Source: Candidatus Aenigmatarchaeota archaeon (lineage in GTDB: Archaea > Aenigmatarchaeota > Aenigmatarchaeia > GW2011-AR5). From it: 64,000 nt of DNA. The DNA lies in the NCBI GenBank assembly GCA_016198685.1, contig JACQID010000006.1:1-64000 (forward strand), in the 5' to 3' direction. Under the pieces are notes generated by a model that made no database searches, had not been told where the DNA came from, and worked only from the letters and a program-made list of their open reading frames with translations. Positions 1 through 64,000 of the stretch are shown here, piece by piece (positions within the stretch are counted from its first letter, which is position 1; every line of letters begins with the position of its first letter). A program made the translations under genes and the position numbers.

Positions 1-80
1 AAATAAAAGTATATATTCTATAAAACATATATAGAATCATATATGAAAAAACATATATAAAAAATGCTCATATCTCTCAC

Positions 81-623
81 CTAAAATTCGTCATTTTCAT
101 CAGGCGCCCGGGCCTCCCCGCCCTGTATTTTAGGCTCTTCAGGAGCAAAACTCTCCTTATTTTCTGTCGAATCCTTGCGTATTACGCCTATAGTCATTAA
201 ATCGTCAAAATCTTTGCTTATTCGGCGTGTTTTACGTAAAAATGCCTTCATTGAGGATTCTACTTTATCCAAAAGACGATTGGTAGTATTCGCCGTCAAT
301 AAATACCCTTTTGTAAATCCATTACCCATAGGAATCTTGACAAATTCTACAAGCCCCAAAGATCGCCATTTCCTTAGCTCTTCATATGTTTGTGACTGGG
401 AAATCGACAAAATATCAGATATTTTATCCACAGTAAGCGGAATATTGTCTTTTCGGTATTTTAAAAGCTCTAATAAAAGCTTTGAGTGATTTGCACGGCT
501 TTCTTTACGTTTTAGACCCAAACGCTTAACCCATACATCTGCCATGAGTTCAGGAGTTAAACTATCCATATGATCCGGCGGAGAAATCCGCTGAAAAACC
601 ATGTCAGAAAGCTTCTTCTTCAT
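81..623 (-). CDS. winged-helix/HTH-type putative regulator
   Basis: 180 aa ORF; central HTH-like segment (DKISDILSISQSQTYEELRKWRSLGLVEF); overlaps downstream deaminase ORF boundary. Confidence 0.55.
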   Translation of the reverse strand: MKKKLSDMVFQRISPPDHMDSLTPELMADVWVKRLGLKRKESRANHSKLLLELLKYRKDNIPLTVDKISDILSISQSQTYEELRKWRSLGLVEFVKIPMGNGFTKGYLLTANTTNRLLDKVESSMKAFLRKTRRISKDFDDLMTIGVIRKDSTENKESFAPEEPKIQGGEARAPDENDEF

Positions 624-1060
624 ACTCTTATCAACTCCACTCCGGCTTCTTTCAGGAGCCGCGTGCCTAAATCGTCGGGATAATCTTCCTTAGCAACCAC
701 TTTCGTTATTCCCGCATTGATTATCATCTTGGCGCATTGCGTGCACGCCGTAAGGGTAGTATACAAAGTGGCGCCTTCAGTACGCATGCCGTGCCGTGCC
801 GCCTGGACAATTGCATTCTCCTCGGCATGGGAGCAGCTGCATTTATCTAAAGACGTGCCTGATGGCACAGTCGAAGCGCAGCGAACGCAAGATCCTTCAA
901 AGCAATTCTTGATGCCTCGCGGCGTTCCATTATAGCCCGTGGATATAATCTGCTTATCCCTAACTAAAACAGCGCCTATTTGCCTTCGTATGCAGTTAGC
1001 CCGGCCAGCAACCTCTTTTGCTATGTTCATGAAATAGGTATCCCAGTCAGGCCGTTGCAC
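620..1060 (-). CDS. deoxycytidylate (dCMP) deaminase family protein
   Basis: HAEENAIVQAARHG and TACTQCAKMIINAGI zinc/catalytic deaminase motifs; GYNGTPRG. Confidence 0.93.
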   Translation of the reverse strand: MQRPDWDTYFMNIAKEVAGRANCIRRQIGAVLVRDKQIISTGYNGTPRGIKNCFEGSCVRCASTVPSGTSLDKCSCSHAEENAIVQAARHGMRTEGATLYTTLTACTQCAKMIINAGITKVVAKEDYPDDLGTRLLKEAGVELIRV

Positions 1061-1305
1061 TATAGCCCACCCTTTAATGATATATTTGTAGCCTCATGGG
1101 TCACCCATTTGCCATAAAATATAGCCTCAGAAGGCCACTTTTTTCTTGTGTTTGGCTGATTTTTTATGTTAGCGCTCAGGCCTAGCATATCACATGAAAA
1201 ATAGCTGCTTTCATTTTCTATCCGGAATAAACCGCCAAATATGCTGCTTTGCACTTCTTTCACAAATAACCTTGGTGACATACTAACCTCTTTGGTCCCG
1301 CTCAC
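1060..1305 (-). CDS. hypothetical protein
   Basis: 81 aa ORF abutting the deaminase start; no recognised motif. Confidence 0.4.
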   Translation of the reverse strand: MSGTKEVSMSPRLFVKEVQSSIFGGLFRIENESSYFSCDMLGLSANIKNQPNTRKKWPSEAIFYGKWVTHEATNISLKGGL

Positions 1306-1453
1306 TTTTATATTTTACGGTATTAGAGAATAATTCCCGTCTTTAACCGGAGTAAGGTCATTTTTCATAAATATAGAGAAGGAAAGACTGAAAAATTTTC
1401 AGAATTAAAGCGGAATAAAATTTTAGTAAAAATAGATCAAAAATGCTCATATT

Positions 1454-1831
1454 TCATAAATCATTTTCTATAAAATATGTTGGTAATTGCTTACGTCTCA
1501 AAGAAAATCCCTTGAAATAGTTCTTGTCATCATCAGATATCCCTGCACTGAAATCCAGCCAAGGATCGCGGTAGCCGGCAATTACTCTGCCCACATCAAA
1601 AGGATATAATCCCTTATACTCCTCATGCGGCGCGTTTACGCCAAAGGATCCGTCATCATATTGCGTGATTATTATTCTACTTTTTGGAGTAGTTTTTACA
1701 GGAGATGTCATAAGATCCACAAATATGCTTTTCATTTTTATGTAGCTAATTAATTTAAAATTTGGCGATCTTTTGTTAAGCGTAAGCGGATTTTGCATGG
1801 GTGTTTTTCGGCTATTTTTATGGGGTTTCAA
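1454..1831 (-). CDS. hypothetical protein
   Basis: 125 aa ORF; no recognised motif. Confidence 0.4.
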   Translation of the reverse strand: MKPHKNSRKTPMQNPLTLNKRSPNFKLISYIKMKSIFVDLMTSPVKTTPKSRIIITQYDDGSFGVNAPHEEYKGLYPFDVGRVIAGYRDPWLDFSAGISDDDKNYFKGFSLRRKQLPTYFIENDL

Positions 1832-2086
1832 GGATATTTTATTACGGCTTTTGGCCGGAATTTTTTATGTTAGATTTCGAGGGAGTTTTTTGTATAGTAT
1901 TTTTATATAGTTTTTATAGTATATTTTTTATAATATTATTTGTATTTTATATTTTATAGAATATATATACTGCCTGATCCCTAACATAGAATATATTTTA
2001 ACTTATAATATAGCTAGAGCTTTATACGAATAAATTCATGGGAATAGTAGGGAGACAAAAATTATATCAAAAATAAAAGAAATTGT

Positions 2087-2317
2087 TTATCGCTTCTTTC
2101 TTTTCTTAGGTTCAGATTCGTTCATGCAGTGCGACTGTGCCTTGTAGTATTTTGCCGTGCCCAATAATGCGAGGCCTGCGAAATACTGCAATGCCAGGAT
2201 GCCTGTGGCCATATCGAGACCTATCTCAGGCATCTTCAGTTGCTGTCCGATCCCGCTTACGAGAAGGACTAATGCAAGAGCTCCGAATACTGAATACATG
2301 ATGCAATTGGAGCACAT
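2087..2317 (-). CDS. small membrane protein
   Basis: 76 aa, two hydrophobic segments, basic C-terminus. Confidence 0.5.
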   Translation of the reverse strand: MCSNCIMYSVFGALALVLLVSGIGQQLKMPEIGLDMATGILALQYFAGLALLGTAKYYKAQSHCMNESEPKKRKKR

Positions 2318-2415
2318 AGAATAAATTGAAAAGGCCGGTATATATAGTTAACCAAGCAGGTAGTATGATTTAATTCGCTATGCACAATTTTTGTAATATA
2401 CCAACTATAAGCTTT

Positions 2416-2730
2416 TTAGACCGGATCGTAACCGCCACCTGTTATGGGATTGCAACGGAGCAGGCGGAACGCGCCCAGCAGCATTCCGATAACCGGGCCC
2501 CTCTTCTTGACGGCCACTTTGGCATATTGCGAGCATGTTGGCATGAATGAGCACATCTTTTTTACGCCGAACTCTTTTTTCAACTGCGGATCTATCTGCT
2601 TTTGATAATAATTTATACTGTCAAGAATGAAACTATCTTTTCTAGGCATACTATGAACGTTGCGAGCCCAGATTACAACTGCGCGACCAAAGCCTCCCGG
2701 ACCGCAGCAACAGTCAACCTGTCCCTTCAT
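2416..2730 (-). CDS. yidD: YidD-family membrane protein insertion efficiency factor
   Basis: [45 protein letters not shown] matches the YidD signature (C-x-x-x-PTCSxY ... LLRCxPxxxGGxDPV). Confidence 0.88.
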
Positions 2731-3038
2731 CTAGCTCCCCTGGGTTTAAGCTTTGAGAATTTACGAAGAACGGCTTCAAAATTATCGGCCAGCTCTTCGC
2801 CGTCCTTTGTGAGCTTTACATATTTGATTCGCCCTTCCTTGTCGAAATCAACAAGACCCATTTCTTCAAACATTTCAAGAAGCTTGACCGTGTGCGAATA
2901 CGTGCAATCGGTCTCTTTTGCAAGAACTGATACATATTTTGCATTACCCATCTTTATGCACATGAGAAGCTTAACTGGCTTCTTTCTGAGGAAGAGATAC
3001 TCGAGCTCGTTTTTAACGCTCATATAGAGTCTATGCAT
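2727..3038 (-). CDS. winged-helix transcriptional regulator
   Basis: 103 aa; [51 protein letters not shown] wHTH pattern. Confidence 0.75.
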
Positions 3039-3080
3039 GCGCCTGCTTAAATATGCGATATATCTATTTCGGTATATATG

Positions 3081-3560
3081 TCACTTTTCAAGGCCTCGTT
3101 TTTTCGCCAGCATTGAAAAGGAAAACGCGTATATTAAGGACCATAATATGGTCGATAACATCGAGAGCGTATAATTGTAAAGACCTGCAATCATACCAAG
3201 CCCTATGATCAGCAAGCTCCCTGATATCCAGATAACTCCGGCAAACAGAAAAGTTACTATAAGCGACTTGAGAAAAATGCCTGAGCCCGGTATTTTTTCT
3301 GCAAATAGCATGACTAGAATGGCAAAAAAGCCCCCGCGCATCGCCTCATTTATTATGGCAGGTGGCGAACTCAGGATAATGCTCCCTAATGCGTTTTGCA
3401 AAACCTCAGGATATAAGTACGCTATACTTATTATCCCGGCGAAACTCACAGCAAAGTAAGCTATGATGCCTGAAATCACACCTGTCTTCATCCATTCCCT
3501 GCCGGAATCTGCGTAACGATCCTTCATAATCATATTTAGGCTAGAGCATTTTAAATACAA
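3081..3560 (-). CDS. multi-pass membrane protein
   Basis: 159 aa with several hydrophobic helices. Confidence 0.5.
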   Translation of the reverse strand: MYLKCSSLNMIMKDRYADSGREWMKTGVISGIIAYFAVSFAGIISIAYLYPEVLQNALGSIILSSPPAIINEAMRGGFFAILVMLFAEKIPGSGIFLKSLIVTFLFAGVIWISGSLLIIGLGMIAGLYNYTLSMLSTILWSLIYAFSFSMLAKKRGLEK

Positions 3561-3578
3561 TCCAAGCGTTATTGTTAT

Positions 3579-3797
3579 ATGTCCGAACTTACTCTGCAGC
3601 CGATACGCAGGCTTTTCTTCAGGACCGGGGCGAAGCGCGTTTCTGACAAGGCCGCCGAGGCGCTTATAAACAATATGGAAGAGCGAGCGCTAAGAATAGC
3701 CGAAGAAGCGTGGAATCTCGCTCGTCATGCGGGCCGAAGCACGGTCATGAAGCAGGACATCAGAATGGCGGAAAAACTCGTAAAGGAAAAGAAATAA
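3579..3797 (+). CDS. archaeal histone
   Basis: 72 aa; histone-fold pattern PIRRLFFRTGAKRVSDKAAEALINNMEERALRIAEEAWNLARHAGRSTVMKQDIRMAEK. Confidence 0.92.
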   Translation: MSELTLQPIRRLFFRTGAKRVSDKAAEALINNMEERALRIAEEAWNLARHAGRSTVMKQDIRMAEKLVKEKK

Positions 3798-3804
3798 TCG
3801 CCTT

Positions 3805-4755
3805 CTAGTCCCTGATACCGTCTTCAGTGACGCTGAATACTGCTTCACCTTCAGGCAAATTAGGAGAATCAATCAGCCGCGCGACTCTCTTAGTCTGTTT
3901 GCTTTTTCTCAGGTACATACGGTATGTCGATGCATGACCGAGTATGTGACCTCCTATTGCAGTTGTAGGATCTCCGAAAAGCATGTCAGGCTTGGCCATG
4001 ACTTGGTTTGTCATGTATACAGCAACGTTGAATGAATCCGCAATTTTTTGCAGCGAATGGAGATGCCTGTTCAATTTCTGCTGTCTTGGCGCAAGTTCGC
4101 CCCTGCCCGTGTAATCAGAACGGAAGTGAGACATCATGGAATCAATGACAATAAGCTTCACGTTTCTTTCTTTTATGATATCACGCGCTTTTTCAACAAG
4201 CACCACTTGGTGATCTGAATTGTAAGCCTTGGCTACGAATATGTTCTTGAGAACTTCTTCGGGCTCGAGGCCCTGCGCCTTTGCAAGCTGCACAATTCTC
4301 TCAGGACGGAATGTGCTTTCCGTATCTATGAATATACAATTGCCACCAAGTCCTCCTTTTTCGACAGGCATCTGCACATTGACAGAAAGTTGGAAACCAA
4401 GCTGCGATTTTCCGGAACCGAAAGCTCCGAATCCTTCTGTTATGGCCTGAGTTTCCACTCCGCCACCTAGCAATGCATTAAGAGAATTACTGCCAGTCGT
4501 TACTTTTCCTATTTCTTTTCTTCGTTCCATCACGTCGGCAGCTGACTTGAATCCCATGTCAAGTTTGTCGCGCGCAGCTTCTATTATTTTTTCAGCAGTC
4601 GCCTGACCTATCTCGCAGGCCGTAACAATTTCTCCTGCCGATGCCGCGGCTATGCTCATGAGATCCTCATATCCCGCTTCCCTAAGTTTCTGCGCTCCCT
4701 TAGGTCCGATGCCCGGCAAATCCTCTATTGAAATCATTTCAGTCATGCGTTTCAC
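3805..4755 (-). CDS. radA: DNA repair and recombination protein RadA
   Basis: N-terminal HhH ([25 protein letters not shown]); Walker [50 protein letters not shown]. Confidence 0.97.
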
Positions 4756-4759
4756 CCTT

Positions 4760-5737
4760 TTACGCCGTGCCCCGAGGCAACAGCCTGTTTATCTCTTCCT
4801 TTATGTCAACGCTCTTCACAGAATTCGTAACGAATTCAAGTCTGTCAAAGAAAGTATTACGCCTCACTTTTCCGGAGAACACGTATTCCCGGCCGAGTTC
4901 CGCTTTTTCATAGACATGCTTTAAGTCCCTCTTCATATCGAAGATTCTCTTCGCTTCGTTCTTCGTCATTCCAAGAACGAATTCCGCCTGCTCGTTAAAC
5001 AGGACGACGCGTATGCTTTCTGTGCCGTCGTCTATTATTCCTGTGAGAACTATGTTGTGTTCCGGCGAGACTTCTCCGTGCTCTTCACACTTGAAGCCGT
5101 TCGCTTCCTTCAGGCTGGCCCTGCATTGCGGGCATACCGGATAAAACATATTGGAATTGAAAAGCTGCATAAGACAGGCACGAACTTCTCTTCTATATCC
5201 TTCCTGCAGATCTTTTATCGAAGATCTTTCAATTTGAGCTGTTGGCTCTTCTGCAACGTCTATTTTTTCCGAGCTTCTCTGCAGAAGACCATATTTGCCT
5301 ATGCGAAGTTCGGCATAACCATCATATCCTTCTCTTGAAAATCCCTTGAAATGGATAACATCCCCGATCTTGGTTTGTTCAAGAACTTGCAATTCCTCAT
5401 TCCACAAACTGAGCCTTACCGAACCTGTGTGATCGGCAATAATAATGTTAACAACTTTTCCTTCTGCCTTATCGGTTTTGAATTCTTTGACAGGGAAAAT
5501 CTTTGTTATTTTCCCTACGACATCGACATTCTTCATCCCCGGCACGATGCTGCCGATGTAGAGTCGCTCTTTTTTCTTAAGAAGCTGAACGCCAAGTTCC
5601 TTGGCCACTATGTATACTGCTCCTTCTTCGGATATAAGACCCGAAAGTTCTTCTTGCTTTTCCTGAACACGGGCCTTTATTTCGCTTTCATTAAGGCCTG
5701 AATCTGCGGCAATCTTGGTTATCATTTCGCTTATCAT
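4760..5737 (-). CDS. replication factor A / single-stranded DNA-binding protein (OB folds, zinc finger)
   Basis: 325 aa; OB-fold segments ([45 protein letters not shown]) and CPxC...CxxH zinc-binding segment; next to radA. Confidence 0.9.
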
Positions 5738-5801
5738 GCGAGAAACTATATCGGAAAAATGTTTAAAGAAATAGAGAGCGAAAGAAAAGTGCGGAAAGTG
5801 C

Positions 5802-6056
5802 TCAGATTATTTCCTTCTCGGATATTATCACGAAGTCGCCCACGGACTTCACTGCCGAGAAAGGCACAAGCGTCCTGCTTCCTTCATCCCTTTCGAGATT
5901 GAGTTCAGAGGAGTGTCTTGTGGGCTCAACCATTACTATGCTAAGAAGTTCTCCGGATTCGGCCACGAAGTTTAAGTCGCCGACTACGCCGAATTTTCTG
6001 CCGGTTTCTTCGGAAACTATGACTTTGCCGATGAGATCTCTTCCTCTTGTAGCCAT
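5802..6056 (-). CDS. PRC-barrel domain protein
   Basis: 84 aa; DLIGKVIVSEETGRKFGVVGDLNFVAESGELLSIVV-type PRC-barrel pattern. Confidence 0.8.
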   Translation of the reverse strand: MATRGRDLIGKVIVSEETGRKFGVVGDLNFVAESGELLSIVMVEPTRHSSELNLERDEGSRTLVPFSAVKSVGDFVIISEKEII

Positions 6057-6172
6057 GTTACCACCTCGTTATATGGCTATATAATTCACTAGCAATCTTA
6101 AATACGTTTTTATCAGAAAAGCGCACTTTGATACGGTCATTAGGTCTTCTATCATAAATTTTATGTTAGTGA

Positions 6173-7336
6173 TCAGGCCTTGACTACAAGCGTCTTGAGC
6201 TTCGCTGCCAGATGGTAAACGAAAGCCCTGTCTTTTCTTGTTCTTTCTACCATCTTATCGGCCATCATCCTGATCAATATGTTGTTGACGCTCCTTACAG
6301 CGTGCTGACGGGTCTTGTATTTCTCAAGTGGCAGGCGGTTCGCTATGTCGCCTGGAGATGCGGGACCGGTAGCAAGGACTTCTATGACGTCTCTCTGCAT
6401 AGGTGTTAGGGCTTCTATTGCGCTCACAGAAATGCTCTTCTCCTCTTCCTTGCGGGCCGAGACCATATCAACCGTAATCGTAGGGCGGCCCTGGCGTGCT
6501 GCAGCATTGATAAGTTCTGTGCAAACACGTAGCACTTCCCTTGGAAATCCGCCGGTCTTCTCGTATATAGCATCTATTGCGTCTTGATCAAACGGAGCAT
6601 GCCCCTTGCCGCCGACGCTCTCTATACGCATGGTTATCATCTGCTGCATCTCGTGCTTCGTGAGAGCAAGCACTTCAATTCTTGTGACTATTCTTTTCCT
6701 TAGTGTTTCCAGTTTATCGCGTATCTTCGATTCAAAGACAGGTAAACCGGATAATATTATAGTCATGTTTTCTATCTGGTCACTAAGTACCCTAATCCAT
6801 TCAAGCATCTCCAGTTCAGCTTCATGAGCCTCGTCAAGGAAGAATATGAGATGCTTGCCCCGTAATTTCTTGTTCATGAAATCGGGTATTTGGTACGGAT
6901 TTTTTATGTTAGGTATAAAGAGCCTCAGGAACCATGGTGCGCCGTATTTGTTGTTGAAAATATCCAGTAGTTCCTGCGTATTGGCAGGCGGTTTTCCTGT
7001 ATATAGAACTTCAAAATTTTTAGGAACATTCATAGCTGACCATTTTAATAGAGTGGTTTTACCAGATCCTGTCGGGCCTGTCACCAAAGAAATATTATGC
7101 TTTTCTTCTATCGCTGAAAGAAGCGCAGCTTTCTGATCACCGTATCCAACATAGAGATCGGGTTTTATACTGAATGTAAAAGGGCTCTGAAACCAGCCAT
7201 TTTCGGTTATCCACTCTTTCACTCTTTTGGGCCAGCCTATGGAGCTATTTTTGCCCTCTAAAGAGGGGTTTTCGGAGCCTTTTTCCTGTGTAAAAGGAGC
7301 TTCGGGAACCGGTATATCTTCCTCAGGCGGGGCCAT
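6173..7336 (-). CDS. AAA+ ATPase with C-terminal winged helix (ORC/Cdc6- or AAA_22-like)
   Basis: Walker A GPTGSGKT, Walker B LIFFLDEAHE, sensor-1-like IILSGLP, C-terminal wHTH (LTPMQRDVIEVLATGPASPGDIANRLPLEK); next to a repeat field. Confidence 0.8.
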   Translation of the reverse strand: MAPPEEDIPVPEAPFTQEKGSENPSLEGKNSSIGWPKRVKEWITENGWFQSPFTFSIKPDLYVGYGDQKAALLSAIEEKHNISLVTGPTGSGKTTLLKWSAMNVPKNFEVLYTGKPPANTQELLDIFNNKYGAPWFLRLFIPNIKNPYQIPDFMNKKLRGKHLIFFLDEAHEAELEMLEWIRVLSDQIENMTIILSGLPVFESKIRDKLETLRKRIVTRIEVLALTKHEMQQMITMRIESVGGKGHAPFDQDAIDAIYEKTGGFPREVLRVCTELINAAARQGRPTITVDMVSARKEEEKSISVSAIEALTPMQRDVIEVLATGPASPGDIANRLPLEKYKTRQHAVRSVNNILIRMMADKMVERTRKDRAFVYHLAAKLKTLVVKA

Positions 7337-7350
7337 CTATTCATATCTGC

Positions 7351-7624
7351 TTCACGGCTTAAAAAGATTTAGGTAGTGAAGTTCACGGGATCTTCACGCG
7401 ATTTTTGCTTTGTTCACGCATCTATTCACGGATTTTTTAATATTTTTCGTGAAGTTCACGTTTTTTGGCATTATGAATTCATGTGAAGATCTGTGAACTT
7501 CACGTGAAACAAGATCTTCACGAAGGTATTCACGTGAAGCCCGTGAAGGTCTTGTGAAGGGTTCGTGAAGCTTGCGTGAATAGTTGGTGAAGTATATGTG
7601 AAGAGTTGTTGAATAGTTAGTGAA
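7351..7624. repeat. iteron-like cluster 1 of GTGAA/TTCAC pentamers, including TTCACGTGAA palindromes
   Basis: 22 occurrences counted by eye in about 275 bp, e.g. GTGAACTTCACGTGAAAC and TATTCACGTGAAG. Confidence 0.95.
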
Positions 7625-7814
7625 GCTCAATGAAAGCGTATGGGATTTTATTATGATTTGTGACTTACTATTCCGGTTTTTGAGAGGAATATCATCAGTT
7701 TGTGAGCTTTTTTATGTATTTTTCTGACCTAATGGGGCCTATTGTGAGGGAAGAATATGAAACTTAAATATCTTCTCAAAAATGTGTGAGTTTGTCCAAA
7801 GACGTTCATATAAC

Positions 7815-7935
7815 TTCACGTGAACTTCACGGCGTATTCACGGATCTTCACAGATGTTCACGGACTTTCACGTGAACTTCATAACATATCTATGAAGTTC
7901 ACGTGAACTTCACGAAGCCACCCGTGAATATTCAC
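7815..7935. repeat. iteron-like cluster 2, including a 20-bp perfect palindrome TGAAGTTCACGTGAACTTCA (7893-7912)
   Basis: 13 GTGAA/TTCAC occurrences counted by eye in about 120 bp; three TTCACGTGAA cores. Confidence 0.95.
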
Positions 7936-8061
7936 AGACACGTGAGTAAAATGTGAGTATTTTGTGAGTTTTAGAAAACTAACATATTTTAATTTTTCTG
8001 TCTTTATGGCAAAAAACCTTATATTTAGACGATTGGAAATATTTTAGGCTATTTTTAGCCT

Positions 8062-8370
8062 TTAATTGCTCTGTGCATTGCTCAAAATCTTTAACATTTT
8101 TAGAATTTCGCCTATGCTACGACCTTCCGCTATCTTCTGAAGTACATACGGCTTTAAACGGATCACTCGAAGCATCGGACGGCTTCCACTGCCAAGGCTT
8201 GTCTCCTCCAAAAGAGGTTCCAGTATGCCACCTATGTAAGTTCCGACCGTAGTTGCAGACAATCCCGTATCTCTGGATAGCTGCCTTAGCCACAATCCGT
8301 CAGGATTTCTCGCAAGAGCAGATATTATACTAGATATCTTCTTGCCATCAAACCCTTTCTTTCTGCCCAT
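8062..8370 (-). CDS. small winged-helix/HTH protein
   Basis: 102 aa; ALARNPDGLWLRQLSRDTGLSATTVGTYI HTH pattern; located inside the repeat-rich zone. Confidence 0.65.
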   Translation of the reverse strand: MGRKKGFDGKKISSIISALARNPDGLWLRQLSRDTGLSATTVGTYIGGILEPLLEETSLGSGSRPMLRVIRLKPYVLQKIAEGRSIGEILKMLKILSNAQSN

Positions 8371-8557
8371 GATAAAATAAATTGGACAATTGTACGTTTA
8401 AAGGTTTCATGGCCTTCAAATGGCTGGGAAATGCAGAATTTTGAACAATTCAAGGATTTTGCTATTTTATCCCTCACATACAGGTGTTGAACACGAAATC
8501 GGGGCCTAATAACGCCGTTATATCATCTATATATCTAAACCCGCGCCAACAATAGAT

Positions 8558-9049
8558 ATGCATTTTCTGGCCATAGAGGCAGCTCCCCATATAAAAGAAA
8601 AAATGATGTACATTCAAGAACGCCTCATAGAACTGCCAGGCGTTGTAGCCGTGAAAGAACCCCGCTTTATACTGGCACGTTTGAAGGAAGAAAAACATAT
8701 CCAAGAAAGGCTCAAAAAAGCTGTCGCTGATTTCTGTTCATTTAATATAGACGTGAAAGGCATAGGCGTATTCCCGCATCATCGACACGTAAAATCCGTA
8801 TGGGCAGGAGCACCGGCTCTAAAAAATCTGCAAGCCGCTATTGAGCAAGAGTTCGGCCCGCTAGCGCTGCCCGTTCATTCCGTTATAGCCGGAGTAAAGA
8901 ACGGAAAAGTTAGGGAAGATGTGCTGAAACATGTAAGACAACTTGAAAACCATAGCTTTGGTTCCATGAAGGTAGACATAATAAACATACTGGTCCGGCA
9001 TAATGCCGAAGAGCCGTGGAGAGCAGAAGGTTTCGTGAGGCTTGAGTGA
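8558..9049 (+). CDS. 2H phosphoesterase-like (ThpR/2'-5' RNA ligase family) protein with degenerate HxTx motifs
   Basis: Start MHFLAIEAAPHIKEKM and region KGIGVFPHHRHVKSVWAGAP resemble ThpR; expected HxTL positions read RFIL and HSVI. Confidence 0.6.
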   Translation: MHFLAIEAAPHIKEKMMYIQERLIELPGVVAVKEPRFILARLKEEKHIQERLKKAVADFCSFNIDVKGIGVFPHHRHVKSVWAGAPALKNLQAAIEQEFGPLALPVHSVIAGVKNGKVREDVLKHVRQLENHSFGSMKVDIINILVRHNAEEPWRAEGFVRLE

Positions 9050-9168
9050 TGCGGCTTTTTGTCGCAGTCGACTTGGATGAAAAGATAAAAGAAGAACTGG
9101 CAGTTCATGACATCCCTCATGCGACGATTGCCCCTCAAGCAAACCGGATTCTAGGCTCCTTGACATAA
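9049..9168 (+). pseudogene. truncated ThpR-like N-terminal fragment
   Basis: ATGA overlap with upstream ORF; translates MRLFVAVDLDEKIKEELAVHDIPHATIAPQANRILGSLT*; only a ThpR-like N-terminus survives. Confidence 0.55.
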
Positions 9169-9169
9169 C

Positions 9170-9346
9170 TTCACGGTATAAGAATGCTTCATTCGGAGTC
9201 ATGCATGTGAAATCCGTGAAGCTCAAAAACTCGATTATTGGTCTGGCGGACCCGTATATTCTGGCATAGCATCCTTTGACTTGGCATAACTTCACAAAGG
9301 CTTCACAAAACCTTCACATGAATTCATTTGTTTCACGGCTGTGAAT
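9170..9346. repeat. iteron-like cluster 3 of GTGAA/TTCAC pentamers
   Basis: 8 occurrences counted by eye; ATAACTTCAC is shared with cluster 2. Confidence 0.85.
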
Positions 9347-9663
9347 TAGCCGCTCTTACGGACGTGCCATATCACTTTTCCTGTTATTTCATCTCTCTTC
9401 ACAGGGCCGAATTGCCGGCTATCCGTGCCGATCGGGTTATCGCTAAGAACGAAATATTCGCCGTCTTTGATCAGGCCTGGCACGGTGTTTTGTCCCGGGG
9501 CCGCGGCTATGCGCTTCAGCATGCTCTGGCCGCCCTTGTTTATTACCACCGTATCCCCAACAGAAAGGGCAGCAGTTTTTGTAAGGACGACAACATAATC
9601 GCCGTCACGATAAAACGGTTCCATGCTCCTGCCCTGCACAGCAAACCTTCGCAGGAAGAACAT
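9346..9663 (-). CDS. S26-family signal peptidase-like protease, probable Ni-SOD maturation protease
   Basis: GRSMEPFYRDGDYVVV (catalytic Ser) and SMLKRIAAAPG (catalytic Lys); FVLSDNPIGTDSRQFGPV; 105 aa; Ni-SOD gene about 2.6 kb away. Confidence 0.78.
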   Translation of the reverse strand: MFFLRRFAVQGRSMEPFYRDGDYVVVLTKTAALSVGDTVVINKGGQSMLKRIAAAPGQNTVPGLIKDGEYFVLSDNPIGTDSRQFGPVKRDEITGKVIWHVRKSG

Positions 9664-9666
9664 TTT

Positions 9667-10170
9667 TTACCCCTCCAAATACCTAACTATCTCTCTGCAA
9701 AAATCCGGCAAATCGGCCGGTTTTCGCGAAGTTATGAGGTTATTATCAACTACCACCGATTCATCCGTGTACGCCGCCCCTGCATTTATCACATCATCCT
9801 TTATCGCAGGCGCGCACGTGACCTTCCTGCCCTTCAGGATACCTGCAGATATCAAGACCTGAGGACCGTGGCATATGGAAGCTATCAATTTTTTTTCATC
9901 ATCAGCCGACTTGACCAGATCAAGAATTGCCTTAAGCTGCCTGAGCTTGTCAGGCGCCCAGCCACCTGGTATTATCAACACATCAAAAGTCGCGCCGAAG
10001 TCCTCAATAGTCCCGTCGGATTTTATCGGCACGCCGTGCTTTCCCGTGTACACGGCCTCGCCCAGCCCGGCAACTTTCACATCGCCCCCGGCTTCCTGAA
10101 GCCTGTAATATGGATAAAGCAGCTCACTGTCCTCGAAACTATCTGCCGCAAGAATGAGGATTTTTTTCAT
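9667..10170 (-). CDS. DJ-1/PfpI family protein
   Basis: KKILILAADSFEDSELLYPYYRLQEAG, ASICHGPQVLISAGILKGRKVT nucleophile elbow. Confidence 0.93.
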   Translation of the reverse strand: MKKILILAADSFEDSELLYPYYRLQEAGGDVKVAGLGEAVYTGKHGVPIKSDGTIEDFGATFDVLIIPGGWAPDKLRQLKAILDLVKSADDEKKLIASICHGPQVLISAGILKGRKVTCAPAIKDDVINAGAAYTDESVVVDNNLITSRKPADLPDFCREIVRYLEG

Positions 10171-10248
10171 ATTATATATGTACGTCGAAGTTATAAATTA
10201 GTTTCATAAAGAGAAGCCATTTAATTGTCCGCCTCATATATAATACTC

Positions 10249-10626
10249 ATGGAATTGCTAAAAATAGACAGCGTCATGTTTAGAGTAAGCAATCTTGATG
10301 AGGCTGCCAAGTTCTATCAGGAAGTTTTAGGCCTGAAAAAGGCATGGCGGGACTCTCAGAATGCCATGATGGGATTTATTTTTCCCGAAAGCGATTCAGA
10401 GATCGTCATTCACAGCAATTCTGATATACCCACTCCTGCATTCAGCTTTCTTGTGAAGGATGTAGAAAATTTTTGCAGGGATTACCGCAAAACCGGAAAT
10501 AAAATCCTGACAGAGCCCTTTGAAGTAAGGACGGGAAAGTTTGCCATAGTCTCGGATCCCGACGGCAACGCCATCCCTATAATAGATCTTAGTAAATTCG
10601 GCGGCCACCCGAGATATGACTATTAA
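10249..10626 (+). CDS. VOC (glyoxalase/bleomycin resistance) family protein
   Basis: DSVMFRVSNLDEAAKFYQEVLGLKKAWRD ... FAIVSDPDGNAIPIIDL; internal ATG at 10249 preferred. Confidence 0.88.
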   Translation: MELLKIDSVMFRVSNLDEAAKFYQEVLGLKKAWRDSQNAMMGFIFPESDSEIVIHSNSDIPTPAFSFLVKDVENFCRDYRKTGNKILTEPFEVRTGKFAIVSDPDGNAIPIIDLSKFGGHPRYDY

Positions 10627-10698
10627 CAACAGACGACAAAATCAACCGTATCGAATAATTCACGACTCGTAGGCAGCCCTTGTTTTTCCGGAGGCGCT

Positions 10699-11334
10699 TC
10701 ACAGCTTCGTTTCCTCGCCACTCAGGTAATTAGCAAGCGTCAAACGGTGCTGTACAGACCCGCGGTCTCTGGGGGTTTCGCCAACTGCCCTGCATAGATA
10801 AGGAAAATATTTTTGCGGGAACGTGCCATCTCTTATAGCATCCGGCCGATCGGGAAATCTATATCCTTCACGATAAACATTTTCGCCATCCCTTAAATCG
10901 TGCCCGGATCCATATAACACATTATGCTCCGATCTCATTGATAATTCAAACCCTTGTATTGCTAAATCGCGGTTCGCCCCTGTGAGTCTCTGATTATCCA
11001 CCAAACTTAGCATAACAACGCTAATCCAGTCGGGATTTTCCGTCACTAATCTATATTGCGTGTCGCCTTGTGCGGTTATAAGACCGTATTTCAATCGGCG
11101 ACCATCAACATGAGTCTTGTTGTCAGCACTAACCCACAACTGGCTCGTCGGCTCGCCACGTTTGTCAAACGCCGCATATACGGCCCACGGATGCTCTAAA
11201 CTACTAACAGTATTATTAATATCACGGGCAACTTCCCCAGAAACGTGGCTGCTTACGTTCAAAACCACATCCGGCCCGCCTATGCCATCCGGTAAAATTA
11301 TTTTATTTCTTATACCATACGACATATTCATCAT
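10699..11334 (-). CDS. conserved hypothetical protein, possible paralog of the neighbouring ORF
   Basis: 211 aa; shares xIxGFELxMRx with ORF 11331-12236; 4-nt overlap. Confidence 0.55.
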   Translation of the reverse strand: MMNMSYGIRNKIILPDGIGGPDVVLNVSSHVSGEVARDINNTVSSLEHPWAVYAAFDKRGEPTSQLWVSADNKTHVDGRRLKYGLITAQGDTQYRLVTENPDWISVVMLSLVDNQRLTGANRDLAIQGFELSMRSEHNVLYGSGHDLRDGENVYREGYRFPDRPDAIRDGTFPQKYFPYLCRAVGETPRDRGSVQHRLTLANYLSGEETKL

Positions 11335-12236
11335 CCTCTTTTTTGCGCAGGAGGAAGCAGTATTGCGCCGCCGCTCTGCCGCTCATAGAACGGAGATTGC
11401 CGGCCCCTGTTATCCAGTTGTTTGTTATCACGACCCGGCGAACCGAGCTCATGCCCATCCAAAGCGCCTGTCACCAATCTCACGGCATTAAAGTACCTTC
11501 CCGGCGCCCTGCGTATTGTGTTCGGATACGGGAAGGCAAACGGATTAAACTCATAACGTGGGTACGAACCGTCCATTCTCATTTGCAATTCAAAACCATC
11601 TATGATATATTTGCGTTCTCCGTCAGGCAACTCAAATTGATGTCCTTGGCTTTCTGCAAACAACTTTATAGGCACATAACCAAGCGTCTTATCTAACCAA
11701 TTTCCGGCATTAGGAATGTCTGCACTAGATGGCGATCTGTCATACGTTTTTTCAGAACCTGGCACTGCTTTCGTAATTCTATCATCCGGTGATGCATACG
11801 GTTGCTGGAGATCGGAACGATTTCTAGGACCTGACAGCGCCGTGTAATTTGGAATACTTACATTCCTGTTATAGAAACCGCGAAACCCAACATCGGGATC
11901 TAACTCTTCATGAAAAACATTCAACATTCCACCATCTCTACTACGCTGAACAGAAATTACCATAGGCACGTCGGTCGGTCTTCCAACCATATCATAACTC
12001 ATGCCCAAAGCTGCGATATAACGATTTCCGTGACCATCATTACTAATGGGCACGTTACTTCCTACATACCGTTCTATATAATCACGTGCTCCTGATGTAA
12101 GAAATTCTGTAACATCTGTTATCAGACCCGTTGTTCTAAACCCTGGCCTCAATGCAAATTTGGGTCTGTCGGTTGCACCGGGAATGATACTTCCTCGCAT
12201 GTATTGATTATCGCCTGTACCGCCTTGCAATACCAT
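11331..12236 (-). CDS. conserved hypothetical protein
   Basis: 301 aa; YIIDGFELQMRMDG; overlaps the downstream ORF. Confidence 0.55.
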   Translation of the reverse strand: MVLQGGTGDNQYMRGSIIPGATDRPKFALRPGFRTTGLITDVTEFLTSGARDYIERYVGSNVPISNDGHGNRYIAALGMSYDMVGRPTDVPMVISVQRSRDGGMLNVFHEELDPDVGFRGFYNRNVSIPNYTALSGPRNRSDLQQPYASPDDRITKAVPGSEKTYDRSPSSADIPNAGNWLDKTLGYVPIKLFAESQGHQFELPDGERKYIIDGFELQMRMDGSYPRYEFNPFAFPYPNTIRRAPGRYFNAVRLVTGALDGHELGSPGRDNKQLDNRGRQSPFYERQSGGAILLPPAQKRG

Positions 12237-12272
12237 AGTCTTTTGATTGACAGAAAACTATTTAAATCTTTA

Positions 12273-12770
12273 CTAAACAGTGACAATTCCCTTCTTGGAA
12301 ACCGGATAAACCGTCTCCCGTTCCGTGGGATAAGGCGCCTTGAACCTTGCCGTGCCCATGCCTTTGGCTTCCCAGAATATTTCCGCGACCTTGTTCACGG
12401 ATTCCAGAAGCTCGTCTGCCGCCTTTACGTCGGCTTCCTGCCGCGCTTTTGAAGCGAGTTTCAGGGTCTTCCAAACCAGATCGTGCAGGTTGGGATATTT
12501 CTGGATGTGCTCGGGCTTGAAATAGTCACCCCACAACACGCGAATCTCGTGCTTGCAAATCTCGGCGTGCTGCTCCTTCACCGCGGTGAAACGGGCGACC
12601 TTGTGCGCATCGTCCTTGTTCTCGTTTATCAGCGTGACCATGCGTATGACCGTGTGCGCGGCCATCTGCGCAATATGAGGATCATATATGCCACAAGGAA
12701 TGTCGCAGTGCGCGCTTGCCTTCGCAGCAGGCACTATTCTATCAAGTATTTTCATGATCGCGTATTTCAT
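12273..12770 (-). CDS. sodN: nickel-containing superoxide dismutase (Ni-SOD)
   Basis: AHCDIPCGIYDPHIAQMAAHTV matches the Ni-hook HCDxPCGxYDP after a short propeptide; helical remainder of appropriate length. Confidence 0.93.
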   Translation of the reverse strand: MKYAIMKILDRIVPAAKASAHCDIPCGIYDPHIAQMAAHTVIRMVTLINENKDDAHKVARFTAVKEQHAEICKHEIRVLWGDYFKPEHIQKYPNLHDLVWKTLKLASKARQEADVKAADELLESVNKVAEIFWEAKGMGTARFKAPYPTERETVYPVSKKGIVTV

Positions 12771-12830
12771 ATAACCACCTGATTATTTTTCTCTTGAAGT
12801 CTTTTATTTCTATCTTGACTATTATGGAAG

Positions 12831-13772
12831 ATGCCTAAAGCAGATAGAGGTTTCTTTCTGGGTGCGGATTGCGGCGCCACCAAGGCTACAGTAGTCATTA
12901 TAGATAGCAAAGGCGAGATAGTTTCTCTTGCCGAAGGTCCCGGAACAACCCATGAGACGCTCGAAAGCAAAGAATTCTGGGCAGGCATGGTAAAGGTAAT
13001 ATCGCAGGCCCTGCATGGATGCCGCGGGAAGATAAAATATGCCTGCTTTGGCATGGCTGGAATTGACACTGCAAACGATATGCGAGCGGCCAAACACTGG
13101 ATGAGCAAATCCGGGATGGAAGCTCTGCTCAAGTGCCCCATAGATATATTCAATGATATACAGATTGTTCTACCCGCAATAGGCGTAACTGAGGGCGTAG
13201 TTGCGATAGCCGGGACAGGCTCGGCATTTTATGGCGTCAGGAACGGCAAAAACGCAAAAGCAGGCGGACTTGATTGTGTGCTTACAGATGAAGGAAGCGC
13301 CTATGATATTGGGGTTACAGCTCTCCGTGCGGCAGTACGCTCATGGGATGGTCGCGGCCATAAAACGATGCTTGAAAGAATGGTTTTTGCCAAGACTGGG
13401 GCAAGCAACGGGTTTGAGCTCAAAGACAAGATGCATGGAAGTTCCAAATCCGTCATTGCATCGTTTGCCAAGCTTGTTTCCGAAGCTGAAGCTAAAGGAG
13501 ACAACGTTGCGAAAAAAATACTGGATTCCGCCGGCACAGAGTGCGTCATGGGAATAAATGCTGTCATAAAGAGGCTTAATTTCAGCGGCAGCTTCGACAT
13601 TGCCCTGACGGGTAAGCTTTTCTCAAAAGGAGTGCTTAATGAAAGAGTGAGGGCAAATCTTGACCAGAATCATCCTCAAGTCAAAATACGCATCGTAAAA
13701 GAGCCTGCAATAGGTGCGGCAAAGCTAGCCATGGATCTTTCGAAACAGAATAAAGCAAGGAAAAAACCCTAA
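12831..13772 (+). CDS. BadF/BadG/BcrA/BcrD-type ATPase (N-acetylglucosamine kinase-like)
   Basis: FFLGADCGATKATVVIIDSKGEI phosphate-1 motif; VVAIAGTGSAFYG; LTDEGSAYDIG. Confidence 0.88.
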   Translation: MPKADRGFFLGADCGATKATVVIIDSKGEIVSLAEGPGTTHETLESKEFWAGMVKVISQALHGCRGKIKYACFGMAGIDTANDMRAAKHWMSKSGMEALLKCPIDIFNDIQIVLPAIGVTEGVVAIAGTGSAFYGVRNGKNAKAGGLDCVLTDEGSAYDIGVTALRAAVRSWDGRGHKTMLERMVFAKTGASNGFELKDKMHGSSKSVIASFAKLVSEAEAKGDNVAKKILDSAGTECVMGINAVIKRLNFSGSFDIALTGKLFSKGVLNERVRANLDQNHPQVKIRIVKEPAIGAAKLAMDLSKQNKARKKP

Positions 13773-13792
13773 CAAACCGAAAACCGTATATA

Positions 13793-15967
13793 GTGGACGG
13801 GTTAAGGATGTATATGTCTTATCATAAAGTATTGATTGCAGTCGCGCTTATTGCCCTTGTAGTAATTGCAGCAGCTCCAAAATCGTCTGATGCTAATGGT
13901 CTTAAGAAATTCTCCTCGATTGAAGAATTAACAAGCTTCCTTGAAGAAAGGGGAACTGATTCCACAATGCTTTATGACAGGGCTGCTGCTGAAAGCATTG
14001 CTCCTGCATCTCAGGATGCCAAAACTTCAGCTGCAGATTATTCGTCAACTAATGTGCAAGTACAAGACGTTGATGAGGCCGACATAGTCAAGAACGATGG
14101 CAAGTATATTTACTCGGTTTCCGGAACCAGGCTTTTCATAACAGAAGCATACCCTCCTGAAGATATGAAATTGGTTTCCACGATAGAATTCGCCAACGCA
14201 TCGGCGCAGGAAATTTATGTCATCGGTGACAGGCTCGTAGTCTTCGGCAACAGCTACGAGCCGCACCCATTTCCTGCGATGGATATTGACACGAAAATCG
14301 GCATCATAGCGCCTTTGTACCAGAAGTCGTTCATCAATGTCTATGACATATCCGACCGGGCGAATCCCGTCCTCAAAAGAAACCACGTATTGGATGGATA
14401 CTACGCGAAGTCCAGAATGACCGACGGCTACGTTTATGCAATAATCAACGTGCCGGCAAACGGCAAAGAGGTTCCCGTCTTCAGCCCGCAGCAGGAAGCG
14501 TTCCCTGAAATATATTACTTTGATGTGCCGGATTATTCGTACACATACACGAACATAATTTCCTTCGACCCCCAAGCCGATGAGGGCATGGATAATCAGG
14601 TTTATCTTACAGGCTATTCCACTGCCCTATATGTTTCACAAGATAACATCTATATCGGTTATCAAAAACAGCTTGAGTCGAACTATGTACTGAAGCGTAC
14701 AGTAAATGAAATAATCATACCGTCAGTCGATAGCGAAACGGGTACAAAGGTCAGGCAAATAATGGATTCTGATATGCCTGACTATGAAAAGGAATATACA
14801 GTTCAGAACGCGATTGAAAACTGGACTAATTCGCTCACTCAAGAAGAGCAGAAAAATCTAGCGGAAAAGGCCATGGCAATTTACCGCGATGCATTTATGG
14901 AGTCTCAAAAAACCGTAATTCACAGAATATCGATAGACAATGGCAATATTCAATATGCGGCCAACGGCGAAGTTCCCGGCATGCCGCTCAATCAGTTTTC
15001 AATGGACGAGCATGACGGCTACTTCAGGATAGCCACGACGACAAACAACTTCTGGGGAGGCTGGGGATTCGGGGGCATAGCAGTCAGATCTACCGAAGTT
15101 GTTTCAAGCACAGGCGGTAGCTCAGGCATTGCATCTACAGAAACCGCAAGTTCGCCCGTCATGAAAACTACTGAAGATACCATCGAAAGCGGCGTAGAGG
15201 AGCCTGTCCAAGAACTTCTGCCAGATCGATTGCCTCGAGACAGCAGCAAGAATAATGTGTACGTGCTTGATATGGGCATGAACGTAGTCGGAAAGATCGA
15301 AGGTCTTGCCGAGGGCGAAACCATTCATTCTGCAAGGTTCATGGGAGACCGCGCTTATCTTGTGACATTCAGGCAGACCGATCCGCTCTTTGCAATCGAC
15401 CTCAGCGAGCCTGCGAACCCAAAAGTTCTCGGTGAATTGAAGGTGCCCGGAGTCTCTCAGTATCTCCATCCTTACGGCGAGAATTATCTCATAGGTATTG
15501 GACATGACGCCACAGATGAAGGAAGGCTCATGGGTCTGAAGCTCTCGCTATTTGACATTTCAGATATGAGCAATCCGAAGGAAGTGTCCACGCAAATACT
15601 AGGAGACAAAGGATCATTCTCCTATGCTACATACGACCACAAGGCATTCCTGTTCAGCGCCGGCAAGGGTCTTCTTGTCATTCCGGTCTACCTCACGGAA
15701 AGTGATTACAAATACGTGTGGCAGGGTGCGTATGTCTTCGCTGTAAGCGAAGCAGGGTTTGAACTCAAAGGCAAGATAGCACACCAGTATAACGGCACCG
15801 AATACGATTATTATCAATCCGAGGATTCAGTCAACCGTGCCTTATACATGGACAATGCATTGTATACGCTCTCCCAGAGCGAGATAAAGGCCACGGATTT
15901 AACAACAATGGAAGAAATCAACAGCCTGAAACTACCCGTCGATCGGCCAGTTTATTACATCATGTAA
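13793..15967 (+). CDS. secreted beta-propeller domain protein
   Basis: 724 aa, N-terminal signal/anchor; VQVQDVDEADIVKNDGKYIYSVSGTRLFI signature of secreted beta-propeller family. Confidence 0.85.
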   Translation: MDGLRMYMSYHKVLIAVALIALVVIAAAPKSSDANGLKKFSSIEELTSFLEERGTDSTMLYDRAAAESIAPASQDAKTSAADYSSTNVQVQDVDEADIVKNDGKYIYSVSGTRLFITEAYPPEDMKLVSTIEFANASAQEIYVIGDRLVVFGNSYEPHPFPAMDIDTKIGIIAPLYQKSFINVYDISDRANPVLKRNHVLDGYYAKSRMTDGYVYAIINVPANGKEVPVFSPQQEAFPEIYYFDVPDYSYTYTNIISFDPQADEGMDNQVYLTGYSTALYVSQDNIYIGYQKQLESNYVLKRTVNEIIIPSVDSETGTKVRQIMDSDMPDYEKEYTVQNAIENWTNSLTQEEQKNLAEKAMAIYRDAFMESQKTVIHRISIDNGNIQYAANGEVPGMPLNQFSMDEHDGYFRIATTTNNFWGGWGFGGIAVRSTEVVSSTGGSSGIASTETASSPVMKTTEDTIESGVEEPVQELLPDRLPRDSSKNNVYVLDMGMNVVGKIEGLAEGETIHSARFMGDRAYLVTFRQTDPLFAIDLSEPANPKVLGELKVPGVSQYLHPYGENYLIGIGHDATDEGRLMGLKLSLFDISDMSNPKEVSTQILGDKGSFSYATYDHKAFLFSAGKGLLVIPVYLTESDYKYVWQGAYVFAVSEAGFELKGKIAHQYNGTEYDYYQSEDSVNRALYMDNALYTLSQSEIKATDLTTMEEINSLKLPVDRPVYYIM

Positions 15968-16004
15968 GGCAGGCTCTGGATAACTTTATATCCCAGATGA
16001 GAGA

Positions 16005-16394
16005 ATGATTATTATGAAACTTCTTGTGCCACTGCTGCTTGGCATTGTACTTGTGACAGGGTGCGCCGCCGGCAATTCAAGCTCTGAGACCACGACAACC
16101 ACCGTATCGTCAGGCAGCGATATCAAAGAATTTGAAATGACGGCCAAGCAGTTCGAGTTTGTGCCTTCCACAATCACTGTCAATGAAGGCGATACAGTCC
16201 GCCTTCGCATAACCAGTACAGACGTTGACCACGGTTTTTCCATTCCTGCGTTCGCTGTGAATGCTCAGTTGTCCGTCGGCGAGACTAAAGATATAGAATT
16301 CGTTGCCGACAAAAAAGGAACCTACACTTTTGCATGCAGCGTCATGTGCGGTTCAGGCCACAGCGGCATGAAAGGCACGCTCGTTGTAGAATAA
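16005..16394 (+). CDS. CuA-type cupredoxin lipoprotein (COX2 C-terminal-like domain)
   Basis: Lipobox-like VTGC; DVDHGFSIP and CSVMCGSGHSGM (Cx3Cx3Hx2M CuA ligand pattern). Confidence 0.88.
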   Translation: MIIMKLLVPLLLGIVLVTGCAAGNSSSETTTTTVSSGSDIKEFEMTAKQFEFVPSTITVNEGDTVRLRITSTDVDHGFSIPAFAVNAQLSVGETKDIEFVADKKGTYTFACSVMCGSGHSGMKGTLVVE

Positions 16395-16631
16395 ATTCAT
16401 GGGTTTTCTTGTCTAAGTATTTTTGTTCCAATTATTGTCGCGTATTCCGGCATGAATAAGTAAATCAATGGCGTGGCGTTTTTTAATTGCACTTCATAAC
16501 CTCGCACGGGTTTTAATTTTGTGCTTATATCCAATTTGTCGCGTGAGTTGTTAAAACGATAAGAACATTTCACATCAAAAGGAATTTCTTAGGCCCCTAC
16601 CTTTATGCTTGTCCGGATTACTGTATTTTTA

Positions 16632-16946
16632 TTAGGTCTGTGCATCATATTCGCCCCATGATAAGTAGTCGTTACTTTGTACGCGTGTGTTATTAAGGCC
16701 CGGACTTGCCGCCATATTTACAGCTTGTACGATAAGTTCATATTGCCTGTCCATATCGTCAAAAACAGATTCATAAGCTCTCTTAGGCAGAACGTCGATG
16801 ATTTTGATATCGCATCTGCCTCTTGCCGAAGGTCCCATTTTCAAGTCAAAATGAGCACTTATTGTCACTTTTTGAGGCATGCCATCGTATATAACCGTAG
16901 TTTTGACTTCAATATAGCCGTCTGACGTATAATTAACCGGAAACAT
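16632..16946 (-). CDS. hypothetical protein
   Basis: 104 aa ORF with no recognised motif. Confidence 0.4.
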   Translation of the reverse strand: MFPVNYTSDGYIEVKTTVIYDGMPQKVTISAHFDLKMGPSARGRCDIKIIDVLPKRAYESVFDDMDRQYELIVQAVNMAASPGLNNTRVQSNDYLSWGEYDAQT

Positions 16947-16995
16947 CGAAAAAATAACATAAAAATCAATTTAAGCCTTCCAGAACGTATTTATT

Positions 16996-17325
16996 ATGAT
17001 AACTGATACTCAGGTTATGAAAATATCATTTATATGCGCCATTCTGGGCATAATAGGCCTCATTGTAGTCGTTTACACCTATCAAGCGCCGCATCTTGCC
17101 AGTTTTAGCGATGCCAAACCAGGAGAAATTGTGAGCATAGGCGGTGTTGCAGAAGATGTCAAGAGAATCGGCGAAACGACTATTATAACTGTTAATGGGA
17201 CAAAAATAGTTATCTTTTCTGTTGACAATAATATAAAGAAGGACGACAGAATACAAGCTACCGGACGCATAGAAATATACGAAGGAAAAACGGAAATGAT
17301 CGCCAATAGCATAAGGAAGGTATGA
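16996..17325 (+). CDS. membrane-anchored OB-fold (nucleic-acid-binding-like) protein
   Basis: N-terminal TM, then PGEIVSIGGVAEDVKRIGETTIITVNGTKIVIF...DRIQATGRIEIYEGKTEMIA OB pattern. Confidence 0.65.
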   Translation: MITDTQVMKISFICAILGIIGLIVVVYTYQAPHLASFSDAKPGEIVSIGGVAEDVKRIGETTIITVNGTKIVIFSVDNNIKKDDRIQATGRIEIYEGKTEMIANSIRKV

Positions 17326-18074
17326 ATATGAAGGTCATAGTTCTTGCAGGCGGGATGGCTGAAAGGTTAAAGCCGCTAACCGAAAATACCGCAAAGCCTT
17401 TGATCGATATCGCAGGAAAGCCCATGATAAATTATGTGATCGAGAGCCTGGATGCTGCAGGCATCGAAGATATCTGCGTCTCCACTAATGAAAAGTTTGC
17501 CGACGAATTCGAGCAATGGCGCGATGAATACGGGCTTAACGTTAGTATGGTCATTGAGAAAATGCCCGGAGGCCAGAAGCTCGGCGCCATAGCAGGCCTT
17601 GCATTCGTCCTTGAAAAAAAGAAGATAGACGATGACTGCCTTGTAATTGCCGGCGATAATTTATTCGGTTTCTCTATAGCCGACTTCGTTTCATTTTACA
17701 AGAAAAAAAGAGCGCCTGTCGTGGGCGCATATGATGTCGGAGATCCTAACGAAGCCATGCGCTTTGGCGTGATAACCGCATCCAAGGACGGCAGGATAAC
17801 GGATTTTGAAGAGAAACCTGAGAAGCCCAAAAGCTCTCTTGTTGCCACGGCATGCTACATTTTGCCTAAAGCTACGCTGAAGATGATACCGGTGTACCTC
17901 AAAGAGGGGAATTCCCGCGATTCGCCGGGCCATTTTCTTGCATGGCTCACAAAGAAGACTGCCGTGTATGCGTATCCCTTTAACAGCTACTGGTTCGATG
18001 TGGGTACGTTTGCGTCTCTCGAAGCCGCCAAAAATTTCATGTCCATGCGTACAGAACGCGTCCGCCTTCTTTAA
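17322..18074 (+). CDS. sugar nucleotidyltransferase (NTP_transferase family)
   Basis: MKVIVLAGGMAERLKPLTENTAKPLIDIAGKPMINYVIESL; WFDVGTFASLEAAKNF. Confidence 0.93.
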   Translation: MNMKVIVLAGGMAERLKPLTENTAKPLIDIAGKPMINYVIESLDAAGIEDICVSTNEKFADEFEQWRDEYGLNVSMVIEKMPGGQKLGAIAGLAFVLEKKKIDDDCLVIAGDNLFGFSIADFVSFYKKKRAPVVGAYDVGDPNEAMRFGVITASKDGRITDFEEKPEKPKSSLVATACYILPKATLKMIPVYLKEGNSRDSPGHFLAWLTKKTAVYAYPFNSYWFDVGTFASLEAAKNFMSMRTERVRLL

Positions 18075-18098
18075 TAATTTTTCTGGATTATTACCAGA

Positions 18099-18551
18099 AT
18101 GGAATATCTGGGCGACTTGGCGCACAGGGCTGTTGAACTAAATAACGGCGGGCGGAAGAGGCTCGCCCAAGAATATGATTACGACTTAATAAGCTACTCC
18201 CCTTATCCGCTTGCAGGAAACAGGTACCCGCTAGTATTTTTCCGGCGGAAGACCGACAAAGGCGATTTATCATCAGTTTATCCGCAATCCGTAGACGCAG
18301 GGCTGTCTTTCCTCAGAATACCGGAGATGGCCGGAAGATCAACTCAATATGTACTTTGCCAGTATGGCCTTGGGAATGAACTGGGTCCTATTGCCGTCAT
18401 ATCCGAGAAAAATGGCACTCGTCTTTTCGGCATAAACCCGTCAACGACTAAATATGACATGACGGCCATTATTTCAATAGCCGAGAATTGGACATGCAGC
18501 CCCACGAATATCTTTTTCCAGGCATCGCCACGGACATCGAAAGGATATTGA
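18099..18551 (+). CDS. hypothetical protein
   Basis: 150 aa ORF. Confidence 0.45.
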   Translation: MEYLGDLAHRAVELNNGGRKRLAQEYDYDLISYSPYPLAGNRYPLVFFRRKTDKGDLSSVYPQSVDAGLSFLRIPEMAGRSTQYVLCQYGLGNELGPIAVISEKNGTRLFGINPSTTKYDMTAIISIAENWTCSPTNIFFQASPRTSKGY

Positions 18552-18605
18552 AACGCAGGCGATGATATTCTAAAAAGCTTTTATATAGATCAGGTAAATT
18601 AGCAG

Positions 18606-18932
18606 ATGAACTTCGAAAGAATCCAAAAATATTATCCTATCTGGACGTTGATATGGGCGGTAGTGCTTGTGCATGCGTTCAATTACGCGCCCGGCTTCTT
18701 GCTTCCGGCAGTGGCATTGCTCCTCGTCAAGGACCTTGCTATTGATATTCTCCTTAGATACGGCTCGTTCCCCGTCTGGTTTGAGCATGCGCCTCTGACG
18801 GCGATGATAACAATTGTAGGAATAATCGGCATTTTTATTCCCGCCTTTTCCGGTCTTGTCGATATGCCGACATTCGCACTTGCTGCTCTGGATACTGTCA
18901 TAGATGTTGCTGATGACATTGAAGTCATCTAA
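18606..18932 (+). CDS. small membrane protein
   Basis: 108 aa, hydrophobic segments, TATA-like box upstream. Confidence 0.5.
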   Translation: MNFERIQKYYPIWTLIWAVVLVHAFNYAPGFLLPAVALLLVKDLAIDILLRYGSFPVWFEHAPLTAMITIVGIIGIFIPAFSGLVDMPTFALAALDTVIDVADDIEVI

Positions 18933-19048
18933 TATCAAAGGCAGCACGAAAAATAATCGCAGGGTTAGATGGCATGCGCTCATAGGTGCAGGAAATTTTT
19001 ATAAACAAAAATATGCGACACGCACCTTGCTGTCTTTTAAAGACTCAT

Positions 19049-19918
19049 ATGAAAAAAATATTCATGCAACCTCTTTATGACCTTGAACGACCTATGCGTG
19101 TTGCAATATTATTCAGTGGTGGTGCCAGCGCCGCCCTGTCTATGCTCGATGATCCCAATCATGGAAAATTATATATGATTACGGGAGCGGCAACACATAA
19201 TCCCATGGCAAGCGGAATATCTAAGCTGCAGCCGTATATGCAGGTTCTAACATATTCTTCAGAGAACGAGTATTACGAAAGGAATGGCTTGAATCCTAAA
19301 CAACAATCGTCAAAATACAAGTATTGGGATCACGTTATCGACACTCTTGAAGTTTTTCAAGCTGATGCCGTCGCCCTTTCCGGGCTTTTCCAAATAGTAA
19401 GATACCCGGTCATAAGCGAAGTTGGCGTTAAAGGCGAGAGGCATATAGGCCGTTATGCGGACAGAACATTGAACGTGCATCCTGCAGATCTTTCTGTGTT
19501 GTCCGATGGAACAGAATTAATCCGCGCCGGGGATCTTAATCCATATGCAATAAGAAATTTGTCAGGTTGTGAAAGAAAATTCAAGGGTGACAACGCCGTT
19601 TATGATGCATTGAAAGCGGGCGAACAAAGAACGCAATCGACGGTTCACATGGCAACGCGGCAAATAGACGAAGGTCCGATTGTAGTCAGATCGCCTTATG
19701 TAGACGCTACCGGGATCGAGCCGGAGCAATATCAGAAACTTCAGGATTTCATGAAAACTCATTGCGACGGTCCTGCATTCCAGAAGGCAATTGCACTAAT
19801 GGCATCAGGGAGCCTCGCAATAGAAAATTCCGCACTATTTTTGAAAGAAAATAATGTATGGCAGCAATTGCCTTACGGCGGATATCTGATGGACGGTATT
19901 CTTGATCCAAGAGCATGA
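19049..19918 (+). CDS. formyltransferase-like protein (PurN-related)
   Basis: MRVAILFSGGASAALSML; RTLNVHPADLSVL; convergent with purQLM; start chosen at internal ATG. Confidence 0.72.
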   Translation: MKKIFMQPLYDLERPMRVAILFSGGASAALSMLDDPNHGKLYMITGAATHNPMASGISKLQPYMQVLTYSSENEYYERNGLNPKQQSSKYKYWDHVIDTLEVFQADAVALSGLFQIVRYPVISEVGVKGERHIGRYADRTLNVHPADLSVLSDGTELIRAGDLNPYAIRNLSGCERKFKGDNAVYDALKAGEQRTQSTVHMATRQIDEGPIVVRSPYVDATGIEPEQYQKLQDFMKTHCDGPAFQKAIALMASGSLAIENSALFLKENNVWQQLPYGGYLMDGILDPRA

Positions 19919-20692
19919 TCAGAGATTTTTCTTGACATATTCTACTGCATTTCTAAAGATTTCCAGACCTATAGGCTCTTTGCGCTTTCTTGTCCAGAGT
20001 GGATGCTGTTCTGCGAACATGAAGCCTTCAGGATGCGGCATTATTCCCATCACGTTTCCTCTCTCATTGCATATTGCAGCTATATCATCCAGCGAACCGT
20101 TCGGGTTATATGGCATCGAATAATCCCCATCTTTAGGCGCATATCTCAATACTACCATATCGCGCGCGTTCAATTCGGCCACAGTTTCCGGAGGCGCGTC
20201 AAATTTACCCTCACCATGCCGCACCGGAAGTTCAAGTCTATCCATGCCGCGAGTAAACGGGCATTTATTTGAATATACCTTGAGGTCTACCCATGTATCA
20301 ACGAACCTGCCCGACTCATTGTATGTAAGGGTAACTTCCTGCTCTCGTTGCCCGTTTAAATCCGGAAGAAAGCCGCCCTTTACAAGCGCTTGATAACCGT
20401 TGCATATGCCGATCAGTGGCTTTCCGTCTTCGATAAAATTATACATAAATTCGCCCAGGTCCTTTTTCATCTTGACCGCCAGAACTTTGCCGGCAGAAAT
20501 TTCATCGCCGTATGAAAATCCCCCCGGAACCGCCAATATGTCGTATTGTTCAAGCATCCGAGGACTATTTATGATATCTGTAAGATGAACTCTGTACGCA
20601 TCCGCACCCGCCATATTGAATGCATGTTGCGTCTCCCGATCGCAATTGAGACCAAACCCATATATTACGCATGCACGAACATTCCTTGTCAT
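19919..20692 (-). CDS. purQ: phosphoribosylformylglycinamidine synthase, glutaminase subunit
   Basis: LAVPGGFSYGDEISAGK; IGICNGYQALVKGGFLP; GIMPHPEGFMFAEQHPLW. Confidence 0.96.
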   Translation of the reverse strand: MTRNVRACVIYGFGLNCDRETQHAFNMAGADAYRVHLTDIINSPRMLEQYDILAVPGGFSYGDEISAGKVLAVKMKKDLGEFMYNFIEDGKPLIGICNGYQALVKGGFLPDLNGQREQEVTLTYNESGRFVDTWVDLKVYSNKCPFTRGMDRLELPVRHGEGKFDAPPETVAELNARDMVVLRYAPKDGDYSMPYNPNGSLDDIAAICNERGNVMGIMPHPEGFMFAEQHPLWTRKRKEPIGLEIFRNAVEYVKKNL

Positions 20693-20693
20693 G

Positions 20694-23684
20694 TCAATAA
20701 CCTCTGAAGGGCGCCTTCCATGACGACTTCAATTCGTTTATGTCTGCGTTCACGATCTCTCTCCCGTCTATTCCCCTTATTTTCAGGTATGGCGCCCCGG
20801 TAACATGCCCCGCCTGCGAATAGGGAATTCCTCTCATGGAATTCTCGAATTCTACTCCATTGTCGGCAGGCACTGTGACAACAAACCTTCCTGCAGACTG
20901 GGAAAATAATATTTTGTCATCCCGTTCGACGCCGTATGTCGGGACATGCGCAAGGTCTATATCCATCCCGTATCCTCCGGCAAAAGACGACTGCGCCAAA
21001 GCAACGCCGAGCCCGCCCCTGTATACTCCGTGAACAGAGGCAACAAGACCTTTGCTTATGGCATCTGCCACGGATTTGTAGATATTCAGGAACTCCTTAG
21101 CATCTACTTTCGGCACATTAGTTCCTTTGTGTCCCGTCATCTGATAGTATTCAGATCCCCCAAGTTCATCTCTTGTATTACCTATGACATAAACTAGGTC
21201 ACCAGGCTTCTTGACATCCATAGTAACTGCTCTCTTTATATCATCCACCTTGGCTACCGCCGAGATTTGCAGCGTAGGAGGCGCTGATATCCTGTGTTTC
21301 TTTCCTTCATTGTCCACTATCGTGCCGTCCATTGACATACTGTCTTTGCCGGAAACGAAAGGCGTTTGGAATGCAAGACTGTAATCTCGCAGTGCCTTGT
21401 TTGCTCTCACAAGCTGCGCCATTTTGTATTCGGCATCCGGGTTGTCAGCCGAAGGCAAGGGACTCGGCCAGCAGAAATTGTCATTCAGTGGCACTTGGTC
21501 CGGTTTCCCTCCGACAGCTATTGACTTTCTTATAGCTTCGTCTATCGCTATCGCCGCCATATGGTATGTGTCAATGTCAGAGTAAGAAGGATCCAATCCC
21601 GCGGATATCGTTATTCCCTCGTCAGACTCGAGATCCGGCCTTATCATCGCCGCATCGCTGAAAACATCACTCTTTTCGCCTACAAGAGGCTTTATGACGC
21701 TGCTTCCCTGAACTTCATGGTCAAACTGCCTTGCGATGTACTCCTTGCTTGCTATATTCGGTCTTGCGAGTATCGCATAAAGAGCTGCAGTATAATCTTC
21801 AGGAAGGTCCATTACCGGTTCGGATAATCCACGCTGTTCAGGCGGAATCCATGTTGCTTTCAAGTGCATCTTTGGCACGCCATTATGAACAAAATTCATA
21901 TCCAGATAAACGGCAGGCGTTCCGTTATAAAACACTGCAAATTTTCCGGAATTATTGAAGGTTCCTATGTTGCTGACCTCAACACCATGTTTCTTTGCAA
22001 GACGCTGGAGCTCTCCATAGCGAGATGGATCCACGGCAAGCGTCATCCTCTCCTGCGATTCCGACACAAGTATCTGCCATGGATCTAAGCCATAATATTT
22101 TAACGGCACTGCATCAAGATGCATTTCAAAGCCGCCGCTTTTTTGCGCCATCTCGCCTACGGACGAACTAAGTCCGCCCGCGCCGTTGTCCGTGATGCAC
22201 CTGTAAAGTCCTGCATCACGAGCCTCATTCAGGAAATCCATCATCTTCTTCTGTGTATAAGGCGAGCCTATCTGCACATGGCCTGCAGTAATGTTATCTC
22301 CTGCTTCCATGGATGACTGGGTCGCGCCATGGATTCCGTCTATGCCTACGCGGCCTCCTGTCATCACTATAAGATCCCCCGGCAAAACGCTGTTTACATA
22401 TCCAGGCTCGCCGTTTATTTCCGCAGGAATAAGGCCTCCGGCAAAAACATATATCGCCGGTTTTCCCATAAATCCATCATGGAAAAATGTATTGCCATAC
22501 GGAGTAGGAACGCCCATCTTGTTTCCTGCGCTCTCGACCCCGCTTCTTACGCCTTCAAAGATCCTTCCAGGATGCAACCGTGGTTTCAAATTTCCATCAT
22601 ATTGAGGGTTTCCTGTGCAAAATCCGTAAGCTCCAAATATTATTCTGGCACCCTTGCCTGTTCCTCCCGGATCACGCTGCACGCCCAATAAGCCTGTCTC
22701 CGAACCGCCGAATGGCTCTACGTTTGATGGGCTGTTGTGAGTTTCAGCTTTCAGCGCAAGAAGATATTTTTCGTTAAATCCTACTGTTCCTGCGTTATCG
22801 CCTAGTGTGGCCTTGACCCAAGGAAGCTTTGCTTCAAGCTCCTTTGTCGGGGCTTTTATGTAATTATCAAATAATCCGTTTATTACTTCTGTCACATCCG
22901 ACTCTCGATATTCCACGGTTGCGTTGAATATTTTATGCTTGCAATGTTCGGACCACGTCTGCGCGAGAACTTCTATCTCTACATCTGTAAGTTCCCCCGG
23001 AAGCCCCATCATTTTTCTTACCCGTTGTACATCTTCTCTTTGTACATACTGCTGTATGAGGTTCATTTCCTCTGCGTTAAGCGCGAGAGACATCTCACTG
23101 CTCAGGCGCCGTAATCCTGCTTCATCCAAATTAAGATTTACTGTCCCGATAGAGGGCGTTCTGCTTATTTTCACCCTCGGCGGATCATAGGAATACTTTC
23201 CGTCTGCAACATCAGAGTAAGGCACTATATGCCATCTTTGTATGTTGTCATTTGCCAAATATTCTGAAACCAGCCTTTCCACATTCTCCTGACTGATTGC
23301 GCCTCTCAGTAGATACTGAGTCGACGTGTACACCATGCCGTTTTTTCCTCTGGAGTTTCCTGTGATATCACCTATAGCTTCCAAGGCAGTTTCACCTGCC
23401 GTGTCCATGACACCAGGCTTATACCCGATTTCCACAAGATAGTCAAAACTCCTGCCTTGTGCCAACGGGGAGTCAACAGAAGAAACCTCAACTATCGGAT
23501 CTGTAAATAAATCCCGGCACAGACCTTGGATTTCATTAGGAGCCATGTCACTATCTATAGTGTAAGCACGTATCCTTTCCACGCCTTCCAGCGGAATTCC
23601 CGCGCTCTTTGACAAATTAAGTATGCCTTCTGCAATAGGATCTTTCTTGCCTTCCTTAAATCCTACTTCGATTCTGTTGACCAA
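20694..23684 (-). CDS. purL: phosphoribosylformylglycinamidine synthase, synthetase subunit with N-terminal PurS-like extension
   Basis: 996 aa; TWSEHCKHKIFNATVEY, KAETHNSPSNVEPFGGSETG; N-terminal ~200 aa shows two PurS-like segments. Confidence 0.96.
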   Translation of the reverse strand: MVNRIEVGFKEGKKDPIAEGILNLSKSAGIPLEGVERIRAYTIDSDMAPNEIQGLCRDLFTDPIVEVSSVDSPLAQGRSFDYLVEIGYKPGVMDTAGETALEAIGDITGNSRGKNGMVYTSTQYLLRGAISQENVERLVSEYLANDNIQRWHIVPYSDVADGKYSYDPPRVKISRTPSIGTVNLNLDEAGLRRLSSEMSLALNAEEMNLIQQYVQREDVQRVRKMMGLPGELTDVEIEVLAQTWSEHCKHKIFNATVEYRESDVTEVINGLFDNYIKAPTKELEAKLPWVKATLGDNAGTVGFNEKYLLALKAETHNSPSNVEPFGGSETGLLGVQRDPGGTGKGARIIFGAYGFCTGNPQYDGNLKPRLHPGRIFEGVRSGVESAGNKMGVPTPYGNTFFHDGFMGKPAIYVFAGGLIPAEINGEPGYVNSVLPGDLIVMTGGRVGIDGIHGATQSSMEAGDNITAGHVQIGSPYTQKKMMDFLNEARDAGLYRCITDNGAGGLSSSVGEMAQKSGGFEMHLDAVPLKYYGLDPWQILVSESQERMTLAVDPSRYGELQRLAKKHGVEVSNIGTFNNSGKFAVFYNGTPAVYLDMNFVHNGVPKMHLKATWIPPEQRGLSEPVMDLPEDYTAALYAILARPNIASKEYIARQFDHEVQGSSVIKPLVGEKSDVFSDAAMIRPDLESDEGITISAGLDPSYSDIDTYHMAAIAIDEAIRKSIAVGGKPDQVPLNDNFCWPSPLPSADNPDAEYKMAQLVRANKALRDYSLAFQTPFVSGKDSMSMDGTIVDNEGKKHRISAPPTLQISAVAKVDDIKRAVTMDVKKPGDLVYVIGNTRDELGGSEYYQMTGHKGTNVPKVDAKEFLNIYKSVADAISKGLVASVHGVYRGGLGVALAQSSFAGGYGMDIDLAHVPTYGVERDDKILFSQSAGRFVVTVPADNGVEFENSMRGIPYSQAGHVTGAPYLKIRGIDGREIVNADINELKSSWKAPFRGY

Positions 23685-23693
23685 AAGAACACC

Positions 23694-24833
23694 TTATGCA
23701 AATTCCAGAACATTATTTTTTGCGGCATTGACGCCTTTACTATGCATTCTTATTCCGGGCTTTGTCGAGATTTGTCCAATAATCTTAGAGCCTATGTTGT
23801 GCGCCTCGGCTATTTCAATAACCTTCTCCGGCTCAGGTGTGACTATTATCATTCCTTGCCCCATGTTCCACGTCCTATATGCTTCGGCGTCTGTGACATT
23901 ACCTTTGTCTTGAACGTAACGCATTATATCAGCGGGTTCGAGTGGCTCGGTTATTTCCGCGCCGTATCCTGTGGGTTTTAGAACCCTGCCGAGCTTACCG
24001 GGTACGCCGCCTCCTGTAATATGCGCAACGCCGTGAAGGGTCGCTTTCGGTTCGCCATCAAAACCGCCGAACATTTCCGAGACCGCTCTGCTGTATATTT
24101 TTGAGGGATGGAGCACAAGTTCGCCCAATTTTTTTCCATCGTAAGTTTCTTCGTGCCATTCATTCCCGTGAGCGGAACCCAGAGCCTTTCTTACAAGAGA
24201 AAGCCCATTGGATCTGAAGCCGTTCTCTCTTAACGCGACTAAGTAATCACCAGGCCTTATGGCTTTTCCTGTTATCAACCTTCCTTTTCTTCCAAACCAT
24301 ACGAGACCGGCTCCCCAGTTATAGTTGAAAGGACTGTATCCTCGCACACGCGCCCCCAGCTCAGCAATTTCGCCGTTCACTATAGCTACATTGGCATCTC
24401 CTGCCGCGCCAATATAGCCTTTTGCAAGCTCTTTTACAAGGCCTATATAAGATTTGTCGTTTTCTTCCAGCGTTCTGACATCAAGAACAGAACCTATCAG
24501 CACCGGCTCGGCGCCGTATCTCACTGCATCGTCACATACCATTGCGAAAAGGTCGTAGGCTGCCGTGTCATGCCTTCCCATTCTTTCTGCAATCTCGGTT
24601 TTAGTCCCGATACCGTCGAAACCCATGTTCATGTAAGCATCGGATGGCAAACCGCCTACATGGACTGCGCGCAGTCCTGAAAAATCATCGAAAAGTTCCA
24701 CAACCTGGCCTAATCTGCCTTCCCTGTTTTGCCACGTGTACTTGGCAGCTTCGTAAAGAACTCTAGACGCATCATCGCCGAGGTCGATGTTGACTCCCGC
24801 ACTTCGGTACTCCATACCCTGCGACATGTCCAA
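23694..24833 (-). CDS. purM: phosphoribosylformylglycinamidine cyclo-ligase (AIR synthetase)
   Basis: GFDGIGTKTEIAERMGRHDTAAYDLFAMVCDD; GVAHITGGGVPGKLGRVL; MGQGMIIV. Confidence 0.95.
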   Translation of the reverse strand: MDMSQGMEYRSAGVNIDLGDDASRVLYEAAKYTWQNREGRLGQVVELFDDFSGLRAVHVGGLPSDAYMNMGFDGIGTKTEIAERMGRHDTAAYDLFAMVCDDAVRYGAEPVLIGSVLDVRTLEENDKSYIGLVKELAKGYIGAAGDANVAIVNGEIAELGARVRGYSPFNYNWGAGLVWFGRKGRLITGKAIRPGDYLVALRENGFRSNGLSLVRKALGSAHGNEWHEETYDGKKLGELVLHPSKIYSRAVSEMFGGFDGEPKATLHGVAHITGGGVPGKLGRVLKPTGYGAEITEPLEPADIMRYVQDKGNVTDAEAYRTWNMGQGMIIVTPEPEKVIEIAEAHNIGSKIIGQISTKPGIRMHSKGVNAAKNNVLEFA

Positions 24834-24902
24834 TTAATATCATAAGTCTTTTTATTTCTTAATCAACGATAGGAAAATATCGCTACCACATGATGTTTGT
24901 CG

Positions 24903-25262
24903 CTATTTCTTCCGGTATCCAAAAATCTTGTCGTAGTGTTTATGGTCTATGATTTCCAGAACGAAGCATATTATCTCTACTGCACTGCCTTTCATGGTAT
25001 AAAGCATTCTCCAGTATCCCGTAAGGTCAACAACCCACAAGTTGTCTATATTGTATCCGCTTCTTTTCGCTATCGCTTTCGGAACGGCGTCACCGTATTG
25101 CGGGTTGACTTTTATCAGTTCGATTTTCTGCTTTATGGATTTGAGCAGTTGCTGATGTTCCGAATTCCCTACGTTCTTTGCCTGTTCCTCGCCTACGAGT
25201 CTATTGAGACTCTCAAATTCCTCAGCGGCATTTCCTATTAGCTGAACCCGCACAGGCTTCAT
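24903..25262 (-). CDS. RelE-superfamily-like toxin
   Basis: NLWVVDLTGYWRMLYTMKGSAVEIICFVLEIIDHKHYDKIFGYRKK resembles RelE-fold toxins; overlaps upstream partner by 4 nt. Confidence 0.75.
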   Translation of the reverse strand: MKPVRVQLIGNAAEEFESLNRLVGEEQAKNVGNSEHQQLLKSIKQKIELIKVNPQYGDAVPKAIAKRSGYNIDNLWVVDLTGYWRMLYTMKGSAVEIICFVLEIIDHKHYDKIFGYRKK

Positions 25263-25591
25263 ATCTCAATTACCTTGCTCCTCTCGATGAAGTCGATGAA
25301 TCTAGAATCATTATTTTCTATCCACGATATGCCTTTAGGACCTATCATGACAGACCCCTTGTCTTCCAGATAAGCAAGTATGAGCCGCAAGGTCTGATCC
25401 ATTACCTTGTTCCTCAGATTCCTTTTCAACCCTTCCATTGAAATCGGTCCGTCCGCTTCCTTGAGAGTCTTTTCGACCATAAGAACTGTTTTGAGGGTGG
25501 GCCAGTGGTGTATATTGCCGCCTAGCCTGATGTTCACAGGACTTTTTTCCTTGTATGCAGCGTTCATCTTTTTACTTATCCAAGAATACAT
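25259..25591 (-). CDS. winged-helix partner (candidate antitoxin) of the RelE-like ORF
   Basis: 110 aa; KTVLMVEKTLKEADGPISMEGLKRNLRNKVMDQTLRLILAYLEDKGSVMI wHTH pattern; precedes toxin with overlapping ORFs. Confidence 0.65.
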   Translation of the reverse strand: MYSWISKKMNAAYKEKSPVNIRLGGNIHHWPTLKTVLMVEKTLKEADGPISMEGLKRNLRNKVMDQTLRLILAYLEDKGSVMIGPKGISWIENNDSRFIDFIERSKVIEI

Positions 25592-25619
25592 ATAAATCTA
25601 TATGCATATAGATTTATAT
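25590..25619. promoter_or_regulatory. 30-bp perfect palindrome over the start codon of the toxin-antitoxin-like operon
   Basis: ATATAAATCTATATGCATATAGATTTATAT equals its reverse complement. Confidence 0.85.
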
Positions 25620-25667
25620 ATAAGCATAACGCATTTGCTTTTAGCGCAATTGGAATTACCAGATGCA

Positions 25668-26023
25668 TCAAATCCTTAGCCACATCTTCCTGTCGGCTTT
25701 CAGCGCCTTGATGATGCGCCTGTCTCCGATAAGATGGCTAACGAAAGACATGGTGCCTGCAATCGTAAGAATGATTGAAGATGTCGCAAAGAAGAGAAGC
25801 GCACACTCAATAATTCTGAAAGTGAACGTATGCGGAAACCTTCTGTGAAAATGGTTCTCTTTGCGTAATTCCTATGCAAGAAAAAGGCATAGCTTGCTAA
25901 TATGACTTTTATCAGATTGAGAGCTGTGGAACTCCTATACAATTCAACGAGCGACACTATCAGTATATAGATGACGACAATCATGAATATTACGCTTATC
26001 CTAGACATGGAATGAAAAAACAT
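25668..26023 (-). pseudogene. small membrane protein disrupted by a frameshift near 25845
   Basis: Frame 1 gives MFFHSMSRISVIFMIVVIYILIVSLVELYRSS...HRNYAKR; another frame continues ENHFHRRFPHTFTFRIIECALLFFATSSIILTIAGTMSFVSHLIGDRRIIKALKADRKMWLRI*. Confidence 0.5.
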
Positions 26024-26229
26024 TTAATGAGATGCTTGACATTGACGGTCATTACGAACTATTGACTCATATATTGGCAATAGGCAAAAAATAACCTGAA
26101 AGTCGTTTCTATGTAAAAGTCTAAATAATGTGTTATAACTGAGATAAATAGAGAATATGTCTCGGACATGGATCAAGAAGAATGATTTTACGTGAAATCT
26201 CGTCTATGTGTATAACATAAAATCTAATA

Positions 26230-26721
26230 TTAAATTTCCCTTGCCTGGACGCCGTGACCGTATCGGTTTATGTCCCAGGTCTCCATGCCGCCGCCAAGGA
26301 CAGGCATGTGAGTTCCGTAATCCCATGCAAAGGTAGCATCCTCAAGCAATTTTTCTGATGAAGCGGGCTCGGAATCTTGTTTATCATAAGCCTGCCTGAA
26401 GGCATCTATATCTGCCGGCGAATAACTGCCGCTCTCATCAAGGTAAAATGCAACGTCTATTTCCCCTGAAGCAGCTCTTTCTATATGAGAAATCCTTATT
26501 TTTTCTCCATCGAGCACGGCATTGCATCTATATTCTCCGCTGGGAAACCTGAATTCAAAGAGAATTTTTCCGGCTCTGCTGTTTTCCAGCATATCCTTTA
26601 CCGTCCTATAGACATCCTGCCTGCTCGTTATTTTGTCTATCTCCCCAATATCCTCGTTCAGACGATCGAAAGGGCCTGGATGGTACATATGAATAAAACG
26701 CAACAAATCATTATATAACAA
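26230..26721 (-). CDS. hypothetical protein
   Basis: 163 aa ORF; acidic, no clear family. Confidence 0.55.
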   Translation of the reverse strand: MLYNDLLRFIHMYHPGPFDRLNEDIGEIDKITSRQDVYRTVKDMLENSRAGKILFEFRFPSGEYRCNAVLDGEKIRISHIERAASGEIDVAFYLDESGSYSPADIDAFRQAYDKQDSEPASSEKLLEDATFAWDYGTHMPVLGGGMETWDINRYGHGVQAREI

Positions 26722-26737
26722 GTCCCATGCCCGATAA

Positions 26738-26761
26738 TTTCAATCAGATAGCTGATTGAAA
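26738..26761. promoter_or_regulatory. inverted repeat TTTCAATCAG-ATAG-CTGATTGAAA in a divergent intergenic region
   Basis: 10-bp perfect arms between divergent ORFs 26230-26721 (-) and 26794-27594 (+). Confidence 0.7.
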
Positions 26762-26793
26762 ACATATTTTTCAGGAAACAAAAGCTTATATAG

Positions 26794-27594
26794 TTGCTAC
26801 TGATTAATAGTAAAATGATGTCTATAAAATCACCTGAATACGCGGCAAAAATCTCAGGAAAATACAACGGTTACATCGCCAAGCTGAATGATGCAATGAA
26901 CGCCGTAAAGGGCGTCCCTAGCATGAGCCATACTGTTGATGAAATGGCAAAACAAATAACCCTATATCAGGACAAGCTAAGAAAAATACAGGCTTACGCT
27001 CAAAATTTTGCATCCGTTAACAATTCCATGGCGGACAATGTTATGGGTCTCAGGTCGCAGCTAAAGGATGGCGAATATGTAAAGGCTACGCGCGACCTTT
27101 ACGATGGCAACTTTCTTGTTGAGATGTTCCCGGTATCATATGCTCAGATGAGCCGTCCTATTGAACAAATAAAACGGTCGCCAGGCGAAACCGTTTACAT
27201 GCTTAATGATGACGGCCACTATCCTACTGTAGGCAATATGCGAAATCTGATTGATGCGGCTTCGCAGATGCCGGAATTCACCATGAAGGAGCTGATGAGC
27301 TGCAAGAATCTCGGCGTAAAGGGCGATGTTCTCACCAGGGCCGTAAACGAACTGATACGCTGCGGCATTATAGTCCCGATAGAAGTGCATAAGGCCACTG
27401 GGCCTGAAATATCAGCCGCATATACTGCTCCGGCTCAAGCATCGACAAATACTGAAATTCATCAAGGCAATGATGGTGACGATACACTCTTATTTGACGG
27501 AAGCGGCGTCCTCATCGGCAGGGCACGCAATGTCTCTGCTGAAATGAGGCAGCAAGTGAATGCTGAATATGCCCGCGAGAGAAGGGGCCGGTAA
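26794..27594 (+). CDS. hypothetical protein (start possibly at 26817 or 26820)
   Basis: 266 aa ORF; predicted helical N-terminal half. Confidence 0.55.
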   Translation: MLLINSKMMSIKSPEYAAKISGKYNGYIAKLNDAMNAVKGVPSMSHTVDEMAKQITLYQDKLRKIQAYAQNFASVNNSMADNVMGLRSQLKDGEYVKATRDLYDGNFLVEMFPVSYAQMSRPIEQIKRSPGETVYMLNDDGHYPTVGNMRNLIDAASQMPEFTMKELMSCKNLGVKGDVLTRAVNELIRCGIIVPIEVHKATGPEISAAYTAPAQASTNTEIHQGNDGDDTLLFDGSGVLIGRARNVSAEMRQQVNAEYARERRGR

Positions 27595-27789
27595 TTTCGA
27601 AAGCTAAAATTTCTTATTTCGTGGAATTTTAAAATATATTATTTGGTGTCTATGACATTCCCCGGATGACCGCTACTGAAGTGGCATCGTATGCCCCAAC
27701 AATGCCTGAACATCGCGGTGGCTGCCGCCAGAAAATCCGGAATTTGCATCTTAGATCACCGACTGATGCGGGATTATTTTCAGCCAGAT

Positions 27790-28533
27790 TCAACGCTTTA
27801 TTATCTTGCCATGTTCCTTCAGAAGGATTAACGAACCCGCAGCCATTGCTGCCAATGGCATGAATACTGCCAGCCTCTGGAGGAGCCCCGCAAGTGCGCC
27901 GCTGTTCGTCAGGTAAAGGTATCCGAATATCACAGAAAGAAGCGCCGACAGTAGAAGATACAGACTGTACTTTCCTATTTCGCTCCCTTTTATCCCTGCA
28001 TAGAACAAGAACATCGCTATTATGCCAAAAATTACAGGCATCATGTTTATCGCATTATGGGTAAGCCCTGTGTTAGTTGTGTTGACACAACCAACGTCGC
28101 ACGGAAAGACGCCAAGAAGAAATGTGAAGGCTCCGCTCAGAACAAGCGCAACTGCGCCTGCCTTGTCCGCATGGTTCTTGGCAACATTCCTGAAGAGCCC
28201 TGCGCCAAAACCTGCTATCGAAAGCCCGAGCATGAAGAAAACGCTGTTCATGACCGCAGCAACCGGGCTTCCTTTGGCGCCAAGCTCGCTTATGGCATTA
28301 CTTGCATGATCATACCCCGGCACAGCCGCTCCCAAAACAACGAGAGATATCGCAAACAGCAAAGGCCCTGCTGCCCCAAACGCGAGCAAAGTCCTGTCAA
28401 CATCAATCCTATCCGTCTTCATGTTGATAATACGGCGAAGGCGGGATATAAAGAATTCAGTCATTGGCAAGCTCTTGCTCCTTTCGACCTTAGCCACTAA
28501 GAAAGCTTGACCATATTCTTCTGTCAGTGTCAA
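27790..28533 (-). CDS. DUF998-like membrane protein
   Basis: LAFGAAGPLLFAISLVVLGAAVPGYDHASNAISELGAKGSPVAAVMN ... GVFPCDVGC pattern. Confidence 0.8.
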   Translation of the reverse strand: MTLTEEYGQAFLVAKVERSKSLPMTEFFISRLRRIINMKTDRIDVDRTLLAFGAAGPLLFAISLVVLGAAVPGYDHASNAISELGAKGSPVAAVMNSVFFMLGLSIAGFGAGLFRNVAKNHADKAGAVALVLSGAFTFLLGVFPCDVGCVNTTNTGLTHNAINMMPVIFGIIAMFLFYAGIKGSEIGKYSLYLLLSALLSVIFGYLYLTNSGALAGLLQRLAVFMPLAAMAAGSLILLKEHGKIIKR

Positions 28534-28790
28534 AACCTCTTTCTATATGCGTATCGCTTCACAAATGACTCAGAAATAATATAGCGCCTACGATGGTTAT
28601 GAGAACTGAGTATATTTGCTAAATTGGAAAAGCCTAAATTATTTGTCAACGCAAACAAAAATGTTGCAAACATATCAACAAAAATGAGACTGAAAATCGT
28701 ACTGATATGGGATGTAGAATGGTCTATATCCAGCAAAATACCGAAAACATAAATTACGGCTATCAAAGGAAATAATATATGATATCCCAA
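28530..28790 (-). CDS. hypothetical membrane protein
   Basis: 86 aa; hydrophobic. Confidence 0.3.
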   Translation of the reverse strand: MGYHILFPLIAVIYVFGILLDIDHSTSHISTIFSLIFVDMFATFLFALTNNLGFSNLANILSSHNHRRRYIISESFVKRYAYRKRF

Positions 28791-28944
28791 ATTAAGCGGA
28801 ATTAATGCCCTAAGACGAAAATAAATACTACGTTAAGAAATCCTCCAATCCTATGTGTTCCATATAGCGCATAATTATGCGAGTCTTGCCTCTTTATGAG
28901 GATTCAGATAGTGAAGAGAACGTGAAAGATACTGTCAATTCATA

Positions 28945-29742
28945 TTATTTCTGCGGAAACTTGCCGTTAAACGCGTCTTCTGCTATCTTTTTCGCATCTT
29001 GTTTGAAATCTTTTGTCAGCATCCAGCTAAAAAAATCCGCGTCTGTTTCATATACCTCTTTTATTGGTTTGCCGTTGTGCTTTTTACCAAAATTTACACA
29101 TGGGACGCCGCCTGCCCATACAAATTTTCCATCGGTATCTATCCCGTGTGGATTTCTCTTATCGTAGCATTCGCTAAGCTCCTTGACGGTCTTCGGCAGG
29201 CTCGAATGGATATCAAGCTGGGCGTTCAAAACTGCAATAGTCGCCTTTACGTCATTTTCCGACCTATGCGCCCCCTCCAGTTCTTTCTTGCAGTATTTTC
29301 TATGAGCCGAAGGCAGATCTCTCGGGTCGAGGAAATGATACAAAGACTTTACGTCAAGCGTTCTTATGCCGTTCATTTCCAGAATCAGTCCTGCTCTGTT
29401 TAATTCCTCTTTCAAGAGCGGTATGTCAAAACTGTCGATATTAAAGCCGGCCAGATCACAATCTTTGAGAAACCCGATTATTTCTTTGGCGTAATGATCA
29501 AACGTTGGCTTGCCTGCCACGTCTTCATTCGTGATGCCGTGTATGCTCGTGGCTTCGCCCGGAATTGGCATTCCGGGATTTATCAGAATGTTCTTTGTTT
29601 CTTCCCTTTCGTCCGGATGAACCTTGGTAAGAGCTATATCAATTATCCTGTCAATCCTGAAATTAAGCCCCGTAGTCTCCGTATCAATAAAAACTATCGG
29701 TCTTTCAAGCCTCAAATTCATTCTATCGCCTTGACTACTCAT
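28945..29742 (-). CDS. DEDD 3'-5' exonuclease (DnaQ/PolIII-epsilon-like)
   Basis: PIVFIDTETTGLNFRIDRIIDIAL; LAGFNIDSFDIPLL; AHRSENDVKATIAVL (ExoI, II, III). Confidence 0.92.
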   Translation of the reverse strand: MSSQGDRMNLRLERPIVFIDTETTGLNFRIDRIIDIALTKVHPDEREETKNILINPGMPIPGEATSIHGITNEDVAGKPTFDHYAKEIIGFLKDCDLAGFNIDSFDIPLLKEELNRAGLILEMNGIRTLDVKSLYHFLDPRDLPSAHRKYCKKELEGAHRSENDVKATIAVLNAQLDIHSSLPKTVKELSECYDKRNPHGIDTDGKFVWAGGVPCVNFGKKHNGKPIKEVYETDADFFSWMLTKDFKQDAKKIAEDAFNGKFPQK

Positions 29743-29906
29743 TCCAGCGCATTTTTAAGCGTTTGGAGTCCGGGGCGAATATGAGGAAAGTGCCAAATAA
29801 AGAATATGATCTAGTTTGCTGTAGAACACCACGCTCGGAAGATGTACGAAGTATTCAAAATAAGTAAACAAAAATCGGTAGTAAATCCGGGAAAGCGAAG
29901 ATAATA

Positions 29907-30299
29907 CTATGCTACTTGGCATACTACTTTTGCTTTTGATTCCGGCATTTCATCTTCTATAGGCTTAACCACAATGGGCTCTTTTTCAATTGCTTTATTT
30001 CTATAAACTGCCTGGAATGACACCCGAACTTCTATTTCCTTATTTTCTATCTTGGCCTCAAACTGCCATTTCTTTACATTTTTAAGGGAAATTTTTGGCA
30101 ATCTAAAGAATTTTGAGGCGTCTTCTATCTGCAATCCCGTGATAAAATCCTCCTCGTCTATATCCAAGGTAAGCTGACCCACTTCTATTGATTTGACATA
30201 ATTTCTGTTCTTTGTTTTGAAAAATAATATGTCATTTAGATAGTCGTAGTCAAACTCTCCCTTCCCCCTCAAAACTTTACTTTCCGTCATAAAAATCAT
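29907..30299 (-). CDS. hypothetical protein
   Basis: 130 aa; DYDYLNDILFFKTKNRNYVKSIEVGQLTLDIDEEDFITGLQIEDASKFF; overlaps the upstream ORF by 4 nt. Confidence 0.6.
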   Translation of the reverse strand: MIFMTESKVLRGKGEFDYDYLNDILFFKTKNRNYVKSIEVGQLTLDIDEEDFITGLQIEDASKFFRLPKISLKNVKKWQFEAKIENKEIEVRVSFQAVYRNKAIEKEPIVVKPIEDEMPESKAKVVCQVA

Positions 30300-30622
30300 C
30301 TTGGTAGCTGTTTTTTGTCCAGCACTTTCATCGTAATCATATCTATTCTTGCAGCCTTAAAACTTAAAACAACTTTCAGTGCCAATTGCCCCTTATAATC
30401 ATAGAAGGCGGCATAGTTGCTATTGGCCTGATATGTCACCTTTATTGGTATAGAATTAAAAAGAAACCCTTTAATAGTCTCTTTAAAATCCGGCTTTTGT
30501 TTTTCGTTTAACCTAAATAACGAATGATTTGTGGGATTGAATTGATCCTCTTTGTATCCTTTGACGAGCGCTACAAACTGATCGATATCTATGGATTTAA
30601 CCTTTGCATAGCCCTTAACCAT
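30296..30622 (-). CDS. hypothetical protein
   Basis: 108 aa; overlapping two-gene unit with 29907-30299. Confidence 0.55.
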   Translation of the reverse strand: MVKGYAKVKSIDIDQFVALVKGYKEDQFNPTNHSLFRLNEKQKPDFKETIKGFLFNSIPIKVTYQANSNYAAFYDYKGQLALKVVLSFKAARIDMITMKVLDKKQLPR

Positions 30623-30763
30623 CTCTATGATTAGGCGATAATACGATTAAATATCTTAAGCCGTCAATATCTGCACGATTTACAAAATTGCACTATAACT
30701 ATTCTGAATAACCACTCTTCACTGCTATCCCATCCAATAAAAAGCCTCCCCGCCACTATTCTT

Positions 30764-31426
30764 ATGGATTTTCAGTTATCCCCTTCTTCCATCAACCTCA
30801 TGTTCGAGTGCCAGAAATGCTTCTGGCTTCAAATAGTCAAAAAGCAAAGGCGACCTTCCGGGGCGTTTCCGTCCCTGCCTTCGGGCATGGACAGGATTCT
30901 CAAGGAGCATTTCGACCGCTTCGCGACCAAAGGCGAACTGCCGCCGGAACTCAGGGGCAACGGGCACGCCAATGGCATGACGCTGTTCAACGACATGTCT
31001 ACCTTGAATGCATGGCGAAACAACAGGAAGGGGATCATGCACACGGACGCAGCGTCAGGCGTCCTGCTCCGCGGAGCCGTGGATAACATACTCACAAAAG
31101 ACGGAAAGCTCATAGTTCTGGACTACAAAACCCGCGGCTACCCCCTGAAAGACGACACCCACGAGCACTATGCCAGCCAGATGCACTTATACAACTTCCT
31201 GCTCACCCAGAACGGCCACGATACCGAGGATTTTGCGCTCCTGCTTTTCTACCACCCCAAGACCGTGACGGAGGCCGGAGAAGTTCTGTTCAACACCGAC
31301 CTTGTCCGGATGCCTTCAAGCGCCAAGGAGGGGGAGCGGATATTTCGGAGGGCGATTTCTCTTCTTGGAAGCGACGAGCCGGGCTCCGCCCAGGATTGCG
31401 GGTTTTGCGGGTGGCGGGGCAATTGA
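30764..31426 (+). CDS. PD-(D/E)XK superfamily nuclease
   Basis: LRGAVDNILTKDGKLIVLDYKTRGYP; C-terminal CGFCGWR. Confidence 0.8.
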   Translation: MDFQLSPSSINLMFECQKCFWLQIVKKQRRPSGAFPSLPSGMDRILKEHFDRFATKGELPPELRGNGHANGMTLFNDMSTLNAWRNNRKGIMHTDAASGVLLRGAVDNILTKDGKLIVLDYKTRGYPLKDDTHEHYASQMHLYNFLLTQNGHDTEDFALLLFYHPKTVTEAGEVLFNTDLVRMPSSAKEGERIFRRAISLLGSDEPGSAQDCGFCGWRGN

Positions 31427-31460
31427 AAGGCTTAAAGAATAATTATTATATATTCTTTAT

Positions 31461-34241
31461 ATGACAATAGCACGCCCTGAGGATAAGGCTCGACATGATA
31501 TTATAAATCCCGCATTAAAAGCGGCGGGTTGGGAAATACAACACTATAAGACTGCGAATCCGCGCAGTTCAAAGGGTGTGGTCATAGAATTCTTTCAGAT
31601 GGGCAAAGATGTGGGAGAAGCAGACTATGTTCTATTCGTCAACGGCGTTGCTGTAGGTATTTTAGAAGCCAAGAAAGAAGGAGAGACTCTCACAGGCAAG
31701 GAATTTCAGTCTAAGAAGTATGCCACGGGCTTTCCAGAAGATTTCAGGTGCATAGACACCCCCTTGCCATTTGTATATGAGTCCAGCGGCAATGAGATCA
31801 GATTCACAAATTTATGGGACATTAAGCCTCGAAGTCGAGAATTATTTGCTTTCCATAAACCAGAAACTCTAGAAACGTGGGTGAAACAAGGAAGAGAGAC
31901 CCTTCGCAGTCGTCTTTCTAAAAAATACCCTATGGAGAACAAAAGACTTTGGCCCGTACAAAAAGAAGCCGTAGTGAATACCGAAAAATCTTTGAGTTGG
32001 GCAAAACCGCGTGCGTTAATACAAATGGCCACTGGTTCCGGAAAAACGTATACGGCCGTCGAGCTTTGCTATCGTCTCGTAAAAAATGTCAGAGCCAAAC
32101 GAATCCTGTTTCTTGTAGATAGAAGAAATTTAGGGGAACAAACACTCCAAGAATTCCAAAATTATGAAGCACCTAATGACAGGAGAAAATTTACAGAGCT
32201 ATATCCTGTTCAGCATTTATCAACAAATAAAATAGACGACTCAAGCAAAATATGCATAGCGACCATTCAACGTGTTTATTCTATGCTGAAGGGGGAGAAA
32301 GATTTCGATACTGAAAACGAGGAAAAAACGTCATTTGACGACAGTTATCCTACAGAGCCCGTATCTGTCGCCTACAACCGCAGAATACCTATAGAAACTT
32401 TTGATTTTATTATAGTTGATGAGTGCCACCGATCTATATACAACTTATGGAGACAGGTTCTGGAATACTTCGATGCATTCACTATAGGTCTCACTGCAAC
32501 ACCTTCTAAAACCACTATCGGCTTCTTTAACAATAATCTTGTCATGGAATATGGCCATGAACAGGCCGTTGCGGACCAGATAAACGTAGATTTCAGCGTT
32601 TATGACATACGGACAAAGATAACAAAACAGGGATCTAGGATTCCTAAAGGCGAAACCGTACTGAAAAGGGACATGAGAACGAGAAAGAAGCGATGGGAAT
32701 CGCTGGAGGACGACGTGGTTTATACCAAAGAACAGCTCGACCGAGCGGTGGTAGCCCGGGATCAGATAAGAACTATTATACGGACGTTCAGGGATAAAGT
32801 AAAAACCGAGATATTCCCGGGAAGAAAACATGTGCCAAAAACCTTGATATATGCCAAAGACGACAATCATGCGGATGAAATCGTCCAGATTATAAGGGAA
32901 GAGTTTAACGAAGGCAATGATTTTGCCATAAAAATTACGTATAAAACAGAGGGTCAGAAACCGGAAGATCTTATCAGGCAATTTAGGAATGAGTTCAATC
33001 CAAGAATAGCAGTTACGGTAGATATGATCGCCACCGGTACTGACATCAAACCGCTGGAAATTGTCTTCTTTATGCGTCAAGTAAAAAGCAGGAACTACTT
33101 CGAGCAGATGAAGGGAAGAGCCGTGAGGGTAATGAAGAATGATGACTTTATGACGGTTACTCCAGATGCCACCGCGAAAGAACGGTTTGTAATTGTAGAC
33201 GCGGTAGGGGTGTGCGACAACGAAAATTTGAATGAAACAACACCACTAGAACAATACCCCGGGATGTCATTCTCCAAACTAGTAAAGATACTACAGTACG
33301 GTAAACCCAAAAAAGAGCATATGTCATCCATGGCTAGCAGGCTGTCTAGGCTGCAAAAGAAGCTTACGGAAACGCAAATAAATGAAATCACGAGCTTGAC
33401 CGGTGGGAAAGCACTGACAGATTTTGCCAGAGCTTTTGTTGACTCCATAGACGAAGATAAAATATACGAGGCGGCGCAACAACAATTCGGAAAAGAAGGT
33501 GAGAAAGACGCGTATACGCCTCTAAAAAGGGAATTAGACGAGGTTACTGGAAAGAGAATCCTCGATTCCCTTAAACCGTTTATAGGAAATGCCAAATTGA
33601 TGTCCAGACTTCCGGAAATTAAGAAGGAAGTAGAACAGATAATAGACACCGTTTCTCTGGATGTCGTAGAAGAAGCCGCATATTCTCCCATCGCCACGGA
33701 AAAAGCCAAGGAAATTGTAACATCATTTAGAAGCTTCATCCAAAACAATAGAAAAGAATTAACCGCTATTCAGATATTCCATAATAAGGGCAAACTTCAT
33801 TGGAAAGACCTGAGAGAACTTTCTGACAAGATAAGGACTCACCCTTATTTCCTGACAGAATCGAAGCTCTGGCAAGCATACCAACAACTGGAACACAAAA
33901 AAGTAAAGGGAGCTAGCACTAATAAAATAGCGGATTTCATCTCACTTCTAAGCTTTGAACTGAAGAAAACGCCAGAGCTGGAACCGTATTTAGACACAGT
34001 AGACAAACGCTTTGCCGAATGGCTCGGACGACAGAAAGAAGCAGGCGTGGAATTCACCCAAGAACAGCTAACATGGCTGAAAAAACTAAAAGACCATATA
34101 TCAACATCAATAGAAGTCCTGCCGGAAGACCTTGAAGACCCGCCTTTCAATCAGATGGGCGGCTTAGGCAAAGCCAGCAAGGTTTTCAAGAACCTGAACG
34201 ACACACTGGAGGACTTGAATGAGGAAGTTGGTGGAGTATGA
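31461..34241 (+). CDS. hsdR: Type I restriction enzyme, R subunit
   Basis: EADYVLFVNGVAVGILEAKKEG (PD-ExK), MATGSGKTYTAVELCYRL, FIIVDECHRSIYNLWRQVLEYFDA, IATGTDIKPLE. Confidence 0.96.
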   Translation: MTIARPEDKARHDIINPALKAAGWEIQHYKTANPRSSKGVVIEFFQMGKDVGEADYVLFVNGVAVGILEAKKEGETLTGKEFQSKKYATGFPEDFRCIDTPLPFVYESSGNEIRFTNLWDIKPRSRELFAFHKPETLETWVKQGRETLRSRLSKKYPMENKRLWPVQKEAVVNTEKSLSWAKPRALIQMATGSGKTYTAVELCYRLVKNVRAKRILFLVDRRNLGEQTLQEFQNYEAPNDRRKFTELYPVQHLSTNKIDDSSKICIATIQRVYSMLKGEKDFDTENEEKTSFDDSYPTEPVSVAYNRRIPIETFDFIIVDECHRSIYNLWRQVLEYFDAFTIGLTATPSKTTIGFFNNNLVMEYGHEQAVADQINVDFSVYDIRTKITKQGSRIPKGETVLKRDMRTRKKRWESLEDDVVYTKEQLDRAVVARDQIRTIIRTFRDKVKTEIFPGRKHVPKTLIYAKDDNHADEIVQIIREEFNEGNDFAIKITYKTEGQKPEDLIRQFRNEFNPRIAVTVDMIATGTDIKPLEIVFFMRQVKSRNYFEQMKGRAVRVMKNDDFMTVTPDATAKERFVIVDAVGVCDNENLNETTPLEQYPGMSFSKLVKILQYGKPKKEHMSSMASRLSRLQKKLTETQINEITSLTGGKALTDFARAFVDSIDEDKIYEAAQQQFGKEGEKDAYTPLKRELDEVTGKRILDSLKPFIGNAKLMSRLPEIKKEVEQIIDTVSLDVVEEAAYSPIATEKAKEIVTSFRSFIQNNRKELTAIQIFHNKGKLHWKDLRELSDKIRTHPYFLTESKLWQAYQQLEHKKVKGASTNKIADFISLLSFELKKTPELEPYLDTVDKRFAEWLGRQKEAGVEFTQEQLTWLKKLKDHISTSIEVLPEDLEDPPFNQMGGLGKASKVFKNLNDTLEDLNEEVGGV

Positions 34242-35509
34242 TAGAAGCTATCTTAGTGTCTAAAGACTATGGTCTAAAGCTATGGGATATACCTTCCTCG
34301 TGGAATTGGAAAATAATGAAGGAAATATCTATAATAAAATCCGGTTCTACACCTTCTACTATCCGTCCCTTTTATTGGGGAGGTGAAATAGCTTGGATTA
34401 CTCCCGACGATTTATCGAAGCTGAAGGGCAAGTATATATCTAAAGGTAAAAGAAACATAACAAAAAAAGGGTATGAAAATTGTTCTACGCAACTTCTTCC
34501 AAAAGGCGCAGTAATTTTATCATCAAGAGCCCCTATAGGCTACGTTGCTATAGCGTCTAATGAGCTATGCACAAATCAAGGATGTAAAAGTTTCATATTA
34601 AACGAAGATGTCTTATCTGAATATGTTTATTATTACTTAATTCTCGGAAAAGAATTTGCTGAAAAGCTGGGCAGCGGAACAACGTTTAAAGAGATAACGT
34701 CTAAGAGGTCAGAACTTATTCCTATACCCATACCTTCTACATATGAAGAACAACAACTAATCGTTTCCGAAATAGAAAAGCACTTTTCCCGTTTGGACCA
34801 GTCCATAGCGGCGCTGAAGGCGGTAAAGCGAAAGCTGGCGGTTTACAGAAAGAGTGTGCTGAAGACGGCTTTTGAAGGGAAGTTGATAGAGTTTGATAAG
34901 AACCATATAGCCAAACTCCAAGATATAATTAATGACATTTGCTCTGGCTATGCTTGCGGTAAGTATAAAATATCAGGAGATGGTATAATTCACTTTAGAC
35001 CTTATAACATTACTGCACAAGGTGAAATGTCACTCGAAAGGAAAAAAATAGTAGACCCACAGTTCTCATTAAAAAGGTTGGAATATGGAGACGTGGTCTT
35101 CAACAATACGAATAGCCAAGAGCTTGTAGGGAAAACATGTTTTTATGACGGAAAGGAAAAGGTGGGGTTCTCTAATCATATGACAAGGATACAAACAAAT
35201 CTAAACCGTATAGACCCTAACTTTTTATCACTTTATCTTCATCAGCTTTATGTCAAAGGCTTTTATTATAGCGTTATGAAGAATCATGTTAACCAATCAA
35301 GTGTAGGCATTGATATCTTAAAAAATATAGACGTTCCCACCCCGTCCGTTGATATTCAAAATAAAGTTGTCCAAGAAATAGAATCCCACTTCTCGATAAT
35401 AGACAAAATAGAAGAAGTTGTGGAAAACTCATTAAATAAAGCACAAACTCTCAGAAAGGCGATACTAAAACAGGCTTTTGAAGGTAAGTTAGTGAAGGTG
35501 GAAGAATGA
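34238..35509 (+). CDS. hsdS: Type I restriction enzyme, specificity subunit
   Basis: Two target-recognition halves with central and C-terminal repeats (YRKSVLKTAFEGKLIEF / LRKAILKQAFEGKLVKVEE). Confidence 0.95.
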   Translation: MIEAILVSKDYGLKLWDIPSSWNWKIMKEISIIKSGSTPSTIRPFYWGGEIAWITPDDLSKLKGKYISKGKRNITKKGYENCSTQLLPKGAVILSSRAPIGYVAIASNELCTNQGCKSFILNEDVLSEYVYYYLILGKEFAEKLGSGTTFKEITSKRSELIPIPIPSTYEEQQLIVSEIEKHFSRLDQSIAALKAVKRKLAVYRKSVLKTAFEGKLIEFDKNHIAKLQDIINDICSGYACGKYKISGDGIIHFRPYNITAQGEMSLERKKIVDPQFSLKRLEYGDVVFNNTNSQELVGKTCFYDGKEKVGFSNHMTRIQTNLNRIDPNFLSLYLHQLYVKGFYYSVMKNHVNQSSVGIDILKNIDVPTPSVDIQNKVVQEIESHFSIIDKIEEVVENSLNKAQTLRKAILKQAFEGKLVKVEE

Positions 35510-36078
35510 ACAATCCTGTTTATGCGAAAATAAAAGAAGATATAGCGGAAGAACTAGAACATAACAAAAAATATCTAAATGACTTAGAATCTGAGCCTAT
35601 AGAAGTTTCAAAGACTTTAGTACAAAAATCAAAAGAGATAATGGTTATTGTGTGTAAAATTCTTGAGGATGATACAGATAAGACAATAATAGTTAATCCT
35701 ATGATAGGAGTATCCTACGAGTTATTAATTAAAGCAATTTTACTACGAAAGGGGTTGAATATTAAAAAAGACAATAATATAACAATTTCTTTTCGAGATT
35801 GTAGAAATGAATTAAGTCAATTTCTTAACAACTTTAACCCAAGACAAATAGAAAGAATATTAGATGTGATAGATTTAGTGATAGCACGCCGAAATAATGA
35901 CGCACACTTATTTTATTCTGGATTTTCATTTTATAGGCAACCGTACCAGATATTTTGTACTTATAGCGTTTTACTGAAAACATTCTTCCCGGAGTACTAC
36001 TCCGAATCCGACTTTAGTAGATGCCTTGAGATTTTTAAAGTAAAAGACGCTATTGATTATGAAGAGGTTTTTTTATGA
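35506..36078 (+). CDS. HEPN-like (Rx4H) protein embedded in the restriction-modification operon
   Basis: 190 aa helical; SYELLIKAILLRKGL ... DLVIARRNNDAHLFYSGF contains RNNDAH (Rx4H); 4-nt overlaps with both neighbours. Confidence 0.55.
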   Translation: MNNPVYAKIKEDIAEELEHNKKYLNDLESEPIEVSKTLVQKSKEIMVIVCKILEDDTDKTIIVNPMIGVSYELLIKAILLRKGLNIKKDNNITISFRDCRNELSQFLNNFNPRQIERILDVIDLVIARRNNDAHLFYSGFSFYRQPYQIFCTYSVLLKTFFPEYYSESDFSRCLEIFKVKDAIDYEEVFL

Positions 36079-36260
36079 GCTTAACCGACTTTGCACAGGC
36101 TACATTCTGGGGGGCAGTAGTGATATTCGCAGGATTAACTTACTATTTTTGGTTCGTTGCTGAACCGAGATCCTTAATTAACGGACTTGGTTCCTTAGGT
36201 TTTATGCTATTCATAGCTTGGCTTGGTCTCAAAATCAAAAGTAATGGGGGTAGCGCATGA
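36075..36260 (+). CDS. small two-TM membrane protein
   Basis: 61 aa; two hydrophobic helices; overlaps both neighbours. Confidence 0.6.
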   Translation: MSLTDFAQATFWGAVVIFAGLTYYFWFVAEPRSLINGLGSLGFMLFIAWLGLKIKSNGGSA

Positions 36261-37717
36261 CCGACTCAAAACAAATCGTCCAGAAATTATGGAACTACTG
36301 CAACATATTGCGAGATGATGGCCTGTCCTACGGAGATTACGTAGAACAACTCACATATCTGCTGTTCCTAAAGATGGATGATGAGAGGACAAAGGCTCCT
36401 TACAACAAAAAGTCGGATATTCCTAAAAAATACAACTGGCAGTCACTTCTTGAAAAAGAAGGCACTGAGTTGGAAACTCATTATATAGAAACTTTGCAGG
36501 AGCTGGGCAAAGAAGAAGGTATTATAGGCGTCATATTCCGAAAAGCCCAGAATAAGATACAAGACCCTGCCAAGCTCAGAAAGCTTATAGTGGAGCTGAT
36601 AAATAAGGAAAACTGGCTTAGCCTTGAAGCTGACGTCAAGGGGGATGCTTACGAAGGGCTTCTGGAAAAGAACGCTGCTGACACAAAAGGCGGGGCGGGG
36701 CAATACTTTACGCCAAGGCCTCTCATTAACACTATTGTAGAAGTGATGAAGCCGAAACACGGCATGAAAATACATGACCCGGCTTGCGGAACAGGCGGTT
36801 TTCTGCTGTCGGCGTATAATTACATCGTTAAAAACTACAGAATGGACCGGGATCAGAAAGAAGAATTAAAGCACAGAACATTTAGCGGTAACGAAATAGT
36901 ACCCATGGCCGCTAGGTTGTGCGTAATGAACCTATATTTGCATGGGGTGAATGGGGAGGAAAATCCCATCAGTCTGGACGATTCGTTGAAGAAAAATTCT
37001 GGCCCTATATACGATATGGTGCTCACCAATCCCCCATTCGGTAAAAAGTCTTCTGAAACTATCGTAACTGACGAAGGAGAAAGTAGAAAACAGACTCTTA
37101 CTATCCTAAGAGATGACTTCTGGGCAAAGACCGCCAATAAACAGCTGAATTTCCTCCAGCATGTAAGAAGTATACTAAAGATCAACGGCAGAACAGCAAT
37201 AATTTTGCCCGATAATGTTCTTTTTGAGGGTGGTGCCGGAGAAACGGTTCGCAGAAAGCTCATGGAAACCTGTGATTTGCACACGCTTCTTAGACTGCCT
37301 ACTGGTATATTCTATGCGCAGGGCGTCAAGGCTAATGTCTTGTTTTTTGATAAAAAGGCGGCTTCGAAAGATCATATCACTTCAAAAATATGGATATACG
37401 ACATGAGGACTAACAAGCATTTCACGCTAAAGGAAAGTACACTAAAATATGAAGATTTGGACGATTTCGTGAAGTGTTATAATCCTGATAACCGCCATGC
37501 CCGGAAAGAAACCGAGCGCTTCAAATGTTTTACATACGAGGATATAACAAAAAGAGATAAAGCGAATTTAGATATAATCTGGATTAAAGATGAAAGTTTA
37601 GATGATTTGGATAAGCTTCCGGAGCCGGACGTGGTCGCCAACGAAATTGCAGAAGATCTGGAAGATGCTTTGGAGCAATTGAACGAGATACGAAGTGATT
37701 TGAATGCGAAAAAATAA
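36257..37717 (+). CDS. hsdM: Type I restriction enzyme, M subunit (N6-adenine methyltransferase)
   Basis: IHDPACGTGGFLLSAYNYI; MVLTNPPFGKKSSE; KGGAGQYFTPRPLINTIV. Confidence 0.97.
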   Translation: MTDSKQIVQKLWNYCNILRDDGLSYGDYVEQLTYLLFLKMDDERTKAPYNKKSDIPKKYNWQSLLEKEGTELETHYIETLQELGKEEGIIGVIFRKAQNKIQDPAKLRKLIVELINKENWLSLEADVKGDAYEGLLEKNAADTKGGAGQYFTPRPLINTIVEVMKPKHGMKIHDPACGTGGFLLSAYNYIVKNYRMDRDQKEELKHRTFSGNEIVPMAARLCVMNLYLHGVNGEENPISLDDSLKKNSGPIYDMVLTNPPFGKKSSETIVTDEGESRKQTLTILRDDFWAKTANKQLNFLQHVRSILKINGRTAIILPDNVLFEGGAGETVRRKLMETCDLHTLLRLPTGIFYAQGVKANVLFFDKKAASKDHITSKIWIYDMRTNKHFTLKESTLKYEDLDDFVKCYNPDNRHARKETERFKCFTYEDITKRDKANLDIIWIKDESLDDLDKLPEPDVVANEIAEDLEDALEQLNEIRSDLNAKK

Positions 37718-38072
37718 AGTCGCCAATGGAACAAGTTTTCCGTCTAAATCTGATGTTATAGCTGCGTTAAAAGACGGGGAGAAATTATCGGGCTTCAAAC
37801 AGCATATACTCGTCATAGAGTATAAACGCATTAATCATCATCTTGGTGTTATAATAGGCGAATTACAAGAGAACGGACGTACTATACTGAGAGGCAAAGT
37901 AACCCAATCTCCTTCATCGTCGCAAAATACTTTTGATTGGAATATAATTCCCGATGGGAAAAGCTTCTTCACGGCTTTTGCGCTTGACAGCAAGGAAGAA
38001 ACACTCATAGAGACCCTCCGTCAGGGGCTCGATCAAAGTTTAAAAGAAGGCAGGCTCCCATTTTTGAGGTGA
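37704..38072 (+). CDS. hypothetical protein in RM operon
   Basis: 122 aa; overlaps hsdM end. Confidence 0.55.
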   Translation: MRKNKVANGTSFPSKSDVIAALKDGEKLSGFKQHILVIEYKRINHHLGVIIGELQENGRTILRGKVTQSPSSSQNTFDWNIIPDGKSFFTAFALDSKEETLIETLRQGLDQSLKEGRLPFLR

Positions 38073-38073
38073 T

Positions 38074-38286
38074 ATGATGGGCGGAAAAAGTATAGCTGCG
38101 CGGGCTGCCAATGAGAAGGCAAGATATAGAATAGCCAATCAGTCTATGAAGACTTATATGGAAGAGAAAGCTGCTCATGAACGAGGGCCTATAACTACGG
38201 ATAAGGTGGAATGTAAGGCGTGCGGGTTTAAGGCCCGGTACCAGTTCGTGCGGTGCCCGGAGTGTGGGGAAGTTCGAAAGGACTAA
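38074..38286 (+). CDS. small zinc-ribbon protein
   Basis: 70 aa; CKACGFKARYQFVRCPECGE. Confidence 0.6.
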   Translation: MMGGKSIAARAANEKARYRIANQSMKTYMEEKAAHERGPITTDKVECKACGFKARYQFVRCPECGEVRKD

Positions 38287-38291
38287 AAACG

Positions 38292-38927
38292 GTGTTTCCA
38301 ATATCAAATGTTGCTATATTTCTAAGAACGCAGGCGTGTCGTAATTATTTTCGTGATTTAATTTTGAAATTAATAGATAGTAAAATTGGAAATGACATAA
38401 TACTTTGTTCTGGATTTTTCCAAGAACAGCATGGTAAAAGTTTGTATAAAATTTCAACAGAGGGTGATTTGGCAACTAGACTACATAGAAGCAATGTGAG
38501 CATTTCGGTTCTAGGTATATATAACAATATGTGGTTGCAATCTTACATATATTTCGTTTCCTCTTTAAGAGGTGCGGGAGTGAAAGTAAATGCCTATAAA
38601 ACCAGCAATTTGCGCTGGCACGCCAAATTATTCATTTTCAAACGCAATAATTCGCCGCTATTGGCTATCATAGGAAGTAGTAATATGACTAGGCCGGCAT
38701 TCGGCCTGTCACATACCTTATTTAATTATGAATGCGATGTCGTACTGTGGGATTCCAATCATGTAGCTCTGAATAAATTTATCACTAATTTTTTCCAAGA
38801 ATCTGAAGGTAAGCAAGATATTGTTTTAAGCGAATACGACTCTAGTTTTAGTGGTCTATCCATTCCGGATATATTAAAACGCTTAGAGAATGAATTGAAC
38901 ATTGAACAATATGAAATACTCCCTTAA
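38292..38927 (+). CDS. phospholipase D-like nuclease domain protein (single HKD)
   Basis: RWHAKLFIFKRNNSPLLAIIGSSNMTRPAFG; GTG start at 38292 (ORF open from 38253). Confidence 0.75.
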   Translation: MFPISNVAIFLRTQACRNYFRDLILKLIDSKIGNDIILCSGFFQEQHGKSLYKISTEGDLATRLHRSNVSISVLGIYNNMWLQSYIYFVSSLRGAGVKVNAYKTSNLRWHAKLFIFKRNNSPLLAIIGSSNMTRPAFGLSHTLFNYECDVVLWDSNHVALNKFITNFFQESEGKQDIVLSEYDSSFSGLSIPDILKRLENELNIEQYEILP

Positions 38928-38932
38928 TTTAA

Positions 38933-39793
38933 TCATGTGTGAGCACAAATGGGAATATTTTGCATATTTTCAATATTCATATTATTTGAAAATATCATCA
39001 ATTCGATTCCTTTTGTAGTTTTTCCGGCGGTATAATTCAACTTGAATGACCGTTTCCTATACAATCTATAGAGTTTTGATATTGCATTCACATTATCGTA
39101 TGTAATAATCCATTTGTGATTAGTTATATTTTTCATCTTTTCAGATATTTTAGCATGATCGTCCTGATCATAGTGATTCATGTATAGATTCTCACCTTTG
39201 ATGTAATAAGGGGGGTCAAAATAAATAAGTGTCTTAGACGGCAAACTGTCACTGAGATTTTCAATGAGTTCGATCGCATCTATATTGTAGAGCTTTATTT
39301 TATCTTTAAAATCTTCAATGCGTTTTATACGTTTTATTAGATCCGATTTATTATAACGCGCATCTATTTTCCATTTACCATTTTGTGCTATGCCACCTAT
39401 TGGTCCGCCATTTAATATTCCAGAAATATTAGTTCTATTAAGGAAAAACGTGGAGAACCCCAATTTTAAAACATCGTCAGTTTTCGCGGACTGGATATTT
39501 TTTTGTCTTTTCCATTCGTCTACTGTGACTGGGAGTTTCTTAATCATACTACAAAATTCTTCTGTTTTATTCAGTACGGAGTACCAAAACGCGTATATTG
39601 AAGAGTCTATGTCATTTATTATTATATTTTGAACAACACCGTCAAAAAGAAGTGATAAGGCCGCGCCGGCCCCGCCCGCGTATGGTTCGACATACGTACC
39701 ACCCACTAAATCATTTTCTGCGATTAGCTTTCTTATGAATGGTACTATCTTGGTTTTACCACCAGGATATCTAAGAGGCGAATAATATGTCAT
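38933..39793 (-). CDS. Dam-type DNA adenine methylase
   Basis: SPLRYPGGKTKIVPFIRKLI; YVEPYAGGAGAALSLLFDG; LIYFDPPYYIKGENLY; start placed at the ATGA overlap with the upstream ORF. Confidence 0.93.
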   Translation of the reverse strand: MTYYSPLRYPGGKTKIVPFIRKLIAENDLVGGTYVEPYAGGAGAALSLLFDGVVQNIIINDIDSSIYAFWYSVLNKTEEFCSMIKKLPVTVDEWKRQKNIQSAKTDDVLKLGFSTFFLNRTNISGILNGGPIGGIAQNGKWKIDARYNKSDLIKRIKRIEDFKDKIKLYNIDAIELIENLSDSLPSKTLIYFDPPYYIKGENLYMNHYDQDDHAKISEKMKNITNHKWIITYDNVNAISKLYRLYRKRSFKLNYTAGKTTKGIELMIFSNNMNIENMQNIPICAHT

Positions 39794-41130
39794 GAGTTGG
39801 ATGCCTCCCATAGTTTTTCTATGAACTCTTGTATATTGTCCCATGTCGTAGTTAGATATTGCGCTGTTGGTGCAAAGTCCTTATTGTGTAGAAATGCTTG
39901 CCATGTCTTTATTCCAAGAACTCCATACTGTTCCGAAGCAGCGGTTCTTATACCCTTCAACTTATAGGAATTAACTTTGTGTTGTTTTTCTAACATTTCG
40001 GCTACTGCTGACGCCTTGTCTTTGAGTGATATAAATTTTCCAGTCTTTTCTGTAGGAATCTCATTTTTTTCGCAAAAATGATCTATACTTAATTCCACAA
40101 AAACTCGAAATAATGCTGCGGTTGCATTAACATAATTTTCTATTGGAATTTTTTTTAATTCGTGGTATATACTGTTAATTTTTGGATTATCTATGCTGAT
40201 ATTACACGTTTTTGGTATTAATTTTTGACGATTTTTTGGATTCACCTTTATCTTTTTAGCTACCGTACCGGTATTATTCGTAGGTTGTAATAATGCCCAC
40301 AGTTTCTCGCTTGTTTTAGATTTATCTGGCAATGCATCTTTCGGGAGTGATTTAATGTAATCTTGCCTGTCTTTTTTGCTATATATGGTTTTTACTGTGA
40401 AATTGGGGTCTATACAATCCGTGACAATCTTTTCGAGAGTCTTTGCAATCTCTTTTCCATCTATCTCTGTCTTAAGCTCTCCGTCGGAATAATTGATCCC
40501 GATAGCATTTCGTATATCTGGATCTGAAAGAAGCCTATCGAGATTCGTTAATTTTACATCCTTCATTTTGTCTTTTGTATCAGTAGATATATACGGAGAG
40601 CTTTCCAGGAATGACAAAACTTGCAAAGCTATACTGGGTGTTCCATTATTTTTCTGTTCGTAACGATTTTTTTGCACAGAAGTCCATTTTTCTGTACCCG
40701 CACCTTCGTTTCCTAGTCCGTGCTTTAATGCAATCCAGTGATCGGCCTCTTTAGGATCATCATAATAAATGCATTCAACATTTGTTATAATTTTATTCTG
40801 ATGCTGTTTTTTTAAATCTTCAAATTTTTTCTTCAGGCCATTGTCACGTATCCTATCGGGATTCACTAAAAATTTTAATACGACGGCACGTCTATTTCCT
40901 TCCAAAACTATATATTTTGTTTTATCGTGTTGCCATGGAGAAATAATTATTTGATCCGTGGGGTTTAAGTTATATGTCATTATATCCAGTGCAAGAGAGT
41001 ACAACTTTTTATTGCCTTGATCATCTACTATATTTTTTATAGCGGCTTCTTCATCTCCAACCGGCTCGTAACGATAGTTCTCGGGATTTATCAATAAATC
41101 TTCTATCTTCACAGTCTTAGTGTTTGTCAT
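39790..41130 (-). CDS. ParB/Srx-like N-terminal domain protein
   Basis: VKIEDLLINPENYRYEP ... KYIVLEGNRRAVVLKFL ParB-like box; 446 aa with uncharacterised C-terminal region. Confidence 0.75.
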   Translation of the reverse strand: MTNTKTVKIEDLLINPENYRYEPVGDEEAAIKNIVDDQGNKKLYSLALDIMTYNLNPTDQIIISPWQHDKTKYIVLEGNRRAVVLKFLVNPDRIRDNGLKKKFEDLKKQHQNKIITNVECIYYDDPKEADHWIALKHGLGNEGAGTEKWTSVQKNRYEQKNNGTPSIALQVLSFLESSPYISTDTKDKMKDVKLTNLDRLLSDPDIRNAIGINYSDGELKTEIDGKEIAKTLEKIVTDCIDPNFTVKTIYSKKDRQDYIKSLPKDALPDKSKTSEKLWALLQPTNNTGTVAKKIKVNPKNRQKLIPKTCNISIDNPKINSIYHELKKIPIENYVNATAALFRVFVELSIDHFCEKNEIPTEKTGKFISLKDKASAVAEMLEKQHKVNSYKLKGIRTAASEQYGVLGIKTWQAFLHNKDFAPTAQYLTTTWDNIQEFIEKLWEASNS

Positions 41131-41174
41131 GTTAAAATTCTGGTAACACTACTATTTATTGCCTTAAATCATAC

Positions 41175-41360
41175 CTATCTCCCGCCCCCCTTCAAAAAAT
41201 ACTTCGGAAAGACGGCGGTGCACCGCTCGGGATAGTTTATTGTCCAGAGGCGGTAGTGGTCTTCTGTTTTCCCGGCGCCGCCGAGCTTGGTTTGGAGGCA
41301 GGCGTCGGCTTCCGAGAAGAGGAGCTTGACGGCGGGCTCGTCGGCTTTGTCCACTTCCAC
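41175..41360 (-). other. short ORF, possible gene remnant
   Basis: Frame stays open upstream into the neighbouring gene; ends ...YRLWTINYPERCTAVFPKYFLKGGGR. Confidence 0.25.
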
Positions 41361-41415
41361 GGGCCTTGCCGGGAGGTCTTTACGTATGAAGTTTCGGACG
41401 GTATGGGCAGGCGGC

Positions 41416-42858
41416 TCAGCACATGAACAGGAAGAACTTCAGCGGGATTTGCAGCACTTTGCCTTCCAGGTCCAGCGTATTTTTTGTCACCATGATGCCG
41501 AAGGGCGATTTGTACTTGGTCATGAACCGCGGCATTGCCCTTGATTCCTCCCGGCTGTTGCGGAATTTGACCTCTATTGGGATGGGCGTTCCTGCGTCGA
41601 GCACTACGTCTATCTCGCCTTCCTTGCACATCCAGTAAAAAACTTCCGCATCCTGGCTTCCGTTCAGGAAAAATTTCAGCCGCTTGACGTGGTCAAAAAC
41701 GAGCGTTTCGGCCGCTATGCCCATTTCCACCGGCTCCTTCAACAGGGATTCATTCATCATTCCCACCATGCTGTTCCTCATCCCAACATCGTTGAGATAG
41801 TATTTCTTCTCCTTGCGCTCCCGCACAGGAAGCCTTTTTGAATAAAAGCTGGACTTTGACACCAGAAACACATCTTCAAGATATCCGATGTGCGATATCA
41901 CGGTAGGGCGCTCAACACCTATGTCCTGAGATATTCCAGCATACGTCAGCCTGCTCCCGGATTTTGCGGCTATCAGCGACATGAAATACCGTATTATATC
42001 GACGCGCCTTACCCGGTGCCTCTCTATTATGTCCAGAATGGACTTCGACAATATCGTATCCTTGAGCTCGGAACTGCATTCCGCCAGGTCGTGATTCTTC
42101 TGTATTTCGGGATAGCCGCCTTTTATCATGAAGGCCGAAAGGCCCCTCTCGATTTCATTTTCATGTTTCACCAACTCGTGCGACATGCCGCCAAAAGCTT
42201 TGCGCAGTTCCGCCGGACTGCCCTTTCTTATGGACGCGCAAAGCGCGTCCCTCAATGCAAGGCTCAACTCGTAATATTCCTGCGTCTTGCCGCCGAAGTC
42301 CATGATATCGCTGAATTTCAACGGCAGGACTATCCGTTCCTTTATCCTGCCCACGAGGCGGCCGGCGCCTTTCTGTATCATGGCGCTGGACGAGCCGGAA
42401 ACTATGAATTTTATGTTGTATCCGTAATCAAACCACGTCTTCAGCTTCTTTTCCCAGTCTTCCAGATACTGTATCTCATCCAATAGAACGTATATCTTTT
42501 GCGCAATCTTCCGATAGTCTTCTTTCAATATATTGCGGGAATAGACCTCAATTATAGACTCCAGCGGCTCCTTAGCGGACGATGCCAGATATGCATTATC
42601 CATGGACGCATAAATTATATGCACGGGATCTATATTTCTGTTTTTTATCATGTGTTCAATAAGCTGGAACAGCAAAGTCGTTTTGCCTACCCGTCTCGGA
42701 CCTATTATAGACGTTATTTTTTCAGAATCAAGTTCCTTCCATAACGTATAGAAATCCCGCCGCCTGAAATCGGGCGCCTTGCTTTTAGGTAGCGCCATTC
42801 CTTCCCAATGGGGGTTGTACTCGTTCGTCAATACGCGCAATACTTGTAATTCATCCAT
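41416..42858 (-). CDS. ATP-binding protein of the AAA/DUF4143 type
   Basis: SIIGPRRVGKTTLLFQLIEHM; YVLLDEIQYLEDWEKKLK; VSGSSSAMI; PIPIEVKFRNS. Confidence 0.93.
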   Translation of the reverse strand: MDELQVLRVLTNEYNPHWEGMALPKSKAPDFRRRDFYTLWKELDSEKITSIIGPRRVGKTTLLFQLIEHMIKNRNIDPVHIIYASMDNAYLASSAKEPLESIIEVYSRNILKEDYRKIAQKIYVLLDEIQYLEDWEKKLKTWFDYGYNIKFIVSGSSSAMIQKGAGRLVGRIKERIVLPLKFSDIMDFGGKTQEYYELSLALRDALCASIRKGSPAELRKAFGGMSHELVKHENEIERGLSAFMIKGGYPEIQKNHDLAECSSELKDTILSKSILDIIERHRVRRVDIIRYFMSLIAAKSGSRLTYAGISQDIGVERPTVISHIGYLEDVFLVSKSSFYSKRLPVRERKEKKYYLNDVGMRNSMVGMMNESLLKEPVEMGIAAETLVFDHVKRLKFFLNGSQDAEVFYWMCKEGEIDVVLDAGTPIPIEVKFRNSREESRAMPRFMTKYKSPFGIMVTKNTLDLEGKVLQIPLKFFLFMC

Positions 42859-42909
42859 GTATAGTATACTATACGTAGAGTATTTAAATACATGTATAGT
42901 ATACTATAC
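42856..42909. promoter_or_regulatory. duplicated operator-like palindrome CATGTATAGTATACTATAC (42856-42874, 42891-42909)
   Basis: Each copy contains the 16-bp perfect palindrome GTATAGTATACTATAC; they flank TATTTAAATA; first copy overlaps the ATG of the AAA/DUF4143 gene. Confidence 0.85.
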
Positions 42910-42951
42910 ACCATTGGTTATGTGCCTGTTGGTATAAACGGTGATCATGTA

Positions 42952-45063
42952 TCACGCTTTCGCAGTCCTGCGCGAATTTATCATGGCGCGGACTATCCGC
43001 AGTTCATCATAGGAATATCCATCGCCCAGCTTTTCCTTCAGCGCCCCGAGTCCCTGCGTGGCAAGTCCCGACATCTCGCGTTCTATCGCATCCTGCCTCT
43101 CTTTCGGGATTATATTGTCTATGTTCACGTCGTTCCCGAGCATGAAAAGGCTTTCTATGTGGGATGCTATCGTGCTTTCGGCAAGGCCACGCCTTGTCGC
43201 TATCTCCCGGAGCGATAACCCTTGCTTTGCAAGGAAAAGTGTTTGCTTGTAATCACCGTTTGCGGAAATTCTTGGGACTTCATCGGACTTCTGTTTCTCA
43301 GCGATGTTATGCTCCTTGCAGTAGTCCAGTATTTTCCGAAGGAACGCACGGCCGTACTTCTGCAACTTGTGCTCGCCTACTCCGTGTATCTTTGCCATGG
43401 CATCTATGGTCTGGGGATAATAGGTTGCCATCTCCTTCAAGGTGGAGTCAGGGAATATTATGTAAGGCGGAACTCTCTCGGCGTCTGCCATGACTTTTCT
43501 TAACTGGCGCAATATGTCGAAGAGCGCTGTTATCGGCTCTTCTTTCTTGGTCAGCTTGATCTTTGCAGGCTTTGTGAGTTTCACTGTTACTATACCGCGC
43601 AAGACATCCATGCCGCTCTGGGTTATCTTAAGGATAGGATATTTGTCGCCTTCGGCCTTAAGGAAGCCCTGCGGCTGAAGCTCGCGGATGAAAGATGTCC
43701 ATTGCTTTGCAGGATAGTCCTTTCCTGCCCCGCAACTCTTGAGCATGGAATGGGCATAGCTCTTGGATTTCCCTGTAAGAAGCGATGAGACGTAGGTTGC
43801 GCCGAAGCGCTGCTCTAAATCAAGAACGCAGCGCAGGATCTTTTTCGCAATGTCAGTCCCGTCTATCACTTCGTGAGGCATTATGCAGTTGTCGCACTTT
43901 ATGCATATTCCGTCAAACGTTTCGCCGAAGTAGTCAAGAAGGAATCTTCGCCTGCATTCCCGGCTTTCACAATATTCAAGCATCTCGGCAAGCTTCTTTC
44001 TTGCAGTCTCCTGCTTTTTCGTACTTCTAAGCTTCTCTATGAAGTAGTCAACTTTGCGCTTGTCGGCATATGTATAGAAGAGTATGCAATCGCTCTCAAG
44101 CCTGTCGCGCCCTGCGCGGCCGGTTTCCTGGTAATAGCCTTCTATGCTCCTTGGAAGGTCGTAGTGTATCACGTATCTTACATTCGTCTTGTTGATGCCC
44201 ATTCCAAAGGCTATCGTTGCAACGATTATTTCCGCATCATCCTTGATGAACGCCTCTTGATTCGCTTCACGTGCGTCTGTTGAAAGACCTGCATGATAGG
44301 AAAGGGCGCGAAAGCCCTCCTGCCTGAGACGCGATGTTATCCGGTCTGCGGTCTTCCTGCCCTGACAATAGATTATGCCGGAGTCTTTGGACCGTGCGCG
44401 GATATAATCGACGATCTGCGATATGCTGTCCTTCTTGGGCCGGACATAATACGTAAGATTCTCGCGGTTGAAGCTTCGGCGGTGTATCACCGGGCTTTTT
44501 AACATAAGATTATGGACTATATCGTCCTGGACTTCGGGTATTGCAGTTGCAGTCAGGGCAATAATAGGAACATCAGGGAAATTATCGCGCAAAAGACGAA
44601 GCCTTCGGTATTCAGGTCTGAAATCATGGCCCCATTCCGAGATGCAATGCGCTTCATCTATAGCGAACAAGGATATTTTCAGCATCTTGAGGAATGGAAG
44701 GAAATCATAAGATGCAAAACGTTCAGGCGCAACATACAAGAGCTTGTCCTTGCCCGTAAGCAGGCGGACTTTCACGTTCTCGGCCTCGACCGGCGCCATG
44801 GAACTGTTGATGCACGAGGCTCCTATGCCGTTGATGCGAAGAGCATCCACTTGATCTTTCATAAGAGCTATCAACGGCGATACCACGACTGTAATCCCGG
44901 GCTTCATCAAAGCTGGAAGCTGGTAGCAGAGCGACTTGCCGCTGCCTGTAGGCATGAGTACAAATACGTCTCTTCCTGAAACCACATCATTGATGATGCT
45001 TTCCTGGCCGGGGTTGAAGGAAGAATATCCGAAATGCTTCTGCAGCAGCTCGAGCGCTTGCAT
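42952..45063 (-). CDS. recQ: RecQ-family ATP-dependent DNA helicase with HRDC domain
   Basis: FVLMPTGSGKSLCYQLPAL, FAIDEAHCISEWGHDFRPEYR, VRYVIHYDLPRSIEGYYQETGRAGRD, HRDC-like C-terminus. Confidence 0.96.
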   Translation of the reverse strand: MQALELLQKHFGYSSFNPGQESIINDVVSGRDVFVLMPTGSGKSLCYQLPALMKPGITVVVSPLIALMKDQVDALRINGIGASCINSSMAPVEAENVKVRLLTGKDKLLYVAPERFASYDFLPFLKMLKISLFAIDEAHCISEWGHDFRPEYRRLRLLRDNFPDVPIIALTATAIPEVQDDIVHNLMLKSPVIHRRSFNRENLTYYVRPKKDSISQIVDYIRARSKDSGIIYCQGRKTADRITSRLRQEGFRALSYHAGLSTDAREANQEAFIKDDAEIIVATIAFGMGINKTNVRYVIHYDLPRSIEGYYQETGRAGRDRLESDCILFYTYADKRKVDYFIEKLRSTKKQETARKKLAEMLEYCESRECRRRFLLDYFGETFDGICIKCDNCIMPHEVIDGTDIAKKILRCVLDLEQRFGATYVSSLLTGKSKSYAHSMLKSCGAGKDYPAKQWTSFIRELQPQGFLKAEGDKYPILKITQSGMDVLRGIVTVKLTKPAKIKLTKKEEPITALFDILRQLRKVMADAERVPPYIIFPDSTLKEMATYYPQTIDAMAKIHGVGEHKLQKYGRAFLRKILDYCKEHNIAEKQKSDEVPRISANGDYKQTLFLAKQGLSLREIATRRGLAESTIASHIESLFMLGNDVNIDNIIPKERQDAIEREMSGLATQGLGALKEKLGDGYSYDELRIVRAMINSRRTAKA

Positions 45064-45214
45064 TTCATTAGAATGTAGGGGAAGCTTTTATGCGTGCACT
45101 ATGCATCCTTGAACTTTATAGCGTGAACATCATGCTATTCCCGAATACTGCAGGGAACTTTTCACTTTCGCCATGCGCGGCAGTCTTTTATATATCCCCT
45201 GCCGGAATCTTATT

Positions 45215-46072
45215 ATGGAAAGCCGGTTGTTAAACAGGCAGAAGGTCCTTATGTTGATGCTTGAAGAACTGCAGAACCGTGGTATTGCATCAAAGACTTT
45301 CCTTGTAAAGTCCCTGTTCCTTCTCGGACAGGAAGGAAATGCGGATTCTGGCGGCGGTAATAAATTAAAATTGTATTCCTTTTACCCATACAAATACGGA
45401 CCGTTCTCTTCGCTTTCCTATGACGACTTGATAGCGCTTGAGAAGCGTGGTTATATTACAAAGGACCGAAATGTCACGGAGAGAGGGAGGTTTGCCAGCC
45501 AGAAAATTAGGAAAACGCTCATGCCCAAGATAAAGAGCATAGTGGAACGATTCAATTCACAGGAAGAAATCAAGAGTTATGTTTACAAAAAATATCCCGA
45601 ATATACTGTAAGGAGCGAGCTACTGCCGAAAACGACAGTTAGGGAAAAAGGTATATGCACGATAGGATACGAAGGAAAGGACATAGATGAATTTCTCAAT
45701 ATGCTGATAAAGAACAACGTTACGGTATTGGCGGACATACGGCATAACCCATTCAGCATGAACCCAAGCTACAGGCGGGAAAGTCTTAAAAGCAAGTTGG
45801 AAAGTGCCGGAATACGCTATATCCACATCAAGAATCTTGGCATAGAAGGGAGCATGAGGAAAGGTCTCGTATCGACGGAAGCTTATACGACCCTTTTCAG
45901 GGAGTATAGCGACAGAATCCGCAAAAATCCAGCGGAGATAGAACAACTCACCCAACTCGGCGGCAATGAAAAGGTAGCGTTGCTCTGCTTCGAGAACGAC
46001 AAGAATATGTGCCACAGAGGAATAGTTGCCGAAGAACTTGAGAAGAAAGGTATCGCTGCGGTTCACTTATAG
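45215..46072 (+). CDS. fusion of an N-terminal PanA/SocA-like (Panacea, DUF4065-like) domain with DUF488
   Basis: C-terminal CTIGYEGKDIDEFLNMLIKNNVTVLADIRHNPFSMNPSYR ... LLCFENDKNMCHRGIVAEEL (DUF488); N-terminal KLKLYSFYPYKYGPFSSLSYDDLIALEKRGYI. Confidence 0.75.
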   Translation: MESRLLNRQKVLMLMLEELQNRGIASKTFLVKSLFLLGQEGNADSGGGNKLKLYSFYPYKYGPFSSLSYDDLIALEKRGYITKDRNVTERGRFASQKIRKTLMPKIKSIVERFNSQEEIKSYVYKKYPEYTVRSELLPKTTVREKGICTIGYEGKDIDEFLNMLIKNNVTVLADIRHNPFSMNPSYRRESLKSKLESAGIRYIHIKNLGIEGSMRKGLVSTEAYTTLFREYSDRIRKNPAEIEQLTQLGGNEKVALLCFENDKNMCHRGIVAEELEKKGIAAVHL

Positions 46073-46158
46073 CAAATTGCAATAATAATGGAGCATTTGC
46101 CTGCAATTTGTTATATGTAAATAACATTATAGAATGCTCCAAAATAAACGTTATTTAC
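46068..46158. repeat. three interleaved 9-bp inverted repeats (A-B-A'-C-B'-C')
   Basis: A/A' CAAATTGCA (46073-46081)/TGCAATTTG (46102-46110); B/B' TGGAGCATT (46089-46097)/AATGCTCCA (46133-46141); C/C' GTAAATAAC (46117-46125)/GTTATTTAC (46150-46158). Confidence 0.85.
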
Positions 46159-46165
46159 TATTATA

Positions 46166-46911
46166 GTGAAAGAAAAAGTTTTGGTCCTCACCCGGGCCAC
46201 GCCTGAAGAAAGCAGGAAATACGGATACAAGGTATGCGTAGCAGGCATTACAGAGAATGGAGGAGGCTCTATCCGTTTACGTTTCAGTACGGAAAAGTTT
46301 CCCTGCCGTTTGGGAAGAAAGATATAATAGAAGTCGAAACCGAGAAAAATTCTGAAGATGCCAGAAAGGAAAGCAGAAAAGTCAGAAGCTTTGAGAAAAT
46401 TCCTTTGCCGAAAGATGATAGAGAAATAGTACGCCTGCTAAACGGACTTGTATGCACAGTAGAAAATATGAAAAACAAAGGCGACAGCTTATGCGTTATA
46501 AAACCTGAAATAGCAGGATTGGACGTTATTATAAATGACATGAATATTTGTGATGAACAAACATATTTTTCCCTTTCCGCCGGCCTTGGAAAACGCGAGA
46601 AGACTAAGATCCCTATCGAATGCTCATACATTTTCACATGCGGCGGCGAATGCTGCGGCAGCAGATCCCACAAGATGATAATTATAGATTGGGAAGTAAA
46701 TGAACTCGCAAGAAACGTACTCAAGTCAGAACCGAATAAGACGGAAGCGGAACGAAAAATAAGAGCAAAACTCTTCCATTGGATGAAGACGCGCGAAGTA
46801 TATTTCATATTAGGCACGCATTTCAAATGGAAAACGCCTATGATAATAGGAATTTACTATCCTTCCTCGGTTGCAGCAGGACAGAGCATGCTGAAAGAAT
46901 TTCAAAAATGA
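46166..46911 (+). pseudogene. uncharacterised DUF488-neighbour family protein, apparently frameshifted near 46255
   Basis: GTG at 46166 reads VKEKVLVLTRATPEESRKYGYKVCVAGITENGG; the natural continuation EWRRLYPFTFQYGK... lies in another frame (ORF 46234-46911). Confidence 0.6.
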
Positions 46912-46920
46912 GGTGAAATT

Positions 46921-48144
46921 ATGCCAAGGAAGTTGAAGAAACTGGACATCTTAATGCTGTTGGAAACAATCGGAGATACTGTAGAGAACAGGATCATGGA
47001 TTTCTTAATCGAAGGCCGGGGAATAGACTATAGCAAAACCGATATAGCGGATAACTGTGAAGTTTCAAGGCCTGCTCTTTATCGTGTCCTGCCAAGCCTT
47101 GTCAGGCAGGGCGTAGTCAAGCCTACAAGAGTTATAGGAAGGGTGCAGCTTTATTCTCTTGATAGCGAAAATGAAAGGGTGAAAGCCCTGCATAAAGAGT
47201 GGTTTTTAATAATAAGAGGGCAAATGCATAGCATGAGAATTATAATTGTCACTATGCTCTTGGCGGCACTTGTCGCAGGATGCGTGCAAAGAGGCGTTGA
47301 AACCGAGCCCCCTAAGTTGAGTACGCCGCCGGCGGCACTGAATGTCTATGGCGAGCTTATTGGGCAGGAAAACAGCGGCATCGACACGATTTTTACAATC
47401 CGCACGGATTTCGTGGATTATGAAACGAATAGTTCAGTAATAGAAGTGGCAACCGAGCCCTTTCCGCTGAATCTAACGGTGGGTATGAAATACGCATTCG
47501 CCTTTGAGGACTCAGGATTTGAAAGAATCGGGTTGTGGGATAGCATAAGTGTTTCCGAGGATTTCACGAAATATCAGAAAGACGGGGAATTTATTCATAA
47601 ATACGACATGTCATTCGGGGACATTTACAGCAATGCATCGTCGGATCTCGTGCAAATTAAAGAAGACCGGGTTGCTGCTAACGGAGAAACGACCCTTCAG
47701 GCCATGATCATAAACAATCAGAACGTGCCTATAGCATTTGAGATATCAAATGTCATGCTAATAGACAAAGAGATCGCCATGCTCGATTTGAGGGAATGCG
47801 GGCAGGGTGAAGAAGAATTCCGCGAAATCTCGATCCCGAAGGTTATGGGAGATAATGACACAGGTGACGGCACGGAAATAGAGCACGTATGCTCAAAAAT
47901 TCCTCGTAGCGAGAGGCTGGCAAATTCCATAATATCGGGATGCACCGCCAACGGCACTGAGGGCATGGTAGATGCTGGAAGCAGCTACGCGATCAGCTTC
48001 GATGTTTCCTGCCAAACCCCGATAATATGCGAGGATGGCCAGTGCAGCATTGCGCTCATAGGTGACCGCAAATTTACCGATGAACTCGGCAATATGCACG
48101 TTATGGCAAACGCTTACCTAAAACAACACCTGACACTAGAATAG
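46921..48144 (+). CDS. wHTH domain fused in frame to a lipoprotein-like exported domain
   Basis: N-terminal wHTH (YSKTDIADNCEVSRPALYRVLPSLVRQGVV) then MHSMRIIIVTMLLAALVAGC and a ~270 aa domain. Confidence 0.6.
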   Translation: MPRKLKKLDILMLLETIGDTVENRIMDFLIEGRGIDYSKTDIADNCEVSRPALYRVLPSLVRQGVVKPTRVIGRVQLYSLDSENERVKALHKEWFLIIRGQMHSMRIIIVTMLLAALVAGCVQRGVETEPPKLSTPPAALNVYGELIGQENSGIDTIFTIRTDFVDYETNSSVIEVATEPFPLNLTVGMKYAFAFEDSGFERIGLWDSISVSEDFTKYQKDGEFIHKYDMSFGDIYSNASSDLVQIKEDRVAANGETTLQAMIINNQNVPIAFEISNVMLIDKEIAMLDLRECGQGEEEFREISIPKVMGDNDTGDGTEIEHVCSKIPRSERLANSIISGCTANGTEGMVDAGSSYAISFDVSCQTPIICEDGQCSIALIGDRKFTDELGNMHVMANAYLKQHLTLE

Positions 48145-48172
48145 ACCAAAAGTGAAATTCTAGAATATACTA

Positions 48173-48790
48173 TCATTCTCGCAGAGGTGCAGGCAGATCG
48201 GAATTTTCCGGCAGTTCTCCTATTGCATCAACGAGCGAAGCGTATTTCCATGGATACGTGAGGTTCACTGAATAAGGACCATGCGGGTTCCTTTTGGTCG
48301 CCCGCTCAATTACAGCATTTGCTATTGCCATCACATGCGCTTTGGTTTCAGGATGTATGCTTCCATGATGCAAATAGCCCTTCATTGTACCGAAAACATC
48401 AACATCATCACTCAGAAGATCCGCAGAACCATAGGTCTCGCCTGGAAGCCTTTCATATACGCCTTGATCGTTCAATACCCACCCGCTATCGTGGATTCTG
48501 AATCTGTCAGGATGGCGTTCCACATCCAGCACAGTCACTTGAACACGTCCTTTGGGAATGCAGAAACTGGAATTCGCAAGGCCCATGTAAGCTTTCTCCC
48601 TAAGGTTAAGCGTTATTCCTGTTTCATTGTCGGGAACCACCTGTACGACAGGAGCACGAGTATAACGCATGCTATCCGGCACGGCAGGGCCATACACGAC
48701 GCCTGATGCTGGCGTTTCGTATGCCGCATCTGCACGGGGCGCGCTACTTTTATTTCGCCCAAAGAGTCCATTCAAATCAATTTTGACCAT
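48173..48790 (-). CDS. hypothetical protein
   Basis: 205 aa ORF, convergent with the preceding gene. Confidence 0.5.
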   Translation of the reverse strand: MVKIDLNGLFGRNKSSAPRADAAYETPASGVVYGPAVPDSMRYTRAPVVQVVPDNETGITLNLREKAYMGLANSSFCIPKGRVQVTVLDVERHPDRFRIHDSGWVLNDQGVYERLPGETYGSADLLSDDVDVFGTMKGYLHHGSIHPETKAHVMAIANAVIERATKRNPHGPYSVNLTYPWKYASLVDAIGELPENSDLPAPLRE

Positions 48791-48835
48791 GTTTCAACGT
48801 TATTACTAAGAAGTAAACATATTTAAAGTTTATTT

Positions 48836-49198
48836 CTAGCCTTCTGGATTCCCGTCAGTGTCCCTGTAAGACGAATTTCTTCTGTCCCGTTTTCTCATCT
48901 TATTTACGCCGCATACGCATTCAGTGCCCATAGTCCTGAAAAACGCGTAAGCTACAGCCGAAGAGATGTACACTGGTATTTCGGGAAGCTCTCGCATCTC
49001 CGGAATAAATCGATATGCGAAAGGAAATACTAAGGACGCAACCGTGAATGCCTTTCTCATAAGCTCATGGTTATAGAGGACGGCCTGCTCGCCTTTCGGC
49101 ATGTTAGGCTGCGGTTCATAGTCGCCTATAACATTGCAGAGAATCGTTCGGCCATTCAGGCGTTTGCCGGGAAAAGTTGCCGTATCATTCACTTTCAT
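48836..49198 (-). CDS. hypothetical protein
   Basis: 120 aa ORF overlapping the upstream ORF. Confidence 0.45.
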   Translation of the reverse strand: MKVNDTATFPGKRLNGRTILCNVIGDYEPQPNMPKGEQAVLYNHELMRKAFTVASLVFPFAYRFIPEMRELPEIPVYISSAVAYAFFRTMGTECVCGVNKMRKRDRRNSSYRDTDGNPEG

Positions 49199-49787
49199 CG
49201 GCCGAAGAAAGAACTGCTCTTAGGTCATCTATTTTGAGATTTGTCCCCCCTGTCTGCGATAACAAATTGGTCAGGGGATTCAAAACAGGCATACCCCATG
49301 TGAATTTGCTTGCAGGCGGTTCTGCCGTATCCATCGCATAATGATAACGAATTTCCTCCAGCCTTTGGGTATTGAGGCCTTCCAAAAGCCGTATATACCA
49401 ATCCAAATCACTTAGAATTATCCCGGCGTAACAGTTGCCGCGGAATTCTGGTTGAGCTGCGGGGTATAACTCCTGCTCCTTTGCCAATGCACAAATGGCT
49501 CCTTGGCGCGCTTTCTCACGGGCTTCAGAATTGCTTGATCGGGCAGAATTATAAAGAGCCAGCAATGCAGCTGTCCTGCAGATGTTCAGAGCGCCCATAT
49601 AGCCTTCATGGCCTGAGTGACGGAGCTGTTCAGCCATTAACGGCGCGGCTGCTATTATCTTCTGATAATTTCCATGTCGGTTGTAAAGAAGCCTGCCTTC
49701 TACAGCCGCCTCGGCAAGATCTATGTCCAAATGCTCAAGCCCGAGCGATTCGGCTACGTCCAGAATATACGGCTTGAAATATCCCAT
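49185..49787 (-). CDS. hypothetical helical protein
   Basis: 200 aa ORF. Confidence 0.5.
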   Translation of the reverse strand: MGYFKPYILDVAESLGLEHLDIDLAEAAVEGRLLYNRHGNYQKIIAAAPLMAEQLRHSGHEGYMGALNICRTAALLALYNSARSSNSEAREKARQGAICALAKEQELYPAAQPEFRGNCYAGIILSDLDWYIRLLEGLNTQRLEEIRYHYAMDTAEPPASKFTWGMPVLNPLTNLLSQTGGTNLKIDDLRAVLSSADESE

Positions 49788-49964
49788 AGTTGCACTTCAC
49801 ACAAAAGAATTAAACCGTATCAATTCAATGTTCGGCAGAAATAGGAGCAGCTATTATTTTCATGCGTAGTTCTAATTATAGTAACTCGATTTCCTTAACC
49901 CCAAAAATCGCATTCTTTTGGCAACACTTCGTTGAACAACGTCTAATAACGAGGCAAGAGTAAA

Positions 49965-51287
49965 TTATCCTTTTATCGCGTTCTCAACAACTTCTGTGAA
50001 GTCGTTTTTGAGCCTTTCAAATGCCCCTTCTTCCTTGGCTTCAACTGTGAGGCGGATCATAGGAGAAGTATTCGATGCGCGTATCAGAACCCATGCATCG
50101 CCAAAATCTATCCTGAGGCCGTCCATGGTGGTTATGTTATAGCCGGAAAACTCGTTTTTGAGTCGCTCGACAATTGCGAATTTTCTGTCGTCGGCACAAT
50201 CAAAGTTCACGCGGCCCGAAGGGTAACGCTGCACAGGTTTCACAATTTCTGAAAGAAGTGCATTGCTGCGCGAAAGCGCAACGGCGGCGTAGAGGCTTAC
50301 TGCCAGGGCATCATCAAAAGGCAGGAGAGGCGGAATGACGTAATGACCCGCACTCTCAGCGCCAAGACATGCTTTTCTTTCATTTGCATTCTCCACAAGA
50401 AACGTATGGCCCACAGGCTGGCGATGCACTTTACGGTTGAATGCAGCGGCCACATCGTCCATCGCCAAGGAACATTCAATATTCGCAACGATGTCCCCCG
50501 CGTGCTCGGAAGCAAGCCGGGATAATATGAGATATGAGGATTGCTCGGCTGTAAGTATGTTTCCCTTCTCATCAACGAGTATCATGCGGTCTGCATCGCC
50601 GTCATATGCTATTCCTATGTCTTTCTTTGCGTTTCTTAATTCAGTAAGGGGATCAATATTAGGCTCGGAATTTCGCTGGGGAATTTCGCGCATATCGCCG
50701 TAGATGGCATCGGCAGAAAATCCTGCTTTTTCAAAAAGCATTTTTGCTGCAACAGAAGCCATCCCGTTTCCGCAGTCAAGTGCAACCTTCATCGGTTTAG
50801 CTGCTTTCAGCTTTTCCGCAAGATAAGAAACATAATCATTTATTGCATCTTCAGAATTTTTCTTTTCCATCTTTCCATTGCCTTTTTCCATCGATTTCAA
50901 CGAAAAGAATTCATCACGTATTGCATAATTCTCCTTCTCAGAAAAACCTAGGCCGCTTTCATGGAAAAACTTAACTCCGGCCCATTCTTTCGGCAGATGC
51001 GAGGCCGTAATATATGCGAGAGGTAGGCCCTTCTTCCATGCATAAAACATCGCAACGCCCATCGGCACTAATCCGACGTCCTCAATGTCAAATCCTGCAC
51101 GCATTATGCCCGCAGAAAGTTTTTCTTTCATCAAAGAACTGGACGAGCGCATGTCCATGCCGACAATTATATTTTTTGCCGCATGCTTGGCAAGAACAAA
51201 GCCTATTTTTTCGGCGTCATCAGGAGTTAAATCCTTATTGAATATGCCCCTTATATCGTAGCTTCTGAAGGAATGAAAGGATGCCAT
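49965..51287 (-). CDS. phosphomannomutase/phosphoglucomutase
   Basis: FRSYDIRGIFNKDLTPDDAEKIG; TASHLPKEWAGVKF; IAYDGDADRMILVDEKGN; RASNTSPMIRLTVEA. Confidence 0.94.
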   Translation of the reverse strand: MASFHSFRSYDIRGIFNKDLTPDDAEKIGFVLAKHAAKNIIVGMDMRSSSSLMKEKLSAGIMRAGFDIEDVGLVPMGVAMFYAWKKGLPLAYITASHLPKEWAGVKFFHESGLGFSEKENYAIRDEFFSLKSMEKGNGKMEKKNSEDAINDYVSYLAEKLKAAKPMKVALDCGNGMASVAAKMLFEKAGFSADAIYGDMREIPQRNSEPNIDPLTELRNAKKDIGIAYDGDADRMILVDEKGNILTAEQSSYLILSRLASEHAGDIVANIECSLAMDDVAAAFNRKVHRQPVGHTFLVENANERKACLGAESAGHYVIPPLLPFDDALAVSLYAAVALSRSNALLSEIVKPVQRYPSGRVNFDCADDRKFAIVERLKNEFSGYNITTMDGLRIDFGDAWVLIRASNTSPMIRLTVEAKEEGAFERLKNDFTEVVENAIKG

Positions 51288-51531
51288 GTTATCTGTGGGA
51301 ATCTAATCCCAAGAATGATTTAAATATATGCGTCCCGCTATATCTTTATGAGATGCATAGTTGCTTCTAAGGACGCAACAGTCCTGTGGTTGTCCTATGC
51401 GATGTTTTTCCTGAAACTGAACCAGATATCTATCGTGCAGTAATCTGGGATGATTCTGTTTTTGCAGAGGACCTCGCGGTTCATGTAAATTACATATTAT
51501 GTTTTTTCCCATAAAAAGGAGGTTGAGAAAA

Positions 51532-51684
51532 ATGCAAGAATTGCCGTCGTGCTGCGGTAGGCCTATGGTTGCCAACCTGGAATTAGGCAGATTCCTTGAA
51601 GCAAAATGTGAAAAATGCGGCGACCTCGTTTATGTAAAACAAAGGTCGACTGAAGGCGGAAGACCCGTGCTGTTGGATGACTAG
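51532..51684 (+). CDS. small zinc-ribbon-like protein
   Basis: 50 aa; CCGRPM...CEKCGD; AGGAGGTTGAG ribosome-binding site upstream. Confidence 0.65.
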   Translation: MQELPSCCGRPMVANLELGRFLEAKCEKCGDLVYVKQRSTEGGRPVLLDD

Positions 51685-52895
51685 ACGAAATCTTCCTCTG
51701 TAAAGATTGTGATATTGCCCTTTGTCACCCGCTCCTTGTAGCCCGTTCCTACTATAACGGCTATCTTTCTCTGTATAGCCATATCAACGAGCGACTGGTT
51801 CACCTTTCCGTCAAACACTATCCCATATGCACGCTGGTATTCATCCAGCGCATTGGATAGCTCGCTTAGAGGGACCTTGGTCATGACCTGCATGCTCCTG
51901 TCAACAAGATAGGCTGCCCTTGTGCCTGTAAGTTCTTCAAGAAGTATCCTGAAGGCTTCCTTGTCCGGAGAAGAAGATGCTTCTTCTGCCTGCTCCTCAA
52001 CTTCAGAATCCTGAACAGGCGGCCTGGCCCTCTCAGAGACATTGCGGCTCATGCTTTCACGTTTAGCTTCTGCACGAGCCTGATCAACAGGCACTTTCTC
52101 GCGCAGCGCCTTGAAAATCTGCTTCTTCGTAAGCTCTTCAACTTCCTTGCCTTCCTCGGCGTGGGCGATATACTCTATCTCGGCAACTGTCATGAGCTTC
52201 TTGAGATCGAGTTCGCCACCTCTATCGCCATCGAGGAATGCTGTAGTTATCTTTTCCTTCGTGAGCTCGATCAGCGCGTCAGGAACCTTTGACCCTTCGC
52301 TTGCAACAACGTTCCTTATTCCGTTTTTAAGCAGATTTATGACGTCAGCACGGCCTTCGACGATTATTATCTCGTCAGATGTCATAATATCCGGTCCGCA
52401 GCTGAGCCCTTTGTATGTCGTGATTTCTGCCGTGCGCACTGACTCCTTTATGCTCTCGGATAATGTCTGGGAATCAGGCACGCCGGCTTCCATCATGGCC
52501 GCAAGTATGCTCTTTGCCCTGTCTATAACGTATTTTCTCTTCTGGCTTCGTACATCCTCAACGTTGCTGACCTCAATTGTAGCATCGCAAGGGCCTACTT
52601 TTTCAATCGTTTCGAGAGATGCTGCTATCAAGCTTGTTTCTGCAGCATCAAGGCTCGAAGGTATGATTATATCAGCAAACGCCCGGCCTTTATTGCTCTT
52701 GACGTCGACTTCTATGCGTCCTATCCTTCCGGTACGCTGAAGCTCGCGCAGATCAAGGTCGCTGCCCAAGAGCCCTTCGGTCTGGCCGAAGACGGCACCT
52801 ATGACGTCCGGCCTTTCGACTAGTCCCTTTGCCTGCATCTTTGCATGAATGAGATACTTCGCGAAATTTTGAGCCAATTTGGCCATATATACCAC
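51681..52895 (-). CDS. dnaG: archaeal DnaG-type primase (Toprim)
   Basis: IIVEGRADVINLLKNGIRNVVASEGSKVPDALIEL; TTAFLDGDRGGELDLKKLM; N-terminal KYLIHAKMQAKGLVERPDVIGAVFGQTEGLLG. Confidence 0.96.
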   Translation of the reverse strand: MVYMAKLAQNFAKYLIHAKMQAKGLVERPDVIGAVFGQTEGLLGSDLDLRELQRTGRIGRIEVDVKSNKGRAFADIIIPSSLDAAETSLIAASLETIEKVGPCDATIEVSNVEDVRSQKRKYVIDRAKSILAAMMEAGVPDSQTLSESIKESVRTAEITTYKGLSCGPDIMTSDEIIIVEGRADVINLLKNGIRNVVASEGSKVPDALIELTKEKITTAFLDGDRGGELDLKKLMTVAEIEYIAHAEEGKEVEELTKKQIFKALREKVPVDQARAEAKRESMSRNVSERARPPVQDSEVEEQAEEASSSPDKEAFRILLEELTGTRAAYLVDRSMQVMTKVPLSELSNALDEYQRAYGIVFDGKVNQSLVDMAIQRKIAVIVGTGYKERVTKGNITIFTEEDFV

Positions 52896-53050
52896 CTCTT
52901 TTTTAAGTGGCAGAACTAGGCATCACTTGCTTGGCTCTGTAACTCCATTACAAGCCGTGAATTATGATTATACATGCTACCTATCTGCCCGGATAGGCAT
53001 AAGCGCCATATCCTAAATATTGTATCAGAAGTAACGGATTTAAAGACCCT

Positions 53051-53251
53051 TCAGGGCACAAGTTCCAGTGTCTTTTTCCTCGAGGAAGCGCCGCGCAATA
53101 TACGAACCGACGAGTATTCACGCGAAAGCTCTTTGATAATTTGCCTGTTGGCACGGTTATTTTCCATGGGTTCGGTGACATGGATAATCCAAGTTTCGCC
53201 TCTGGTGACATTAAATTCATCGGCTTCTTTAACAACGCAATTAATTATCAC
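53051..53251 (-). CDS. DUF167/YggU-family protein
   Basis: ENNRANRQIIKELSREYSSVRILRGASSRKKTLEL matches the DUF167 core (xxxANxxLIxxLa...SSVxIxxGxxSRxKxxxI). Confidence 0.75.
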   Translation of the reverse strand: MIINCVVKEADEFNVTRGETWIIHVTEPMENNRANRQIIKELSREYSSVRILRGASSRKKTLELVP

Positions 53252-53322
53252 GCAAATACGTCATCTTTCCCGGCTTAATGCCTTTTTAAAACACTTAAAT
53301 AGCTACTGAAAAGTAAAAAATT

Positions 53323-54060
53323 ATGAAAATGCATGACCTCCACGATTACGGCATGAGCGAGTTTCTCCAAAACCATAAGGGCTACTACAGGAAAGACCTC
53401 AATGCGCAAGGCGATGTTGATGTGCTCACGCTCTCTCCTAAAAAACCGGGTCGGGAGGACAGGGATAACATAGCTATATACGTGGCATACCAGAACGGGA
53501 ATATCGTATGCACCAAGTCTGAGTTTCCTTCTGAAAAGCCTGAGATAATAAGGCTTGCAATGCCATCTGACCGCGGCTTGACGCTCGTGAGGCTCGATCT
53601 GACAGAACCGTATCTATCCGCCAGGATACCGGGAAAGCAACCTGCGCAGTTCCTTGATATGATACGTTTTTCGGAAAACCAGACGCTAGGCGATATAGAT
53701 GCGCTCTACACTCCTGACAGCGTTATGCTGCGAACTCGCCTTGTGAATGGCAAAACGATATCGATCACCCCTAAGGGCGTTGAATGCTTAACATCCGACG
53801 GATGGAGAAAAATAGGCTATCCTGAATGGGAATTGAACGGCCTACAATACGAGTTCGGCGCTGACAAACAGAACGGCCGAAAAGTTCCGTTCATGAGAAC
53901 CCGAAACCGGAATGATATAACCACAGTAAGAGCATCAGGCGAAGACTATGCGCTTCTTGCAATCCATACGATTCAAGGAAACAAATGGCATGAGCTTAAC
54001 CCTTCTCCGCTTATCGAATATTCCGCTCCCTTTGCGCATCCAATGGGATCGTACTTATGA
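53323..54060 (+). CDS. hypothetical protein
   Basis: 245 aa ORF. Confidence 0.5.
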   Translation: MKMHDLHDYGMSEFLQNHKGYYRKDLNAQGDVDVLTLSPKKPGREDRDNIAIYVAYQNGNIVCTKSEFPSEKPEIIRLAMPSDRGLTLVRLDLTEPYLSARIPGKQPAQFLDMIRFSENQTLGDIDALYTPDSVMLRTRLVNGKTISITPKGVECLTSDGWRKIGYPEWELNGLQYEFGADKQNGRKVPFMRTRNRNDITTVRASGEDYALLAIHTIQGNKWHELNPSPLIEYSAPFAHPMGSYL

Positions 54061-54112
54061 TTGACTATGACTTTTCGCATACTCTGAAATGCTTCCGCCG
54101 CAACAATAAATC

Positions 54113-54180
54113 AACCCGCCAGTAACACCTCATTTCATCCTTCGCCGAAGCGACGTCTAGAGGCTGAGGGCTGGCGGGTT
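54113..54180 (-). ncRNA. structured RNA-like element (strand provisional)
   Basis: 10-bp perfect closing stem AACCCGCCAG/CTGGCGGGTT, internal CCTCA/TGAGG helix, and TCGC-TTCG-GCGA hairpin on the minus strand. Confidence 0.45.
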
Positions 54181-54204
54181 ATAGCTATAATCAGAAGCAA
54201 AGCG

Positions 54205-54657
54205 TTAAATCTCTTTCAGTGTGAACTCCTGCTTCAGAAATTCCCGAAGCTTTACCATCGCCGAATCGACCGAATGTTCTGCTATGTCTTTGACGCGCGG
54301 GCGCATATGAGACAGGTAGAAGGCAATATAACTATCGTAAGCCGGACCTGTCGTATCCGGAAACTCCAATTCCAGTTTCGCTTCAAGACGTATTTTCATC
54401 GTAGGCTGCTGCATGATTCTTGAGATGCCCTCGGCACTGAAATGAAGCCGCAAGGATGCGTTCTTGTCGAGTTTTTCTGTGACGATTATCTTGGCGATTG
54501 TGCGTTTTTCCGGTCCGTCCGTCTGATATATATTTTCCTCTTCTTCGGCGCTGCCGAGGGAGAACACGAATTCCGTAAAATTTGCAGTAGAGCCGTATAT
54601 GTCTGCAGCCTGGAAATCCTTTTCCCACTCGTGCAGGTCCTCTACGACCCGTTCCAT
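54205..54657 (-). CDS. conserved hypothetical protein
   Basis: 150 aa ORF. Confidence 0.55.
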   Translation of the reverse strand: MERVVEDLHEWEKDFQAADIYGSTANFTEFVFSLGSAEEEENIYQTDGPEKRTIAKIIVTEKLDKNASLRLHFSAEGISRIMQQPTMKIRLEAKLELEFPDTTGPAYDSYIAFYLSHMRPRVKDIAEHSVDSAMVKLREFLKQEFTLKEI

Positions 54658-54695
54658 AGGATAATCTTATTTAGCCCGCTATAAATAAGTAGGGT

Positions 54696-55067
54696 ATGCG
54701 AAACTACGCCAAAGGCTACAGGGCAGAACGCGACATGGTCCATGAGCTCGCCCGCAGAGGCTTTGTGGCCATACGCGCGCCGCACTCGGGAAGCATAGGC
54801 TTAGCCTCGCCTGATGTCATAGCCGCCAAGAACGGGAAACTGATAGTCCTTGAATGCAAATCGCGCGAAGAAGCGTTCACTGTTCCGCCTGAACAGCTCG
54901 AGGAATTAAAGAAATGGCAGGAAGTTGCGCCTGCGCACGCCTATATCGCATGGAAATTGAACAGGAAAGGCTGGACATTCCTGCGCCTTGACGATGTTGC
55001 GGCCAATGCCGGCCATATAGGCAAGAAATTTGCCGAAGAGAAGGGCATAACCATCGAAGATATCTGA
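54696..55067 (+). CDS. hjc: Holliday junction resolvase Hjc
   Basis: KGYRAERDMVHELARRGFVAIRAPHSGSIGLASPDVIAAKNGKLIVLECKSRE. Confidence 0.93.
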   Translation: MRNYAKGYRAERDMVHELARRGFVAIRAPHSGSIGLASPDVIAAKNGKLIVLECKSREEAFTVPPEQLEELKKWQEVAPAHAYIAWKLNRKGWTFLRLDDVAANAGHIGKKFAEEKGITIEDI

Positions 55068-55125
55068 TTTTTATAGTTTTCCGGCCTTGCCAAGGCTTAA
55101 ATATCCCAATCCAGAAGTGATTGCA

Positions 55126-56445
55126 ATGGGATCCGATATCTCTGGCTTCTACTCCCTTTCAGTTGAGGAAAGAATCCGGCTCGTAAAAAAGCATGCGGGA
55201 CTCTCTGCAGCAGAAGCAGCCCTGCTCAGGAGGAGCGGAGCTCTTGACATCAGGAAGGCCGACATGATGGTAGAGAATGTTATAGGCACGACGCAAGTTC
55301 CGATGGGCCTTGCAACTAATTTTTTAATTAACGGCAAGGACTATCTCATTCCTATGGCGATAGAGGAGCCGTCTGTAGTTGCGGCGGCGTCGTATGCAGC
55401 GAAGCTCGCAAGAAAGGGCGGCGGTTTCATATCCAGCGCCGACCCCCCTGTCATGATAGGCCAGCTGCAGCTTGTTTCGGACAAGGCAAGCATCTTATAC
55501 AAGGCAAAGGAAAGGATACTGCGCGCCAAGCATGAAATAATAGCCATGGCCAATGGCAATGACTCGATAATGCTGAAACTAGGTGGAGGCGCAAAGGACA
55601 TTACTGCTGAGATAATAGGAACAAAGCGCGGCAGGATGCTCATAGTCAAATTGCATGTCGACGTCAGGGATGCGATGGGCGCAAATGCCGTCAATACCAT
55701 GCTTGAGACGATAACGCCTCATATACTTGAGATGACCGGAACCGAATCCCGGCTAAGAATAATATCCAATCTTTCAACCGGCAGAGTAGCCCGCGCAAAG
55801 GCTGTATGGCCAAAGGAAGTTCTTGGCGAAGATATCATTGAAGGAATACTCGACGCTTATGCTTTTGCTGAAGCGGATAAGCACAGGTGCACAACCCACA
55901 ACAAAGGCATAATGAACGGCATGGATTCTGTGGCTATTGCAACCGGCAATGATTTTCGCGCCCTTGAAGCAGGGGCGCATGCGTATTCTGCGCTCAAAGG
56001 ATTCAAGCCTTTGACAAAATACGAGAAAGCTAAGAATGGCGACCTAATAGGAACTATAGAAGTGCCGGTAGCCGTAGGCCTTGTCGGAGGCGCAACAAAG
56101 ACTCATCCGATTGCACAGATTTCACTTAAGATACTCAACGTCAAAACCGCGCAGGAACTCGCTGAAGTCATTGCAGCGGTAGGCCTCGCCCAAAACTTTG
56201 CTGCGCTGCGCGCCATGATTGCAGAAGGCATACAGAGGGGGCACATGAAGCTGCATGCAAAGAATATAGCCGTGATGGCAGGGGCTAAGGGGCGGCTGAT
56301 TGATCGCGTTGCCAAGGCTATTATCAAGCAGCAACAGATATCGGTAACCGCGGCAAAGGAAATCATTGCAAAACTCAAGCGCCGCGGGAGAAAAGATGTT
56401 CAAAGTGATTCCCAAAGCCAAGGAAAGCCTGGCAATAAAAAATAA
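55126..56445 (+). CDS. hydroxymethylglutaryl-CoA reductase (class II/degradative-type sequence)
   Basis: ENVIGTTQVPMGLATNFLINGKDYLIPMAIEEPSVVAAASYAAK; MDSVAIATGNDFRALEAGAHAYS; start at internal ATG. Confidence 0.94.
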   Translation: MGSDISGFYSLSVEERIRLVKKHAGLSAAEAALLRRSGALDIRKADMMVENVIGTTQVPMGLATNFLINGKDYLIPMAIEEPSVVAAASYAAKLARKGGGFISSADPPVMIGQLQLVSDKASILYKAKERILRAKHEIIAMANGNDSIMLKLGGGAKDITAEIIGTKRGRMLIVKLHVDVRDAMGANAVNTMLETITPHILEMTGTESRLRIISNLSTGRVARAKAVWPKEVLGEDIIEGILDAYAFAEADKHRCTTHNKGIMNGMDSVAIATGNDFRALEAGAHAYSALKGFKPLTKYEKAKNGDLIGTIEVPVAVGLVGGATKTHPIAQISLKILNVKTAQELAEVIAAVGLAQNFAALRAMIAEGIQRGHMKLHAKNIAVMAGAKGRLIDRVAKAIIKQQQISVTAAKEIIAKLKRRGRKDVQSDSQSQGKPGNKK

Positions 56446-56508
56446 CTAATCCTTCACATGCCATGCATGGCTCATTGTTTTCGAGGGTCTGGATTTTTCA
56501 AGATCCTC

Positions 56509-57147
56509 CTATTCAATTACGCGCCTGTCGCAGATCGAATTGAAGCGGCACGGCCTGCATTTGAACGCCTTGTCTGTAGAGATGAAATCTATTTCTTTTC
56601 TCGCAAGCTTTTTGACCCTCTCGATTATTTCAATGATGTTTGATTTTACGCCGTCTGTGAATTCCTCCATCCATAAAGCTTCGCCTGTGTTGCGGTCGCG
56701 AACTGCGGAGATGACAGGCTTCGCAGGCGAATATTCGGAGACGAACGCAAGTGCATAGGCGCGCGCCTGATTCATCGATGAAGGATAAACTTTCCCTGGA
56801 GGTTTGTCATCAATTATGAATATCATGTTTTCCGCAAATTGTATTTCGTCTATCTTCCCATAGATAAAATGATGGCCTGATTTTATTCGCAATTCGCGGC
56901 CCGATCCTTTAATTCCAAGACGCAATGCTTCTTCGACGCTCATCTTTGGGGCATCTTTCATGCGTTCCGCGTGCTCGGTCTCAAGCTCAGCGTGTCGTAT
57001 CGTGCCTGCAAGCATCGCTTCGCTCTTCGGGTTTATTCCCTGCCATGAAAATTTGAGCTGATATTCGCAGTATGCCTGGGTGTGTATATCCGAGATCTTT
57101 ATCCAAACGTTGCCGTCCGAATCCCAGTGCATAGAATCGCTTGCCAA
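56509..57147 (-). CDS. Cas4-like/PD-(D/E)XK exonuclease family protein
   Basis: YCEYQLKFSWQGINPKSEAMLAGTIRHAELE; FIYGKIDEIQFAENMIFIIDDKPPG; CRPCRFNSIC. Confidence 0.78.
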   Translation of the reverse strand: MASDSMHWDSDGNVWIKISDIHTQAYCEYQLKFSWQGINPKSEAMLAGTIRHAELETEHAERMKDAPKMSVEEALRLGIKGSGRELRIKSGHHFIYGKIDEIQFAENMIFIIDDKPPGKVYPSSMNQARAYALAFVSEYSPAKPVISAVRDRNTGEALWMEEFTDGVKSNIIEIIERVKKLARKEIDFISTDKAFKCRPCRFNSICDRRVIE

Positions 57148-57269
57148 AAGAACACTTAAAGAATCACCGAGCGGAAGGAAAGTGAATGATCATGAAAAAG
57201 TATGAACATTTGCTATGAACTTTTTCAGAAGAGTGGCTTAAATCATGCGAAAGTGAAGGCGCTTTAGAG

Positions 57270-58385
57270 GTGGTTCGCGTGATCGTAGGAACCGTTAAGG
57301 AAATAAAGATAGGCGAGAATCGCGTGGGGCTCACGCCCATAGGCGCGAATGCACTCGTCAAAGACGGGCATACCGTGCTCATAGAGCATGGGGCGGGCAT
57401 TAATTCCGGTTTTGCGGATGATGAATATGAGAAGCAAGGCGCAAAAATAATCGGAACTGCCAAGGAAGTCTGGGACAAAAGCGAGACTGTGGTTAAAGTA
57501 AAGGAACCTCAGAAATCCGAATTTCCTATGATGAAAGAAGGCCAAGTGCTCTATACATATTTGCACTTGGCAGCAGAACTGGAAGTGACCAAAGCACTTC
57601 TCGAAAGAAAAGTGACTTCAATAGCTTACGAGACCGTGGAGCTTGCCGACGGCACCTTGCCGTTGCTTGCGCCGATGAGCGAAGTTGCGGGCAGAATGGC
57701 AGTCCAGGTGGGCATGCACTATCTTGAGAAAACGCATGGAGGCTCCGGCCGTCTTCTTTCAGGCGTTCCTGGAGTTCTGCCGGGCAAGGTAGTTGTTCTG
57801 GGAACCGGGATTGTAGGCATCAATGCCGCAAAGATTGCGATGGGCGCAGGAGCACGCGTGACGATAATAGGAAGAAATGCTGCGCAATTGCGTTACATCG
57901 ACGATGTATTCGGAGGAAAAATCCGAACACTCTTCTCAAACCCTTATAACATAGAACGCGCAGTTGAAAAGGCGGACCTGCTTGTAGGTGGGGTGCTTAT
58001 CACAGGACTCAAGGCACCCAAGCTCGTCACGCGGGAGATGGTCGGGAAAATGAAGATGGGCTCTGTAATCGTGGATGTGGCCATAGATCAGGGAGGGTGC
58101 ATGGAAACTTCAAGGCCCACCAGCCATGCAAATCCCGTGTATGTTGAAGAGGGCGTCATTCATTACTGCGTGACCAATATGCCAGGCGCAGTGCCGCATA
58201 CTTCAACTCTTGCGTTGACCAGCACTACGTTGCCATATCTGCTTAAGCTGGCAAAGCATGGCACTGAATCCGCTGCTCGCAATGATGAAGCGCTTTTCAA
58301 GGGAATAAACACGCATAAAGGCAGGCTCACGAACAAGGAAGTCGCCGATTCTCTTGGAATAGAATACCAGAAAATGACATTCTAA
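57270..58385 (+). CDS. ald: alanine dehydrogenase
   Basis: VGTVKEIKIGENRVGLTPIGANALVKDGHTVLIEHGAG; KVVVLGTGIVGINAAKIAMGAGARVTI; VDVAIDQGGCMETSRPTSH. Confidence 0.97.
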   Translation: MVRVIVGTVKEIKIGENRVGLTPIGANALVKDGHTVLIEHGAGINSGFADDEYEKQGAKIIGTAKEVWDKSETVVKVKEPQKSEFPMMKEGQVLYTYLHLAAELEVTKALLERKVTSIAYETVELADGTLPLLAPMSEVAGRMAVQVGMHYLEKTHGGSGRLLSGVPGVLPGKVVVLGTGIVGINAAKIAMGAGARVTIIGRNAAQLRYIDDVFGGKIRTLFSNPYNIERAVEKADLLVGGVLITGLKAPKLVTREMVGKMKMGSVIVDVAIDQGGCMETSRPTSHANPVYVEEGVIHYCVTNMPGAVPHTSTLALTSTTLPYLLKLAKHGTESAARNDEALFKGINTHKGRLTNKEVADSLGIEYQKMTF

Positions 58386-58466
58386 TATTTATTTTATATT
58401 TTTCCTTATATTTTTTTAAAAATATATATTACAAGCTTTAATTACTATCTTCCCATATGAATATTC

Positions 58467-58730
58467 ATGGAGGTCTTCCTTGCCGGCTTCATGGGCGGCG
58501 TAATCAGGGGACTTGTAGGCATGACAAAATATCTTACAAATTCGCCGTCAAAGAAAAGGAAACTTTGGGACGGCTATATTTTCCTTACATTGCTTTCTTC
58601 CGGCGGCATGGGGGTGCTTGCCGGAGTATTCATCGCAGAAGACCCGCGATTCGCACTTTTGGCAGGATACGCAGGAACGGATTTTGTTGAGAGCCTGTTC
58701 AAAATAAAAATGAAGCAGTATTCGTGGTAA
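58467..58730 (+). CDS. small membrane protein, holin-like in size and topology
   Basis: 87 aa; GGMGVLAGVFIAEDPRFALLAGYAGTDFVESLFKIK. Confidence 0.55.
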   Translation: MEVFLAGFMGGVIRGLVGMTKYLTNSPSKKRKLWDGYIFLTLLSSGGMGVLAGVFIAEDPRFALLAGYAGTDFVESLFKIKMKQYSW

Positions 58731-58733
58731 GCC

Positions 58734-59120
58734 ATGCGCATACTCGTTCTTCTTGCGATATCGACATCATTCGGATTCGTCGCTGAAGCGCACGGCAGCT
58801 GCGGGGAATTCCTGATCATAATCACGGGAAATGAAACTGGGTGCTGGGACGCCAAAGTTGATGCGCCCGGCGTAATTTTAGACGAAGAATGGAAAAGTTC
58901 CTTCTTCTATGCGAAGGACGCATATTGCAACGGATTTGGCGCAGTCCGGTTCAGGGCAGCCATGGATGCGGATGTGACTGTGAAAATACGCCAGAAAACA
59001 ACAATAATTGAAGCGCCCATTGTGATACAGCAGTACTGTAATTCCCAAACGCCTGATTTTTTCATCGTGATTATTCTTGCGTCGGCATTATTTGCGGGAA
59101 TCATGGCCGTGAAGACCTGA
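58734..59120 (+). CDS. exported, C-terminally anchored cysteine-containing protein
   Basis: 128 aa; signal peptide-like N-terminus, four Cys, C-terminal TM. Confidence 0.55.
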   Translation: MRILVLLAISTSFGFVAEAHGSCGEFLIIITGNETGCWDAKVDAPGVILDEEWKSSFFYAKDAYCNGFGAVRFRAAMDADVTVKIRQKTTIIEAPIVIQQYCNSQTPDFFIVIILASALFAGIMAVKT

Positions 59121-59681
59121 TGCCCTCCGCGCGTCTCTGATCAATGACGCAAATTGTAAATCTGTTATGGGATCCGTTTCGCCCGCATTTATTTCAGGCA
59201 ACTTGATGTCATAAGACTTGAGGCACTGCAGCAGCACAGCCGGGTGGTGCGCTGATTCTGTGGCCGTGTTCTCGAAAAGGTCGAGTTCGTCCACCGGCGC
59301 TGTGCGCCTTTTTTTGGCTTCTTCGAGTATTTCTAGCGCTTCCACAGGGCCTATCGCGGCATGCGTGTACGGCAGCGTCCATGTCTTGATTCCTGCTATG
59401 TACGGCGTGCCTCCCATGTCCTGCACATAATAGATCACATCTTTCGCGCCTTCATAGCTGTCTGCACAGAGCAGGCGCCTGTTCGCAAGATCGTATATGA
59501 TCCTGCCGCCGTCTGCAAGAATATATCCCTTGCTGTCGTATCTTGCAGACGCACGCTGCACAAGCAGATCCAGAGGATTGTAAACGGCGAGTTCGCAGAT
59601 AGGTCCGTTGGTTTCAATACTTGCCCAGCATGCCTCGCTTTCGGGATTGGGGGGAATAACGTATAGTTCCGGCATGCCCAA
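59088..59681 (-). CDS. hypothetical protein (AGETDP family member 1)
   Basis: 197 aa; shares C-terminal AGETDP and an 18-nt identical DNA word with ORF 59817-60248. Confidence 0.55.
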   Translation of the reverse strand: MGMPELYVIPPNPESEACWASIETNGPICELAVYNPLDLLVQRASARYDSKGYILADGGRIIYDLANRRLLCADSYEGAKDVIYYVQDMGGTPYIAGIKTWTLPYTHAAIGPVEALEILEEAKKRRTAPVDELDLFENTATESAHHPAVLLQCLKSYDIKLPEINAGETDPITDLQFASLIRDARRASGLHGHDSRK

Positions 59682-59816
59682 TATAATATGGAAAAGTTTT
59701 AATTCGCTATGCGTCTCCTCTTGTTAGCGCTTCTTGCTGTCATGCCATACTCCTTTAACATATCTTCGCGGGCGTTACTGTTTTCAGAATCTGCCATCCT
59801 CATTCCAGGAACGAGG

Positions 59817-60248
59817 TTACTCGAAGGCTCTCTTGAATCCGGCATATGAAACGGGATCCGTTTCGCCCGCCGGTATAATGCCTTTTCTCTCAAGAATTTC
59901 CAGTGTGCACGCTTCTATGACTTCGTAAACAGCGAGCGCTTTGCCGAGGTCGAACGTTGACCGTCGCGCCCCATTCTCATCGTAACTCGCCATGGCATTG
60001 TGGATGGCATCGGGGGAATTCGCCCATAGCACCATGTCCATACAGGGGATGTAAAGAACGCCGCTTCCTTCCACATGGATATAATCGTTCCCAGACCACT
60101 TGTGGCTTCTGCGGTGCCTGATCCTGCCGCGTGCATCGCGCTTAATAATATCGTACTGGCCGTCCGCGTAGTCGACTTCAAGTATGTAATACCCATCGGC
60201 CGCATCTCTGCTGGGCACAATGAAAGCCGAAACATGCTTCTCCGCCAT
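59817..60248 (-). CDS. hypothetical protein (AGETDP family member 2)
   Basis: Start MAEKHV at 60248; PAGETDPVSYAGFKRAFE C-terminus. Confidence 0.5.
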   Translation of the reverse strand: MAEKHVSAFIVPSRDAADGYYILEVDYADGQYDIIKRDARGRIRHRRSHKWSGNDYIHVEGSGVLYIPCMDMVLWANSPDAIHNAMASYDENGARRSTFDLGKALAVYEVIEACTLEILERKGIIPAGETDPVSYAGFKRAFE

Positions 60249-60277
60249 CCGTTCATTATATGCGAAAACGATAAAAA

Positions 60278-61645
60278 TCATACATGCTCTTCTATCAGGC
60301 GTTTGTGCTTCCACGTGCCCCGGAAGAACCAAGCAACAGCTATCATAGCGCCAATAATTGTCGAGACGGGGAACGCCCACCATATGCCTTCAAAGGATAG
60401 TGACGTATGATAAGCAAGTATGTAAGCTAACGGGAATCGCATTAACCATAAAACAGTCAGAGTAATCACCATAGACCGGAATGTGTGGCCCGATCCTTTG
60501 AATGCGCCGATAATTACTTCCAGAATCGCAATAAAACCGAAACTCAAAGCCGTGGCATTGAGGAAATGCGCTGCCATGGAAACAACAGACTGATCTTCTA
60601 TGAACAGTGCGGCTATGGGAACTGAAAATACGAACATCAGAATGCCAATAAGTGTCAGGACAGAAAATCCGGTTATCATGCCGATCTTCGCCGCACTTTC
60701 GGCGCGCTCAGGCTTGCCGGCTCCCATGTTCTGGCCGACAAGGGTGGATGTGGCCATCCCTAACCCGACTGCGGGTATGATTATCATGGAAAGTATGCGT
60801 GTTCCTATCCCGTAGGCTGCCGTGATATCTGTGCCAAAGGGCGTCACCAGGAAAAGCATGACCATGAAGCTGAGGGATATTGAACCGAGTTCAATTGAAG
60901 AAGGTGCGCCAAGCTTGGTCAGTTTAACCAAGGTTTCAATGTGAGGCGTCATGCAAGAGAGCTTAAGATGGATTCCGCTCTTTCCTCGAAGAAGGATTGC
61001 AAGCCCTATTATCGCTCCTATTGCCTGCGAGATCACTGTGGCTATGGCGGCGCCTGCCACGCCCATTGCCGGTACAGGGCCATAACCAAATATGAATAAC
61101 GGATCAAGCACAAGATTCAGGAATATGGAAACTACGACAACATAAAGCGGGGTCGTGACGTTTCCGGTTGCGCGAAGCAGGGACTGAAAAACAAAATAGA
61201 AGAACACGAACGGAAGGCCTGTGAATGTTATGCTAAGATAATCTGATGCCATGGTAAATACGGATTCTTCAAGCGACATGAATCCCAACAGCCCAGGCGA
61301 AAGGGCATAACCGAGTACCGCAAGGACAATGGACAACAAGATAACGCTTGAAACGGTCTGAGAAGCTATGAAATCCGACTTCTCATGGTCTTTGCGCCCC
61401 TTGTACTGGGACACAAGTATGGTTCCGGCGACAGATATTCCCATGCCAAGCATTATCATGAGGAACATAGGCGGAAAGCTGAGCGAAACTGCGGCGACAG
61501 CGGCAGCGCCGAGCTTGCCGACCCAGAACATGTCTATGACATTATACAAGCCTTGCAAGAAACTGCTGAATATTATGGGCAGAGACAGAAAAACCATGGC
61601 TTTGAGCAGGTTTCCGTCTGTGATCTCATTGTGCATTTTATTCAT
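60278..61645 (-). CDS. MATE family efflux transporter
   Basis: LSLPIIFSSFLQGLYNVIDMFWVGKLGAAAVAAVSLSFP; 12-TM-like pattern. Confidence 0.95.
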   Translation of the reverse strand: MNKMHNEITDGNLLKAMVFLSLPIIFSSFLQGLYNVIDMFWVGKLGAAAVAAVSLSFPPMFLMIMLGMGISVAGTILVSQYKGRKDHEKSDFIASQTVSSVILLSIVLAVLGYALSPGLLGFMSLEESVFTMASDYLSITFTGLPFVFFYFVFQSLLRATGNVTTPLYVVVVSIFLNLVLDPLFIFGYGPVPAMGVAGAAIATVISQAIGAIIGLAILLRGKSGIHLKLSCMTPHIETLVKLTKLGAPSSIELGSISLSFMVMLFLVTPFGTDITAAYGIGTRILSMIIIPAVGLGMATSTLVGQNMGAGKPERAESAAKIGMITGFSVLTLIGILMFVFSVPIAALFIEDQSVVSMAAHFLNATALSFGFIAILEVIIGAFKGSGHTFRSMVITLTVLWLMRFPLAYILAYHTSLSFEGIWWAFPVSTIIGAMIAVAWFFRGTWKHKRLIEEHV

Positions 61646-61678
61646 TATCTCAAAATTCTCCGGAAGCCTTTTAAGGCG

Positions 61679-62488
61679 TTAGAAAGCCGCTTCAAGCCAT
61701 GCCGCGCTGATTATCAGGATTTGCGCCAGCGCAAGGAGTTTAATGGAATCCATGAAGATTTTCTTGAACCTCAAGCTCCCTATGCGTTCGCGCGCTATTC
61801 CTACGGATAAAATCCCGCCTGCTATGCCTGCAATGAAATATGCAAGTATCTCAGGCACCCCGTGCAGCGCTATCGAAAAGAGACCGGACTGCACGCCGTA
61901 GAAGAATGCTGTCGCCGAATCAACTCCGGCAGATGTGAATGCGCGCGCTATCATGCCGAGATAAACTCCAATCACTGAAGCATTCCACGCGAGTATGAGA
62001 ACGGCGCCGGCGCCGAAGATTGTAGATAATATGAACATGAGCAGCATGACCTGCGTGTTGTTGGCCATGAGCAAAAGCATCGTTCCCATGTCAGTGACCC
62101 TGCCTGTTGCGAAGGACTGCAGAGTTGACGTTTGCAGTGTGAACACGCCGTCATACTGCGGGAAGAAATAGTAGCTTACTGTTATTGCGAGAGTAGTTCC
62201 GATGAAGAACAATGAAAACGCCTTTATCGTGGCTTCGTGCCTTAGGAAAACGTTGTCCTTCAGCTTCTTGAGCGAAAGAATCTCCGAAACTTCGTCCTGC
62301 TCGAAAAGCTTCTGAAAGAAGGGTATGAATATTATCGTTATCAGCGCCACCGCAAGCATGGATGACTGGGCGGGAAACAGGTGATGCGAAAATGATATGG
62401 CTACAATGGAATATACGAAAGACAGAACAAGTATCTTGAGGGGCCGGTTTTTCACATTCTTAGGCACAAGAACAGCTTCGAGAACCAT
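61679..62488 (-). CDS. stage II sporulation protein M (SpoIIM)-like membrane protein
   Basis: ANNTQVMLLMFILSTIFGAGAVLILAWNASVIGVYLG ... LHGVPEILAYFIAGIAGGILSVGIARE. Confidence 0.88.
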   Translation of the reverse strand: MVLEAVLVPKNVKNRPLKILVLSFVYSIVAISFSHHLFPAQSSMLAVALITIIFIPFFQKLFEQDEVSEILSLKKLKDNVFLRHEATIKAFSLFFIGTTLAITVSYYFFPQYDGVFTLQTSTLQSFATGRVTDMGTMLLLMANNTQVMLLMFILSTIFGAGAVLILAWNASVIGVYLGMIARAFTSAGVDSATAFFYGVQSGLFSIALHGVPEILAYFIAGIAGGILSVGIARERIGSLRFKKIFMDSIKLLALAQILIISAAWLEAAF

Positions 62489-62582
62489 TCTAATTATTTG
62501 ACGTGAAGGGTAAATAAGGTTTCATTATAATATGCCTCCGTGCGATACCGTTAAAAACCTTTACGCGCCTTAGGTTATTGGT

Positions 62583-64000
<1,418 letters not shown>

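Follow-up and report, generated by a model that had tools for sequence, protein, structure and literature searches.

Short phased repeats form the plasmid partition sites of R1 (parC/ParR) and R388 (StbA), and the ATPases MuB and TnsC assemble into filaments on DNA in an ATP-dependent manner. Archaeal replication origins depend on their co-located cdc6 genes, and Haloarcula oriC2 has an ORB-rich negative element (PMC3936714). In the archaeal SegAB system, scattered copies of TCTAGASTCTAGA are recognised by the ribbon-helix-helix protein SegB (PMC12284271). The locus described here lies in a window of 64,000 nucleotides (the whole stretch of DNA analysed) from a Candidatus Aenigmatarchaeota archaeon, and it resembles each of these systems in some respects and differs from each in others.

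Like an archaeal orc1/cdc6 origin, the locus has a gene for an ORC-like AAA+ protein with a winged helix and, immediately upstream, what appear to be that protein's own cognate repeats; in the home family, inverted arrays also flank an AT-rich gap. Unlike such origins, it carries GTGAA rather than ORB repeats, in dozens of copies phased at 10.5 bp, its protein is not Orc1/Cdc6 by sequence, and a true Orc1/ORB locus coexists with it. Plasmid partition sites share with it direct repeats of about 11 bp, forming two clusters upstream of the gene for an autoregulated NTPase or adaptor, but the module described here uses an AAA+ protein instead of ParM or ParA, is chromosomal and archaeal, and contains many inverted pairs, with up to 42 half-sites per kb. 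As in SegAB (PMC12284271), site-specific binding is predicted upstream of the cassette's own genes, whereas the half-site is 5 bp long, the sites form one dense field, and no SegA gene lies beside it. By sequence, the AAA+ core is closest to ATPases of the ExeA/TniB/MuB/TnsC type (TIGR03015, phrog_296); in contrast to these, the protein adds a predicted sequence-specific winged helix and a cognate field, and is encoded by a single-copy chromosomal gene with no adjoining transposase seen.

We define "half-sites" as exact occurrences of GTGAA or its complement TTCAC. An exact count over positions 7351 to 7935 gave 35 (17 GTGAA and 18 TTCAC starts), divided between two clusters just as an earlier note on this DNA had reported. 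That note expected about one copy per ~600 bp by chance, in agreement with the average of 1.08 per 600 bp measured outside the field over 555 kb of this genome. On the same scale the field peaks at 35, followed by clusters of 9 (at 9161) and 7, so that similar density at unrelated loci was not seen. Simulations with a first-order Markov model of the region's own composition averaged 2.25 half-sites and never exceeded 9 in 5000 runs, against the 35 observed, and chance or base composition was rejected as the source of the field. A generic genome-wide repeat was also rejected: the density is confined to the field, and the palindrome TTCACGTGAA, in which half-sites had been described as joined, occurs five times in the field and just three times elsewhere in the 935-kb genome. 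The 20-bp perfect palindrome reported previously is present as well. The cluster at 9161 includes a tandem GTGAAGGTTTTGTGAAGCCTTTGTGAA and may be a satellite of the larger field.

Table 1. Features of the field and its surroundings (window coordinates)
Feature	Position	Strand or direction	Remarks
dCMP-deaminase-like (ComEB-like) protein	620-1060		Ordinary neighbour
YidD-type membrane insertion factor	2416-2730		Ordinary neighbour
RadA	3805-4755	-	Conserved neighbour
RPA	4760-5737	-	Conserved neighbour
PRC-barrel protein	5802-6056	-	Downstream of AAA+ gene, same strand; neighbour in most loci
AAA+ ATPase, 387 aa, Pfam AAA_22	6173-7336	-	C-terminal winged helix, recognition helix KTRQHAVRSVNN; proposed field binder
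AAA+ promoter at field edge	7351-7369	-	TATA-like AATCTTTTTAAGCC (7356-7369), then GTGAA (7351-7355), then ATG
Left cluster	7351-7624		22 GTGAA/TTCAC half-sites
Direct GTGAA array, end of left cluster	7534-7624	Towards gap	Mostly 11-bp spacing
Gap	7625-7814		190 bp, GTGAA absent; variant GTGAG at 7702, 7744, 7786
Right cluster	7815-7935		13 half-sites
TTCAC array, start of right cluster	7815, 7826, 7837, 7847, 7857, 7867	Towards gap	
TTCACGTGAA palindromes	7499-7508, 7529-7538, 7815-7824, 7867-7876, 7898-7907		Five copies
Perfect 20-bp palindrome TGAAGTTCACGTGAACTTCA	7893-7912		
Outer edge	7942-7968	+	Three GTGAG at 7942, 7953, 7964 (11-bp spacing); conserved in congener G001
HTH protein, 102 aa, without clear family match	8062-8370	-	Far side of field; possible second binding partner
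Minor satellite GTGAA/TTCAC cluster	9161-9345		9 per 600 bp, next intergenic stretch

The spacing of half-sites was analysed for 1,416 sites at 68 loci. Same-strand spacings peak at 11, 21-22, 31-33, 42 and 52 bp, offsets from TTCAC to GTGAA at 5, 16, 26, 36, 46 and 57, and offsets from GTGAA to TTCAC at 6, 17, 28, 38, 48 and 58, the troughs between these peaks being almost empty. When each GTGAA is placed relative to another GTGAA, 1354 are in phase and 16 out of phase; the secondary variant ATGAA is also in phase. The field in the window keeps the 10.5-bp phase over its full length (Rayleigh R 0.77 and 0.68), and so combines the multiple copies and helical phasing that characterise iteron-type sites. 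Because of this phasing the half-sites share one face of B-DNA, the arrangement to be expected if the subunits of a protein line up next to one another on the double helix.

Comparison of the window with its congener indicates that the half-sites are under selection, which is strong at distant sites too. Half-sites are 96% identical, versus 64% for the bases between them, and third codon positions of the AAA+ gene are 57.5% identical. The congener retains 29 of the 35 half-sites intact, compared with 82 of 311 non-site 5-mers, a contrast that the aligner may slightly inflate by favouring the motif. The block of TATA-like element and GTGAA at the AAA+ promoter is invariant between the two genomes.

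The adjoining gene had been read as an AAA+ ATPase with a C-terminal winged helix, and both Pfam (AAA_22) and the predicted structure bear this out. The best NCBIfam match of the protein is TIGR03015 (ExeA-like), below the family cut-off, and its best PHROGs match is a DNA transposition protein (phrog_296); against TIGR02928 (Orc1/Cdc6) it scores 16.7 bits, where the cut-off is 181.3. The AF2 model (pLDDT 83.7) has the AAA+ core and C-terminal winged helix of the Orc1/Cdc6 fold, and among PDB structures it is most similar to Aeropyrum ORC2 and further ORC/Cdc6 proteins, at a TM score of about 0.5. Judged from these profile scores and the model, the protein is an ExeA/TniB/MuB-type core joined to a winged helix, with an ORC-like architecture but not Orc1 by descent as measured. 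The recognition-helix residues KSRQHAVRSVNN are near-invariant among field-bearing orthologues, and distant AAA+ paralogues that have no dense upstream field also lack them. Such paralogues (L200-L205, L207), which have a different winged helix and no GTGAA field, are scattered over several genomes. As to the other neighbours, the earlier note was right about RadA and RPA but not about a histone: none was found among the neighbours tested, and the gene beside the AAA+ gene encodes a PRC-barrel protein.

The pairing of field and AAA+ gene is conserved throughout the phylum, whose members compared here are known from metagenome-assembled genomes. An AAA+ orthologue is present in 53 of 60 relatives, and a GTGAA field lies upstream of it in every order-level relative examined and also in class-level relatives (~39% identity). 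We surveyed enrichment at 80 named loci, almost all of them carrying the label Aenigmatarchaeota, by ranking 512 5-mers in the 76 with enough upstream sequence. GTGAA is the top enriched 5-mer at 35 of these 76 loci and among the top three at 64, with protein identities as low as 37%. Of 59 genomes, 36 contain the tandem pattern GTGAAN5-6GTGAAN5-6GTGAA, which, by inspection of coordinates, mostly adjoins the AAA+ gene; the reversed pattern, used as a control, has no match in the 59 genomes. The field and the AAA+ gene are thus a real, conserved cis-trans module, and no published description of it was found in the open-access literature that was searched. A mobile or viral source was rejected, as viral contigs gave one short match and plasmids only distant relatives of the AAA+ protein.

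Loci differ in their number of half-sites, the richest having 42 per kb and the poorest a handful. In families f13 and f8 the AAA+ gene persists with few sites left, around its promoter, and some lineages have 2-6 sites and no gap. Inward-pointing arrays around a gap of 80-190 bp are typical of the home family and its nearest order-level relative and are not general. The repeat-poor stretch between the clusters, which had been proposed as an unwinding element, does lack GTGAA in the window but contains three GTGAG variants. Its AT content is 66% (96.8th percentile of 190-bp windows of contig 1), and across loci the AT fraction is only 0.658 in the gap versus 0.623 in the flanks. An unwinding gap was rejected as a general feature of the architecture, the inward layout not being conserved outside the home family. 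One single-contig genome, G118, appears to have two AAA+ modules, at 255-265 kb (L194) and 458-467 kb (L199), each accompanied by its own GTGAA field and by PRC-barrel, RadA and RPA genes, which would reflect either duplication or an assembly chimera. The genome G093 has no detectable AAA+ orthologue, yet on its contig 17 (L206) bears small GTGAA/TTCAC clusters and palindromes near orc1, at about 2000-2250 and 7024.

The field is distinct from the canonical origin. No ORB-type repeats occur in it and no orc1/cdc6 gene lies directly beside it; the true orc1 is 58 kb away on the same contig (65677-66789, contig coordinates), preceded by the ORB-like repeats GGAAATAAGGGGG, GGAAATGAAGGGG and GAAACGGGGG, which are conserved in relatives. 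The region upstream of orc1 reaches 73% AT (99.8th percentile). At 65190-65600 of contig 1 of this genome, outside the window, these repeats are part of a canonical-looking Orc1 origin, with a TAACAATGTTA inverted element in an AT-rich stretch that relatives have kept. In f11 genomes, 340 bp separate the AAA+ gene from orc1, and the two elements remain distinct, orc1 being directly preceded by ORB and the AAA+ gene by the GTGAA field. The two genes are nonetheless close: in the 41 genomes where they share a contig they lie a median of 15 kb apart, and in 39 of these less than 60 kb, the exceptions being G131 and G145 (290-380 kb). In genomes with a completeness of 85% or more, the AAA+ gene and the main Orc1 occur together in 55, are both missing from 16 and occur singly in 3, a co-occurrence whose nominal P of 4e-13 is uncorrected for phylogeny, most of the genomes with neither belonging to family f20. 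Families f20, f21, f26, f27 and f29 have neither gene, and any Orc1-type match in them is divergent, at about 200-270 bits or less; replication initiation may differ in these families from that in other lineages.

The explanation we favour, though we rate it a little short of an even chance, is that the field is an AAA+-coated, autoregulated, origin-proximal complex, most likely a partition (centromere-like) site. The field would be the DNA half, and the AAA+ protein the other half, of a normally single-copy chromosomal module. The C-terminal winged helix would recognise GTGAA, and the AAA+ domain would drive neighbouring subunits to line up at 10.5-bp intervals along a single face of the DNA; that the protein binds the field and oligomerises on it is quite probable. 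ATP turnover would then build or remodel a long nucleoprotein assembly that spans some 600 bp. This complex would also cover the promoter of its own AAA+ gene: GTGAA persists directly after the TATA-like box even in minimal-field loci, which suggests autorepression. Finally, after replication it would mark the origin region and handle it, in place of ParA/parS.

A partition-type job seems most likely because the field lies near the Orc1/ORB origin and is yet distinct from it, and we propose this role only tentatively. Like a partition site, the field is a repeat array beside the gene of a putative DNA-binding NTPase or adaptor, includes that gene's promoter, and is origin-proximal except in G131 and G145. 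The NTPase is of the AAA+ (AAA_22) kind and not ParA, ParM, TubZ or SegA; ParA-type AAA_31 matches of at least 130 bits were found in only 8 of 148 genomes, which favours a system that works in place of ParA. The small number of sites in f13 and f8, and the distance of the AAA+ gene from orc1 in G131 and G145, count against the favoured explanation.

The main rival, which we consider unlikely, is a second replication origin or accessory element at which an Orc-like AAA+ initiator would melt the AT-rich gap or aid MCM loading. An initiator gene with adjacent repeats is the build of an archaeal origin (PMC3936714), and the ORC-like predicted fold and the home family's inward arrays around an AT-rich gap would also fit one. 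The earlier note had proposed an origin or segregation site with non-ORB iterons; the repeats are real, non-ORB and tied to the AAA+ gene, but that gene's product is not Orc1/Cdc6 by sequence. As a main origin the field is weakened because a conserved Orc1/ORB locus exists, a finding the note had itself named as contrary to its proposal, and because f11 genomes keep the two elements separate. For a second origin, too, the conserved canonical locus is unfavourable, as are the restriction of the inward layout to the home family and the lineages with 2-6 sites and no gap. Cumulative GC skew, sampled in six genomes (G000 contig 1, G005, G050, G118, G131 and G145), is weak or contradictory, and the predicted inflection was not reproducibly found in them. 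A local minimum in G118 at 464 kb lies beside its second AAA+ copy (462 kb), and the skew of that genome reverses near 190 kb (P 0.03), at a distance of 60-70 kb from AAA+/orc1. The raw minimum of G131, at 321-323 kb, is beside its AAA+ gene (329.6 kb) but shifts after coding-strand correction to 597 kb, nearer orc1 (623 kb), and neither is significant; in G145, G050 and G005 (part of which reads N) the skew is flat.

Improbable, in our estimation, is that the field is only an elaborate operator for repression of the AAA+ gene and its neighbours, whether by the AAA+ protein itself or by the 102-aa HTH protein. The edge of the field does include the promoter, and GTGAA directly follows the TATA-like box in minimal-field lineages as elsewhere. 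Up to 42 half-sites in 1 kb, reaching 500-1000 bp from the promoter, nevertheless exceed the needs of repression, and the distant sites keep a constant helical phase and remain under strong selection; pure autoregulation is unlikely to explain a field of this size. We give little credence to a titration or timing device for Orc1-dependent initiation, with a role like that of the negative element, rich in ORBs, found at Haloarcula oriC2. Haloarchaea do have separate regulators that are rich in repeats (PMC3936714), and the field is origin-proximal and co-inherited with the main Orc1, but nothing suggests that the AAA+ protein touches Orc1, and titration would act on the AAA+ protein and not on Orc1 because the half-site is unrelated to ORB. 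A three-component layout in which the HTH protein is the binder and the AAA+ protein the motor, though compatible with the other readings and in keeping with the HTH gene on the opposite side of the field throughout the order and in f11, f16 and f18, is just as improbable as titration, since many field-bearing loci have no detectable adjoining HTH gene while the AAA+ gene is always present, and it is the AAA+ winged helix that tracks the field.

Extended to the phylum, the partition-like complex that we favour could represent an undescribed, ParA-free partition machine of DPANN archaea, in which an AAA+ protein with an ORC fold and an ExeA/MuB-like sequence polymerises on an origin-adjacent centromere of phased GTGAA sites; this is possible, and more doubtful than the partition role itself. 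The module bears on how DPANN archaea segregate their chromosomes and on whether they have initiators besides Orc1. A dense, regular, phylum-wide cis element with an adjoining probable partner offers a directly testable entry point, and the system is simple: one protein, one motif and one locus per genome.

Follow-up and report, generated by a model that had tools for sequence, protein, structure and literature searches.

A type I restriction-modification operon with a variable cargo slot and an order-specific zinc-ribbon gene in an Aenigmatarchaeota archaeon

The window analyzed here, a 64,000-nucleotide stretch of contig JACQID010000006.1 from a Candidatus Aenigmatarchaeota archaeon, carries a compact gene block at positions 31461-38927. 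Eight open reading frames lie within this interval in the order hsdR, hsdS, HEPN-like gene, two-transmembrane (TM) gene, hsdM, ORF122, zinc ribbon and PLD nuclease gene. The first-pass annotation had counted nine genes here; every frame that it listed from hsdR to the PLD gene is present on the + strand, and the interval holds eight. It had rightly described the genes as mostly overlapping, given that five of the seven junctions overlap by 4-14 nt. The R/S, S/HEPN, HEPN/TM and TM/M junctions each share 4 nt and hsdM and ORF122 share 14 nt, with the remaining junctions being gaps of 1 nt (ORF122/zinc ribbon) and 5 nt (zinc ribbon/PLD). The last value assumes that the PLD gene starts at GTG 38292 rather than at 38253, which is probable because the N-termini of its homologues align from there. 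RadA, RPA and DnaG-like genes, recognized by eye in the window, suggest an archaeon of the DPANN type, as do the genome sizes of 0.4-1.3 Mb seen nearly throughout the class.

The three hsd genes are unambiguously predicted to encode an intact EcoAI/EcoEI-like type I restriction-modification (RM) system. HsdR (31461..34241, +, 926 aa), the restriction/translocase subunit, matches the Pfam families ResIII (2.6e-38), EcoEI_R_C (3.4e-32) and HSDR_N (4.2e-7), and thus combines nuclease, SF2 translocase motifs and an EcoEI-type C-terminus. HsdS (34238..35509, +, 423 aa) has two target-recognition domains, seen as two Methylase_S stretches (PF01420, 6e-34; PADLOC Specificity_I). HsdM (36257..37717, +, 486 aa) is an N6-adenine methylase subunit (PF02384, 2.2e-70; PADLOC MTase_I, 8e-197) with motifs I and IV (DPACGTGG, NPPF). 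The Walker A, DECH, TATP, motif VI and PD-ExK motifs are likewise intact. The system shares with the type IB-like EcoAI/EcoEI enzymes the EcoEI_R_C domain of HsdR, the two-domain HsdS and an HsdM with PF02384 and HsdM_N, and its R-S-M order is common to most of the intact loci fetched. It differs from EcoAI/EcoEI operons in the five genes added inside and after the operon. In type I systems, HsdMS marks the host's own sites by methylation, and HsdR2M2S translocates along DNA that lacks this mark and cuts it.

Two of the added genes lie between hsdS and hsdM. The HEPN-like gene (35506..36078, +, 190 aa) likely encodes a HEPN RNase, as suggested by sequence and structural modelling. Its product contains one R-x4-6-H motif (RRNNDAH at residue 128) and weakly matches Pfam DUF3644/HEPN (1.6e-3 and 2.1e-3), with 18.5/18.6 bits falling below the cut-offs of 27.6/22. 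The AF2 model is all-helical with middling confidence (pLDDT 65.6); HEPN structures recur among its Foldseek matches and the best of them is HEPN 2hsb (prob 0.91), at a non-significant E of 0.32. Searches of 97 relatives, of plasmids and of viral contigs found no homologue, and a PDB sequence search with this protein and with the PLD protein returned no match. The adjoining small TM gene (36075..36260, +, 61 aa) encodes two predicted transmembrane segments, overlaps its neighbors by 4 nt on both sides and matches no Pfam, PADLOC or NCBIfam family. RM-linked HEPN proteins have been recognized as a class before, with the proposal that RM subunits hold them in check in the same way as PrrC; one of them, EC042_2821, overlaps DUF3644 (PMC3710099). 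The HEPN-like protein resembles this class as a helical R-x4-6-H protein that is coded in an RM operon and weakly matches DUF3644; in contrast to it, the match is below cut-off and no ATPase, wHTH or REase is fused.

Downstream of hsdM, ORF122 (37704..38072, +) belongs to no Pfam or NCBIfam family above cut-off. Its single remote homologue (31% identity), Halar_0053, is encoded on a haloarchaeal plasmid, with a helicase/DUF1156 methylase pair 3.7 kb upstream of it, and may be taken as a lead only; no homologue was found in phages, and none was confirmed in genome contigs. The AF2 model of ORF122 is unusable (pLDDT 40). Beyond the zinc ribbon (38074..38286, +, 70 aa), discussed below, the PLD nuclease gene (38292..38927, +, 211 aa) ends the block. 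The protein matches PF13091 (1.8e-7) and PF09565 RE_NgoFVII (7.5e-7), and its catalytic motifs HxK (HAK) and GSxN (GSSN) are conserved in two homologues. Both homologues stand alone: one (40%) is an unannotated frame of Klebsiella phage 2 LV-2017 on the strand opposite to its annotated neighbors, and the other (31%) is from a Komagataeibacter plasmid. On this basis, the PLD protein is best read as an independent nuclease. While it shares the HxK...GSSN domain and the RE_NgoFVII match with the PLD restriction endonucleases of the NgoFVII/BfiI type, only its PLD part matches, and it has no recognized C-terminal DNA-binding domain and no dedicated methylase on its strand. DISARM was also considered because of a weak DrmC similarity of the PLD protein (8e-4) and set aside, with no DrmA/DrmB match listed among the ten proteins scanned.

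The block is bordered on both sides by further genes. A convergent pair at 38933-41130, missed by the first-pass annotation, matches both components of PD-Lambda-5 in PADLOC over essentially full length. The PD-Lambda-5_B-like D12 adenine methylase gene (38933..39844, -; 8.5e-125; PF02086, 4e-20) lies 5 nt from the PLD stop on the opposite strand, and the adjacent PD-Lambda-5_A-like gene (39790..41130, -; 1.1e-144) encodes a protein with no Pfam family above cut-off. PD-Lambda-5 is a tested anti-phage system of E. coli, described as a compacted RM and Abi system (PMC9519451); in distinction from it, the pair in the window is archaeal and lies beside a type I RM system, outside the hsd operon. 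On the other side, a PD-(D/E)XK (RecB/Cas4-like) nuclease gene (30764..31426, +; PF12705, 4.5e-11) ends 34 nt upstream of hsdR, and a 78% identical copy adjoins the second type I RM system of the same genome. This gene was rejected as a ninth member of the operon and is treated as flank, since its GC content is 0.561 and most of its homologues lie away from RM genes.

Base composition suggests that the locus was assembled stepwise. The GC content of 31461-38927 is 0.399 compared with 0.459 for the rest of the window, so the earlier impression that the block is AT-richer than its flanks was borne out by calculation. The AT-rich block in fact runs past 38927 and takes in the PD-Lambda-5 genes up to 41130 (0.387 for the extended block). 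The individual genes form a mosaic, with values of 0.297 for the HEPN-like gene, 0.344/0.350 for the PD-Lambda-5 genes, 0.354 for PLD, 0.366 for hsdS, 0.42 for hsdR and hsdM, and a flank-like 0.498 for the zinc ribbon; the other genes of the window average 0.472 +/- 0.023 (n=31). Three hsdM loci whose products are 83-86% identical to HsdM are found in MAGs named Pacearchaeota, Micrarchaeota and Nanoarchaeota (DPANN), and searches by tblastn and with the zinc-ribbon profile showed that the accessory genes of the window are absent from all three. This combination points to transfer of the operon followed by layered gain. A candidate empty site, in a relative that keeps RecQ-PMM-DnaG with no hsd genes beside RecQ, was rejected as a clean junction because the difference extends over a larger segment (about 18-43 kb). 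A viral contig with a 60% identical HsdM contained no recognizable R or S in the part examined.

To place the operon among its relatives, GTDB genomes were scanned with HsdM and the best 80 of the 491 relatives obtained were examined. The R-S-M order is general, being kept among 63 relatives, whereas none of the five accessory genes (HEPN, TM, ORF122, zinc ribbon, PLD) recurs in any of the 80 loci; of the gene order that the first-pass annotation had proposed to look for, the core is therefore conserved and the accessories are not. The interval between S and M was measured in the 63 loci in which both genes are readable. It is empty in 21, with S and M touching or up to 66 nt apart, and filled with 0.3-7.8 kb in the other 42. 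Its cargo varies: MNT with HEPN is frequent, and PIN/DUF4411, ImmA-HTH, Fic, RhuM, reverse transcriptase, DUF3800 and AbiE are also found, while PADLOC flags RmrA, SoFic and several PDC families. In one locus (L046; L numbers denote hsdM-related loci), PD-Lambda-5 is placed between S and M. Even the three nearest loci differ, with two MNT-HEPN pairs in the Pacearchaeota locus, nothing in that of Micrarchaeota and one pair in that of Nanoarchaeota. These data strongly support the view that, in this hsd lineage, the space between S and M generally serves as a slot for toxin and defence genes.

That type I RM operons can embed defence genes is already established. In Campylobacter, RloF lies between hsdR and hsdS, and PrrC is likewise embedded in an RM operon. 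Unrelated defence genes are also embedded in the Vibrio type I RM operon that carries TgvAB (PMC11411939), and the same paper cites Payne et al. (2024, bioRxiv 10.1101/2024.01.29.577857) for such embedding in multi-gene immune operons. The window shares with the TgvAB, RloF and PrrC operons the presence of unrelated defence genes inside an hsd operon and differs in the genes themselves, in the use of the hsdS-hsdM slot and in its archaeal host. As such, the operon contributes an archaeal case of embedded cargo, together with an S-M slot that is now clearly mapped. The initial view of the region as a defence island with effectors inside an hsd operon thus holds, and the island is larger than claimed through the addition of PD-Lambda-5.

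It had further been proposed that all five accessory genes form one composite module, a PrrC-like second line that acts upon blocked restriction. We consider this unlikely. The tight junctions through all eight genes and the proposed restraint of RM-operon HEPN proteins by RM subunits would agree with such a module, but it fails on the variation of all five genes among related hsd loci, the outcome that the first-pass annotation had itself named as refuting it: none of the 80 loci examined retains any of them. Moreover, GC content differs between the genes, PLD homologues stand by themselves in a phage and on a plasmid, and the zinc ribbon is found with RM systems that lack the other four genes. 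The HEPN-like protein also departs from PrrC and RloC, in which an N-terminal ABC ATPase is fused to a HEPN nuclease: it is a 190-aa protein without an ATPase domain. A PrrC-like trigger, with action when restriction is inhibited, may be suggested for this gene by analogy. A narrower reading, that the HEPN-like and TM genes make up a toxin-antitoxin or membrane-linked abortive pair of their own that merely rides in the S-M slot, is a serious contender at somewhat under even chances. MNT-HEPN toxin-antitoxin pairs occupy the same slot in L005 and L007, among the nearest DPANN hsd loci, and other toxin-antitoxin families do so elsewhere. At the window locus, however, the HEPN-like gene adjoins hsdS and the TM gene with no nucleotidyltransferase partner, the TM protein has no family match and the HEPN-like protein offers no homologue in which a conserved partner could be sought. 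Least probable of all is that every accessory gene is a neutral passenger of a defence island undergoing gain and loss. Variable cargo and a HEPN-like gene seen in no other genome searched would be expected of passengers; intact frames with coupled starts, intact PLD and HEPN motifs and a recurrent zinc ribbon would not.

The zinc ribbon is the sole accessory gene of the five that is linked to RM systems, a linkage observed inside its own order and across unrelated RM types. Its product follows the pattern MGG...RAAN...CxxCGFKARYxFxRCPEC. Profile searches of 156 genomes of the phylum (G numbers below; G000 is that of the window), most of which are incomplete MAGs, recovered 11 full-length members, all in the archaeal order of the window and none outside it. 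The upstream side can be read for ten members, eight of which close an RM or DNA-methylase operon or come close to its end; these operons are of unrelated types. Type I systems precede it in the window, in the second type I RM of the same genome (G000 C6: RecB-like, M, S, GmrSD, R, 113 aa; 61% identical copy), in G005 (after M-S-R) and in G006 (R-S-Shedu-M-Zn). IIG-like genes precede it twice in G015 and N6_N4 methylases twice in G021. Of the others, the copy in G003 follows an XPD/DinG-like helicase, that in G025 has no RM neighbor and that in G020 has a contig end on its upstream side. At a generous 5% per gene, the chance of eight in ten is 1.6e-9, although these are related genomes whose loci are not fully independent. 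All six readable PF02384 RM loci in the same family carry the gene, with G007 running off its contig, whereas it is absent from all four RM loci elsewhere in the order: those in family f5 (G022, G027) and one each in families f3 and f4.

This linkage does not reflect one inherited operon or one fixed site, as the RM cores at these loci diverge from one another (mostly at 23-44% or without detectable similarity) and their flanks have few genes in common, chiefly those for RM and the RecB-like one. It is doubtful, too, that the zinc ribbon is a mere positional neighbor, marking a preferred recombination or landing site where RM operons accumulate. Remnants of its 3' end with 93-97% DNA identity occur in G005, G006 and G012, downstream of the intact copies in the first two, and in G000 and G006 its GC content is host-like beside AT-rich RM genes, as a landing site would predict. 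Yet the flanks are not common between genomes, and the GC content of the zinc ribbon in G015 matches that of the RM genes. In addition, G017 and G018 encode an XPD/DinG-like helicase with a related ribbon fused at its N-terminus, while G003 has the helicase lacking this extension alongside a separate zinc-ribbon gene, which speaks for a functional partnership with DNA-processing enzymes rather than for a landing site. The 3' end was rejected as an att site, there being no remnants in the genome of the window and too few copies. Judging from its recurrence last or nearly last in RM and methylase operons of unrelated types, the zinc ribbon is most likely a small factor binding DNA or protein, with a role in tuning or docking restriction or methylase enzymes. 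A more specific version, in which it is an order-specific RM accessory and type I, IIG-like and N6_N4 newcomers couple to this one gene, whose product would tune the enzyme or dock it on the DNA of the archaeal host, is attractive but tentative, falling a little short of an even chance.

Overall, we favor as probable a reading in which an intact EcoAI/EcoEI-like type I operon was acquired horizontally, independent add-ons were gained in layers and the zinc ribbon is associated with RM. HsdRMS would act as a classical type I system, with own sites methylated and unmethylated DNA translocated and cut. The putative HEPN-type RNase in the S-M slot, with or without the two-TM protein, would most likely provide a toxin-type backup. 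The convergent PD-Lambda-5 pair, like the PLD nuclease, would be a separate defence that landed beside the operon, and the zinc ribbon may tune or dock such enzymes as an order-specific accessory.

An RM-tail zinc ribbon appears not to have been described previously, and the openly readable papers searched on archaeal RM and immunity make no mention of zinc-bearing accessories. If it is an order-specific accessory, the zinc ribbon would play in archaea the part of a general RM controller, though one unrelated to the HTH C-proteins. Unbalanced restriction kills the recipient. As an RM partner, the zinc ribbon would show how symbiotic archaea with small genomes tame newly arrived restriction systems, and would serve as a marker for unrecognized RM loci in these archaea.

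The genome from which the window derives encodes a second type I restriction-modification (RM) operon on contig C6 (locus L131, 9509-18403), in which the genes are ordered RecB-like, M, S, GmrSD, R, 113 aa, and zinc ribbon. The RecB-like gene and zinc ribbon compare at 78% and 61%, respectively, with the window copies. An unrelated RM core is here bracketed by the same genes as the window operon.

Remnants of the 3′ end of the zinc-ribbon gene also occur at several loci (L141, 287-355; L170, 8927-9004; L174, 746-838; L179, 9888-10010; L181, 6783-6827). The remnants in relatives G005, G006 (contig C3), and G012 match one common 63-nt sequence at 93-97%, and that of L170 matches it at 81%. Some end in TAATG, coupled to the following gene. 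These remnants are possibly a recombination scar or old exchange site.

A related zinc ribbon is also fused N-terminally to XPD/DinG-like helicases (L180, 2993-4315; L182, 7273-9417); in L176, a helicase lacking the fusion is followed by a separate zinc-ribbon gene. In another locus, the zinc-ribbon gene itself remains attached to a two-part IIG-like restriction-methylase reading frame (L172, 7411-10165), split through either a frameshift or an assembly error.

An unannotated PLD-nuclease ORF of Klebsiella phage 2 LV-2017 (L232, 5001-5585), which runs antiparallel to the annotated genes beside it, shares 40% identity with the window PLD and is a candidate prophage-borne defence gene.

Archaeal PD-Lambda-5 A and B homologues lie convergent to the hsd operon (window 38933-41130, minus strand); a further pair is located within the hsd operon of L046 (7698-9971). 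In G006, a DUF488 gene and its partner (window 45173-46911; L170, 7356-8917; L138) are close to a different RM operon, and in G008 they are close to a RecB-like gene, which suggests a shared defence hotspot.
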